NCBI GenBank assembly: GCA_946807835.1
Contig: OX327703.1
Span: 5,649,501-5,713,500, forward strand
Direction: 5' to 3'
DNA: 64,000 nt
Source: Ailanthus altissimus
Taxonomy: Eukaryota; Streptophyta; Magnoliopsida; Sapindales; Simaroubaceae
Part shown: positions 1-64,000 of the stretch, piece after piece
Position numbering within the stretch: position 1 is the first letter of the stretch
Layout: each line of letters opens with the position of its first letter
Made by a program: the position numbers and the translations under genes
Notes under the pieces: model-generated
Database searches by the model: none
What the model saw: only the letters and a program-made list of their open reading frames with translations
What the model was told of the DNA's origin: nothing

Positions 1-2335
1 TAAACGATCATCAAAATCTCAAAACCTCTTCGTGTTTGTTCAAAACATATGTACAAATACATATGCCTATAACTATTATGCAGAAAGCAAAAAGAGTGCT
101 ATTTAGCACATTTACATTTACAAAATATTTGTCCGACTGGGCTACTAATAAGTCGTAGGAGAATCAACGACTTGCGCACCAAGGCCTGCACTTGAAAGGA
201 GATAGAAAACATAAAACACAAACGAGTGAGCTAAAGGAGCTTAGTGAGTGCATTTAAGATTTCGAATAAAATAAAATTCCACATAAATATTAAATTATAA
301 AAGACATACATAATTCATGTTTCTAAAACTTGTATAAAGCTGTAAAACGGTTGTAACATCATATATCGATGAAATCTTGCTGAGCGGATTTTATTTACAT
401 CTATGAAAAATAATATCCAAAATCTGTACAACATAATAACTAGCATGTGCATATAAACAGATAATATGCAATCGGTAAATCGAAAACTCTTAAAGCCCTC
501 GCTCGGCCATTTTCTTTCTAAATTGTGCAAATGGTAACCCTAAAGCTCTATACTCACGCTGCGACTCAACTAGTATTGCACACGTGAGTAGGTCACGAGG
601 CGCCTCTACTAGCAGCACCCACAGTGACATCATCAAGACATCTTACTGGCTATACAGTGGAATCCTACATCGCATACATATAGTGAGACAATACCCCGTA
701 CACATAGAGTGACTCATATGAATCGACAATCCTGACTTCCCAGAGTTAGTAACACACCCCCATAACCTGCCCATGTGTATAGGATATGTCGGCCGGGTCT
801 AATATAATCACCACCACTATAATCTGAGGGTACCAATGGCCTTTGAAACGGATGCAGTAACTTTAAAGCTGTTTCTTAAACCGAACATGTAAAAGCATAA
901 ATATAGATATACATCAAGATCATAACTCATGTTTATGCATTAAAAGCATATAAAACATACATTTTTATTATGCAAAAACATAATAAATGAAAGATAAAAG
1001 AAATGATAAATTTTCACTCACAACCGGTTCGCGTTCAATTTCGCTTCGGATTTTTGCTCCCGTTATCGGTCTCGATTTTCTTCCCTCACAACGCCATAAA
1101 TGACATTTAGAAATTCGAACACTAGAATCTCATTTAACTACTAAAAACCTAATCGGCATACAAAGCCCGGATGGATACTACTTTTCGATTTTTATTTATG
1201 GAGTCATTTAATCTAATCTAACTCACCATCTGGCACCTTGAAAATTATTAAACACCTTATAACTTGGTTGGACATAATTGCCCTTCACCTTTCTAAAATG
1301 GACAATTATGTCCCATTTCTTCAATTTTGATTTTTTCATCAACCATATACATTCAATTTACATAAGACACTATTTATACATCACACTTCAACCAAAACAC
1401 AACTTAATCCCTAACTTCCCTAAAGTGGCAAAATTTCACCCTATGTTCTAACACATTTCTTCTCATCAATTTCTTGTTCCAATTGCATCAAAATCAAGCC
1501 AATTTCATTCTAATACCCTAATTATAACCAATTAAAGTTTTTACATTCAAATTACCTAAAACTCTAATTCTTACCTTGCCAATTTCTTTAATTTGATGAC
1601 TCCTTCAAGCTCCACACTAGAATTCAACTCAATCTAAACAAAGAATACACACAAGAACATCAATTGAAGCAATCTTGAAAGTTCACATATCAATCTCACA
1701 AAACAATGCTTTTCTTACCTCTTTTTTTTGGATTTTTACTAATGGAGGCTTCAATTGAGCTTAGGAACTTATACTTGACCTTCTTGTAGCTTGATTAAAT
1801 ATGAAAAATAATGAAAATAAAACTTAAAATGTCACTGTAGTAGCACAACTTTTCTTGCACGAATTTTGCTCTAAGTGTTATACTTTTGATAACTTGAAAT
1901 TTCTATACACTTCCACTATATATATAGTGCTCTCCCAAAAGACCAATTTTCCCCTCAACTAACTCAAAAATTCTAAATTGTCATTAGTTGGAAACTAAGT
2001 ATGAAATTGGTTTCTTTGTAACTATCTAGTTAGAATAGTCCTATGAACAAACTAGAATTTCCAACTTGGCAATCCATGAAATTGTTTCTAATTGATCCAT
2101 TTTCTAATATATGGATTGTGTTTCTTAACAAAGGCTTGTTCCATACATAACCCTTAAATAAAAATTCATGTAGTAAATTAAAACTTTCTTTTCCAAGCCA
2201 ATGTAGAAAAATTTCAAAAATATTCTAGGGTCATCCGATGCTCCGACTGAGTGTGAAATTACCAAATTAGGTCTAATACCTCTCATGTACCCTATAACAA
2301 AATTATTTCTAATAAGGTTAAAATTGGGTAATCCT
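1..2335 (-). repeat. LTR-like repeat, inverted copy 1
   Basis: Read on the minus strand, this segment aligns by eye with 2450-4090 on the plus strand over about 1.8 kb. Matching landmarks include the run around 520-830 (versus 3240-3620), the GGACATAATTGTCCATTTT / GAAGGGCAATTATGTCC pair near 1270-1310 (versus 2930-2975), and the end near 1-110 (versus 3960-4070). A minus-strand TATA-like run lies at 1916-1926, about 420 bp inside the inner end, as expected for a U3 promoter in an LTR. The layout resembles LTRs of Tekay/Del-type chromoviruses and of the solo LTR at 51691. The left end is cut by the window edge. No TSD or PBS was found, so the LTR identity is inferred. Confidence 0.5.
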
Positions 2336-2449
2336 ACAGTGTCTTTATTGCTCTATACCGAAATCGAGGTAGCAATACTACTAGTAGGGATTGGATATTA
2401 TATCAATAGTAGAATTTAACGCTTTTTCATGATTTTCCATGCATGATTA

Positions 2450-4090
2450 TGATAAATCAAGTTAAGCTCAAGTTCCTAAGGTTAAATAGATCATGCAGTA
2501 GTGAAATATTCAAGGAAAAGAGATAAGAAAACATCATTTAGTGATGGTGGTATATGATTTTTCAAGATGATTTCAATTAATGTCATTGTTTAAATTATTG
2601 ACTTAGTTTTGAGTTGAATTCAAGTGTGGAGCTAAAAAAAGACTCAAAACTAAAGGAATTAGTAAGGTATAAATTAGGGTTTGCTGTGATTTTGATATAG
2701 AGACTTCAATTGAATTTTATTAGGGCATTAGAATTAAATTGACACAATGTGAATGTTATTGGAATAAGAAATTGAGAAAATGTGTGTGTTGGGTGGAAGA
2801 TGGTGAATATGGCCACTTTAGGGATTTTAAGGTTTGAGTGGTGTTTTGGTTCAATTGTTGTGTATGAATGATTCTTGTATTAATTGGATGTATATAGATG
2901 ATGAAAAATCAAGAAAGTGTAAAGGGGACATAACTGTCCATTCTTGGCAAGTTGAAGGGCAATTATATCCCACCGAATTTATAGAGTATTAAGCAATTTT
3001 ATGGCTTCGGATGGTAAAGTAAACAGAATGAAAGGACCATGTAAATGAAAAATGGAAAGTGGAGCGTTTCGTGAGTGAAAATATGTAATTGTTCATCTTT
3101 CGTTTAATATGTTTCAGCAAATTTAAATTTTATGTTTTTATGTGATTTTAAATGCATAAGTATGATTTACAATTTTTGTATACTGTTATAATTGTGAATT
3201 TCTATGTTTAGTTTTAAGAAATAGTTTTAAAGTTATTAAGTTAGTTTTCAAAGGCTATTGGTACCCTCAGATTTACAGTGTGGTGATAGTTTAAGACCCA
3301 GCCAGTATGCCTTGTATGCATGAGCAAGTATTGGGGTGTGTGTCACTAACTCTGAGAAGTTGGGTTGTCAAGTCATGTGAGTCGCTTTATGTGTATGGGT
3401 ATTGTCTCGCTATAAATAGGTGATATAGAATTTCGCTGTATAGCTAGTAAGATGTTTTTAGATGTCACAGTGAGTGTTGTTAGTTTAGATACCCTGTCAC
3501 CTACTCACGTTGTACGGTGCTAGTTTAGTCACTGCGTGATTATAGAGTTTTAGGGTTACCATTTGGTACAGTTTAGAAAGAAAAGGGTCGAGCGAGAGTT
3601 TTAACAGTTTTTGAGTTACCGAACACATATCAGTCTATTTATATATATACATATTAGTTATTATATTTTACAGATTCTGACAATTGTTTAAAAAGATTAT
3701 TAATAAAAAATTGCTCGATAGTATTTTATCAGCATATAATGTTTAGAAATCGTTTTACAGTTTTGTAATAACTTGAGAAGCATGTTTTAGGCAGTTATTC
3801 AGAATTTAATATTTATACAAAATCTTATTTTTACTGAAAATTTTAAAAGCATTCACTAAGCTACTTTAGTTCACCCGTTTTGTGTTTTATGTTTTCTAAA
3901 ATATTTTTTAGGTACAGGCCTCGGTACGCAGATTGTTGGTTCTGCTATAGCAGATTAGTAAGCTAAGTTAAACGATCATTTTGTAAATGTAAATGTACTA
4001 AATAGCATTTTTTTGATTTTCTGTATAGTAGTTATAGATTTTGTACATCTTGTAAATATGTTTTGAACAAACAATAAATAATTTCTGTAA
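2450..4090 (+). repeat. LTR-like repeat, inverted copy 2
   Basis: Plus-strand counterpart of the minus-strand repeat at 1-2335, diverged by many substitutions and small indels. It lacks the outer ~500 bp (putative U3 and TATA) of the other copy and starts at the equivalent of position ~1800. Its 3' part (3850-4080) has the 'ACTAAGCT...TTCACCC...GGTACAGG' layout often seen near the 3' end of Tekay/Del-type LTRs. The 3' border is unclear; similarity fades after about 4070. Confidence 0.45.
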
Positions 4091-6656
4091 TATAGTGACA
4101 GTTTTTACTTTTCATTAGTATGTTAATTTTGTTATAAATTAATTTTTGTGGATTAGAATGAAATTGTTGTGTTAAGTTTGAATTTGATTCTGGAAGGACT
4201 GAAAGTCTTATTTCGAGGTTGAGAAAACTGTTTGAAATAAAAGTGTGGTTCATTTGCAGGTTTTGTATTTTTGAGTTTTTAGAAAAACAAAAGAAACTCT
4301 GTTCGTTTCTTTTTAAAAAAATTGGTAAAGTATCTTTATTTATATTCTAAAATTTAGTTAGTAATAGCAAGAATTAAAAAGGGTTTGCCTAGCGAAAATT
4401 TTCAATTTGATAGTTAGACTTTGAGAAACTTTCATTGGGGTGCTCGATGGGGCCCTCCAAAATTTACAGTAGAAGGTTTCGGGGCAGATCCTGTCAATAA
4501 TAGTTAAAAAGTTGACTACTTCATTAGATCTAGTAAAAGTTGTATTCATTTCATACAATGATTTTACTATTTGTGTATTCATGTTTTATTTAAATAAATT
4601 TATTTCAAATTTTGCTAGTTGTTTTAATTTAATATTTACTTTATATCTCATATTTATTTTATATTGTGTCATTTAGATTTAAATTTAAAATGGGTATTTT
4701 ACTAATTTTAGTCTTTTATACAATTGTTCTTAAAATAGTTATTTTTAGGATACAAGTCATCGAGTATGACAAGTAGAATATATTTACCTAAAGTTTGATT
4801 TATTAAGCTAGTTAATTTTTTGTGTCGTAATTTTTTATAATTTATCTAATATAATTTTGATAAAAAAAATATATCTGTTAAGATAGAGAATTAAAAAGAG
4901 TTAAATGTAGAGTACTTAAAATATATATATATATAAATGATATTCTTCATGTGAATCCTAAAGTTTTAAAAAATGAGAGAAATTTTTAGTTTGAGCATCA
5001 TGAGGACACAGCCATCACAATGGCGCTAATGGTGGATCTTCTCTATCTTATTCTTCTCTCTCTCTTTGTTGCTCGACAAAAACAATTTAATAAAAAGAGG
5101 GTTCGGGTTTCAACAGTTCCTTTTTAGACTTAGAGGAGAGAGAAGAGTTTAAACTTAAATTTATTCAAAATCCAATAAAAAATTAAAAACAATTCCAGAA
5201 ACAAGGCCGTTTTGTACCGTACAAACTTACACATCATTTTTTTAAATAATCTTATAAATTAACTATCACTAATTTTTATAATTTATTTTCAGATATTTTT
5301 ATCATAAATTTGTAATAAAATTAATTTTTTTTATTGTGTTATAATCTATTAGAAATTTTTAATAGCAGTATATCTCCATCATAATTTTTTTTTAAAGTAG
5401 TGTCTACTCAAATACAATAAATAATCTCAAACTTGAATCAATTTAAAATGATAAAATAAAATTAAAATATGAAAAATTAATAAAATAATTTCAATTAAAA
5501 TAAAAAATATAAATTAGAACTAAATAAAAATAAAAAGTCTTAATTGTCCTAATCGAGTGATACCTTGAAGATTCTATCTCCAGTTATAATTAATTTTCCA
5601 TCATATGTCTAGTTAACGTCATTGCATTCGACATTTAGCTATTATTATACTAATTAAATAAATTGATAAAAGTAGTATTATTTTTAACTGACCTTATTAA
5701 CAAAATAGCGAAGTCTTTTACTATGGGAACTCTTTTAATTTCTATATGCAGAATTTCTAGAAACACTACAGTTCCTTTTTCTTCAATTAATCAGACGAAA
5801 TGTTGTCAATTTGTTGATTAAATTGGATAATCATTCAGTCCCATTTTTTCTTCAAGGGGAAAAACAAAACGATGTCTTCAAATATAAGCCGTGCATGCGT
5901 GCGCCTGGTCATTATCCCATATTCTTAATTTCCACGATTGAGCTTCTAGATTCATTCATCGAGAAGATTTTTCGACACATGAGTGGCATGTCTATATTTA
6001 CTGTGATGGAATATTGATAATTTAATCCTTGAATTTCTGAAAGATTATTTATAAAATTTCTAAATTTTTTAAAATATTCAATTAAATCTTTTTTAAAAGA
6101 TAATTAAATAGTTTTTTTGAATAAAATTGATAATAAAAAAGATATATTACATATTTTAAAAATTTTAAGAACATAGTGGATAATTGTTTTTAAAAAACAA
6201 ATGCAGGACTAAACTGTTAAATTCTTTTATTGTGTCCATGTAATATAATCATCTTTATCAATAAATAACATGTGAAACTAGCCATGTTTTAGTCCTGTTA
6301 ATCTTATTTACATTAATACCCATGTTTTATTTTTTTATATTTTTATTTTATTTTATTTTTTTTAAAAAAACCAGCATTGAACTAAACAGAAGCTAAAGGA
6401 GGAGAATCCTCCATTACAAAGGAAGCAGGTCCTTGAAATATCATACCTTTAAGTGACTAAATAATCAAAATTCAAAGCTAGTTTAACTAAGTTATGAGAA
6501 ACCTTTTTAAACTCTTAAGGAACAAAAAGAACTTCAGAAGAGCCAAGAGTCTAAACATTGCAAGATATCTTGGATAGTCAACTTAAGTTCGAAAGCTATA
6601 TTGGCTCTAGCCAATATCTCATTAATAACAACTAAAGCACCTAATTCAACTTTTAT
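4091..6656. other. Non-coding AT-rich stretch
   Basis: No recognisable gene or element. A 35-codon ORF at 5020-5127 (plus) has a good plant start context (ACAATGG) and a hydrophobic leucine-rich N-terminus, but nothing supports expression. The 68-codon ORF at 5811-6017 matches nothing I recognise. The rest is AT-rich sequence with short A/T runs. Confidence 0.6.
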
Positions 6657-6839
6657 GTGAGAAATATAAAGAGAGTATATTTTATTGTGTTGACTAATAT
6701 ATAAGATTTGTCTTTTTATAGGCCTAACATAAATACAAAATACAAAATAGAAAATAATATTTTATATTAATAACATATATATATAGTAAGAGAGTATAAA
6801 GGAATTATTTCGAAATAATTCCAAAATAATTCTTTAATA
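6657..6839 (-). repeat. Degenerate 3' LTR of a copia relic
   Basis: Starts TGAGAAATATAAAG and ends near TTTAATA, directly before the pyrimidine run CCTCTCTC. On the minus strand that run is a polypurine tract preceding the 3' LTR of the copia fragment to its right. The expected terminal CA is lost. It contains a perfect 22-bp palindrome at 6801-6822 centred on TTTCGAAA. Confidence 0.5.
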
Positions 6840-6844
6840 CCTCT

Positions 6845-8640
6845 CTCAAACTCAAGATGGCGCAATAGAAGTAAGCTTGAGTTTGGAGACTAAAACATGA
6901 AAACGGCACAAAAGTAGAGATTTGGTAAAGATATCAGCAGGTTGTTCTTCATATGAGATGGAGTGGAGCATGATAGTGCCTTGAGAAATATGTCGCCGAA
7001 TAAAATGACAATCTGTTTGAATATGTTTAGTTCGCTCATGAAAAATATTATTGTGGGCAATTTGGATATCACTTTATTGTCACAATAACGAGGTGTAGCT
7101 CCAGTGTGAGAAATACCCATATCTTTAAGAAGTCAGAGGCGCCAAACAATTTCTTGGATAGTATCTATAAGAGCACAATATTCAGCTTCAGTACTTGAGC
7201 GAGCAGTAGCTGTCTATTTCTTACTTTTCCATGAAAGAAGAGAATCATCCAAGAAAAGACAAAATTCAGTAGTTGATCGTCGATTCGTAGGATCACTAGC
7301 CTAATTCGCATTAGCATAAACTCATAACACGAGAAGAGAATGAGTAGAAAAATAAAGACCGTGAAAAAGTGTACCTTTGAGATAATGTAGGATATGAAGA
7401 ACTGCTGCATAATGAGAGGTATGAGGGGTAGTCATAAACTAACTGACAACATGAACAGCATGAATAATGTTTGGATGAGTAATTGTAAGGCAGACCTAAC
7501 TACCAACCAACTGATGATAAAGGGTAGCATCACTAAGAAGAGTACCATCAGAGGATCAAAGTTTGGTATTAGGCTCTATAGGAGTGGAGGCAATCTTATT
7601 GTCTGTCAACCCAACTTTAGCAAGTAGATCGAATGCATATTTAGCTTAAGAAAGATAATACCCAGTAGAGTCGAATAGCACTTCAAGGCCAAAGAAATAG
7701 CTGAGGTGGTCAAGATCTTTCATTTCAAAGTGTTGCTGAAGAAAGTTCTTGAGAGAGAAAATATCAAGAAGATCATCACCCGTGATAATTATATTATCAA
7801 TATAGGTAAGAAAGAGAACACATCAATGTGCTGTCTTATGAACAAAAAGAGTTGAGTCATATGGACTAGACTGAAAACTATGCTAAAGAATAGTCCCACT
7901 AAACTTTGCAAATCATGTACGAAGAGCTTGTTTAATACCATATATAGCATGACGAAGTTTATAAACTTTACTTGGAGGATGTGAATAACCAGGAGGAGGT
8001 TTCATATACACTTCTTTAGTGAGATAACCATTAAGGAAAGCATTTTTGATATCCATATGAAATAATGTCCAACCATCAACTGCAGCAACAGCTAATAAAC
8101 TTTGAATAGAAGTAAGTCTAGTAACTAAGGTAAAAGTTTCGTCATAATCAATACCATATTCTTAAGTAAAGCATTTGGAAACAAGGCGAGCTTTATATTG
8201 CTCAACAGATCTATCAGATTTAGTCTTGATCTTGTACACCCATTTGTATGCAATGACAGTTTTATTTGATGGAAGAGTAACAAAATCTTAAGTATGCGAC
8301 TTCAGGCCTGCAATTCTTCTGTTATTGTTTGTTGCCAAACAGGATTAGAACTAGCCTTGGAATATGATTGAAGCTCATTTAAAGAAAGGATAGTAGAGAA
8401 ACAGTGATAATCACGAAGCCCATCAGATTTGGTCTTGAGCTTGTACACCCATTTGCATCCAATGACAGTTTTGTTTTATGAAAGAGTAACAAAATCTCAA
8501 GTATGTAACTTCTCAAGGGCCTACAATTCTTCTATCATTGCTTGCTGCCAAACAGGATTAGAACTAGCCTCGAAATATGATTGAGGCTCATATAAAGAAA
8601 GGGTAGTGGGAAAACAGTGAGAATTACGAAGTTTAATAGT
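6845..8640 (-). pseudogene. Ty1/copia RT-RNase H fragment
   Basis: Minus-strand reading recovers a copia polyprotein C-terminus broken by stops and frameshifts. From right to left come the RT start (KWVYKLKTKSDG around 8440), the palm with NAFLNGYLTKEVYMKPPPGY around 8020, YGIKQALRTWF near 7930, and the catalytic box read as YIDN instead of YVDD near 7800. Then follows MKDLDHLSYFFGLEV near 7720. The RNase H tail at 6890-7120 reads HIQTDCHFIRRH and QPADIFTKSL. Gag and integrase are absent. The D-to-N change in the RT metal site implies an inactive enzyme independently of the stops. The 5' side ends at the small LTR element starting at 8678. Confidence 0.85.
8213..8630 (-). repeat. Tandem duplication inside copia RT
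   Basis: Two ~209-bp copies (8213-8421 and 8422-8630) both encode the start of the RT domain (NPVWQQ... to KWVYKLKTKS equivalents) with about 10-15 percent divergence. A functional RT has this segment once, so the duplication occurred in a dead copy or killed it. Confidence 0.8.
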
Positions 8641-8677
8641 AAGTTCTCTTATCCGAGATGAACGATGAAGAAAGGTG

Positions 8678-8925
8678 TGAGAAAAGATAAAAAAAATAAA
8701 TGAAAAAGACAGTAAAAATAATAAAGAGAAACTAAAAAACTTTAAGGACTATATTGTTGCTGTAATTCTATATACTACAATGCTATAGAGATAGCCTTTA
8801 TACAGGCTTTAGGTTAACATAAATAAAAAAACATAAATACATAAAAGGAAACCAAATATAACCTATTAATTATAGAATATATATATGGCAGGAGATTAAT
8901 ATATTGATTTCTTATATCTTTAACA
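8678..8925 (-). repeat. 3' LTR of the small element
   Basis: 248 bp, TG...CA ends, followed on the right by TCCCCTTTC, the complement of the polypurine tract. It aligns along its whole length with 9899-10146. Confidence 0.85.
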
Positions 8926-9040
8926 TCCCCTTTCAAACTCAAGTAAAGGCTTGAGTTTGAAAAAGAATATTTTTAATTATAATGGTAGGCATTGAGAAAA
9001 TAAATCACTTGTGGATACAAACATGTTGAATGAAACTTGA

Positions 9041-9180
9041 AATCAATCGTTGTAAGTGCAAGTACGTTGTCAACCATTACGAGTGCAAACGCATTGATAG
9101 AGAAACAGAAAATCAATCGTTGCGAGTGCAAGTGCATTGTTAACCACTGCAAATGCAAATGCGTTGATAGAGAAAACTCA
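9041..9180. repeat. 70-bp tandem repeat, two copies plus partial
   Basis: AATCAATCGTTG starts at both 9041 and 9111, giving a 70-bp period; a third partial copy follows to about 9215. Each unit holds smaller GAGTGCAARTGC subrepeats. It lies inside the small LTR element and generates an apparent 86-codon ORF (9037-9297), which I treat as a by-product. Confidence 0.75.
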
Positions 9181-9880
9181 ACTGCTACAAGTACAAGTGT
9201 GTTGAGAGATTCTCTCACCAATTTAGTTGAAAATTGCAAGAAAAAAAAAAGAAAAAGAAAAAACCCCATAAAAATAAAAAATCACAAAATAGCCTAAAAC
9301 TTAGGTAAACTGTAAATTGTTCATATCACTTTGAAAAGTTTGCAAAAAGACCCTTATTGCAAATTGGATTACCAAAATTTCAAACAGAGACCTATGACTG
9401 AGAGATTCAGCGGAGAGGAGTTGAATGGAGCTGGCGGTGAGAAATCACTCGCCGAAAAATGGTGAAGATCTAAGGTGGACGGTGGCAGATGACAGGTCTG
9501 TTCAGAGGCGCGTAAGGGCGCGCTCGGCTTCAAATCGATAAGATTCAGGTGCCGTTGGAATTCCTGGTTGATTTTGAGTGGAGTCGTCTGGGCGGTACAC
9601 CTTAACGCGCTGGAAACTAGTTTGAATACAAGGTGAATAGTAACAGCGGCAGAAAGTTTAGTCGGTGCATAGAGGAGCGTGCGGCAGAGGAGAAGCTTGA
9701 TTCCAGCGGGGTTCAATCGGCTAGCAGCATCTGAAATTTTAGGGTTGGGTGGTATTGATTACAGTGAACTCTGGTGAACTTCTGGTGGCTTTCCGGTGAA
9801 GCTCCAGTAAGCTTCCACAGAGTTTTTGAAAAAATTCTAATAAGTTTCACTAAGCAACAAGACAGTGAAAGAATTGAAGC

Positions 9881-9898
9881 TCAGGCTTTGATACCATA
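9881..9898 (-). other. Primer binding site of the small element
   Basis: The minus strand reads TGGTATCAAAGCCTGAGC immediately inside the right (5') LTR, differing slightly from the usual plant initiator-methionine tRNA complement (TGGTATCAGAGC). It fixes the element's orientation as minus. Confidence 0.75.
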
Positions 9899-10146
9899 TG
9901 AGAAAAGATAAAAAAATAAAAAAAATAAATAACAATAGAAATAATAAAGAAAAACTGAAAAACTTTAAAGACTACATTGTTGCTGTAATTCTATATATTA
10001 CAATACTATAAAGATAGTCCTTATATAAAATTTAGGTTAACATAAATAAAAAAAAATAAATACATAAAAGAAAACCAATCATAATCTATTAATTATAGAA
10101 TATATATGTCAAGAGATTAATATATTGATTTCCTATATCTTTAACA
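9899..10146 (-). repeat. 5' LTR of the small element
   Basis: 248 bp, same length and ends as the copy at 8678-8925, next to the PBS. The two LTRs differ at several percent of positions, so insertion was not recent. Confidence 0.85.
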
Positions 10147-10149
10147 CTT

Positions 10150-13100
10150 TATAACAAAGGGGTTTAAATGTGAGCAGCTAGTAACCCTTTCAAGATACCC
10201 AACGCCTCTGCAATGGTGACTGAAAGGAAAGTCTCAACTTTCTTAGAACCAGCCAGAATAACAGCCCCCACATGTTTCCTGATGACAAAACCTAACCCCG
10301 TTCGTTTCTGTTTCAAGTAATACTCAGCATCACAATTATTCTTGACAGCAGCCACAACTAGTGGCTGGCATTTATATCGACTTCTCACCTCAGAATTCTG
10401 ACGGGTAAAGCAACCTGCTTGGAACTCGGCCAAGTAGCTACGAGACTGCTCCATAACTGAACTTGAGTCAACTACTAAGAGACTGCATGTACCGAATGAA
10501 AAAAATCTTTCATAACTACATGATGATTCAAGAAAATTAAATCCATGAACTTACAAGACTCTTAGATTTGCGTCAATGCATTGCACAACCAAAAGGCGTG
10601 CAACGTTTTTTGCCCCTTTCCCACACCTGTTGCAGATCAAATCAATAGGCATATGGTGGCGACAAAGATTGGAGTTCGTTGGAAGCCACTCATTAGAAGC
10701 TTGTCATAGAAACAGTTTCACTTTCGGAGGTAGTTAAAGCCGCCAAAGTCGCCGCCACCACTCCTGAACAGAAGAATTTTCTGAACAAATTTCACTATCC
10801 TGAAGATAAATGGCCAACCAATAACCACTGCAGACAAAATAATTACTGAATTTATCATAGTGCCACATAATCCTTTCTGGGTGTGCCCTTGTTGACGAGG
10901 CAAAGTAAGGCTCAGAATCACATCCGCTTATTTCTTTGAGAACGAGCTTCAAAGAAGATTGTTGTCCAATTGTCCTGAAGCAGTGATAAGGTTCGCTACT
11001 TGACTCTGCTCAGGCATATTATGTCTTGAAGAGGGGTCGAAATGTGTATGGTCTCAGAACCCACGGATCATGGTAAATTAAGGCCGAGGGTCTTTCACCA
11101 ATACGCCATCTAATTCCTTGTTGGAGGAGCCCCCAACCCCATAAGCTACTTGTCCAAACACGAGAAAGCCGTCTTGGATGATTTAGCCAGCAAGAAAGAA
11201 ACATGTGAGAAATAAAAACCCTTGAGAACTCTGGCCATCAAGGAATTCGGATAGTGTAATATGCGCCATCCGTGCTTAGTAAGTATTGCCTTGTTAAACA
11301 GGACCAAATTCAAAACCCTAGCCCTCTGTCTTTCTTCATCGTACACAACTTCTTAACTTTTTAACTCCCAAACTAGAAACTAAGTCTGCAGCAAAAAAAG
11401 CCATGAGTTAAGTGACTAAAGCACACAGTTGATTTAGTGGAATTGACCAGCAGCCCCAAGGCTTTTTCATAGAGGCCTAAATTTTTTTTGATCTCTCGGC
11501 CATGAGACAAATTCGCTTTGGCAAAAATGAAACTATCATTTGCAAAGAATAAATGTGAGATTGAGGGTCTAGACTTAGCACGCTGAACCCTACATAATCT
11601 ATCGTTCCTTTCAACTTGTCTAAACGAGATAATCCTTCAATTCAAATAATAAACAAATAAAGGGAGAGCGGATCACCTTAACGTAAGCCTTCGGAAGGTT
11701 TAACATGACCACATTGATCTCTATTGATGAGCACTAAGTAAGAAACTGAGGAAGCATAGCAAAGGATTTTTTGCTCCCATCCCTCTGAAAACCCAACTTC
11801 CTTAGCATAGCCACCAAAAAACCGCATTTGCTCCTGTCATACGCCTTTGGCATATCAAGCTTCAAGGCTATATAACCTTCATCCAGCTTCTTATAGAGCT
11901 TAATAGAGTTAATACACTCAAAATCAATTACAACATTATCCATAATTAAACGGCCCGAGATAAAGGCACTTTGAGATTCCAAATAACCTCCTTAAGAACC
12001 CCCTCAAACGACTCACAAGAGCCTTAGAAATGATCTTATAAGGAACATTACACAATATGGGGCTGATGTCCACAGCATATTTAGGCTCTTCACATTTCGG
12101 GATTAAGGCTATCAATGTCTTATTGAGAGATGACAACTCTCCCCCAAGATTTAGAAAATTCAAGCAGCTAGCTGTTACTCCCTCCCCTACAATTTTCCAA
12201 TACTTCAGAAAAAACAATGCACGCATCCCGTCCTTACCAGGTACTTTAGTAGGGTACAAACAAAGCATTGTGAACTTCCTCTTTGGTAAACAGAGGATCA
12301 AGATATATTTTGCTAACCTCAGATAACTGATGCTCCATACAATCAACCACACTTTGAATATGTTGATCCTTTGGGTTTGAAGAACCAAAGATTCATTGGA
12401 AATAGTCAACAAAAACCGATTTAATATGCAGCCTATCCTATCCTTAAAATCCATTATCATTAAACACGCCACTGATCCTATTTCACCATCTTCCTTTAGA
12501 AGCCTTGAAATGAAAGAATTTGTGTTATAGTCCCTATATTGGAGCCAGCTCACTCGTGATCGTTGCCTCCAGTAGAGGTCATTTTTGTACATCAATATAT
12601 GGAATATTTTTTCCATACCTTGCTTTTCTTTCCAAGGCGAAGCATTGATACCATGATCTAAAGATTTTAGCTTCATCCGTTCTGTCTTAATATCCTGAGC
12701 TGGCTTTCAAAATTTGACTAGTTTTAGTGATGCAATCTGGGCCCAATTTTAACCATCTGTCGTTGAACAATGCCTAAGTTCTCTACCAAACTACTCAATT
12801 CCATGATAATAATTTCCCTACATTCTACTTCACTAGCCCATGCTTCCTCAAAACGATACCTGTTGCCCAACTATTCAACCAGATCTCTACCATGAACACT
12901 TGAGTCCCCATATAAATCAATCATCCAATGCCTGTGATCAGACTCCTAAAACTCCAAGTGTTTAACCATAATCGTAGGGAAAAGATTATTCCAATCGAAG
13001 GAGCAAACTACTAAGTCTCGCCATTCTCTAATAAAATCCTCCCCCACATGACTATTACACCACGTAAATCCTCAAATGGAACCTCTAACAATTACCACTC

Positions 13101-13610
13101 ATTTAACGCCCTTCGAAAGTTTTCTATCAAATATTTTAGCTTAAGGGCACCTCCCATCTTCTAATTCTGACTACCCATTACATTGGAATCTCCCCCTTAT
13201 AGCCATGGAAGAAAGGAGAAAAACTGAAGGTGTTTTAGTAAAGTCCAAGAATGTATTCTTTTAGCTGCTTCCGATGCCCATAAAACCCGTAAACCTCCAA
13301 CATTTGACTCATTGGGAGCGTATTTGGACATCATTATGAAAACGAGTTTAAGACAATAAAGTTACCGCAATTCCTTCATACCATAATAGTACCAAACTCC
13401 CATTCCTCCCAACTCTCTTAAATACCAATTTCTCCATGAACTCCAATTTCACACAAACTTTAAACTTGGTCCTTGTAAGCAATTGTCTTATAATGAAAAA
13501 CCAAGTCAGGACAATGATCTCACATCTGTTGGCACGAGATTTTAGAATGTCCAAGGGTTACCCAGCCCTCAAATAATTCCAACAAAAGGTTTTCATGGTG
13601 AACGGCAACC
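10150..13610 (-). pseudogene. LINE (L1-type) ORF2 relic
   Basis: The minus strand recovers a plant L1 ORF2 in order. The endonuclease begins near 13600 (MKTFCWN; later RVGRNGSLVLLWYEG around 13400). RT includes SAFISGRLIMDNV and ALKLDMPKAYDR at 11820-11980 and VPGKDGM...FFLKYWKIVG near 12200. The RT C-terminal part reads FNKAILTKHGWRIL at 11280 and WGLLQQGIRWRIGE at 11110. The zinc-finger RT region has WHYDKFSNYFV and WWRRLWRL at 10740-10870. The RNase H segment at 10164-10454 reads NCDAEYYLKQKRTGLGFVIR...IAEALGILKGLLAA. Several frameshifts and stops split it, and ~3.45 kb remain of a ~4 kb ORF. The 3' end, with any poly-A tail, was removed at the border with the LTR element at 10146. Confidence 0.9.
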
Positions 13611-13990
13611 CTGCCCATCCGCAAGCGTCGATGATAAAGTTTCATTTTGAGAATCAATAACAGTAGGTACTATTTCAACACTTCCTAAAAGATCATTCAA
13701 ATTCCCATCTTATTAAACTCGCCTTCCCTTCTCCTCACCTTTAGCACGCATTTTTATAAGTTCATAAATTAGGGGATTCTCATGTTTTCATTTTGACAGC
13801 TTCCGGTTGGTAATTGTCATAGCAGCTCGAAGCGGCGATGCAAACTATTTTTACTTGATCCTTCTTCAGACTTCCTTTAGATTTTGCACTTTTCTTCACA
13901 ACTTTCACATTACCTTGCATGGCCCCGGGGGACGAAGTCTGGAATGTAAAGGATTGCTAGATTTGAACATCTATCAAAGGGATAGGGGTG
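13611..13990 (-). pseudogene. LINE ORF1 C-terminal remnant
   Basis: Minus-strand sequence just upstream of the endonuclease start. It includes a basic stretch around 13740-13900 and the run before MKTFCWN that normally ends ORF1 in plant L1 elements. Reading frames are broken and no zinc knuckle is clear. It stops at the copia LTR beginning at 13998, which probably inserted in ORF1. Confidence 0.45.
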
Positions 13991-13997
13991 TCTCCCA

Positions 13998-14708
13998 TGT
14001 TGAATATATTAAAGAATGGATACTACTTTTCTTTTTATTAGTTGTCAAGGCATGCAAATGCATTGTCCTTCAAAGTGTTTCTACCCCCTCAAGATTAATA
14101 ATCAATATACAAAGAGTTTATATGGTAGTATAGTTTTTATTATTTAATAATAAGTGAAATTGCAAGAGTGCACATTTTATGCAATTTTCCTAGACAACAA
14201 GAAAAGAATTTTGAAATGGAGTTGAATTAATTTGTAGAAAATTTGTGAATCAAGGAAAATAATCTTTCAAAAGTAAGTGTAAATTGAAATTCACTTGCAA
14301 TAAATAGAGAGGGAATGTCTTCCTAGAGAGACACTAAACCTCTTTATAAAGCCACAATATCTAAGAAGGTTGGTCGCTTTTCTATAGGGTCACATCTTTA
14401 GCACTGAGTCGTGGCATTGCTTCCTAGTTCTGCGATGCTCTAACCTTCAGCACTGGGCGCCATGGCACTAATTCCTAGAATTGTGGTGCTCTAATTTCTA
14501 ACTTGAGTGCTATTGAAGCTTCTCTTGAGTGTCATAGCGCCCAAACCTTTTTTTAAAGACTTAGCTTGAGCACTGCAGCACCCAAGCTATCTTCTAACGA
14601 CTTGGATTTTTCGTTTTATTTTCTTTTTGATTATTTTTCTCTTATTTTGTGCACATTGAAATACATTTATTTATTTTAAATATACTTGTTTATTCTAACA
14701 ATCCTACA
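13998..14708 (-). repeat. 3' LTR of copia element A
   Basis: Begins TGTTGAAT and ends ATCCTACA. Internal landmarks match both LTRs of copia element B: GTTTCTACCCC near 14080, the TAGTATAG run near 14128, the (A)GTGCACA motif near 14167, and the GC-richer CACTGGGCGCC-type block at 14400-14560 (versus 38230-38450 and 43440-43550). The next bases, TATATTTCAAATAAAC, match the sequence after the element B LTR (38516), so the right border is supported by comparison. Confidence 0.7.
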
Positions 14709-15204
14709 TATATTTCAAATAAACCAAATGTGCAAATATACTCCAAATCGAAGAAAAATTTAACTTATATGAATTGGTTCTCTTTTAAGTTATGAACCAA
14801 CAATTAAATGAAAATAGTATTTTTTAGAAACGAGGTGAAACTAAGTTTCTATCAATCATCATTATTTGTTGTAAAATAAAGGATTAAATATTTCTGTTAA
14901 ACTCTCTAGTAACTTGTTTATGTCAAGCGGTGTGGCACTTTATGGCCTTGTGTCATCTTAATTTCATAAGTTCTCTAAAGTTGCTTGCCTCACTCTCATT
15001 GCAATTGCATGATAACATACCATCATACAATAATGGGCTATGGAGTTCATTAAAAGTATAACATTCAACTTTTTCTATTGTTGATGTACTAACTAGCTCT
15101 AGGGGAAAACTTACAACCTATTATCAATAGTACAATAAGACAAAAAGTTCCTTGTTCTTGCCCTTATCAACCCAATTCATGAGATCTTCAATCACATAAG
15201 TAGG
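14709..15204. other. 3' untranslated region of copia A
   Basis: Lies between the LTR and the RNase H stop of element A and parallels 38516-39070 of element B (GTGAATTGGT..., GAACCAAC..., GTAAAATAAAGGATTAAAT). No ORF is seen. Confidence 0.6.
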
Positions 15205-17640
15205 GTTACCATCACTCTTGCCTTATGCTATAGAAAAAAGTCTCATCCCTTTTCGACGTATATTCCATTAATCTTCTATTTAGTGGTTTAGTCAGAAGAT
15301 CAGCTAAATTCATCTCTAACCTCACAAAATCTAGGCTTACCACCCTAGATTCTAGTAGCTGCTTAATTAGACATTGTCTTTGACGTATACGTTTATTTTT
15401 TTCATTAAAAATATTACTCTTAGCTCTAGCCATTACTATTAGATAATTATAATGGATTGAAATTTATGTAAGAGGGTAAGAGTAAATAGGAATATCACTT
15501 ATAAGGGTTCTTAATCACTCAGCTTCCAAACAAGCATTTTCCAAAGCTATTAATTCAGAATCCATAGTTCTTCTTGCTATGCATGTCTGGTTAGTGGATT
15601 TTCAACATATAACACCTCTACCTAAGGTAAACATGTATCTATTAGTAGACTTGATTTCATTTGATTCTGAAATCTAATTTGAGTCATAATAATTCATATC
15701 ATAGGTTGAGATCTACTATATGTGAGGTCATATTTTTTAGTGTCTATTAAGTACTTTGCAAATACAAGGCACAACAATGCTCTTACCTAGATTTTGAGTG
15801 TATATACTCAATTTCCCTACCAAATATACTATATCAAGCCTACTATTATTCATCAACTACATGAGACAACCAATTATTTATGTATAATGGATCTTATTGC
15901 TACTATGATTAATATTCTTAGAAAGTTTAGTACTTGTGTCATAAGGAGTTACTATCGGCTTGCATATCAAGTATCCAAACCTCTTTAGGGATTTATGCAT
16001 ATAGTGTTATTAGGATAAGATGAGACCATTACATGTTCTCATTATTCTAATCCCAAGAATTATATCTGCTTCTCCTATATCTTTTATATCAAACTTAGTT
16101 GATAGAAATCTCATAGTCTCATTTATCACATCTATACTAGTACTAAATAAAAGCATGTTATCTATATAGAGATACATGATGACATATTTGTTGTGTCAAA
16201 GGTTTTAAAGTAGGCACATTTGTCTGAATCATTAATCATAAAGCCATTTCATACGAGAGCATTGTCAAATTTCTCATGCCAATATTTTGATGCTTGTTTC
16301 AAGCTATATAATGATTTTACAAGTTTGCATACTTTATACTCTGTACTAGTACTCACACAACCTTCAGGTTGTTCCATATAAAATTTTTCTTTTAAATTAA
16401 AATTTAGAAAGGTAGTTTTAACATTTATTTGATATATATACAAATTATGAATTACAGCCAATGCAATCAAAATTTTTATAAATGTAATTTGGGTTATAGG
16501 AGAATAAAAATCAAAATAACTAAGTTTTTGTTTTTTGAATTATTTGGCAACTAACCTTACCATATATGTCTTAATGGAGCCATTAACCCTTAACTTCTTT
16601 TTAAAGACCTATTTACAACTAATACGTTTGATTCAATGAGGAAAATCAATTATTTTTCATACACTATTACTCATGATGAAATTAATATTATTGTTTATTA
16701 ACTTTTTCCATAGATGAGAAGCATGAGAGGTTATTGCCTCTCTATAAGTTTGTAGATCTTCTTCTATAGGAAAGACATAAAAATCATTACCAAATTTTGT
16801 GACTTTCCCCATTCTTTTACTTCTTCTATATTCATTACCAGACTATTCTGGAGGATCATTATTTAAATGAATTAATCTTATTTTTGGTTTGGTTTCTTAG
16901 GAATAATAGTCTTAAAGAATTCTACATTTTAGATTCTAGTATTTTGTTTGCACCAAACAAATCTATATGATTTTCTAATACCAAGAATCTATATGTAATA
17001 CCATTTTGGGCATATCTTATAAACATATAATCAATGGTCATAGGTCTTATCCATTTTCTTTTAGGATCCAGAATGAAGACTATAGCAAGACACCTTACAC
17101 TTTGAGGTATGATAGGTTAGGCTTATAGCCTTTTCATAACTCATAAGGTGTAATTTCTCTTTTCTTGTATGAAATTCCATTTGTATGTAGCAAGTAGTTA
17201 GAATTGCTTTGTCCCACAAGTTTACAAGAGCCAAAAAATTTATTAATATGCAATTCATAATATCTTTTAAAGTTTTATTTTTATTTTCAACCACTTCAGT
17301 TGATTATGGAGATATGGAAGGGTAACTTCATGGACAATTCTATTGACCTCATAATATGAATTAAATAAATTAAACATATATTCTCATTTTCGATTAGTTC
17401 TTAACCTTTTGATTTTTTTTACCAACTTGATTTTTAACTTTTTGTTTGTAAATTAAAAACTTATCATATGACTCATTTTTATTTCTCAATAGATATATTT
17501 TGGTATATTTTGAGCAATCATCTATAAAAGTTATATAAATTTTTTTTCGTCCTCTAGTCATATTATTTTTTAGATCGCCAAGGTTACTATAAATTAAACT
17601 TAGAAAATTAGTCTCTTTAAGAGTGTGTAGGATTTTGACA
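15205..17640 (-). pseudogene. Ty1/copia element A pol relic
   Basis: Minus-strand pol fragment. The integrase segment, around 17460-17640, reads TLKETNFLSLIYSNLGDLK...YITFIDDCSKYTKIYLLRNK. The integrase core tail VENKNKTLKDIMNCIL lies at 17210-17294. RT reads INVKTTFLNFNLKEKFYMEQPEGC at 16370-16440, followed by VKSLYSLKQASKYWHEKF. A second catalytic box reads YIDN near 16165, and the RNase H end reads SRVVSLDFVRLEMNLADLLTKPLNRRLMEY at 15250-15370. Two metal-binding Asp positions in RT are Asn. Gag, protease and the 5' LTR are missing; the fragment stops near 17640, before an LTR fragment of another family. It is the same family as element B. Confidence 0.85.
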
Positions 17641-17707
17641 GTGATGATCTATATCCCCACTTCTCTAGGATATAGATAGCGAAAGGATTATATGCATGTG
17701 CGATGAC

Positions 17708-18140
17708 TGATAAGGGCATATTTGTCATATTTTCTCACGTTTTTATTTTGATATTTTAATGATTTATGAGAATAAATGGCTAAAATAAAAAATTTCAAAA
17801 TATACACTTGTCACCCAGCGCCACAAGGATTTTCGCTTCAGCATTAAAACAGTAATCAAAATAAAAAAATTAAAAAAACTTTCACCCAAGCACTGGCGAC
17901 TCACCACTCCAACAACAACCATTGAAGAGTTAGTAAGAAGTCTAGTATGTGAAGGTCGTGCTTGAAAGGAGTAGGTCGTGCTTGAAAGGAGCAAAACAAA
18001 AGCTGGAAGTAAAGAACTATTCACATAGTGAGTACCATTCATGTCAGTATTATTCACGCAGTAATTTACGAGTATTTTGTATTTTATCTAAATTGACTTG
18101 TTTAAGTAGAATTTGGACTCGTACAAGTAAGGACTCTTAT
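17708..18140 (+). repeat. Athila-type LTR fragment
   Basis: TGATAAGGGCATATTTGTCATATTTTCTC matches the 5' end of the plus-strand LTR at 22596 and continues with the CAGCGCC...CAGTAATC landmarks (versus 22750-22800). The resemblance fades after about 18000 and the 3' half is absent. A 20-bp direct duplication (17953-17972, 17973-17992) sits inside. Confidence 0.6.
17953..17992. repeat. 20-bp tandem duplication
   Basis: AGGTCGTGCTTGAAAGGAG occurs twice back to back with only the last base of the unit differing. The near identity indicates a recent local event. Confidence 0.9.
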
Positions 18141-20369
18141 TCTAACTAGGTTTAGATTTTTTAGAGTTAGTATTAACACTATATAATGTTGAGTGAGTGT
18201 GTGAATTATAATAAATAGCAAGTAATTAAAACTTACTCGAATTGAAGATAGCTTTCAATTCTTCAACAGTTTCAATCTCCAAGTCTTGAGGTCACCTAAA
18301 AATATACTGTTGCACAATTTTAGTTCACAACCAAAAAAAGGTGGGATTATGAATCTAGAATTGTAGCCACAAAAATGTTCCAACAATAAGTATTAACCTC
18401 TCAAACACTTTAATTCTATTTATCTTTGTTTCTTATAAGAGATGAGATGAATAAAATGTATTTGGTCTTTGTTCTCACATTACCCCTTTGCATAGAACAC
18501 TTAGGAAAAACTTAACTTATTCTTTCACAACTCTCTCAAACGTAGATGGCTTAAATGGGATGAATCAAAGAGAGCTCCAAACTGTTTTGTCAAAATAATG
18601 ACTAATAAAAGTGTTCTCTCCACCATTCAACATTGTTAGCCATTCCATTCCATTATCTTATCAAAAACACTTAATTAATGGCCCCAAAAATATTCCTATA
18701 CCAAGATATGGAATATCTTTAATTATTTTAAGTAATCAAATGGCCAACATCATGGCCCCACGTTAGATAAATTATACCATTGACATAATTGATGTTTATC
18801 CTTTTGCAATAATGATAATAAATGAATTTTGCATTAAATATCCAAAAAATATTTTTAAATAATTTCTTTTACCTCACTTATTTTTACCAACAAGGTAAAT
18901 TAGTAATTTCTAGATAAAAATAATTTATGGATAATATTGTGCCACTTATAAACATCTTATTGGTTAATAATTCTTGTTAACCAATTATGTGATACACTTA
19001 ACATTTAGTCTTGACAAATAGACATTCTGAGGAACCTCTGAAACATATTTTCGGTTTGCTAGAATTTCTTGAACTGAACTGTTCAATCCAGTACACTACC
19101 CCGGTGCACAATGCGTACACTTTATATTGTGAGACTTTCTAAGTCTATGCTCAATTTTTCATATAAAATTTGTCCATATGTCTATGAACTATGTTATACA
19201 CTCATGTTACGGATATCACAAATAAGAGCATTAAACTATGCAAGTTGAGGTTGTAACATATCCGTAAATTCTTCCATCATTGATATCATGGACAAGCAAA
19301 GATATAGATGAACACTGTTAAATCTCCATATGCTCGACCGTAAACTTATTTGCAGATTTGTATTTGAATAAATAATATCCACAAAGACGTTTGCGATACT
19401 ATTTATTCATAGGAAAAACTTTTTTCCTAGTTTTTTACTACTTGTGGTCATAAGACTTTTTGAAATACAATCTTCAAGCATTAGAATATATTACTTACCC
19501 AAATGAACTGATGGGTTCTATGTCTACATACATCAGACTCCAAGAGCATTGGACTATACTCAGTGACACCTAGCGATCAAACCATGAAAGTTTTGGACAT
19601 ATGTAAAAGAAAAGTATGGTGGATCACTCACAAGCCCACCATGGCACTCAGGTCAAAAGAACACGAATATTACTTAACTCAAGATAAACTTAATTGATAG
19701 TTTTATAGAAGGTCCATTGGAGGTCCTCATGATATAAAAGAAAAGTATGATGGATCACTCACAAGCCCACCATGGCACTCAGGTCAAAAGAACACGAATA
19801 TTACTTAACTCAAGATAACCTTTAATTGATAGTTTTATAGAATGTCCATTGGAGGTCCTCATGAGTTTGTTTAGTATGTAGTATTTACGAAATACATGTA
19901 GCTCTTTACGAGCTTCTACTAAATTCGTGGTCTGCTAAGACTAACCATCTGGACCATTCAGATATAAATATACACTGTTCTATATTTATATTAAGGTTTT
20001 TATTGATAGACCTGCATCAGTGAAGATAGATTAGGAACATAGTATTTGAGAACATATTTTCATAATAACATTTTCTAGCACAATTTTCAACTCTTTACAA
20101 CTACGTCATTGCTAATATATTCTCAAGTCTTTGTCCTACATCAGACAAGACTCTAACTCCATAGATTTCATAGACTCTTATTACCTACTAACTTTTAGCA
20201 TTTATAACTCTTAGCGTTGCTATTTCTTAACACTGATCTAAACTCATTTAGACCAGGTCTGAACTCTTTTAGATCATACAATATCTAAAATGTTATAAGC
20301 ATCTTACCATATATTAAATATAATTAGCAATTTAATGAAATAATAATAATATAAATATAAAATAAATAT
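18141..20369. other. Non-coding region left of copia C
   Basis: No protein signal on either strand. It lies where the 3' untranslated region and 3' LTR of copia element C would be expected, but with no second LTR in the window I could not define LTR ends. It contains a 131-bp tandem duplication at 19604-19866. Confidence 0.5.
19604..19866. repeat. 131-bp tandem duplication
   Basis: Two adjacent copies (TAAAAGAAAAGTATG starts at 19604 and at 19735) share GGATCACTCACAAGCC, GGCACTCAGGTCAAAAG and GGAGGTCCTCATGA with only about four differences. This is far higher similarity than most other repeat pairs in the window. Confidence 0.9.
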
Positions 20370-22575
20370 TCATACATAAAATGGATGGCATGTAAGCACA
20401 AATTCTAATAACGCCGACTTGTTATAGTGCCATTCACAGTGGTATCTAATTGCTATTAATTCTATATGTCTTTTAAATATTTTTAGAGTTAAGGCTTTAG
20501 TAAGTAGGTCTACTACATTATTAATAAAGTCTACTCTACAAACTATTACATCTTCTCTAGCCAAGATTTATCTAATAATATGACATTTTCTTTCTATATG
20601 CTTAGACTTTTGGTGTGCTCTCAGCTCTTTGGCTTGTGTAATGGCTCCATTGTTGTCGTAAAATAATGGTATAACATCTACTTAACTTGAAATTATTCTA
20701 AGTTCAGTGACAAATTTACGTATCCATATGAATTTGTATATTGCTTTTTAGGCTGCAATATATTCCGTCTCTATTATAGAATTAGTTATGGACAGTTGCT
20801 TGTTGCTTTTCTAACTCATTGCAGCACCATTGATAATGAATACATACCCAGATGTAGAGTTTCTATCATCTGAATCGGACTGAAAGTCTGAATTTGTGTA
20901 TCCTCTCACTTATAAATCACTTTCTTCATATATCAAAAACTTGTCCTTGGTACCTTAAAGATATTTAAGGACATGTTTTAAAACTATCCAATTGGCCTTT
21001 ACCTGGATCAGACTAATACCATCTCGTAACACTAATAGCTATACTGATTTCATATCTCGTATACATCATCGCATACATCAAGCTTCCTATAATTGATGCA
21101 TATGGTGTGTTAGACATTCTAACTATTTTATCTTCACTCTAAGGACATGTCTACCTTGAAATATGAATGCCATGTCTAAAAGGTGTATTGTCTCACTATT
21201 ACTGAAATTATATTTGTTTTAGGCATTATTTATGTATGATGATTGAGAGAGTCTAATAAGCCTCCTAGCTCTATCTCTGTAATCCTTTATACTCAATATA
21301 TATGAAGTCTTTCCCAAATCTTTCATGGAGAAATTCTTACTAAGGTAGCTTTTGACTAACTATAACATACCAATATTCTTTTCGATAATGAGCATGTCAT
21401 ATATATAAAGAACCAAGAAGACTACCATGCTCAAATACTTTTTTTATACACACATGATTCCTCTTTGTTCTTGATGAAATAAAACCCTATGATTACCTCA
21501 TCAAACTAAGATTTTAACTTTAGGAAGCTTACTTAAGTCCATAAATAGACTTCTTCAGTTTGCATACTAGACTAAAAGTTTGGTTAGATGTAAAACCTTC
21601 AAGTTATTCCATATAGATTTATTCTTCAAGATATCCATTTAAGGACGATGTTTTTACATCCATTTGCAAAACTTCATAGCTGTACTTTGCAGCAATTGCC
21701 AATTAAATTTGAATTGACTTAAGGCATTGTTATTGGTGAGAAGGTTTTCTCATAATCGATCTTAAATCACTGAATATAACCTTTCACCACCAGATGGGCT
21801 TTAAAAGTCTCTACTTTCTCATCGGACCCATGTTTCTTCTTGTAAAACATTTACAACTGATAGGAATAATTCCTTTAGGAAGTTTAATTAAGTCCTATAC
21901 TTGATTTTGATACATTGAGTCAATTTTGAATTTTATGGCTTTTTACCATTTACTCAAATTGATGTTCAACATTACCTCTCTATAAGTTAAATGATCTTTT
22001 TATTTAACCAAGAAAACACTAAAGGCACCTTCAAGAATTAATCCATACCTTTAGGTGGCCTTGATATTTTTTCTGACCTACATTAAGGGTGTGTTAAAGG
22101 TATTTCGCTCAATTGAGCCCAAGGTTCGATCGTGGTTCATTTACATCCAGATTAATCCATCTAATTATATCTTTCTATAATCTCTATGATCCAGTTAAAA
22201 CTCTTTCTCTAGAAAAGTGGCATAATTAGAAATGAACACATTTCGTCCATTTGGACTATAAAATTGGTATCCCATTGAATTCTTGGGATATCTAATGAAT
22301 CAATATTTGTATTATCTGGGAGCAAGTTTATCTTATTGTATAACTCTTATGTAAGCAGGATAACCTAAATCTTAATATACTTAAGGTTTGGTTTCTTTCC
22401 AATTAATATCTCATATGGAGTGGATGGAACAACTTTTGACGGAACTCTATTCTATATAAAAACAACAGCTTTTAGAGCAAACTTTATAGATATTTAGGAA
22501 GATTATTGAAGCTCATCATCGATCGGACCATATCTAATAAAGTCAAATTCCTCTTCTTCGAACACCATTATGTTG
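20370..22575 (-). pseudogene. Ty1/copia element C pol relic
   Basis: The minus strand gives, from right to left, the integrase C-terminal part (PGTPQHNGV near 22575, then a degraded NRTLL...MVRS and VPSTPYE-like region, and GYPAYIRVIQ..DKLAPR near 22320). RT follows (YIYDM near 21395 where YVDDM is expected). The RNase H end at 20370-20564 reads RVDFINNVVDLLTKALTLKIFKRHIELIAIRYH. Many stops and frameshifts occur. The catalytic box has lost its first Asp. The family differs from elements A and B. The 5' part is cut at 22596 by an Athila-type LTR. Confidence 0.8.
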
Positions 22576-22595
22576 TGGAGTGCCTGGAGGACTAT

Positions 22596-23502
22596 TGATA
22601 AGGGCAAATTTGTCATATATTTTCTCATGTTTTTATTTTGATATTTTATGGTTTTATGAGAATAGATGACCATTTATGTGCTTTATTGTTATTTATAGGG
22701 ACTTGAATGAAATTTAAAGAATATAAAGTTTTCAAAGTATGTGTCCATCGCCCCAGCGCCATGAGGATTATCGTCCCAGCACTAGAATAGTAATCGAGAT
22801 AAGTAAAACAACCTGTTTAAGTCGCATCTAGCGCCTCAGTGCCAGACCTTCATCGCGCTAGCGATAGGCCAGCGCCCCAGCACCATCAACCCATCGCTGC
22901 AGTGGTGAAGCATTTTTCATGCAGCGCCCCAACGATAACTGTATAGCGCTCCAGTGGTGGTGCGAGTCCTAGTTCGATGGAAATTGAGATTTTCAAACTC
23001 ATATCAATCCCTATAAAAAGCCACTCATTCCTAGACTTCAAGGAGGAGCCAAGATCACCCAAGACACATTCAAGAACACCAAAAATACAGAGCACGAGTC
23101 TTTGAGAGCAATAAAAGTTTAATTAAAGCAACTTAGAGAGAGATTCAAGGCGTTCTTCGGCATCAAGAGTATCCTAGGTAGCGTAATTAAGAGTAATTCG
23201 ACGTCTATATCAGTTTGCTATTGATTATATCATGATTTATTATTGTTTTCACTACTGTTCTCTTGTAGCCATGAACTAAATTTATTTTCTAAGGTTAATA
23301 CTTGAACTCAATATGTGTGCTTAATTGCCATATCTTTTGAATATTTAATAAACTTAGTTCTTTGATATTTAAATTACTTGATCTTAATGCTTCAATATAT
23401 TTGGCAAATTTATGGTGAATGAGTTGGTAATATTATTGATAAACTCAGAAGAGGAATCATAATATTTATACCTAGGTAATTTGATGCATGATTGTAGAGT
23501 AA
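22596..23502 (+). repeat. Interrupted Athila-type LTR (older)
   Basis: Starts TGATAAGGGCAAATTTGTC. It has a TATA-like CCTATAAAAAGCC at 23012 and aligns in order with the solo LTR 45075-46459: the GCCCCAGCGCC block, AGAGAGATTC, ACATCTATATTGGTTTGC-like text at 23200, and AATTTGATGCATGATTGTAGAGTAA at its end. The remaining ~500 bp of the LTR are missing because the minus-strand Athila LTR starts right after AGTAA. AGTAA would be the left TSD copy. Confidence 0.75.
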
Positions 23503-25064
23503 TGTTTACGCTCAAAATATAACGCGACTATCGCAGTAGAGATTGAGGTGTCGATCCCACGAGGAAGCTCTTGGCAAAATAGGTTGATGAGGTAAAATAT
23601 TAAAGCAGTAGCAAAGGGTAAAATTAATTGATTTAAGTGGATGAGATAAGATTGTCTATGATTTGAAGGAAATATCTTATGATAATTCAAACAAGGCTTC
23701 GAGAATCACAATTATGCTTTATAAATCTACTATACATTTTGATTCAATGCTTATAACTCAATTGAAAGTTTCACATCCCAAACAATCAATCGGAAGATAG
23801 GAAAATATAGCACATTTGATAACACATGTATTTGACGTAATTAAACTCTTTGCAAGCATTAACATACATCATGTTCATTTATACAAGTTATCTAAGATCG
23901 ACAATATATCATTTTGACAATATTACAGTAAAAGATCAACTTGAATATTAAACATTTATTGCCCTTATATGTTATCCAAGATTGACAATATATCAATTTG
24001 ACAATACTGCAGTAACAGATTAACATATAAAACAATGTCACCAGTAACAATTATAGTTCACCAAGAATCACATAAGAAAAGCATGACTGAACTTATATGA
24101 GATATGAGAATTATAATCTCTAGATTATAGAAAATAGAATAGATAAGAGTTTAATCAAAACCAAACTTACAACATTTGTAGCTCTTGACACCGAATCAAA
24201 GCATAGAAGTAGATTTATAACACCTAAAAGTTCATCTCTTAGCCTTACCAAGAACTCTAGCCTAAATTACAATACATGTTAATGAGAAGAAAATAAGAGA
24301 GAATTATCTATTTTTAAAAACGTCCTAAGTGTCTCCTTATATAGGCAATGAATGGACATATGTCATGGATGACATCAATCTTCAATAATTTTAAGCCAAT
24401 AACTCGTTTATCCACTTGCAGCACATTTTTTATAATGTAAATGACTGATTTAGCTTCTATAGCTGACATGAAAGTTGTAGAATTTTGACTCTTCTTTCCA
24501 TAGGCACCAATGTCATACAAATTGGATGAGTATCCAATGAGATATGAGCAAAATTCTAAAGATACATCAGAATTTGTCCAATAACCATTTTACCCACTTG
24601 CAATGCAATTTGGTCCATGATAATGGCTGATTTGGACTTTACCATCAACATACGAGTTGTTGATAGTTAAGTCAAAAATTCATAGCTTCAAGAATTATAC
24701 CAATTGAGTATGTATTTGGTGAGATACGGTCCAAATACGTGAGTTGGGTCAAGCTGGGCAGGAGTTGTAGTCCGATTCTGTTGTATCTCAATTTTTGGCC
24801 CATAACATGTTGGATTTGGCTTTTCCACTATTCTTAAAATTTGTGTAAGATTGAGTTATGTTGCACCAGGTTCAAGAATGTCTTCATTTCGATTTCTACA
24901 TTGAGAGTTATGTCCATTTTACCTAAACCTGTCCAAATAACATTCATTAATCACAATTTAAGGAGAACACTTTATTTCAAGCTAAAAATACAGAAAATAC
25001 TAAAATTAGTGACATTAAATGGTGATTGAATCTCTTAACAACATGCATTTTCACGTGTTCATCA
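23503..25064 (-). repeat. 3' LTR of the Athila element
   Basis: 1,562 bp. On the minus strand it begins TGATGAACACGTG right after the PPT and ends GAGCGTAAACA. The end carries the Athila-type CGTGGGATCGACACC followed by CTGCGATAGTCGCG. A TATA box (CCTATATAAGG on the minus strand) lies at about 24336-24346. No partner LTR is found in the window. Confidence 0.85.
24336..24346 (-). promoter_or_regulatory. LTR TATA box
   Basis: Minus strand CCTATATAAGG about 720 bp into the LTR, matching the usual U3/R position. It would drive the element's genomic RNA if a 5' LTR existed. Confidence 0.55.
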
Positions 25065-25076
25065 CAGCCCCCAACT
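25065..25076 (-). other. Polypurine tract of the Athila element
   Basis: Minus strand GTTGGGGGCTG directly precedes the LTR start TGATGAAC, the expected place for plus-strand priming. Confidence 0.8.
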
Positions 25077-26413
25077 AGCTTATTGCTAGTCTCTAGCAAT
25101 TCAAGCGTAAATAGAATATGCAAAACTACCTAAGCATTTCAATCAAAACGTCAGTTCGAGATCACTGTTGCTATCATGGTTTTTTCAATTACAACTTCCA
25201 TAATTTGTGTGTGTGAACTAAGCCATAACCATCTAACCACAAACCACAATAGATATAGCCTTGAGAATTTCTCCAAGTAAAAGCCTCAACTCCATATCCT
25301 CACAGGTGTATGACTGTTTAAAAGGTTGGGACTTCTCTTATGGAGTTGGAAAACAGTTAAGCACTCAAGAAAAAGTCAATTTTAAGGACAGACATATAAA
25401 CTAACATTGATCCAAAGATAGGAAAATTATTTGTTTAAAAATCAATTATTCATATCATACGCCAGCTTTAGAACTTTAATTGGCTTGTGAGAATAATACA
25501 ATTATAACTTGGTGAGAAAACTGTTTTACAAAATATTTGTCTTCTAAAATTGAATGAAGACTTTATTAAACTGAATTGCTTTTTTTTTTTTGGTATTTTT
25601 TCTCTTTTTTTTTTTTTTAGTATTTTGCTTTTTTTTTTTTTGTATTTTTGAAGAATACAAGGAAGCATTACAAAGGTTTCTCACCAAATTATATTATACA
25701 CAAATGCAACCAACTTATCCCTTAATTCAAATAATATCATTTTAAACAAAAATTAACCAATTCAAAGGATCAATGAAGGTTCATAAGCTGTTTTCTCAAC
25801 CTTTCCACTTACTCACAAAATATATGTGAGATTTAGAAAAATATATACTTAAACATAGGAATTCTCTTGGCTATATAAATTGAATCATCCATCTTACCAC
25901 AAAACTTAGCATTGTGCTCAAAAATATTTTGAAAGTCATTCTTTAGTAACCTAGATAGAAATAGTGACTCAACCTAAACAATTCTGAAATCATACTTAGG
26001 CAGAAAAGCAAATTCCTTTATACAAAAATTACCAAAACTACAAGCAGTAAACGACAATGCATGAAATATAAAACAAAACAACAAAAAGTTAGTACTAAAA
26101 CTCCTTACTCTGCCATTCTAATTTGACCTAGAATGCGTCTCAAGAGTTCAAGAATGAACTCTTTACTCTATCATTTTAATCAAATGTCGGACCATAATTG
26201 TTTTTTTTTTTTGCAAAATGCAGCGTATGTCTACTATCCTCCCCCCAAACCAGATGAAACATTGTCCTCAATGTTTAAATAGAAAGAGATAAAGTATAGG
26301 AGACATTACCTGAAACGCCAGTTATTTGAAAGAAACAAACCTGAGAGACACTTAAGCAAATATAAACTAAAATGATGATATTGATAAATAAATAAATAAA
26401 TAAAAAGAAAAAT
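25077..26413 (-). other. Athila 3' untranslated region
   Basis: No ORF of note. It holds three long T-runs at 25580-25645 and one at 26197-26214 (A-runs on the sense strand). On the minus strand at 26237-26270 it has GAGGACAATGTTTCATCTGG followed by a GGTTTGGGGGGAGGA tract, a motif that in Athila-type elements follows the pol gene. Here the two accessory genes lie between integrase and this motif. Confidence 0.7.
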
Positions 26414-27060
26414 TTACAAACAAAGTGTCAGATCCAATTTTCGCTTGTTAAGGTCCACTGACCAATCGATCTGAGTTATTGTTGGGTCAGGTTCGTAGGT
26501 AACTGCCTGTAATTTATTAATCAATTCATCTGCCTCAATAGCAGAAACCAGGATCTGTTGCGCCGAATGTGAAATACAATTATGTTCCACAGCTTGATCA
26601 AGAAAACAAAGTAAGCAATCAAAATAGTTATTAACATTCAACAAATCTATGAGTTTTCAGTGGATATTCAGTTGGGCCCAAGAGACAATTTGAAAAATTT
26701 CTTCCAAGGTACCAAAACCACCTGGTAAAGCAATAAAAGCGTCTGCATTGCAAAGCATTCTAGCTATACGTTCATGCATGGATGAGACTCGTAATTCTTC
26801 CCCTATTGTTTTCCTGGTCAGGTTTCCCACGGCCAAAGCTGTAGGAATAATACCTAAAACTTGACTTCCTCTTAAATGTGCAGCTGTTGACACACACCCA
26901 TTAGCCCAAGGCTACCTCCTCCATAAATCAAATGAATTTTTCTTGCAGCTAATGCTTTTCCTAGATTGTTTGCTGCTTCTATGAACACTTTACTCTCCCT
27001 AGGACTAGATCCACAAAATACACATATATTTCGAAATTGTCGAACTTGGGTTTCCTCTAT
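26414..27060 (-). pseudogene. LOG: LOG cytokinin phosphoribohydrolase gene copy
   Basis: Homologue of LONELY GUY, which releases active free-base cytokinin from cytokinin riboside 5'-monophosphate in the cytosol. The ~215-residue reading starts near EETQVRQFRNICVFCGSSPR, has the nucleotide-binding IYGGGSLGLMG, then VLGIIP, HERIARMLCNADAFIALPGG and the family signature PGGFGTLEE, then WAQLNIH and LLNVNNYFDCLL, and ends with KRKLDLTL-type text. Length and domain order match full plant LOG proteins. Breaks: a one-base frameshift just after GLMGV (about 26893-26905), a TGA at 26657-26659 after WAQLNIH, and ATA at 27058-27060 where the family Met would be. Plant LOG genes have several introns; none is visible here, which points to capture through an mRNA. 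It lies in sense orientation inside the Athila element. Identity is sure; function of this copy is unlikely. Confidence 0.92.
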
Positions 27061-27110
27061 ATCTACACTCACCTTTATCTCAATATATGAAAATGAAGAA
27101 AATGAGGTGC

Positions 27111-27123
27111 TGTATTTATAGAG
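27111..27123 (-). promoter_or_regulatory. Possible TATA box of the LOG copy
   Basis: Minus strand CTCTATAAATACA lies about 50-60 bp before the presumed LOG start codon. The stretch from here to that codon has no ATG. It could be part of a promoter carried with the gene, or chance in AT-rich DNA. Confidence 0.35.
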
Positions 27124-27375
27124 TACCAAATGATAACAATGATTATGGTAACCCAACAGTTTGTCAAAAGAGAGTTAAAAATAAAACACAAAAATTTAAA
27201 CATAATGACCCACATGCATTATTAAACAAAAAGATTTGAATTTAAGACATCTACATGAGTAGCCCTACTATTCATAAAATAAAGTTTGAAATTAAAACAC
27301 ATGTATTTACAAGTAGTTGTGATTGTGGCTCACATCTTCCTTTGGTTTTACGTCCAGTAACGGCTTAAACGCCCT

Positions 27376-27924
27376 CTATGGGTCGGGGATAGGCTTCCCA
27401 TCCAATTTTCTTATAAATTGGCAAACAGGGTCTTTTAGAGTCAGATTCCCGAGACTATACCATTGATGTTCATTTTTGAATTTGTTCCACAAATCAAGAA
27501 GTTCACGTTGCACGAGCCTACAGGGATGCGTCTCAAGAGTCAATAGGATATCATCCAAAGACTCTTTACTCAGTCCATCCTTAATGAACTGAATTTTGTC
27601 TTCTCGATTTCTAGATACGAATCCTAAAGAACGACAACTCCGATTACAATTCCATCGAGCACATTTATGACAGACTTGTAACCTTTTTGTTCGTCGCCTT
27701 TTGGCATAAGAGCTTCTTCCAAGACTAGGCATATGAGAAACAAAATCATTTTCAAACTCACTAGACAACCGAACCTTGGCTTCAATTAACCAACGAAGGT
27801 CCACAGGGATATTACCCAACATCAATAACTTTAGTCTTTCACACCGTGCTTTGTGAATCTTAAGTATAGCATTTTGAGGCAATGAAGGAAAACATTTTTT
27901 AAGGTTAGCAAGAATGCGATCCAT
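27376..27924 (-). CDS. Accessory basic Cys-cluster protein, 182 aa
   Basis: Intact ORF of 182 codons downstream of integrase and upstream of the LOG copy. The start has a good plant context (TCAAAATGG). Residues 1-60 look alpha-helical with many Lys/Arg/Leu. GRSSYAKRRRTKR (69-81) is a strongly basic run that could bind nucleic acid or act as a nuclear signal. It is followed by four cysteines at 85, 88, 93 and 97 (C-X2-C-X4-C-X3-C), then FIKDGLS (113-119) and a tail with LETHPCRLVQRELLDLWNKF. The basic-run-plus-C4 layout recalls the cysteine-rich nucleic-acid-binding proteins of carlaviruses and relatives (Pfam Carla_C4), with shorter spacing in the finger; this is an inference from layout, not a search. 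It is not an Athila envelope-like protein: no signal peptide or membrane segment. Expression would be in sense with the element. Confidence 0.65.
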   Translation of the reverse strand: MDRILANLKKCFPSLPQNAILKIHKARCERLKLLMLGNIPVDLRWLIEAKVRLSSEFENDFVSHMPSLGRSSYAKRRRTKRLQVCHKCARWNCNRSCRSLGFVSRNREDKIQFIKDGLSKESLDDILLTLETHPCRLVQRELLDLWNKFKNEHQWYSLGNLTLKDPVCQFIRKLDGKPIPDP

Positions 27925-28172
27925 TTTGAAAGAAAGAAAAGAGATGAATGCACAGTTTAAGGGACAGTTTTTAGGGTACTGAGAAACCGACTTTAATAGT
28001 CACGGAGTACCGTATCCGCCACTTGACCAGGAAATAAAATCACACTGAAGAAAAAATAAAAAGAAGAAAATAAAGTAAAATAAAATGTGCAAGAAAATAA
28101 AAGCAAAAATAAAAAGTCAAAAGATAAAATATAGACAAAATATAAAATATGGTACAGATAGATTGAACCTGA
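27925..28172 (-). promoter_or_regulatory. ATG-free leader with splice acceptor
   Basis: The 248 nt between the integrase stop and the accessory ORF contain no ATG on the sense strand, although several are expected by chance at this base composition. A long pyrimidine-rich tract ends in TTTTTTCTTCAG at 28046-28045, a good plant 3' splice site 121 nt before the start codon. This suggests the accessory ORF is read from a spliced subgenomic RNA. Confidence 0.5.
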
Positions 28173-29447
28173 TCAATCACGATAGACAGGATCCACAAGA
28201 GGGATCTCGCCTAGGTACATAGAGTCGTCTACCTTTTCCACGTAGTTTTTTAGCCGCTGTCCATTCACTTTGAAAGTCCGTCCATCAGTGGGGTCTTCTA
28301 TTTCAACAGCATCATTAGGAAAAACATGTCTTACCATAAATTGACCAGTCCATTGAGATCTCAACTTTCCAGGGTGTAAATGCAATCGAGAATCATAAAG
28401 ATAGACCCGTTGATTTGGCTCAAAGTGTTTCCTTGAGATCTGTTTATCATGAGCTACTTTCATTTTAGCTTTGTAAATTCTGGAGTTGTCATATGCATCA
28501 TTTCGTAGCTCTTCTATTTCTGCCAATTGTAACTTTTTCTGGAGACCTGCAGCATTCAAATCAAAGTCAAGGGCTTTGACAGCCCAATAAGCTTTATGTT
28601 CTAGCTCAATAGGTAAATGGAAAGCTTTCCCATAAACAAGCCAGTATGGAGACATTCCTAAGATGGTTTTGTATGCAGTACAATATGCCCATAATGCATC
28701 AGAAAGGCGTAGAGACCAATTTTTGCGATTCGGGTTAACCGTCTTTTCCAAAATCTATTTAACCTCTCTATTTGCTAGCTCGGCTTGTCCATTTTTCTGT
28801 GGATGGTATGCAGTGGAGACTTTGTGAAAAACACCATACCTATGCATCAAAGCTTCAAAAGAACGATTACAAAAATGTGTTCCTTGGTCACTAATGATGA
28901 CACGTGGCGTACCGTACCTAGATAACACATTTTCTTTTAAGAATTTTACCACAGTTGTATTATCATTAATATGACAAGCTACAGCCTCCACCCATTTTGA
29001 TACATAGTCAACAGCTAAAAGGATGTAAAGATAGCCAAAAGATAAAGGAAAAGGACCCATAAAATCGATACCCCAATAGTCAAATATCTCGATAACAAGA
29101 ATAGAGTTAAGAGGCATCATATTTCTTTGAGATAAAGCACCTAACTTTTGACATCTTTCACAGGAACGACAAAAATTATTAGTGTCTTTGAACAAAGTGG
29201 GCCAATAAAGACCACACTGTAAAATTTTCACAGCTGTCTTCTTCATAGAAAAATGGCCACCGCAAGCAGCATTATGGCAAAAATTTAAGACACTAGAAAC
29301 TTCACTTTCAGGAATGCAACGTCTCATGATTTGGTCAGGACAGTATTTGAAAAGATATGGATCATCCCAATAAAAATTACGTACCTCAACCAAGAACTTA
29401 CGCTTATTTTGTGCACTCCAGTCAGATGGAAGTTCACCACAAACCAA
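28173..29447 (-). pseudogene. Athila integrase
   Basis: An HHCC zinc-binding region is visible (CHNAACGGHFSMKKTA ... FCRSCERCQ, about 29170-29300), then the catalytic core. DDE residues occur in DYWGIDFMGPF, VIISDQGTHF and HPQKNGQAELANRE. The C-terminal part reads [50 protein letters not shown] and ends LVDPVYRD. There is one in-frame stop after ANREVK (28752-28754) and no frameshift. No chromodomain, as expected for Athila. It is continuous in frame with RT-RNase H upstream. Confidence 0.9.
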
Positions 29448-31415
29448 ATAATTTACGATATGTGCATACCAAGGTATTTGGCTTATAGCAAAAAGATGTT
29501 CATCTGAAAAATCGTCTCAAATGGGTGGCAAATCAGTGGAGTCAGTGAACTCAAGGCGGGATAGATGATCAACAACAATATTTTCAACGCCTTTGTTATC
29601 TTTGATGGTTATATCAAATTCCTGCAAAAGAAAAATCCACCTAATTAAATGGGCTTTAGCATCCTTCTTAAAAAGAAGATACTTAAGGGCTGCGTGGTCA
29701 GTAAAAATAACAATAGGTGAACCAATCAAATAAGAACAAAATTTATCTAAAGCAAAAACAACAGCTAATAGTTCTTTTTCAGTAGTAGTGTAATTCATTT
29801 GAGCATCATTCAAAGTCCTACTAGCATAATAAACAACAAAGGGTTTTCCCTCCCTCCGTTGCCCAAGAACTGCTCCTACAGCATAATTACTTTCATCACA
29901 CATAATTTCAAATGGGAGGTTCCAATCCGGTGATTGCATGATAGGAGCGGTGGTGAGTTTGGCAATGAGTGTTCAGAATGCCTCCTCACACTCTTGTGTC
30001 CATGTAAATTCTGCATCTTTTAGCAAAAGGTTACACAATGGTCTAGATATGGCAGAAAAATTTTGTATAAACCTTCTGTAAAAGCCAGCGTATCCAAGAA
30101 AGGATCGGACATCTTTTATCGTTTTAGGTGTAGATAATTTAGAGATTAATTCAATTTTTGCCTTGTCAACCTCTATCCCTCTTTTAGATACAATGTGCCC
30201 CAAAACGATTCCTGAAGATACCATGAAATGACATTTCTCCCAATTTAGTACAAGTTCTTTTTCTTCACACCTACTCAAAACAGATTTCAAGTTAAGTAGG
30301 CATAAATCAAAAGAATTACCAAAAATAGTCAAATCATCCATAAAGACTTCCATGCATTTTTCAACCATATCAGAGAAGATACTCAACATACAACACTAAA
30401 AAGTAGCTGGTGCATTACATAATCCAAATGGCATTCTACGAAAAGCATAAGTACCAAAAGGGCATGTAAAAGTAGTTTTTTCTTGATCTTCTATAGTTAT
30501 CTCAATCTGTTAATACCCTGAATACCCATCAAGAAAGCAATAAAAAGGATGTCCAGCTACACGTTCTAAAATTTGGTCAATAAAAGGCAATGGAAAATAG
30601 TCTTTCCTAGTGGCTGTGTTTAACTTTCTATAATCAATACACATTCTCCAACCACTTACTACCCTAGTTGGAACAGGTATCCCATTCTTATTTTCAACAA
30701 CAATAACCCCAAATTTCTTAGGAACTACTTGAGTTGGACTTATCCATTGACTATTAGAAATTGGGTAGATTATACCCGCATCTAATAGTTTCAAGACCTC
30801 TTTCTTCACTACTTCTTTCATTGTTGGGTTAAGTCTTATTTGTGGGTCTCTACAAGGTTAGGTACCTTCCTCTAAATGAATTCTATGGGAGCATATCAAT
30901 GGAGAAATACCTTTAATATCAGCTATGGTCCAACCTAGTGTAGACTTATGTTCTTTTCACAATTTTATCAATTTTTCCTCTTGTTCAGCACTAAGTTCAG
31001 AAGAAATGATGATAGGAAAGGTATCACCTAGTCCCAAGAATGCGTGTTTCAAACCTTTGGGCAGTGGAGAAAGCTCAACTTGTGATGTCTCGAGGTTTGA
31101 TGGTTTTGGTCTCTCCCTCTCTCGTGGCAACTCTTCAAAGCATGGCTGCCAAAATCGAGTCCCTTTATCTTGTGAGTCAAAAATACTAAACACATCAGTT
31201 GTTACATCAGGATAATACAATTCTTCAAAATCAAAATTGAGAAGGTTTTTCGAAGAATCATAGCTATGATTTTTATAAGCTTCCTCTGCTACAAGTGTGT
31301 CTATCATATATGAATGATAGCACTCATCTTCTTCTCGTAGTTGTTTGCCAATATTGAAAATGTTCATCTCAAGAGTCATATTCCCAAAGATAATTTCATT
31401 AGACCATTTTTGCAA
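29448..31415 (-). pseudogene. Athila reverse transcriptase and RNase H
   Basis: In one frame, reading leftwards: linker (31415-30957), RT start VLKLLDAGIIYPISNSQW, GWRMCIDYRKLN, then YAFRRMPFGLCNAPATF, and the intact catalytic box EVFMDDLTIFG near 30340. GHIVSKRGIEVDKAKI, VRSFLGYAGFYRRFI and RNase H follow ([52 protein letters not shown]). In-frame stops are at the residues after LEEGT, DGYSGY, APATF, ECEEAF and TDLPPI. There is no frameshift within this part; a one-base shift separates it from protease at about 31376-31415. Confidence 0.9.
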
Positions 31416-32032
31416 TTAATAAGAGCGTTAGCAATGGCTAGAAAAGGTCTTCCCAAAATAAAAGGGATTTTTGACTCCATGTTAACAACAGAATGAGTAG
31501 CTAAAACAAGAAAATCAACAGGGTAGTAAAATTTATCAATTTGCAACAAAACATCTTTTACTATTCCCTGTGGTTTCTTGATTGATCGGTCAGCTAATTG
31601 TAGGACTACAGATGTTGGTTTAATCTCACCAAGTCCCAACTGCAAGTAAATAGAATAAGGCATTAAATTTACACTTGCTCCTAAGTCCAATAAAGCTTAA
31701 CCAAACTCATGTGTTCCAATTTGGCAGGAGATTGTGGGACATCCTAGGTCTTTATACTTGGGTGGTGTCTTTTGTTCAATCACTGCACTTACCTGTTCTG
31801 CCAAAAATGCAATTTTCTTCACATGGTGTTTTCTTTTGATAGTGCATAAATCCTTGATGACTTTGGCATAAGTTGGAACCTGCTTAATCAAATATAATAA
31901 GGGAAGATTAATTTTAACTTGTTTCAAATGTTCTAAAATCTCACCTTGAATTTCTGAGTTTTTTCCAACCGGTCGAAGAGCTTGAGGAAAAGGCACTGGG
32001 ATTGAAAACTTACTTTCGAGTTCTTTTTCCAT
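31376..32032 (-). pseudogene. Athila protease region
   Basis: The aspartic protease active site reads ALLDLGASVNLMPYSIY near 31640-31690 (DLGA, as in the Athila group). It is followed by VVLQLADRSIKKPQGIVKDVL, FYYPVDFLVL, and IPFILGRPFLAIANALINC with the flap and GRPFL box. A stop replaces one residue just before ALLDLGAS (31694-31696). The upstream 111 codons (31697-32032) form the gag-protease linker. Confidence 0.85.
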
Positions 32033-33598
32033 TGTGGCCTCTTTTTCAAGGGGGACGTCTTTACTACTCGTAGATGTGTTAATTTCAAGAGTAGGCTCAC
32101 TTACAATCTTACCACTTCAAGTAGTAATGGCATTGACTTCTTTGAGATTTTCAACATCAGAAGTAGAAGCTTGTGCCATGAATTGTCCTTTCGGATTGGA
32201 TTGAGGTTGAGATGGAAACTTACCTCGCTCTTGTACAGTTAAGGCACTGGTCAACTTTGTAATTTGACTCTTAATTTCTTTATTTTAGTCTACCACCTGT
32301 GCAAGAATTGTTTCAAATTTTTGATTAGTCATACTTTGTGCCTCTATAAATGCTTGTAATGTATCATCTAAAGAACTCCTAGTTGGTCGTGCATTATATT
32401 GAGGTGCAATATAAGACTTGGGTGCTTGTTGTTCTTGTTTCCACTGGCTATTGGCTTATTGGTTAGATTTTCAACTGAAATTTGAGTGGTTTCTCCAGCT
32501 AGGATTATATGTTTCAGAGTAGGGTGAATAAGGCTTCTTGTACATCCCTAGGGCATTACATTATTCCTCATATATCCCTCTCATCTCACTAAACGTGGGG
32601 TAATCCTGAGCTAAGTGTTTCGCTCATTCACAAACAAAACAGACATCGTGTGACTCAACTCTAGCAACTGTGTGGGTGACCCTTCTATCTTTGGTTTTCA
32701 AGGCCTCTAACTCCCTAGTTAAGACCTCTAATTGGGCTTTGAGGTTATCCTCTTTCCTAAGATGGAAAACTCCATTAGGTCGTGACCTATTTGTACTTTC
32801 AGTAATACTAGGTCCAGTCCATGTATGGGCTTTTTCGGCTAAGTCATTAAGGAATTCTATGGCTTCATTGGGATCTTTTTGAAGGAACTCCCCATTACAC
32901 ATCATCTCAACAAATTGGCGCTCTCTAATTGTGAGTTCCTCATAGAAATAACTAACCAAGCGCCAATTTTCATACCCATGGTGAGGGCACAGATTTAGCA
33001 ACTCTTTAAACCTTTCCCATGCTTGATATAAGGTTTCACTGTCTTTTTGGGAGAAGGAAGAAATTTTTCTTTTCAGGCCATTAGTTTTGTGTTGTGGGAA
33101 GTATTTATTGAAAAATGCTTCGGTCATTTCTGCCCAAGTTTCTATAGACCTCGACCTCAAAAAGTATAGCCAACTCTTTGCTTTGTCTTTCAAAGAAAAA
33201 GGAAAAAATTTAAGTCTAACAGTGTCTATGGCTTCAAGTTGGCAATGGAAGGTGGCAATTACCTCTTCAAATTCCCTAACATGTACATAAGGATTTTCAC
33301 TATCTAGACCATGAAAAGTGGAAAGAAGTTGTATCATTCCAGGTTTAAAATCCGAATGTGGTGTGTTAAATGGAAATATAATGCATGATGGTGTGGCTGT
33401 GCGAGTAGGATGCAAGTAATCTTTTATAGTTCTAACGGGGTTTTCTTCATGTTGGTTCATTGTGTTAGAATTACAAGATGAACTAGAAGGTGAATTCTCT
33501 TTACTTACAAATTGTGTGGGTGGTTCTAGTTCTAGTTCTAGTTCTCTCACAAATCTTCCTCGTTTGTCTCTAAGTCGATGCATACATCCTAACAACAA
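32033..33598 (-). pseudogene. Athila gag
   Basis: A 324-codon block (33598-32624) starts at a Met and has the retrotransposon gag core: FHGLDSENPYVHVREFEEV, VRLKFFPFSLKDKAKSWL, WAEMTEAFFNKYFPQHKT, ISSFSQKDSETLYQAWERFK and LNLCPHHGYENWRLVSYFYE. After it come a damaged zinc knuckle (CFVCE, stop, AKHLAQDYP, with the last Cys changed to Tyr) and a Gln/Ser-rich region with several stops down to 32033. The repeated E-L-E-P near the N-terminus comes from a GTTCTAGTTCTAGTTCTA short repeat on the plus strand at 33522-33543. Confidence 0.9.
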
Positions 33599-33674
33599 TA
33601 TATTTTTTTTTAAGGAAAGAAATGCTTAAGGAAAATTAAGAAGTAGAATAAACACAACAAGAAATAGAAATGAG

Positions 33675-34138
33675 TTAGGTAGTAAGACCAACCATGAAAT
33701 ATAAATACAATAACTAAACAAAAGACTCTAAAGTATGGAAAAAAAAAGTACAATAAATAAATAATAAAAAGAAAATACAATAAGTAAATAAATAAAAGGT
33801 TAGGCGGTAGAACCGGCCATTAAAATAAAAAGAAAATACAACATGTTAACTAAAGAAAATAAAGTGCAATAAATACGTAAAAGAAAATAAAAATAAAGTG
33901 CAATAAAAAAAATGCAATAAATAAATAAAGTACAATAAAAATAAAGAAACTAAATTAGGCGGTAGAACCGGCCACAAAATAAAAAGAAAATACAATAAAT
34001 TAACTAAAGAAATAAAGTACAATAAATAGATAAAAGAAAATAAACTAATTAGGCGGTAAAACCAGCCATTAAGATAATATAAAATATAACAAATTAACTA
34101 AAAAAAATAAAACAAATTAGGTGGTAGAACCAACCATG
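33675..34138 (-). repeat. Leader repeats with GC-rich hairpin core
   Basis: Five copies of a core like TTAGGCGGTAGAACCGGCC (plus strand) lie at 33675, 33800, 33955, 34049 and 34117 in A/T-only surroundings. Each core can fold as GGC-GGT / AGA / ACC-GCC with one bulged base. The copy at 34117 has both outer sides changed (GGTGGT...ACCAACC) and still pairs. They sit upstream of gag, where packaging and dimerisation signals lie in retroelement RNAs. Confidence 0.8.
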
Positions 34139-34189
34139 AATAATAAATAAATTACAACAAAGGAAATAAAACAAAGATTTTACTATAGT

Positions 34190-34448
34190 ATCAGTAATTT
34201 ATTGATACTATATAATAGATTCTCTAATACTATGGGGCCAAGGATTCACTAATACGATAATTTTAATGAATCACTGATACTATGGCATAAAAGATTTACT
34301 GATATTATAGTGTTAGAGATTTTTTGATACTATAGCATAAGAGATTCACTAATACCATGGTGTTAATGAATCGTTGATATTATGGCGTAAGAGATTCACT
34401 AATACTATGCTATTAAAGATTCTCTAATACAACAATGTCAATAAATTT
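34190..34448. repeat. 25-bp tandem array
   Basis: About ten units of 25-26 bp with consensus GATTCACTAATACTATGGTGTTAA (shortened; variable third quarter), diverged 10-25 percent. It lies between the Athila leader and the chromovirus relic, and neither explains it. Confidence 0.8.
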
Positions 34449-34485
34449 TAAATTGGAGCAATAGTGACACTATTTCATAAGGTCG

Positions 34486-35645
34486 ATGAAACTACATATT
34501 GACACTATTTCAGCATCAGTGAAGGCCAATTTTATAGTAATGATAGAAGCAATGACCAAACATCTTATGAGTGTGAGAACATATAACTTATTACAACTAG
34601 AACCAATAGTAGTAAGGAGATTACCATACAGACAACTACATTATGCACCCTTCAATTGCAATTTTGAGGAGAAAGTCAAAGATGCAGTTGTAGTCAGGCT
34701 ACAATTAAGAAGAATAGTTGATATTGTATAAAAAATACCTAATTATTTTCCCCTTTCGGTGAATGATTTAGGAGAGGCTCCAGATGATGCATAGCTCTAT
34801 GAGACCCAACGAAAGAAGATCTTCACATGAGCATGTTCCGTTGTAAATAAAGTGTGTAAACTAATTATTGATAGTTATAGTGGTGAAAACCTAGTGTCTC
34901 AAAATTAGTTGATCACCTTAAACTCAACACTAAACCACATCCCTCACCAAACTACATTGGTTGGATTAAAAAAGGACCTAGTGTAAAAATAACCAAACAG
35001 TGTCAATTACCTCTATCAATTGGTAAGAGTTATAAGGCAGAGGTTTTATAGAATGTTGTTAAAATGGATGCATGTCATGTATTGTTAGGTAGAACTTGGC
35101 AATATGATGTAAATACTGTATACAATGCAAATGATAATACTTATTCTTTTACTTGGAACCAAAAGTTAATAGTGATGGTACCGAGTCAACCTGAAAAGGC
35201 AGTCTCTAAAGTGGAAGAGAAAATCTTATTTTCAAAGATCCACAAAGATGAAACGTTTGTGCAAGAAATGAAAGAGATGTGCATGTGTAATAGCATGGTG
35301 GTGAAATAAGAAGAACTTCTAGAAAACAAATCCATGCCAAATGAAGTCCAAGGGTTGGTGACTAAATTTTCAAACTTGATGGCCAAACCTACTACATTGC
35401 TATCAACGTAAAACATCCAACACTACATTGATTTAATTCCTATCAATTTATCGAATTCGCCATATTACCAAATTAGGTCTGAAGAACATGACATTCTGAG
35501 AGAAAATATGGAAGAGTTATTGAGGAAGGAACACATTTTGTGGAGTATCAGTTCTTGTGATATTTTCGCTCTACTTATACCTAAGAAGGATGGAACTTGG
35601 CAGATGTGTGTAAACATTCATACTATCAACAAGCTTAACTAAGAA
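34486..35645 (+). pseudogene. Chromovirus protease-RT fragment
   Basis: Plus-strand Ty3/gypsy remnant. Around 34815-35310 it reads RKKIFT...[22 protein letters not shown] (retropepsin start, DS in place of DG), then MDACHVLLGRTWQYD (35064) and NDNTYSFTWNQKLIVMVPSQP. RT starts near 35455 (LPN...YQIRSEEHDILRENMEELLRKEHI) and IPKKDGTWQMCVNIHTINKLN ends at about 35640. From there the sequence jumps directly to the 3' end of an element. An 81-codon ORF at 34486-34731 precedes it in a position suiting the gag-protease linker but has no clear motif. The sequence type resembles Reina/CRM-like chromoviruses. Confidence 0.8.
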
Positions 35646-35753
35646 ATGCATTCAGATGTATTAAATGGCCATATGGAGCATGACAAAACAATTACAATCC
35701 AATGAGAACTTGTTTGGTCACTCGAAGATGAGTACTTTGTAAGTGAAGGAGAA

Positions 35754-36276
35754 TGATGCGGGACATACTAGTACATGTGATGGGAGACATGATAGACATC
35801 TCATTAATGGCCATTACATTGTTAGCAGTTTAAATTGCCAGCAATAGCCCATATGGTGAGAAGTTTCTAGGAGCCTACAACTATATTTATTATTGTGGTT
35901 ACAAAGTTTAAAAGTCATTTGAAGTAAAGCTTTAGTATTGGTAACGTTGATAGTTAGTAGTTGAAAGTTTTCATTAATGTGTTGTAATAAGTGCCGACAT
36001 TCTTAGTGCCTTAGTTATTAGTAGTAATCAGTAGTTAGTAGTTGTAAGTTATCATTAATTATTGTAATAAATACTAGACATCCTAAGAGGTCTCTATAAA
36101 TATATGAGAGATGAGGGAAAAATCATACAGGCTTTGTAATTTTAAAAATCTAGTATTCAAAAACTTTTCTTTGAATTAGTATTCTACTATTTTTAATTTT
36201 TGTTTTTGTTGATCGATATTAACAACTTTCATCTTCGTGAACAAAATCACGACCCATCAATACTTGTCCTGCATCA
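35754..36276 (+). repeat. 3' LTR of the chromovirus
   Basis: 523 bp. Begins TGATGCGGGACA after the purine run GTGAAGGAGAA (PPT) and ends TGTCCTGCATCA, so its ends form a 12-bp inverted repeat with one mismatch. The sequence just before (GTCACTCGAAGATGAGTAC, about 35718-35736) resembles the usual end of chromovirus pol. Confidence 0.85.
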
Positions 36277-37697
36277 ATAATTTATATAAATTTATGTTAA
36301 AGATGATGCATCAGTAGAATCAAAATTGGATATACATTTTGAGTCTTGAGATTAGAAACATTTTAGCTATCAACATCACACACTATTTAAACTTTAGGAA
36401 ATTTACCAGTTAATCCTCCAATAAAATTGGTAATTAGCACTTTTTATTTTAGTAAATTTATTATAATTGTCAAAAACTCTCTTTTAGATCGTAATTGAAT
36501 AATGCCTTTTAAAAAAGAACTATTAAAACAAAAAGAGTAACCAACTGATATGAATCTATTAAAGGGGAATTTGGTATATATAAATTTCATTAATGAACAA
36601 ACTGATAAATTCTTCAGAGATTTTTTTAAAAAGTTTTAGGCGGAGATGAGGAATTTTACCACAAAACACTAACTTTTAACTTGTATTTTTACTTAATTCG
36701 AATAGGCGCGAGCGTCAAGTCCATCACAACCAATTGGGACCGATCGAACTACATCAAAAGAAACTCCCTAAGGTTTATTAAAGCACTAATTTGTTATTTA
36801 CAATTTTATTCTTGATATTAAATATATAAAGAGACCAATACAATTCCAAATAGATGCACTTTTTTCCTTTCTGATATTTTACACCAACATATCGAAAATA
36901 CTAAATTCAATATAACATTGAAGTAATGAACAAGAAACTGTGCAATGAAAATGTGAAGGAGTTGGTAAAGAAAATATGTTCTAAAGCTAAAAAATCAAAG
37001 CTTATTCATTTTTGGTTAATAATGGAGGAAATTCATGATGCTTGAGCAATAAGCAATAATGTGCTGCTTTTGTTTTCATTAAAGCAATTTAGGAGCAAAA
37101 CAAAAGCAGCACATTATTGTTTATTTCTCCAGCTGTCTTTCGTTCGGAATTACAGTAATTTTATACTTAGTTTGGCTTCTCTCATTCAGTTGTCACTGCA
37201 AATGCAATTACTCAACACTTGCGTATCTGATTATGTGGCTGTTGAACTCTTGAAGGCTTTAAATCCAATGACTTCATTTTATCGAAAGAATTGATATGGA
37301 GTTTGAACAACAAAGAAAAATTTGAGGAAAATAATGGGGCTTTATAGAGAATGCATAAATTAAGGTTAGTTTGGCCATTAAAAGGGGTTCTATAAGAAAT
37401 TTGTCTAATTCTTAAAATATTTTAGAGTAAACATAAAAAAAGTGCTTGAAAGATTTTTTTAGGTATGACAATAGCAGCACTCTTTAAGTATAATAGCAGC
37501 ACTCTTTAAGTATAACGGATGACGTTAAATTTTGCAGTGATTTTCTTATTGTAATTTATGAGAATAATGTTTTTATTTTCAAATATGGAAGTGAGGATTT
37601 TTTTGTTTTTAAAAAAATTTCAATTAAAATTAAATTAGCTTATCAACATTGTTTTATGACAGCAAAGAATGCCATGTTATTGCTATTGCAAATGAAT
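36277..37697. other. Non-coding stretch with hairpin
   Basis: No gene recognised; the ORF at 37061-37294 begins inside a hairpin and matches nothing I know. The hairpin at 37054-37119 is listed separately. A short direct duplication (ATAGCAGCACTCTTTAAGTAT) occurs at 37470-37510. Confidence 0.6.
37054..37119. repeat. Perfect 23-bp inverted repeat
   Basis: Arms 37054-37076 and 37097-37119 are exact reverse complements around a 20-base loop. The core is GTGCTGCTTTTGTTTT. Confidence 0.9.
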
Positions 37698-38515
37698 TGT
37701 TGGATTTGGTGTAGTTTGGAGTGTGTTGGTGGATACAATATTTCTTTACATATAGTCAAGATATGCTAGATATTGTCCTTAGATTATTTGTACCCTTACA
37801 ATGATGATGATCAAAGGAGCAAATAGGTTTGTATGATAGTGTAGTTTCATGATTCAATGACTATTGAATTTGTAATGGTGCACACCAATTACAAATTCTG
37901 TATGACAATAAGAGAACATTAAGAGAGTTCGTAAAGGGGAAAAATATGCATAAGAAATATGGTTCAATTTATAATGTACAAGAGTGAGTTGTGCCTCTCT
38001 ATTTATAGAGACATTTGTGCCTCCCTAGAAGGGCACAATATCTCTTCAAATCAACATATCTTTTGGAGTAGATAGGTGCATTTCTAAAGGGTAATAACCT
38101 TTGGAAGCATTGTGTGCCTCTTCAAATGGTCACAACCTTTGGATTAAATAGGTTTCTTTCCAAAGAGTTACATCTATTTAAAGAGTCAAGTGTCTTTCCA
38201 AAAGAACACAACCATTGAAAACTTTAGATGACTTTTCCAAAGGTCACACCTCTAGCCTCAGCGCCGTGGCTCTTAAATTTGGGTGTCGCGATGCTTAAAA
38301 CATAGAAGGGAAATAGCCCCATCTGGGCATTGTAGCGCCCAAGTTCTGCTCTGGGTGTTGTGACGCCTAGGCTTTGTCCTGGGCGCTATATTCTTTTCCC
38401 TTTCCCCTTCTTACTCTTTGAAATCCGCAATGCCCAGGCTTTATCCTTGGCATTCTATTCTTTTCCTTTTCCCCTTCTTACTTTTGAAATCTTCCCTTTA
38501 CATTATACCTTTACA
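37698..38515 (-). repeat. 3' LTR of copia element B
   Basis: About 818 bp, TG...CA. A minus-strand TATA (TCTATAAATAGAG) lies at about 38009-38021. The GC-rich block at 38225-38460, with repeated CCCAGGC/GGGCGC-like motifs, matches the LTR of element A. Confidence 0.8.
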
Positions 38516-41500
38516 TATTTCAAATAAACTATGTAATTATATTAATACTACATAAAAATAGAATTCAACTTATGTGAATTGGTGCTTTTTCAAGCTATGA
38601 ACCAACTACTGATCAAGTAACCATACTTTACAGGAACTAAGTGAAACCAACTTTCTATAAACCTATATTTTTTTATTGTAAAATAAAGGATTAAATGATC
38701 AAGTTAAATTCTCAATCCTGTTTTTGTCCTGCGGGTTGGCACTTTACCGCCCTTATACCTTCTTGGCTTTCATGAGTACTCTAAAGGTGCTTGGCTAGCT
38801 CTTATAAGAACCAGCCCAGTTCTACACTCATATAGGTGACACTCCATTGTACTACATGTAGACACACCATCATTCTATAAAGGGCTATAGAGCTTTTTAA
38901 GAGACTAGCTCAACCTTTAATCACTTTACATACATTACCTCACCATAGGGAATAACTCACAGAGCTATAATCGGTAGTACAACTAGACAACAAGTAACTT
39001 GTTTTTACCTTTATGAACTTATTTCATGGGATCTCTAATCACATAGGTAGGGTTACCATCAATTTTGTCTACTACTCTACGCATAAGTCCTACTCCCTCA
39101 ATGTTTGTTCCACTAATTTCCTATTTAGTGGTTTTATTAGGAGATCGGCCAAATTCAACTTTAGCTTCACATAATCTAGGCTCATCAACCCTAGATTTAG
39201 CAACTGCTTGATAATTTCATGTTGTAAATGAATATGTCTACTCTTCCCATTATATATTTTGCTCTTTAGTTTAGCTATTATAGCTAGACAATCACAACTG
39301 ATTTCAATAGAGGTAAAAGGGTGAGAATTAAACCGAAGATCATATATAAGTGTCCTCAACTACTCAGCTTTGGAACAAGCTTTTTCCAAAGCTATTAAAT
39401 CAGATTCTATGGTAAATTGTGCTATACAAGTTTGTTTAATGGATTTTCAACATACAACACCTCTACCTAAGGTGAACACATATCCACTATTAGATTTCAC
39501 TTTATTGGGTTCTAAGATCTAATTTGTATCACTATAACCTTCTATCATATGTAAGTATATAATTTTTAATGCCTTTCAAATATTTAACAATTATATCAAA
39601 GGCACTCCAATACTCTCTACTAGGGTTTTGAGTATATCTACTCAGTCTTTCTATAGTATATGCTATATCAGGCCTAGTATTATTCATTAAATACATGAGA
39701 CTACCTATAATTTGAGTATAGGATACTAGCATCATAAGGTGTTGCCACTAGTTACATTCCAAGTATCTAAACTTCTTTAAGAATTTATCTATATTGTGTT
39801 CTTAGGATAAGGATAGACTACTAGGGAATCTCATTATCTTAATCCTAAGAATAACACCAGCCTCTTTAATATCTTTCATATCAATCTTAGTTGATAGAAA
39901 TTTTTTGGTCTCATTAAATACTTCTATATTAGGACTAATTATTAGCACGTCATCCACATAAAGACATATGATGACATAATTATTAGTATCAAAGATTTTA
40001 TAGACACACATTTATCAGAATCATTTATCATAGAACTAGATAATGACTTTATTAGTTTACACACTTCATGCTTCAAACCAACACTAATGCAACCTTCGAG
40101 TTGTTTCATAAATCTCCATTTAGAAAAACAGTCTTAACATCCATTTAATGTATATGCCAATCACAAATTGCAGCTAAGGAAATCAAGGTTCTAATAGAGG
40201 TGATTCTAGTTATAGGAGCATAAGTATCAAAGTAATCTAAGTATTTTCTTTGAGTAAACCCCTTGGCAACTAGTCTTGTCTTATATTTTTCAATTGTTCC
40301 ATCAGTCCTCATATTCCTTTTGAAGATTTATTTGTAACCAACGAGCTTGGAATTAGTAGGTAAACCAACTATTTTTCACACATGATTGCTCATGATGAAG
40401 TTGATTTCACCATTAATGACCTTTCTCTATAAAGGAACATCAAGAATCATGAGGATATTGCCTCACTATATGTCTTAGGGTCCTCTTCAATAAGAAATAC
40501 ATAGAAGTCATCACCAAATTTATAGCTTTTCCTATTCTTTTACTTCTTCTAGGTTCATTGTTGGAACCCTTAGGAGAATCATTATTTACATCTTTATGAG
40601 TCAATAATTTTTCTAGTTTGACTTTTTAGGAAAAATAGTTTCAAAGAACTCTGCATTCTTAGATTTTATGATATTATTTGCATCAAACAAATCAATAATA
40701 TCCTCTAATACCAAGAATCTATATGTTGCATTATTTTGGGCAGATCATATGAATATATAATCTACTATTTTAAGTCACGTCCTTTTCTTTTTAGGATCTG
40801 GAATTAAGACCTTAGCAAGACACTCTCACACTTTGAGATATTAAAGGTTAGGTTTCTGACATTTTCATAACATATAGGGAGATATTCCAATTTTATTGTA
40901 TGGAACTCAGTTTTGTATATGGCAAGAAGTCAATATTGCTTCCCCCCAAAAGTTCATTGGTGTCTTAGAATTTAATTATATACAGTTCATCATGTCTTTT
41001 AAAGTCCATTTTTGTTTTCCTTTTAGCCGTCTCATTTGATTCAGAAGGATGTGAAGGTGTTACTTCATGTATAATTCTATGGTTCTCACAATAGGAACTA
41101 AACATTGTTGACATATATTATCCTCCCCTATCTGTTTTTAATCTTTTAATTTCTTTCCAAGTTGATTCTTAATTTCTTATTTATAGATTAAGAGCTTATC
41201 ATATGACTCATATTTAATTCTTAATAGATATACCTTAGTATACCTTGAGAAATCATCTATAAAAGTAATGTAATATATTTTTTCTCCACTAGTCATGACA
41301 TCCTTTAGTTTACCTAGGTCACTATGAATTAAACTAAGTAACTTAGTTTCTCTTAAATTAATTGGTTTACAATTTTTTTTTGTGGACTTTCCTTCCACAC
41401 ATACATCACATTTATATATGTCTTTTAAATCTAAATTAAAGAATAAACTAATTCTTTCCATCTTTCTTAAATAAGAATAATTCAAGTGACCTAGTCTATC

Positions 41501-42869
41501 TTACCACAAATCATAGGGCTCAACAATGTAAGCAGAACTAGTAATTTTATTAATAAAGGTTTCTAGTATATTGAGTTTGAACAGATCATTGGAAAAGTAT
41601 CCCTTTCCAATAATGTTCCATTCTTGGTCAATACAACTTTGTCTCTTTTAAATGAGACTTTTACATTAGCCTTACTAAGCATAAATATAGAAACTAAATT
41701 GTATATAATATTTAGAACATGTAATACATTATTCATTACAAGAGACCTTTCAGAAGTTAACTTAAGAAGAATAAAAAGGTATATTTCTTTTTGGATGAGA
41801 ATCAAATATTATTTGGAACATGTTCCCATTCCGATCATAAATGCTAGATGAGAATCTCCAAGATATATTTGTTTCTCTTATTTTCTTTTCTGAACATAGT
41901 TATGAAAGGCACTCTTGTCACCACAAATATGTCTTGTGGTTCTAGAGTCTATGATACACTCTTTGTTGCTATTTGTAGCCATGTTCACTGGGAAACAATC
42001 ACTGCAGCAATGACATCTTCTTTTTCAACCAAGTTGGCTTTAGGAGTTCTATTGTTTCCCTTCTTGTTCTTTCTGTATTTGCATTGGTAGGCTAAGTGAC
42101 CACTATTGCCACAAACATAACACTTACTTTTCTTCTTCTTGAATAAGGGTTTTGTATTCTTAAGATTTGTGTTGTTTGTGGCCTTACCATTCTTCTCCTT
42201 AGCATGAATTTTATTTTCTACTGAATTGGCCTTAGAAACAAGTTCATTGTTCTCCCACCGATAATTCTTTTCTTTGATTATATTGTGAATAATAGAATCC
42301 TCTAATTTTAAATGTTTCTTTTTGTGCTTGTTGCTTCTCTTGTAATCATTCCAATAGCTTTGTAACTTTTCAATCAAGCAACCTGCCACAAAAGGTTCAA
42401 GGAGAACAACACTCTCATTTTTCAAATCATTGATCAATAAATGAAAATCATGAATTTGAGAAGTTACCTCTTTATTCTCAGACATTTTAATGTCTAGAAA
42501 ATTTGTAATAACATACTTTTGGGCACCAGCATCCTCTATTACATATTTCTTCTTTAGTTGTACCTAAATTTTATGTGCATCTTTATAGAATGAGTATACA
42601 TCATATAATTCATTTGACAATGTGTGTAAAATTGTGTTACGTTATACCTTATTTTTCATATTCCATTTGGAGAATTCTTCATTGTAGTTCTCAACATTTG
42701 CATTTAAAAGAAGTTTTGTGAGAAATTCTGCCATACTCATCATGCCTAAAATGTTATATACCTGATCTTGCCATCGCTTGAAGTGTTTGCCATCAAATGG
42801 TTTAATTTTTATAGCCTCTTAGAGTGATTTGGCTACTGCCAGAAAGGATGTTTCACTAGAAGTATCCAT
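38516..42869 (-). pseudogene. Copia element B gag-pol
   Basis: Gag starts at ATG 42869 (MDTSSETSFLAVAKSL, then IKPFDGKHFKRWQDQVYNIL). It continues in the 166-codon block 42485-41985 with VTSQIHDFHLLINDLK and an intact zinc knuckle CYVCGNSGHLAYQC. Protease text is at 41563-41900. Integrase is at 41485-40900 (YKCDVCVEGKSTKKNC, LIHSDLGKLKDVMTSG, YYITFIDDFSRYTKVYLL). RT follows, with an intact YVDD (VIICLYVDDVLIIS near 39960). RNase H reads GSLMYLMNNTRPDIAYTIERLSRYTQNP near 39690 and LNLADLLIKPLNRKLVEQTL at 39120. Stops and frameshifts are scattered. The ~550 bp between its end and the LTR are non-coding. Confidence 0.88.
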
Positions 42870-42887
42870 CTAGAAATAGTTTAGATT

Positions 42888-43620
42888 CTTAGATTTTGTG
42901 TAGTTTGGAATGTGTTGATGGATACAATCTTTTTTCATATGGTCAATGCATGTTAAGTATTATCATTAAACTATTTCTACCCCATCTTCCCCACAATGAT
43001 GACGATCAAATGTGAAAATAGGTTTTATGTTAGTATAGTTTCAGGATTTAATGATTATTGAATTTGTAATAGTGCACACCAATTACAAATTTTGTAGGAC
43101 AATAAGCAAACTTTGAGAGAGTTGATAAACGGAGAAAATATGCAGGAGAAAAAAATGGATCAATTTATGATGTACAAGAATGAGGTGTGCCTTTTTATTT
43201 ATAGAGGCATTTATGCCTCCTTGAAGGGGCACAATACCACTTCAAATCAACATATCCTTTAGAGTGGATAAGTGCCTTTCCAAATGGTCATAACCTTTGG
43301 AAGAGTTGTGTGCCTTTTCAAATGTCATAACCTTTGGGTGAGATAGGTGCTTTTCCAAAGGGTTACATCCATTTAAAGGGTCAAATGTCATTCCAAATAA
43401 ACAAAACCATTGTACAAGTTAGATGACTCTTTCATAGGTCACACCTCTAGCTCTAGAACTGTGCCTCTCAAATTTGGGTGCCACAACACTCGAAACAAAA
43501 AAGAGAGCAGCCCTGTCTGAGTGTCACGGTGCCCAAGCTTTGTCTTGAGTACTCTATTCTTTTCTTTTTCTATTTTTTACTCTTTGAAATCTTCTCTCTC
43601 TATTATACCTTCATTGTACA
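42888..43620 (-). repeat. 5' LTR of copia element B
   Basis: 733 bp, aligned with 37698-38515. Its inner end is eroded and the expected initiator-Met primer binding site next to it is not recognisable, although only 18 bp separate it from the gag ATG. Confidence 0.8.
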
Positions 43621-44570
43621 TTGGTTTATTTAAAATACTCCCGTAATTTACAACATGAACATAATTGTGAAAACAAATACAAAGCAAGAAAGAGAGAGAA
43701 TCTACCTAAATATATGACACAATTAGTCACTGCATATTTGGTACAAAAAAAATACACAACTGAATTTGCTTCTCAATTGATAAAAGAACAATCGGCATTC
43801 CTTAAGGCGAGTAGCCAAGAAATCTCGCGATGTAGGTCACCCTCAACTTCTAAAAATAACTTAGCCTTCAAATATTCAACCAAATTATTGTAATCCATTT
43901 ATAAAAATGAATTACCCAGTGAGGCTCAATTATGTCGGTAAAACTGTGGTACATTGCAAAGCATTCAGCTGAAAAAGGGACTGAGGCCACCAGGAATTGA
44001 CCTTGCAATAGCCATTAACACAACCACCTCTGAATTTTTAAGGACCTAATATACCCCCATACAGGTATTTGATGAGTTCAAGGAAACATCTACATTGAGT
44101 TTCACTTGATTTGGTTGAGCGGCCTTCTAAAGTGTGCTTTGAGAACCTGACTAAGAAGTGTATATTTGTGGCTGAGATGGGAGACATCCAACACATGCTG
44201 CAAAGACTTCTTTCAAAAAAACTGATCTTTGCATCACTTGAAATTCAAACAAAAAGGAGCTCACATGCTATATAATACTTGTTACTGAAATAAAGCCTGG
44301 TTATGATAGTCCAGCATGACCACAGAAGAACGCAGACAATCCCAAGGTGTTCAATTGATAAAATGAGACAAAATACCCTCAATAAATTTGGTAGCTCAGC
44401 ACTTGGAAAGTCCATGATTATTTTGTCAAACACACTCTTCTCCCAAACTTTCGAAATAGCTGAGTAGGACACAAGAGCATGGAAAGAGTTCTCAACTTCC
44501 AATTGACCTCTTTCATAGAATGGTAAAACGTCAAGATGTTTTTGGTGGAGAATCAATGTAGTAGGTTATA
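43621..44570 (-). pseudogene. LINE-type C-terminal relic (zf-RVT, RNase H)
   Basis: The minus-strand ORF 44556-44245 reads YERGQLEVENSFHALVSYSA, KVWEKSVFDKI and LLWSCWTII, like the zinc-binding region after RT in plant LINEs (HAL...C...VW...; W.IW). The two cysteines of that finger are not clear. Further left, VVVLMAIARSIPGGLSPFF near 44010 and EISWLLALRNADCSFIN near 43810 resemble the plant-type RNase H_3 domain. It ends at the copia B LTR. A host RNase H-like gene fragment is the alternative. Confidence 0.6.
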
Positions 44571-44841
44571 TATTAACACAAACTCGCCAAATAAAAATTC
44601 CAACCTTAGGTAAAATAGTCGCTAATGAAGATTTATTGTCGAAGACTTCGACTTATACTAATTTTTTCTTTTTCTTCTTCTGTTTTTAAAGAATTTTAAA
44701 AAAATTGTCACTCAATTATTAAATGGTGAGAAAGTATAATTAACTATTCTAAAAATCATTAATGTTTACAATTCAATGGTTTCATTAAAACATCCCTTTG
44801 ATGGAAAATTTGGAATATTATTTATTTGTTTATTTATTTTT

Positions 44842-44972
44842 AAAAGAGGTTGTGCTAATTTAATCAAGTTTACTATATTTGTGGAGATAAATACAGCATA
44901 AAAAGCCTTTTTTATGCTGTATATATCTCCACAAATATAGTAAACTTGATTAAATTAGCACAGCCCCTTTTA
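44842..44972. repeat. Long near-perfect hairpin
   Basis: Arms 44842-44904 and 44909-44972 are reverse complements over about 63 bp with only a few mismatches and a ~4-base loop (core ATGCTGTAT / AAAGCC / TTTTTATGCTG). No TSD is recognised. Candidates are a small foldback MITE or an inverted duplication; a microRNA-like precursor is possible but unsupported. Confidence 0.9.
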
Positions 44973-45074
44973 TTTTATATAAATCATAATTTTGTAAATT
45001 CTTAGTATAAAATATTTTTACCTGGCTCTAAGATCATATGTGTGAAAATTATGCACTGCAAAAGATAATACTAC

Positions 45075-46459
45075 TGATAAAAGTAAATTATATCTATTAT
45101 TTTTACTCCTTTAACTTGATTAATTGCTCAATTTAATAAGGATATTTGGCTTTTAATACATTTTATTATTATTTTGTAGGTTTGGAGTCAATGGAGCAAT
45201 TGGGGATGAAAATCTAAGAAAAATAAGGCAAAAATTCAAATTGCCACAGTGATTCGCTACAATATTTGCAAACAATGATTTGCTACAATACCCTCAGCGC
45301 AGCAATAAACAATATATCACCCCAGCTAAGTTTCAGCACCCAAATATTTTCGCTCCTGCAGTGAAGAGTCGCGAGTAAACAGTAACCATGAATAGTACAC
45401 AGAACAGTATCCCATGAAACAGTGATTGTGCTACAGTAAAAATAAAATACAACTCAAATACTCCAATCAATCCCTTTATAAAAGTCTCTTATTTCAGACC
45501 TAAAAGAACACACAACTTAGGGCTCTTAGAGTCACAACACATTGAAGAAAAGTAATTTTTAGAGAGAAAAGTAAAGGTAATTAAAGGAAGTAAAAGATTA
45601 TTGACAAATCTTTAGCGTATCAACCAACTGCAAATTGACATCTATATTGGTTTGCTTTTGGTTGTATCATGTTTATTTTATTTTTTAGTCATAATTCTCT
45701 TGTTATTATGAGTTAAATTTATTTTATAGGGTTATTACTTGAGCTCAATATATGAGCTTAATTGTTGGATCTTTTTAATATTTATTTGAAATCAATTGTT
45801 CATTATTCATATTATTTGTTTTTAATGCTTCATTACATCTGATCAATATTATGATTGATTTGGTAATACTTTGACAAACTCGAAAGAGACATCAATGTAT
45901 TTAGACCAAGATAATTTGATGCATGATTGTAGAGTAACATTCAATATTACATATGTAAGTTTCAATTTAGGATAGGAATATACCTAATTGGCATGTATGG
46001 TCAATAAGACTTGTTCTTAATGAATCTTAATTTATTACAAGTATTATAGGAATATAGGTATTTGATAAATTAGGATATACTTGCATGACCTTGAAGAAGC
46101 TTTGTGAATACATTAGTGTCTTGACCAATAATAAGAATTGAGGGATATAATATTAAAATGATTAATATTTAGAAAACATATTGAAGGATAGTAATTAACC
46201 CTAGGCTTTCTTTACATTGCTATCTTCTTATTTTATTTAAGTTGTGTTATTTATTTTCTACACTTTTATTTTACTTAAATTTATTACAAAATTAAGATTT
46301 GATTTTTCTGAATAATTACAAGAAAGATATAATTTTAGTACTTGGTAGAAAATAAAAATGATCTCTGTGGGTTCGACATTCGACTTTATAAGTCCCTTTA
46401 TTACTTGTTACGATAGTGTATACTCGCACTTAATTTTAAAATATAAAAATATCGCATCA
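45075..46459 (+). repeat. Athila-type solo LTR with TSD
   Basis: 1,385 bp beginning TGATAAAAGTAAATT and ending TATCGCATCA, flanked by a perfect 5-bp TSD ACTAC (45070-45074 and 46460-46464). A TATA (CTTTATAAAAG) lies near 45473. Near the 3' end, CTGTGGGTTCGACATTCGAC is typical of Athila LTRs. There is no internal region, so it formed by LTR-LTR recombination. Same family as the fragments at 17708 and 22596. Confidence 0.93.
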
Positions 46460-46464
46460 ACTAC

Positions 46465-47165
46465 TCTCTATACACTAATTTTTTTTTTTATACAATTAGC
46501 ATAAATAAACTCACAATACTTGAAACTATTGAGTAGTGAAGACACAAAACTAGAAAAATAAATCCAAATAAATGATATCACGACATGTTACAATAATATA
46601 ATAATGGCACATTAGTTTAACATAGAGAGTTTATATTAAAATGAGTTTGAGGAAGAAAATATATAGAGTTTGTATATATAATATTAGTTAACAATAATTA
46701 TTCTATGTGCGAATCAAATCCTAATTACTCAATGTACTTGAATTTTATAGTTTATAGTTTAAATTTTGTGTTGTAATTAATTTTTTATACAAATATTACA
46801 TTATAAAATTTAAATCTTAATATCATATTTAAAATTATCAACTAATTGTAATAACTATCAAATTAATTATAACTAATACAATAACTACTAAAATTGGATA
46901 TCTACCTCCTACAACTAGAGCAAATAAAAGCCCATAACTACTATAGCTAAATATACTAATTACAATAATTGTCAAAATTAAATATATACCTCTCACAATT
47001 TGAGGAAATAATATTTATAATAATTGCCAAAAACTAGATATCTGTGAAGAAATAATAATTACAACAAATAAATAACTGCCACAACTAGATATATTAATTA
47101 TAATAACTATCAAAATTGGATATCTGCCTCCCACAACTAGAGGAAATAATTATCAATAAGTCTAT
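46465..47165. other. AT-rich spacer with short diverged repeats
   Basis: No gene. From about 46880 to 47155 a ~50-60-bp unit recurs about four or five times with poor conservation (landmarks AAAATTGGATATCTRCCTCC, ACAACTAGAG, AATAATTATAA). Confidence 0.6.
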
Positions 47166-48520
47166 TTATCCCAAAAATAAAAGTCCTGAATGTATCCCGA
47201 ATTAACAATCTAGGGTCCGTCCCGCTAGACGAACCCAGGATTCTAGAGAAATCAAGAAGAAGGAATTTATCAAGTAAGGCAATGCCAAATTTGACTGTTA
47301 ACAAGTGAGGTTTGCACTTGGGCTATCAGCGAGCAAGGTTTATTACTAAACTTGGGCTATAATACAGCTAACGTGCCGTAGAGCTTAGGTTTTTCTTAGA
47401 GAAGGACAAAGAAAGCTCTAACAATAAGGCTACGGAGTTTTCAACAAGCAAGAATGTTGAGTACGCGGTTAAATGATAAAAAAGATAAAAGCTTAAGAGC
47501 TTGTATATCATATGTATTAAATAATTGATGATGATTACAATAAGAAATCAAACCTATTTATATATTATAAATCCCAATACAAAAATTAATTTTACAAGGA
47601 AATAAATTCTAATATAACATAACTTTCTATTATGTACAAATTCTTAAATAAGCTAAAATACACAATTAGGTTCAAAATGTTAAATTGGAAAAACCCACTA
47701 GGCACTTTTTGGGCTGGCATCAATAATTATCCCTGCAAGCCAGACAAAAATATAATTTTTGTCAAGGCTTGAAACTTAATAAAGCCGCTTGGTCGCCTAG
47801 GCCAAATTATGATCCTAGAAACACCCATGTTCTCCTTTTTAGGTCATTTAGACTCATATAAACTTCTCATAAATCGCATTCTCTTTCCTTCTAGATCATC
47901 TAGACTTACATGCACTTTCCAAAAATTGCCTTAATTAAGCATTTAGGTTGTCTGACCCTATTTGAATCCTTTAGAATTGCTTGACTGACTATGCAGGCCG
48001 CCTAACACCTGTTAAGCTCTTCATAATCGCTTGGTACGAATACAAGCTTAACAAATCTCTCGGCTGTAACTTGGAAATATTTTTCTTAAAAAAATTGCTT
48101 ATGGCCTTTTCTTCATACAAATATTGCTCAAAACATCTACCCATAATCACTTGTTGAAATGTTCAAGTTCCTTAGGAAGGAATATAGCCCAACATTTGCT
48201 TTAATCACTAAAAATCATGTTAAGAAGTGTTTTAAGTAGAAATTTACCTATTGAATCCTGTAGGAAATCGTTCCTGTCTAGATTATCTCTTGCTTATCAC
48301 TTCAGAAGTTATAGATAATTTATTAGCACCTAGATATCATCTTCTCCTAAACAAATTACTTGGATGATCAATTTTTACTCTAAATATTGCTCCCGGTAGC
48401 CTTTAAATGCTAAAATCTACTGAAATAACTCATTTGTCTTAATTTTTGGTAAAATCAGCTAGACATATCAACTAAGTTTTGTTTGAAATTGCCCTAAACC
48501 TACTAAGATGCTTTAAATCA
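47166..48520 (-). repeat. Probable 3' LTR of the Tat element
   Basis: It sits downstream of the Tat pol and its antisense ORF, where the 3' LTR is expected. The minus strand has a TATA-like ATATATAAATAGG at about 47551-47563, followed by a GC-richer transcribed part (47200-47450). Ends are not exact and no partner LTR exists in the window. Confidence 0.45.
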
Positions 48521-48749
48521 ACTTACTCAAACCGAATGTATACTTGGTAATTTCTATGCTTTTACTTTTGAGGGCTTTTAACCTTACTTTTCAACCATTG
48601 TTAGTAACTGTCAGAGTATTTATTAATAGTTATTGTCTAATCATTGCTTTTAATTATCTAAGAAATAGTGAATGTCCCATCATTACTCAGCTCCATTTAA
48701 TGTTGAACTGTTTTAATGAGCTACTTTTTGACTTAACTGCCCTAAGCAC

Positions 48750-48762
48750 TATAAAATGGAAT
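48750..48762 (+). promoter_or_regulatory. Possible promoter of the antisense ORF
   Basis: ACTATAAAATGGA lies about 220 bp before the ATG at 48973, on the strand opposite to the Tat pol. Pyrimidine- and CAA-rich leader-like text follows (TTCAACATTCAAACAAAC). Spacing fits a TATA box, but the sequence is AT-rich. Confidence 0.35.
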
Positions 48763-48972
48763 GGCCCTTATTTTTACTTTTCTACCTTTACTCGAGCAAT
48801 TTTATCCTCTTTAACTCCAAGAGTGCTATCTGATTGGTTCTTCAACATTCAAACAAACTTCATCAATCTTCAATGTAAATTCAAACTATTTCACTTTTTG
48901 ATCATTTACTTAATTGCTTTTACTTTAAATCTCTATTAATTCACCCTTGAATTTTAACTTGTAGTAATTGTT

Positions 48973-51900
48973 ATGGCTTCAAAATTGACCAACACTTTAC
49001 GCTCTAAGAAGACATGCACTATAGAGGATGAGGACACCCCTCTGAACCTTCATGCCAAAGCCCAAAACATTGCCCTTGCTAATTAGGCCGCCATTTAGGT
49101 ACTTACATACTTAGCAGATCACATAGGTTATATTTTAGGTCCTTATGAGTCTAAGATTATAGCTGACTACTTGAATTATTTTCCTGCCCATCACAAAGAT
49201 CCATTGAGGTTTGGTTAAGAAAGCAATATGTCAATATGGTTAACCTTCAAATCAATCTGGTATTGGCCAAAGTCCACTAGTAATTTTATAAGATGGTTGA
49301 AATGCATAGAGCCCCACTATAGTTCAGTATAGAGATCGACTTACAACTATGATCTCATCTAACTCTATTGATACCAAATTCCTCTTTATAATGATTTGAT
49401 GTCAACCACCCTTTTATTTAGGTTTAGGTCGACCAACTCCTTATGTTTTAGGTTTAGGTACACGTTGCCCACCCTATATGACTTAGTAATTCTTCTCAAT
49501 ATTTCAGTTTATGAGGTTGAAATCAACTCTAAGTTAGAAGTAGATGAGGTCAACATATTCTTTACAAAGGTCGCATATATTTTTGGTAAATTTATGTACA
49601 CTTTTAAAGAGAAATCGATCAAACCTTCAAGGATCGAACATATTGCCTTCCTTCTTTATTAGGTTTGTAAATATGCCATTTACCCCCTTTCTTAAAGAAT
49701 CACCAATAAGTACTTAAAAGTAGCAATCGCCATGGCTAATGGTGTCTCCTTAGCGTTATGAGCTTTCTTTCTTTCTCATCTATATAGGAGTCTTTTTTAA
49801 TTTCTCCCTTCTAATGATGAATTAACCATTCCAAATGTTGGGGTTCCCCTATAGATCCTCTACTTTTGGATATTGGCCTACTTTTCTTTCTTTTTCAAGG
49901 TAACTTTTCAGCCTAATGAAAATCAATTTAGTTATTATGCTACTTGGCTCTTTTAGTGGTAGATCAAGGATATGGATTTTAAAGATTTCTTTTCTTATTA
50001 TTATAACACTCCTTTCTTAGATGAGGTTACCCTAGATGCAGATTGGCATGATTCATGGATAAGTTGCATAACTGCCCATCATTTGCATAATGGGGTGACC
50101 ATTGCTTCAGGTCTAAATAATAAGTGTGAAACGGAGACTTATCATCCTCAATAGGTAAGTCGATAGTTTAGCCTTGTCCAAGCCATTCCATACTGTAAGT
50201 TTTTTAGCAAATAAGTTTTATGAATATAGAAGTCTTTAGAGAGTTTTTTATGTCGACCAGACCACTAATGTGACCAATTCTCCCTAGTTATCTAAGCATG
50301 TTTAATACTTATTAAGAAGGAGTGATGGACCAATATTTTTCATTGCCATTTGATGAAGCTTTATTGCGCCACCATTTTGACGAATCAAAAAGTGGTGTTA
50401 TTGTGCAGGTTGGTTAGAAGAATATGAGGGGTAAGTTGATTCATGAAATTTAAAATTTAAAATCTTTCTATAGGTTTAAATATAATTGTAATAAGATTAA
50501 GGAAATGAAGAGTCTGTGCTACCAGAGGAAATTAAAGCTCCTCTTGGAACATAAGTAGTTAGCTGTGCAGCCCTTGGTTAGGGGAAGTGTTTTTCAAGAG
50601 ACTATTTATGGATCCAAGGCATCAAATTCCAATGGCTAAGTTTATCATTGCTGGCGATATCCCCTAGAAAGAGAGGAAATTGACCTACATGAACTGGTTT
50701 CTATCTTGATGAATACAATAAACAAATTTTTTATTGTGAATCGGACACAATCACTGGAGATACAAGCCGACAAGGTATCCAATTGGATTCTTTGTTCCTT
50801 TTGACCCATATTTATGATTTTAACTTAAATGTTTCTTTTGTACAGAGGCAATTCCTATAACTTTAGACTCCCTACCTGCTACAGCTAGGGAGATGGCTCC
50901 TCTAAAAAAATGAGTAAAGGTAATAAAATTATATGTGTAAAGCTTCTTTATTTAGATTTAAGTTTCATAAATTGCCTATACATTTTTATTCTTTTCTAAG
51001 ACAACTACGCAGAAGACCAGCGCATCAAAATTGTCCACTCTAAGACTCCACCAAAAACATTGACCACTTCACATTAATCGGCCACTCCTTCACTGTCAAT
51101 GACTCCATCTAGCGGGTCATCTCAAGCTACACCTGAGGGTCTCCTTGCTTCAAAGTTGATCCCTTCCCCAATATTAGAGCTATAGTCAAGGGCTTCTTAG
51201 CCTCCTTCAAGGTCGACCTCTATTGGAAAACATACTTTGACTAAACCTAAATTAGTAAGGACAACCTCTACCGTAGACAGTTTCTTAATACTCCTCAATG
51301 AGTCAACTAATGAGAGTGAGGATGCAGTTTACCTTTCTCCTTATCAAGAGTCTTCATCTTTTGCCTTGAGTGTTCAGCGAGAAGTCTTAGAGACCATCAA
51401 GGAGTTAAAATCTTTGAAGGGTTAATTAGTTGATCTGCTTTTAGACAATCGTCAATTTTTTATGTTGAACAAGAAGCTGAAATTCATATATAAAAATGCC
51501 ATAGCAATTTAATATCAGTTGGCTTGAAGAATAAGTTGCATAATTTGTAGCTTCATTCACCTCTCTCACGATGAAAAAGCAATCGGCCAAGAAGACTATT
51601 AATGAGGGCGAGAAGAAAGTTAAAAATAAGGTGGTCCTAGATCACTTTAAAGTCCAGTTAATAAGGGTATTCAAGGAGCTTGGGGATGGGTGTAGTAACC
51701 AGTATCCATAATCGGTAAGAATAAGTATTTATATACATATTTTATTTGTATGTGGGTTATACTTGATTTATATATTGTTATTAGTAATGTTTGTATAGGT
51801 TAAGGACATACTATTAGTATTGGGTTTATTTGCAAGACTTTAGATTTATTTTAGGGACCAAATTGTAATACTTTGAAAGTTTTTGGGGCAAATTTATAAA

Positions 51901-54614
51901 TATCAAAAATTAGCCTCTTAGTATAAAAATACACTTTTGAAACCCTAATTTACTCATTTTTGGGTCGAGCTACCCCTTTAGAGAGAGAAATGAGAGAAAT
52001 AGAGGGGAGAGAAAGAGAAGAAGAAGAAGAAAAAGAAGAAGAAATTGAAATTTTGGATTTTAAGAGGTATATCACAACTATTTCTCAATTTATTGGTGTT
52101 AATTAAGTTAATTCCTTTAATTTTTTATTTTTGGAAATATGTATAATTGAGGATTTTATGTGTATTTCGTAAGATATTGTAAGAATTGATGATGATCTAT
52201 GTAGATAGCTTGATAAATCTTGATGAATTGCAGAATTTCTACTTGATAAACTCCTGACCCAAGACTCTTATAAATTGTTGTGATTCAATTCTGGTTTTTA
52301 ATTTTCATTATATAAAATTACATATGTTTAGGATTATCTGAGACTTTGAATCGATTGAAAATGTTAGAAATTGAATTTGTAGTAAATTTATCAAAATGAC
52401 CCTGAAATTCTGGAAATTTCCTGTGTGAACAGTATAATACAGTGACAAATAATTTCTGATCTACTTAATGATCTTAAAAAATTATGAATTTATGGAAATT
52501 GAGAATTTATATCAATGTGGTTAAATTGTTATAATTTTCTAAAGAGTGTCAGCTCATTGCAGTATTTGATTAAAAGATTTTCAAAGCTATAGAATAAAAT
52601 AGTTTTAAAATACTTTTGGCAGTGATTTTAAAGTGAAATATTTATCATTAATTGAGATATATGTCAAAAGTATTTCGGTGATAGTTTTATAATTTTTGAG
52701 TTAGTATATGATTTTATACAATTGGGAGATTGAATACTGTTCAGTAAATATCTTGATCCTGTCAGGATAATAGTTTGGATTTGATGGTGTTTATGGAATA
52801 GACTGTGTAGGAATTATGATATAATATTCATACATAAGAAGGATATATGAGTTAAGAATGATATATTCTAATTTTGGAGTAATTGGACATCATTTGATAT
52901 ATAAGAAAATTTTGTTAAGTGTAAGTAGTCAGAATGATAGGTTTTGAGAAACCAAGTAATTAGACCAATTTGATGTGATAAGTGTAATAAGTATAATTTT
53001 GTAAGCTATTTAAATTATTTTGTGTGAATTGTGAGACTAATGAAAGGATTAATCGCCATTGATAGTTTAAGGAGAATTAAGCCTTGTACCCAAAAGTGCT
53101 AAGAGGTAAGTATACTAGACTTTTACTGAAATCATAATAAACATAGTAATTGTCTATGTATGATATTTTAAATGTGCTTAGAAATATGTTTATATTATGT
53201 CAAAGTATATTTGATATGAAATGTGAAAGAAATATGTTTATGAATGTGAGCATTGACATTGAGCATGGATATACATGTGTTTTTGAAAGTGAGCTTTCAA
53301 AATAAGATGTGTTTAGCAAAGAAAGCTTTTGAAGTGTAATATGTCCATGAGAAATATTTTGTATTTTGAGGGTACTTGAACTCACTGTTAACTTAGTAGG
53401 CATTTTATGTGATTTGTGGAGCCTTTATGTGTGGCATTTCCTTCGAGATTGGTATATGTTATGTGTTTCGTATGTAGGGAGGATCCTATTGGTACCTAAA
53501 GGAAGAGTGAGTCATCACATTTGTGTGGTGGCGTATTGGTGTATGTGAGAGGACTCACCGATGATCAGGGTGAGGGTTTGGCTTTTACCTTCGGGCATGA
53601 GCATTATATATGTGTGATTTAAAAACCTCATTTATACTATTCCTCTCATACAGTATGTCACCTACAAGTGACATTTGGCTCATTATGTAATATGTGATAT
53701 GTAAGTCCTACTAAGTAGTAGTTGAGTGATGGTATTCCTATTATATATTTTGAAAGAATGTGTAAGCGCTTACATGACATGTGATTTGATAAGATTATGA
53801 TTTTGATTGATCACAGTATATCATACATATGCATTGTGTACATATATGTATTTGTATTTGATATATGAAAAACTAGTATGCTTACTGAGTTTTATACTCA
53901 TTATAGTTTATAATGATTTCAGGTAAATACGGTACATGTGTGCTTAGCGGATTTGGCAAGGCTTCTGCTGTTCCTTGGGTTCCCTAAGTTGCTAGGTTGT
54001 TAAGTCTTTCATTTAAGGATACGTGGGATAAGATATTTGATTTATCCCTATTGAATAAATACTTATGTATTATTTTATTATGTATGGTTGGATTTGGTTT
54101 AAGTTTCACCAAATGTGGTTATTGGTTGATTTTAAGTAAGAATTTGCAATGAATATATTCTGAGCTTTCGGTAACAAAGTTGCTACTGGTGACGCAGTAG
54201 AGTGTTAATCTCTGAGAAAACTCTGCGTATCTCCGGTTTACTAATTGTCCCAGTCATAATTCAATTGTTATAATTCTGAAAGAAATTAAAATAAATGTTT
54301 AAATATTATTGAATGAATGTAAGTGATGTCGTGTGTCAGATCTTTTGGGTCTGAGGCATGACAATGGGAGTAAAATTGACAAGCAAATAATAGAGGAGCT
54401 TAAAGAAGAACTGGCCAAATTGAAGGCTGAGGAAGCTGATTGGACTAAGCGTTCTCAAAATTTAAGAGAGTAAATTTTGAGTAATAGTCCCAGAAGAGAA
54501 AATTTGAAGAAAATCTTAAAGCTTAAGGATGTTTTAGTTCCCAAGGCCAAAGCTGAGTTGAAGAGAATTAACTCCACTATGGCTAATTTTATTTCATCTT
54601 TAGACAAATTATAA
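48973..54614 (+). pseudogene. Plant mobile domain (PMD) ORF, split by a solo LTR
   Basis: Plus-strand reading from ATG 48973 (MASKLTNTLRSKKTC) with many stops. It includes SKIIADYLNYFPAHHKDPL near 49155, the PMD core FRYTLPTLYDLVILLNISV near 49460, then IEHIAFLLY, KYLKVAIAMANGVSLAL near 49710, FFLSHLYRSL, and ADWHDSWISC near 50045. The C-terminus is a Lys/Glu-rich coiled coil: VLDHFKVQLIRVFKELGDG up to 51690, continuing after the inserted LTR with SKIDKQIIEELKEELAKLKA from 54364 and ending at TAA 54612-54614. One TSD copy plus the downstream sequence restores the frame across the insertion. PMD proteins occur in plant genes and as antisense accessory ORFs in Tat-lineage retrotransposons; the position here fits the latter. 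Confidence 0.75.
51691..54363 (+). repeat. 2.67-kb solo LTR with TSD inside the PMD ORF
   Basis: Starts TGTAGTAACCAGTATCC and ends GGGTCTGAGGCATGACA, flanked by the 5-bp TSD ATGGG (51686-51690 and 54364-54368). It has a TATA (AGTATAAAAATACAC) near 51919 and a purine-rich transcribed leader at 51980-52040. At 53880-53940 is the TTACTGAGTTTTATACTCA...CAGGTAAATACGG layout of Tekay/Del-type LTRs. Several ORFs inside it are meaningless. Confidence 0.93.
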
Positions 54615-54969
54615 ATCAGCCAGAAGTGCCCTCTTTATTGTAATTATTTTGAAAATCATTGAAACATACTTTAGCTTTTTATGATCTTTTTAGTTGTAGA
54701 TCACCCTAACTAATGTTTACTGATTTAAGAATTTATTGGTAAATTTGTTGAGTTTATAAGTTCATAAAATTGGGTTAATAAAACGACCAATCTTAATGGT
54801 TCAGTTAACTATAAATCGCTCAGAGACAATACAAATGAATTGAATTCTAACTGAACAAATTCGATCGGCTATTTATTTAATATTTTATGTTTATAAAATA
54901 GGCCTCAAGACTTAACCGGTCTTAATTTATTGACATAGTAAAATGCTCTAGTCAGGCCAATTAAAATTT

Positions 54970-56010
54970 ACACACAAAAAAGCCTGAAAATTGCCTTGTT
55001 GATTCCTTCTAGAACTGTTGGTCAATAAGACTTCAAGTATATGCCATTGTTGCCATGGGATGGATATTTTCTTCTAAATCACTCAATAGAAATGCCCATT
55101 ACCAATGATTTTGGCAATTTCTAATTATCCTTCCTAGTTTGAGCTGAAATTTCCCAATTCATTCTCCTTGGATCTTACTAAGAGGACAATTTTTCATACT
55201 TGGTCACCTTGACTGAAAGCCTTGAATATGACCTTTTATTGTAAGCCTCTTATACTCTCATTGTCTGTTCTTCTAGTCGATTCAAGGCTTTAAGACAGTA
55301 TTTTCTAGTTGATCCATCTCATCTACCATGGCTTCTTAGTATTGTTGGAGGCTTAATGCTTCTTGAAATTGTCTTTTTGTTGAACTTTTAGGCAATTCCA
55401 TTAGAACCATGCTTTATAGTCATAGATCAACTGATAAGGTAAATTCCCAATGGCTATTTTTGGTTTGACTCGTTCGTTCAAAGTATTCTTAAAGCTTCTC
55501 ATGTTATAATCTAGGGATATCTTTGATTACCTTCTTTATTCCTTGGATGAGTGATTTTTTCTTTGATTCGACCTACCAATTTGATTGGGCATAACATAGT
55601 GTGCTATGTATGAGTTTGATGCCAAATTCTTTAATAAAATCAATCATTTCTTCTTACGTTAAGATAGTTTCCTAACTGATCGTGATGGATTATAATATTT
55701 TCTTTGATGAACTTTATGACCGATTATTGATTCACTGTCTTCAATGGAATCACCTTGACCCTATTTTATGAAATAATCGGTTGCTACAAGGATAAACGCA
55801 TGTTGCTTGGACAATAGTGGGTATATCTTTTCATTTATATCCATAGCCCATCCTCTAGACGACCAAGGTTTGATTACCACATGCATTTATTTAATTGGCC
55901 TATGTCTTTAACATTCTTCATACCCTTTAGCCTAGTCGTGATTGTTGCATTTAATGGTTAGCCACCAAACACCAATCTTGAGGATATCTTTCTTTATTAA
56001 TCATCTACTA
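54970..56010 (-). pseudogene. Tat-lineage integrase
   Basis: Minus-strand integrase core with many breaks. It shows RGWAMDINEKIYPLLSKQHA and FILVATDYF (first catalytic Asp region) near 55830-55750, FGIKLIHSTL-type text near 55620, and SQTKNSHWEFTLSVDL-type text near 55440. Then come ALNRLEEQTM near 55280, AYNKRSYSRLSVKVTKYEK near 55230, and KIIGNGHFYWV-type text ending near 55010. The order matches Tat/Ogre-type integrase and its C-terminal tail. No intact catalytic triad can be read through. Confidence 0.8.
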
Positions 56011-57245
56011 AGATTAACTCCAACTAGACCTTCGTGTAATTTAGCCATTACTAATATACTCTCATTAGGACCAATGCATCTCAATAGTTTGCCCATAAGT
56101 GCCTTTTTAAATAGTTCCCCTACCAAAATGGTAAACTTTGGTGCCATGATTTTAATTCTTTAGCCAGTACTTTCAATAGAGTTCTACATGTAAGTGATCA
56201 ACTCATCTCTCTAATATTTGCTAAAATCAACCTATAAATTTGGCACTTATTGAGTAAATAACCCTGAACTATACAGGGAAGAATATAGTTGATCAATAAA
56301 AAGGATCTCCTCGATTACCATTTTGTACCTTGATGCCCCTTGAGCGAGATTATTGGCTTCTGAGTTATTCCTTTTTGTTGAATACTCGACCAAGGTGGAT
56401 TGAAAGCCTTAAATCAAATGCTTGGCCTTGTTATAGTATAGGACGAGCAAATCGGCCTTGTAGTTATATTCTCTGATCACTTGCTTAATGACTAATAGAG
56501 AGTCCCCTATGACTTCAATTTCCTTGATCCCTATTTTCATAAGTACTTTAAACTGATGATGAGGGCTTCACATTTGGCTTAATTATTGATGCACAGAAAG
56601 TATGACAAGAATGACATCTTTATTTGCAACCTTGGGAGGGGATACTAAGACAATCCCTACTTTAGCGACCTGATTTATCTTTGGACTGTCAAGCCACAAT
56701 TACCAACTTGTGCTTAAGCTATCGATTTCGTGATTGGAAGTGACTATATATAGCATATGATAGTCTAAGGAAATTGGCCAAAGCTTATCCCTTGACAGCT
56801 TTTTAGGGAATATACGTTAGATTGAACTCTAACAATGCAATTGCCTATTTCTTAGCTGATATCTTAAGAATAGTTTTGACAAGAGATACTTTATAATGTC
56901 TGTTTGGCCCATCACATGCACTGTTGTGGGCAATAAGTAGTATCTCATTTTTGTGCATGATAATTACAAGGCTAAGAACATTTTTTTTATCGTAGTGTAT
57001 TAGGTTTTTACATCATTTAAGACTTGACTGAGATATTAAATGGCCTTCTTAACATAGTTATAATCTTGTGCCGACATATTGCCGATCAAATCTTTCATAG
57101 CCACGATGTATAGAATTAGAGGCAACCCTAGTTTGGGTGGCACCATGATTGATGGACTTATAGATACTTCTTGTTCTTCATTTGTAGTCTTCTCTTTTTG
57201 AAGACATGTTGGTGATGGGCCATCCATTTGAAGTATTCTCTATTC
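56011..57245 (-). pseudogene. Tat-lineage RT end and RNase H domains
   Basis: The minus strand from 57240 reads SISPSIMVPPKLGLPLILYI, VKKAIxYLSQVLNDV, KKMFLALVIIMHK, LVKTILKISAKK and ALLEFNLTYIP, the RT-proximal RNase H. A second, archaeal-type RNase H near 56570-56330 reads AKCEALII, VLMKIGIKEIEVIGDSLLVI and KQVIREYNYKADLLVLYYNKA, then STKRNNSEANNLAQGASRYK. Two RNase H domains in tandem define the Tat lineage (Tat/Ogre). RT upstream of this point, protease and gag are missing; the satellite-like array starts at about 57270. Confidence 0.85.
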
Positions 57246-57269
57246 TTCAATTTCAGTAAAGGCATCCTA

Positions 57270-60130
57270 CATTACGTGGGATATAGCATACAACATATTA
57301 TAGATGTAATTTTCTTTTTTATTTAGGTATTTTGTATTAACCACGGTTATTTAGGACACCATAAAATATCAACCCCTTGCATTATGTTACATTTATGGTG
57401 TACATAATTACAAACTCACAATTTGTATAAAAGTGGGTACACCCTCTTATATTTGTGGGTATGAAGGGAAAAATGTAAGAACGTGCCCTGTATTAAGTGG
57501 GATAAAACATACAACATGCTGTTGATGTAATTTTTTTTATTTATATAATCTTCTTGTATTATATCACATTTCTAGTGTAGATAAATTCAAACATCAATTT
57601 GTGTAAAAGTGGGAACACCCTCTTATATTTGTGGGTGAGAGATGCCAAAAGTGAGAACACGTCTTTCATTAAGTGGGATAACACATACAGCATGTTGTGG
57701 ATGTAATTATTTTACTTAGATATTTTTTATATTAACTATGATTATTTAAGATAACCATAAATATATCATCCATTGTATTATGTCATATTTCTGATACAGA
57801 TAAATACAAACTCATAATTAATGAAAAAGTGGGAACATACTCTTATATTTGTGGGTGAGAAGTGCAAAAAGTAGGAACACATCATACATTAAGTGGGATA
57901 CGACATACAACAAGTTGTGGATATAATTATTTTTTTTATTTTAGATACTTTGTACTAACCATTGTTATTTAGAACACCTATAAAATATTATTACCTTATA
58001 TTATTTTAAATATTTTTGTGTAAATAATTTGCAAACTCGCAATTTATAAACAAAATGGAAATAATGTCTAATATTTGTGGGTCAACGTTATAAAAAAGTG
58101 GGAACACATCCTGCATTAAGTGGGATACAACAGACAACAGGTTGTGGATATAATATTTTATTTTATTTTAAGGTACTTTTGTATTAACCATGATTATTTA
58201 GGACATTCATAAAATATCATCAGCTTGTATTACGTTACATTTTTTGTGAAGATAATTGTAAACTCATTTTTATAAAAACGTGGGAACACCGTCTTGTATT
58301 TGTGGATCAGTAGTGTAAAAGTGAGAATATATTACATGATATAAGGGGATGTTATTTTATGGGTGTCCTATATAAGTATGGTTTTATATATTTATAAAAA
58401 ATAAAATAATTACAAACCACATCATGTATGTTTCCACTTAACATATTACATGTTTTCATTAATTGTTTTCTTTACCAAGAAAAGTATCTATATCCCCACT
58501 TCTATATTTTTAGTGCATTGTCAGTTACTATTAAAAACATGTTACATAATATAGGGGGATGCTATTTTATAAGTGTTCTAAATATATATATTTTTTATAT
58601 GGTTTATAAAAAATAATTACAAACACATCATGTATGCTCAAACTTAACATAATGCATGTTCCCACTATTTGTTATCATCGCCAAGAAAAGTACATATATA
58701 TTGACTTCTACATTCTTAGCATGTTATCGGTTACCAATAAAAATATGTTATATAATATAAGAGGATATTATTTTATGGGTGTCCTAAATAAGTATGGTTA
58801 TTATGTATTTTACAAAAAGAATAAAATAATTACAAACAATATCATGTATGTTCCCACTTAATATACTATATATTCCTACTATTTGTTGCTTTTACTAAGA
58901 AAAGTGTGTATATCCTTACATCTACATTCTTAGTGCATTGTCGGCTACTATTGAAAACATATTACATAATAACACCCTATTATATATGTGGGTGAGAGGT
59001 ACAAAAAGTGAGAACACGCCTTACATTAGTGGTATACAATATATATAAAGTTGTGGATGTATTTCTTTCTTTTTTATTTAGATACTTTATATTAACCATA
59101 GTTATTTAAGATGCTCGTAAAATATCATCCTCTTATATTATGTTACATTTTTTGTATAGTTAAATGCAATCACACACTTTATGTATAAGTGGGAATACCC
59201 TCTCACATTTGTGGGTAAGAGATACAAAAAGTGGGAACACACCCTATGTTTGTAGGATACAACATAAATAAAGTTATGAATGTATTTTTTTTAGTTACTT
59301 TATATTAACCATAGTTATTTTGGATACCATAATATATTATATACATTTTTTGTTTAGATAAATGCAAACTCGCAATTTATGAAAAAGTGAGAATAACTTC
59401 TTATATTTGTGTGTCAAAGATGAAAAAGGTGAGAAGACGTCCTACATTAAGTGAGATAAAACATACAAAAGGTTGTGAATATAATTTAAATTTGTTTAGG
59501 CACTTTATATTAACCATAGTCATTTAAGACACTCATAATGTATTATGTTACACTTTTTATTTAGCTAAATGCAAACTCATAATTTATAAAAAAAAGTTGG
59601 GATACCCTTTTATATTTGTAGGTGAGTGGTGTAAAAAGTGGGAGCACGCTGTGCATTAATAGGATACAACTTATATAAAATTGTGAATGTATTTATTTAT
59701 TTTATTTAGGTGATTTATATTAACCAGGGTTATTTACACCCATAAAACATTATTCCCTTGTATTATGTTATGTTTTTTTGTTTATCTAAATATAAGCGTG
59801 CACTTTATGTATAAGTGTGGATACCTTCTTACATTTGTGGGTGAGACTTAGAAAAAGTGGGTACACGCCCTACGTTAAGTGAGATACAACATAATTAAAG
59901 TTTTAGGTTTTTTTATTTTTTTATTTAGGCATTTTATATTAACTATAGTTATCTAATACACTCATAAAAAGATTATCACCTAGTATTATGTTGCATTTTT
60001 TGTACAACTAAATGCAAACTTACATTTTACTTATAAGTGGGGATATCATCGCACATTTGTAAGTGAGAGGTGCAAAAAGTGAAAACAAGCCCTACGTTAA
60101 GTGGAAAATAACAGACATAAAATTATGAAT
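57270..60130. repeat. ~220-bp satellite-like tandem array
   Basis: About ten forward units can be followed by the landmark TTAAGTGGGATACAACATAC (shortest form AAGTGGGAT). It occurs near 57278, 57494, 57671, 57891, 58117, 59023, 59250, 59446, 59653, 59873 and 60093. Other constant blocks are TTTATATTAACCATGGTTAT, GGACACCCATAAAATAT, TTATGTTACATTTTTTGT, GTGGGAACACCCTCTTATAT and TTGTGGGTGAGAGGTGCAAA. Divergence between units is 15-30 percent. One block (58325-58975) is inverted. Confidence 0.88.
58325..58975 (-). repeat. Inverted block within the array
   Basis: Three units read in reverse: TATAAGGGGATGTTATTTTA plus GGGTGTCCT recurs near 58341, 58551 and 58762 (~210-bp spacing). This is the complement of the forward block GGACACCCATAAAATAT...CTTGTATTATG. 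It also holds TACATCTATATCCCCACTTC-type text. Confidence 0.85.
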
Positions 60131-60159
60131 GTGTTTCTTTTTTTATTTAAGTATTTTTA

Positions 60160-63100
60160 TATTAATCGTGATTATTTATAATTTTAATTTTAGTTACATT
60201 AATATTATAATTTTAAATTCAATTTCAATTACGTTCAAAATTTTAAATATAATCCGAATTTTAATTTCTTTAAATATTATAATTCTAATTCTAATTTCAA
60301 TTTTAATTACGTTAAATGTTATAATTTTAAATCTATACTGTAAGTGTTATAATTTCAATTATAATTTAAATTTAAATTTAAATTATAATAAATATTATAA
60401 TTTCAATTCTAAATTCAATTGTGTTAAATGTTATAATTTCAATTCCAATTTAAATTTTAATTATGTTAATGTTATAATTTCAATTCTATTTTAAATTTAA
60501 ATTATGTTAATTATTATAATTTCAATTCCAATTTCGATTTCAATAACTTTAAATATTATAATTCCAAATCAAATTTCAATTTCAATTACATTAAATGTTA
60601 TAATTCCAATACCAATTTTAACTTTAATTACATTAAAATTTATAATTTTAATTTCAATTACGTTAAATATTATAATTCAAAATCCAATTTCAAATTTAAT
60701 TACATTAAATGTTATAATTTAAAATCCAATTTCAATTTCAATTACGTTAAATATTGTAATTCAAACTTCAATTTCAATTCCACTAAATGTTATAATTCTA
60801 ATTTTAATTTTAGTTACGTTAAATATTATAATTCTAAAATGAAATTTTAAATTCAATTTCAATTCGTTAAATATTATAACTTCAATTCTGATAAATGTTA
60901 TAATTCTAATTTTAATTTTAATTAAATTCAATTCTAACATTTAACATAATTAAAATTAAAATTAGAATTAAAATTAGAATTAAAATTGGAGAATTCTTTC
61001 TCACCTTAAATTGAAACTTCAAGGGATTGAATTTGTGCCAATGGAAACCATAACTTTCATACACAATAGAAAGATATGATAGATCTATTTTTTTTAGATT
61101 GAGAATGCAGTTCTTCAATTCTATCTGATTATAACATTTAATATAATTTAAATTAAAATTAGAATTAGAATTATAACATTTAATGTAATTAAAATTAAAA
61201 TCGAAATTATATTTTGAATTATAATATTTTATCGTAATTCTAAATTAAATTTAAAATTAGAATTGGAACAATAATATTTAGCGTAATTGAAATTAAAATT
61301 AAAATTATAATATTTAACATAATTAAAATCAAAATTAGAATTAAAATTATAACATTTAATGTAATTGAAGTTTAAATTGGAATTAAAATTATAACATTTA
61401 ATGTAATTGAAAATTTAAATTAGAATTGAAATTATAACATTTATCGTAGTTGAAATTTAAATTTAAATTGGAATTAGAATTATAACATTTACTGTAATTA
61501 AAATAGAAATTGGAATTATAGAATTTAACATGATTGAAATTGAAATTAGATTTATAATATTTAACAAAATTTAAATTGAATTTTAAATTTTAAATTGAAA
61601 TTATAACATTTTATATAATTGAAATTATAATTGAAATTAAAATTATAACATTTAACGTATTTGAAATTAGAATTGGAAGTATAATATTTAATTAATTTAA
61701 ATTTAAATTAAAATTAAAAATATATCATTTAGCATAATTGAAATTTACCCTATTGTGCCAAAATGAACTAGAAGCTTATTTTGCTGCTAATATACTAGCC
61801 ATCTATCAGTATTTCCTCTTCCGCTTCTATTTTTGGGTTTTTCCTATGATGTATACTTTTGTCTTTGAAGATACAGACGAGGTTAAGGAGTATAATTTTG
61901 TTGATTCATTCATTCACAAGTGTGTATGATAAGAAAAACTACTATTAAGAAATTAAAATTTTAATATTTAATATAATTAAAATTAAAAATAGAATTGAAA
62001 TTATAACATTTAACATAATTAAAATTAGAATTGGAATATGAATTATAACATTTAATGTACATGATATTGAAATTGAAATTTGAATTATGTATTTGAAATT
62101 AAATTTAAATTTGGTAAAAATATTTACGTAATCGAAATTAAAATTAAAATTATAATATTTAATGTAATTGAGATCAAAACTGAAAATAGAATTATAACAT
62201 TTAATGTAATAGAAATTAAAAATTAGAATTGAAATTATAACATTTAACATAGTTAAAATAAAAAATGGAATTGAAATTATAATATTTAACGTAATTAGAA
62301 TTGAATTTAATTTTGAAATTCGAATTATGGCATTTAATGTAATTGAAAATGGATTTGGAGTAATTAAAATTAAAATTAGAATAAGAACTATAACATTGGA
62401 AGTAATTGAAATCAAAATTATAACTAAAAATATAACATTTGATATTATTGAAATTAAAGTTGCTTCATTAAAATTATAATATTTAATGTAAATAAAATTG
62501 AATTTAAATTTATAATTAGAATTATAACATTTTACGTAATTGAAATTGGAATTACAACATTTAATATAATTGAAATTAAATTTGAATTTAGAATTATAAC
62601 ATCTATCATAATTATAATTAAAATTATAACATTTAGCGTAATTAAATTAAAATTAGAATTTGAATAATAATATTTAACATAGTTGAAATTAAAATTAAAA
62701 TTGAATTTGTAACTACAACATTTTAACACAAATGAACAATTGAAATTGGATTTTCAATTAGAAATATATAACGTAATTAAAATTAAAATTGCTATTGGAA
62801 TAATAAGATTTAAGATAATTAAAATTGAAATTAAAATTTAATTTTAAATTATAATATTTAACGTATCTAAAATTTAAACTAGGTTTGAAATAATTAATAT
62901 TTAACGAATTTGAAATTGAAATTTGATTTCAAATTATAATACTTAATATAATTGAATTTGAATTTGAAATTATAACATTTTAAAAATTTTGAAATTGAAT
63001 TTAGATTTCGAATTACACAATTAACGAAATTGAAATTGACATTAAAATAATATTTAAAATTATAACATTTATCGTATTTTTAATTTTTATTTAATAATAT

Positions 63101-63560
63101 TTAACATAACTTAAATTGAAATTAAAATTAAAATTAGAATTAGAATTAAAATTATGTTATCTAACGTACACCAAATTGAAATTGAACTACGATTTAGAAT
63201 TATAATATTTAATGTTATTGAAATTAAAATTATAATTAAATTACCAATTATAACATATAACATAATTTAAATCAGAATTTGAATTAGATTTATAATATTT
63301 AACGTAATTAAAATTAAAATTTTACTTCAATTGTAACATTTAACGTAATTAAAATTAAAATTGAATTTCAAATTTTAACCTTAAACGTAATTGATATTGA
63401 AATTAAAATTCTAATTGCAATTATAAAATTTAATGTAATTTAAATTATAATTGAAATTGGAATTAAATCTTTTAATATAATTGAATTATAAATTAAAATT
63501 TAAAATATAACATTTAACATTATTAAAATCAAATTTCAAATTGAAATTATAACATTCACT
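60160..63560. repeat. Hexamer-built AT-rich minisatellite with one orientation switch
   Basis: About 3.4 kb of ~35-45-bp units made of runs of AATTYY hexamers (AATTTC, AATTCC, AATTTT) followed by a core like ACGTTAAATATTATAATT. From ~60160 to ~60925 the core reads in this orientation. From ~60935 to 63560 almost all units are its reverse complement (ATTATAACATTTAACGTAATTG). Two unique segments interrupt it: about 60985-61130 and 61738-61945. All ORFs here (for example 60129-60494 and 61945-62415) are repeat artefacts of Ile/Asn/Leu-rich text. Confidence 0.9.
61738..61945 (+). other. Unique insert inside the minisatellite
   Basis: A non-repetitive segment of ~200 bp with a 63-codon ORF (61738-61929) containing YQYFLFRFYFWVFPMMYTFV. 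No known family. Base composition differs from its surroundings (more G and C), so it is probably a foreign fragment trapped in the array. Confidence 0.5.
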
Positions 63561-64000
63561 AACATCAACTCTTTCAACTATAGAATTTATTAGACAAATT
63601 CAAATTTAATTAAATTAATATATAGAATGATACAGATAATGATCATACAGTTCTTGCAAATATATGTATTTCTACAATATATTTATTATACATACAATTT
63701 ATTATTATAAGGATAATTAGTTCATTTTAATAGGATTAACTTTAAGTTTTTCAAAAAATAAATTTAAATTGCAAATTTGAATTTGAATAAAATTGAACTA
63801 ATAAATAAAAGGATCAATTTTTTAATTATTAATAAATTTTATTGTTATTTAAATTTATAAAAAATAGAGGGAATTGTTTTTATTAAATTATATTATTACT
63901 AGTTGGCCACCTGTATTAATGTGTTAACCCCTCCATTGGCTGCCATTTGTCATCCGATAAAGAGAGTGCACCGATGTCATTTGGCTGCTCGAAACAACTA
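63561..64000. other. Non-repetitive window end
   Basis: AT-rich until ~63900, then more balanced sequence (GGCCACCTG, CCCCTCCATTGGCTGCC). No ORF or element is recognised before the window ends. Confidence 0.5.

What the first reader, a model, noticed from the sequence alone, without database searches (positions are those of the whole stretch)
23503..34150. Athila-type retrotransposon carrying an accessory module: C4 basic protein plus LOG cytokinin gene
Between integrase and the 3' LTR, where Athila relatives often have an envelope-like ORF, this element has two sense-oriented non-envelope genes. One encodes an intact basic four-cysteine protein, the other is an intron-less LOG gene. LOG raises free cytokinin, which promotes cell division; a nucleic-acid-binding partner could act on silencing or transcription. 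Together they suggest an element that may have altered its host cell, a strategy known from plant viruses and tumour-forming bacteria but not, to my knowledge, from retrotransposons. This copy's LOG is broken.
Basis: partly seen in the sequence, partly recalled or inferred. Interest (0 to 1): 0.88.

Follow-up and report, generated by a model that had tools for sequence, protein, structure and literature searches.

The report
Jumping gene with virus-like and hormone genes
A plant jumping gene carries two extra genes that have stayed under selection, one resembling a plant-virus nucleic-acid-binding protein and one a cytokinin-activating enzyme with an added tail of the kind that binds a plant gene-repressor, so the element may be able to influence the cells it lives in.

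Summary
A 5'-truncated Athila-like element (23503-34183, minus strand) has, between integrase and 3' LTR, an intact 182-aa ORF and a broken intronless LOG gene. The ORF passes Pfam cut-offs for flexivirus nucleic-acid-binding proteins (NABP). The two genes are a real cassette. They recur in order in this genome; of the 150 best-scored hits for each, 143 (NABP) and 136 (LOG) have no stop. A second high-copy LOG family (two loci read, one with both genes intact) repeats the order; between families dN/dS is about 0.13 (LOG) and 0.20 (NABP). Named relatives span 13 eudicot genera. New here, as far as my searches reach: the NABP partner, a TATA box before LOG shared by both families, and a conserved C-terminal basic patch plus LxLxLxL (EAR-type) tail, absent from 120 of 120 host-type LOGs compared. 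Not new: LOG-like domains in Citrus and Populus Gypsy elements are in print. Against a simple reading: element LOGs keep R98 and E121 but 103 of 106 lost lysine 99. Enzyme activity, co-repressor binding and silencing suppression are untested. Verdict: a conserved accessory cassette that plausibly acts on the host cell; the mechanism is inferred.

The parts
23503..34183 (-). Athila-like Ty3/gypsy element, 5'-truncated (5' LTR and about 95 bp of leader missing)
23503..25064 (-). 3' LTR
25065..26413 (-). noncoding stretch between LOG and 3' LTR
26414..27060 (-). LOG gene, broken in this copy (start lost, one frameshift, one in-frame stop); intact in other copies
26417..26449 (-). codons of the C-terminal basic + LxLxL (EAR-type) tail of LOG
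27113..27120 (-). TATAAATA 60 nt before the LOG start position, conserved in the second family
27308..27375 (-). 68-nt block after the NABP stop; one mismatch between two families
27376..27924 (-). NABP (C4) gene, intact, 182 aa, Viral_NABP / Carla_C4
28173..29447 (-). integrase (zinc-binding and core domains at 28755-29447, C-terminal part 28173-28751)
29517..30821 (-). RNase H and reverse transcriptase, split ORFs (RNase H by Pfam; RT pieces by eye)
32624..33598 (-). gag (Retrotrans_gag)
33599..34183 (-). AT-rich repetitive leader, cut at 34183

Best explanation
An Athila-like lineage of eudicot retrotransposons carries a two-gene 3' cassette where relatives have an envelope-like gene. Gene 1 (NABP) is a basic zinc-finger protein homologous to the cysteine-rich nucleic-acid-binding proteins of flexiviruses. 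Gene 2 is a LOG (cytokinin riboside monophosphate phosphoribohydrolase) domain with an added C-terminal basic patch and LxLxLxL motif, probably transcribed from its own TATA promoter. Shown: homology, order and spacing, many copies without stops, purifying selection between families, conserved tail and TATA box. Inferred: NABP works in the nucleus to weaken silencing of the element or to regulate transcription; LOG raises free cytokinin in cells that express it while its tail recruits TOPLESS-type co-repressors. Together they would favour expression and multiplication of the element in dividing meristem cells that lead to gametes.
For: NABP passes Pfam cut-offs; 71 of 78 aligned relatives hit Viral_NABP, 68 of 78 Carla_C4; finger cysteines kept in 71, 76, 77 and 75 of 78 rows. 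LOG: TIGR00730 and PF03641 above cut-off, AtLOG3 structure E=4e-63; R98 in 100 and E121 in 105 of 106. Recurrence: 49 of the top 80 NABP hits have a listed LOG hit 316-321 nt downstream; 20 of 20 best LOG loci full length, 17 of 20 with intact NABP. Selection between families: LOG 0.127, NABP 0.202. Tail: LxLxL in last 12 residues of 96 of 121 element LOGs, 0 of 120 host LOGs in the last 40. TATA box. Literature passages: carlaviral CRPs as silencing suppressors, CVB p12 as transcription factor causing hyperplasia; LOG supports meristem size, WUS binds TOPLESS through its C-terminal region with an EAR motif.
Against: No assay of any kind. K99, lysine in AtLOG3 and AtLOG8, is I, M or L in 103 of 106 element LOGs, and the CtkRMPhLog equivalog cut-off is not reached (114.2 of 300 bits; a model for bacterial and archaeal annotation). 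In the window's own LTR subfamily N/S is near neutral (17 LOG copies). NABP zinc-finger spacing (CX2CX4CX3C) differs from the carlaviral CX2CX12CX4C. The NABP fold model is weak and no viral fold match is significant. The Xanthoceras LOGs, sister to the rest, lack the LxLxL tail. dS of 1.8 for LOG is near saturation. Best-scored hits favour intact copies.
Confidence: 0.5

Rival explanations
1. The LOG domain is no longer a cytokinin enzyme. It is a nucleotide-binding or dimerising scaffold that presents the EAR-type tail, or it acts on another small nucleotide; co-repressor recruitment is the working part.
For: K99 replaced in 104 of 106 (103 by I, M or L), H96 kept in only 49 of 106; equivalog cut-off not reached; tail strongly conserved.
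Against: R98, E121 and the PGGxGT motif stay nearly invariant across about 40% divergence, which a mere scaffold would not need.
Confidence: 0.25
2. Both genes serve the element's own replication or RNA handling (NABP as RNA chaperone or accessory nucleocapsid) and any effect on host growth is incidental.
For: Finger-plus-basic architecture; position between pol and 3' LTR, like other element-specific ORFs.
Against: Gives no role to a LOG domain with conserved catalytic residues and its own TATA box.
Confidence: 0.17
3. Passenger genes: chance capture of host or viral sequence, carried without function.
For: LOG is intronless; this copy is broken; near-neutral N/S within the window's subfamily.
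Against: Two divergent families with the same order and between-family dN/dS of 0.13-0.20; 136 of 150 and 143 of 150 best-scored hits without stops; element LOGs apart from host LOGs in a tree.
Confidence: 0.03

Closest known systems
Gypsy/Athila elements with a LOG (YgdH / LOGL4-like) ORF: Alvarado-Marchena 2022 (PMC9289625, abstract, section 12 and passages seen); Steinbauerova 2011 (not held; recalled)
   Same: LOG-type domain in plant Gypsy elements (Citrus, Populus); in Athila elements by the recalled report
   Different: The text I saw does not mention the NABP partner, the tail, the TATA box or selection
Flexivirus NABP / cysteine-rich proteins (carlaviruses, allexiviruses, mandariviruses; PMC12172455, PMC10141686, passages seen)
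   Same: Pfam families Viral_NABP and Carla_C4; basic stretch beside a four-cysteine finger
   Different: 182 aa, different finger spacing, in an integrated element of plant genomes; direction of transfer unknown
Orchid Gypsy elements with an AlkB m6A demethylase (PMC9289625)
   Same: Plant Gypsy lineage that fixed an extra enzyme gene
   Different: Different enzyme, Phalaenopsis only in that screen; activity shown in vitro there, not here
Athila envelope-like ORFs (PMC11728184, PMC7264820, passages seen)
   Same: Position between pol and 3' LTR, sense strand
   Different: No Pfam or ORF evidence of an envelope-like protein here

Membership tests
Athila lineage (Ty3/gypsy) | gag and pol with RNase H before integrase, sense-strand 3' extra genes | tested here: met
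   Pfam gag, RNase H, integrase in order
Athila lineage (Ty3/gypsy) | RT/RH/INT phylogeny | not tested
   no reference set in hand; pol motifs look Athila-like from memory only
Athila lineage (Ty3/gypsy) | primer binding site for tRNA-Asp | tested here: inconclusive
   relative L004 has TGGCGCCGTTGCCGGGGA after the LTR; its match to tRNA-Asp is recalled; site missing from the window copy
Flexivirus NABP (Viral_NABP, Carla_C4) | Pfam gathering score | tested here: met
   33.3 against 23 and 24.6 against 20.9 bits
Flexivirus NABP (Viral_NABP, Carla_C4) | carlaviral finger CX2CX12CX4C beside a basic motif | tested here: inconclusive
   four conserved cysteines beside a basic stretch, but spacing CX2CX4CX3C
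Flexivirus NABP (Viral_NABP, Carla_C4) | silencing suppression or nucleic-acid binding | not testable with these tools
   needs assay
LOG cytokinin-activating enzymes | family profile and PGGxGTxxE motif | tested here: met
   TIGR00730 164.7 against 96.35 bits, PF03641 126.3 against 27 bits; motif columns
LOG cytokinin-activating enzymes | catalytic R98 and E121 (roles recalled) | tested here: met
   100 and 105 of 106
LOG cytokinin-activating enzymes | lysine after R98, as in AtLOG3 and AtLOG8 | tested here: not met
   K in 2 of 106
LOG cytokinin-activating enzymes | NCBIfam equivalog CtkRMPhLog cut-off | tested here: not met
   114.2 against 300 bits
LOG cytokinin-activating enzymes | release of free cytokinin | not testable with these tools
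   needs assay
EAR-motif proteins | LxLxL sequence (definition recalled) | tested here: met
   96 of 121 within the last 12 residues
EAR-motif proteins | binding to TOPLESS or SAP18 | not testable with these tools
   needs binding assay

The most novel reading that the evidence does not exclude
A retrotransposon lineage deploys an effector-like pair on its host: a flexivirus-type nuclear zinc-finger protein that lowers silencing or switches growth genes, and a LOG-EAR fusion that makes cytokinin and captures TOPLESS-type co-repressors. By keeping the meristem cells that feed the germline dividing, the pair would raise the element's transmission, a growth-manipulation strategy like those of plant viruses and gall-forming microbes.
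Probability: 0.3. Interest if true: 0.93.

Novelty: new variant of a known kind. Interest (0 to 1): 0.8.

Why it matters
Plant elements are mostly viewed as targets of silencing. A conserved pair that joins a relative of viral silencing suppressors to a hormone-enzyme domain with a co-repressor-type tail makes the question 'do plant retrotransposons manipulate host development?' testable with two small proteins. It also bears on where flexivirus nucleic-acid-binding proteins came from, because the gene is spread through eudicot genomes. A published survey counted extra ORFs of at least 250 codons (PMC6317226 passage), so genes of 182 and 215 aa would have been passed over there.

Tried and rejected
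Rejected: one-off insertion or passenger genes (recurrence, between-family dN/dS). Rejected: an envelope-like reading of the C4 ORF (Pfam NABP match instead). Near-neutral N/S in the window's own LTR subfamily looked at first like evidence against function; I read it as decay of dead copies, since intact copies of the two families give 0.13-0.20.

Led nowhere: IMG/VR scan with NABP, 6 pattern matches, none confirmed. Host LOG genes of this genome could not be listed, because a host-type LOG query returned a second high-copy family instead; so 'intronless, unlike host LOG' rests on recalled gene structure. The NABP fold model was too weak for conclusions (pLDDT 69.6, pTM 0.35); 20 of its top 28 viral matches are named nucleic-acid-binding proteins or silencing suppressors, but 0 of 47 reach E<=0.001. 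The LOG of the young second-family copy against the decayed one gave dN/dS 0.84 at 50% identity and NABP 0.49; these are comparisons with a dead copy, and the LOG one is partly out of frame. Early hand-registered LOG segments were partly misaligned and were replaced. No structure of LOG was predicted.

Rows dropped: the tree used 24 of 120 host LOGs (every fifth), 106 of 121 element-type LOGs (205-222 aa), three Xanthoceras rows, AtLOG8 and two bacterial LOGs. LOG column counts used 106 of 121 (208-220 aa); NABP columns the window plus 77 of 120. Linkage used the top 80 of 150 NABP rows against all 150 LOG rows. The null used contigs of 2-100 kb (42 and 18). One search used 17, 16 and 14 copies for LOG, NABP and integrase; segments too long or short were left out by the script.
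Full report
What is there. The window is G000:C21:5649501-5713500 in a 939-Mb genome of 37 contigs. The finding is a minus-strand Ty3/gypsy element: gag 32624-33598, RT and RNase H pieces, integrase 28173-29447, then two extra genes and the 3' LTR 23503-25064. The window holds no second LTR. Alignment to other copies stops at 34183, so the 5' LTR and about 95 bp of leader are missing. In relative L004 the leader begins with TGGCGCCGTTGCCGGGGA, which I recall as the Athila tRNA-Asp primer site.

The C4 ORF. 27376-27924 encodes 182 aa and passes Pfam's cut-offs for Viral_NABP (33.3 bits) and Carla_C4 (24.6 bits). A protein search found 465 relatives among 525 candidates at E<=10. Of the 120 listed, all carry PF01623 in the precomputed column and 67 are exactly 182 aa; the named ones come from Populus, Xanthoceras, Rhamnella, Acer and Orobanche. 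In 78 aligned rows the finger cysteines are kept in 71, 76, 77 and 75 rows; 71 of 78 hit Viral_NABP and 68 of 78 Carla_C4. The fold model is weak; 20 of its top 28 viral matches are named nucleic-acid-binding proteins or silencing suppressors, none significant.

The LOG gene. In the window it has lost its start and has one frameshift and one in-frame stop. Intact natural copies exist. One of 215 aa scores TIGR00730 164.7 bits, PF03641 126.3 bits and AtLOG3 E=4e-63. The search with it gave 7908 hits among 7999 scored candidates. The 120 listed are mostly proteins of 215-217 aa, and the named ones come from Reevesia, Diplodiscus, Pterospermum, Populus, Paulownia, Xanthoceras, Melia, Parasponia, Primulina and Rehmannia. 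That these sit in elements is inferred: many loci per genome in some species, the shared tail, three contig lengths above 2 kb shared with NABP hits (2128, 4511, 8723; null mean 0.10, P about 1e-4), and a Xanthoceras gene model that joins LOG to an Athila-like pol stretch (compared by eye). In a tree of 136 rows the 106 element-type LOGs lie on one side of a 100/97 branch from 24 host LOGs (the bootstrap had not fully settled). The sets were chosen by similarity, so this shows separation, not the donor.

The cassette recurs. Of 39 LTR flanks fetched, 15 carry NABP and LOG in the same order. Genome searches scored 150 of 6300 LOG candidates (136 of 150 without stops, 34 with one identical score) and 150 of 4836 NABP candidates (143 of 150 without stops). 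These are the best-scoring hits and so favour intact copies. Of the 20 LOG loci fetched, 20 have a full LOG and 17 an intact NABP. Of the top 80 NABP hits, 49 have a listed LOG hit 316-321 nt downstream, 44 of them at 318; a miss may only mean that the LOG was not among the 150 listed. A query with a host-type LOG3 returned a second high-copy LOG family (122 of 150 hits without stops; a few rows are first-family copies). Of two of its loci read, L071 has NABP and LOG intact in the same order; in L072 a repeat also present at window 53583-54387 lies before LOG and NABP is not in the stretch. A decayed copy at another place (L040/L070) repeats the order.

Selection. Intact copies of the two families: LOG 67% aa identity, dS 1.80, dN 0.228, ratio 0.127; NABP 75%, dS 0.85, dN 0.172, ratio 0.202. 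Against the decayed copy: LOG 0.198, NABP 0.232, integrase C-part 0.127. LOG dS is near saturation, so its ratio is rough. Within the window's own old subfamily N/S relative to neutral is 0.97 and 0.88 for LOG (single, shared), 0.88 and 0.92 for NABP, 1.07 and 0.82 for integrase, as expected of dead copies.

The tail and promoter. LxLxL lies within the last 12 residues of 96 of 121 element-type LOGs and the exact end LxLxLxL in 85 of 121, against 0 of 120 host LOGs in the last 40 residues and 9 of 23141 12-mers of the element LOG bodies. A basic run lies in the last 20 residues of 101 of 121, against 1 of 120 hosts. Columns K206 (103 of 106), L209 (88), L211 (96), L213 (94) and L215 (95) stand beside a variable linker. 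The Xanthoceras LOGs, sister to the rest, lack LxLxL. The pattern fits the plant EAR motif (definition recalled); EAR proteins bind TOPLESS and SAP18 (PMC6916588 passage). TATAAATA lies 60 nt (first family) or 73-74 nt (second family, decayed copy) before the LOG start in a diverged spacer, and in 19 of 20 young copies; by base shuffling it occurs in 0.9% of such 100-bp stretches.

Catalysis is uncertain. R98 and E121 are kept (100 and 105 of 106), but K99 is I, M or L in 103 of 106, and the CtkRMPhLog equivalog cut-off is not reached.

Mechanism. Shown: homology, linkage, integrity, selection, tail, TATA box. Inferred: NABP acts in the nucleus on silencing or transcription, as passages report for carlaviral CRPs (PMC12172455, PMC10141686; Lukhovitskaya 2013 seen only as cited there); LOG raises cytokinin and its tail recruits a co-repressor. 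In meristems LOG supports meristem size and WUS acts through TOPLESS with an EAR motif (PMC10573764 passages), so the two activities could converge on dividing cells that give rise to gametes.

Prior art. PMC9289625 (abstract, section 12 and passages seen) reports a YgdH/LOG domain in Gypsy consensuses of two Citrus species and, with its filter off, Populus trichocarpa, citing Steinbauerova 2011. That paper is not held; from memory its abstract names two Athila-like elements similar to LOGL4. Searches for NABP with retrotransposons, LOG with retrotransposons and EAR or TOPLESS with them listed no paper on the NABP partner or the tail; I saw listings only for most of those papers, and the library lacks most subscription journals. 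Term searches in PMC7264820 and PMC11963269 found no cytokinin or carlavirus mention; PMC11728184, searched for other terms, shows a different Athila extra ORF. PMC6317226 counted extra ORFs of at least 250 codons.

Verdict. A real, conserved, high-copy accessory cassette, partly foreshadowed in print, with new and testable features.

Noticed in passing
window 27308-27375 (minus); L053, L071, L070: The 68 nt after the NABP stop differ by one base between two families whose NABP has dS 0.85, and stay open in the NABP frame for 22 codons in three copies. A cis-acting element, or stop-codon read-through.
   Followed up: partly
window about 28045 (minus); L071 upstream of NABP: A pyrimidine tract ending in CAG lies before NABP in both families, a possible splice acceptor for a subgenomic RNA; a GGCGGATA-CGGTACTCCGTGA-like motif follows it in both.
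   Followed up: no
just before the LOG start in L071, L072, L070 and the window: GGTGAGT, a splice-donor-like string, about 13 nt before the LOG start; present in only 1 of 20 young first-family copies within 20 nt.
   Followed up: partly
window 33739-34183: The leader is built of AT-rich units with TTAGGCGGTAGAACCGGCC-like repeats that match each other in several registers between copies.
   Followed up: no
window 60001-64000: G+C falls to about 16% over the last 4 kb.
   Followed up: no
window 53583-54387; L072 1-915: The stretch before LOG in L072 matches this window region at about 83-89% in translated pieces; it looks like another mobile element.
   Followed up: no
L068, L069 (C5): Neighbouring LTRs at one young locus share 731 bp with 2 mismatches; nested copies there, so not proven to be one element's pair.
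   Followed up: partly
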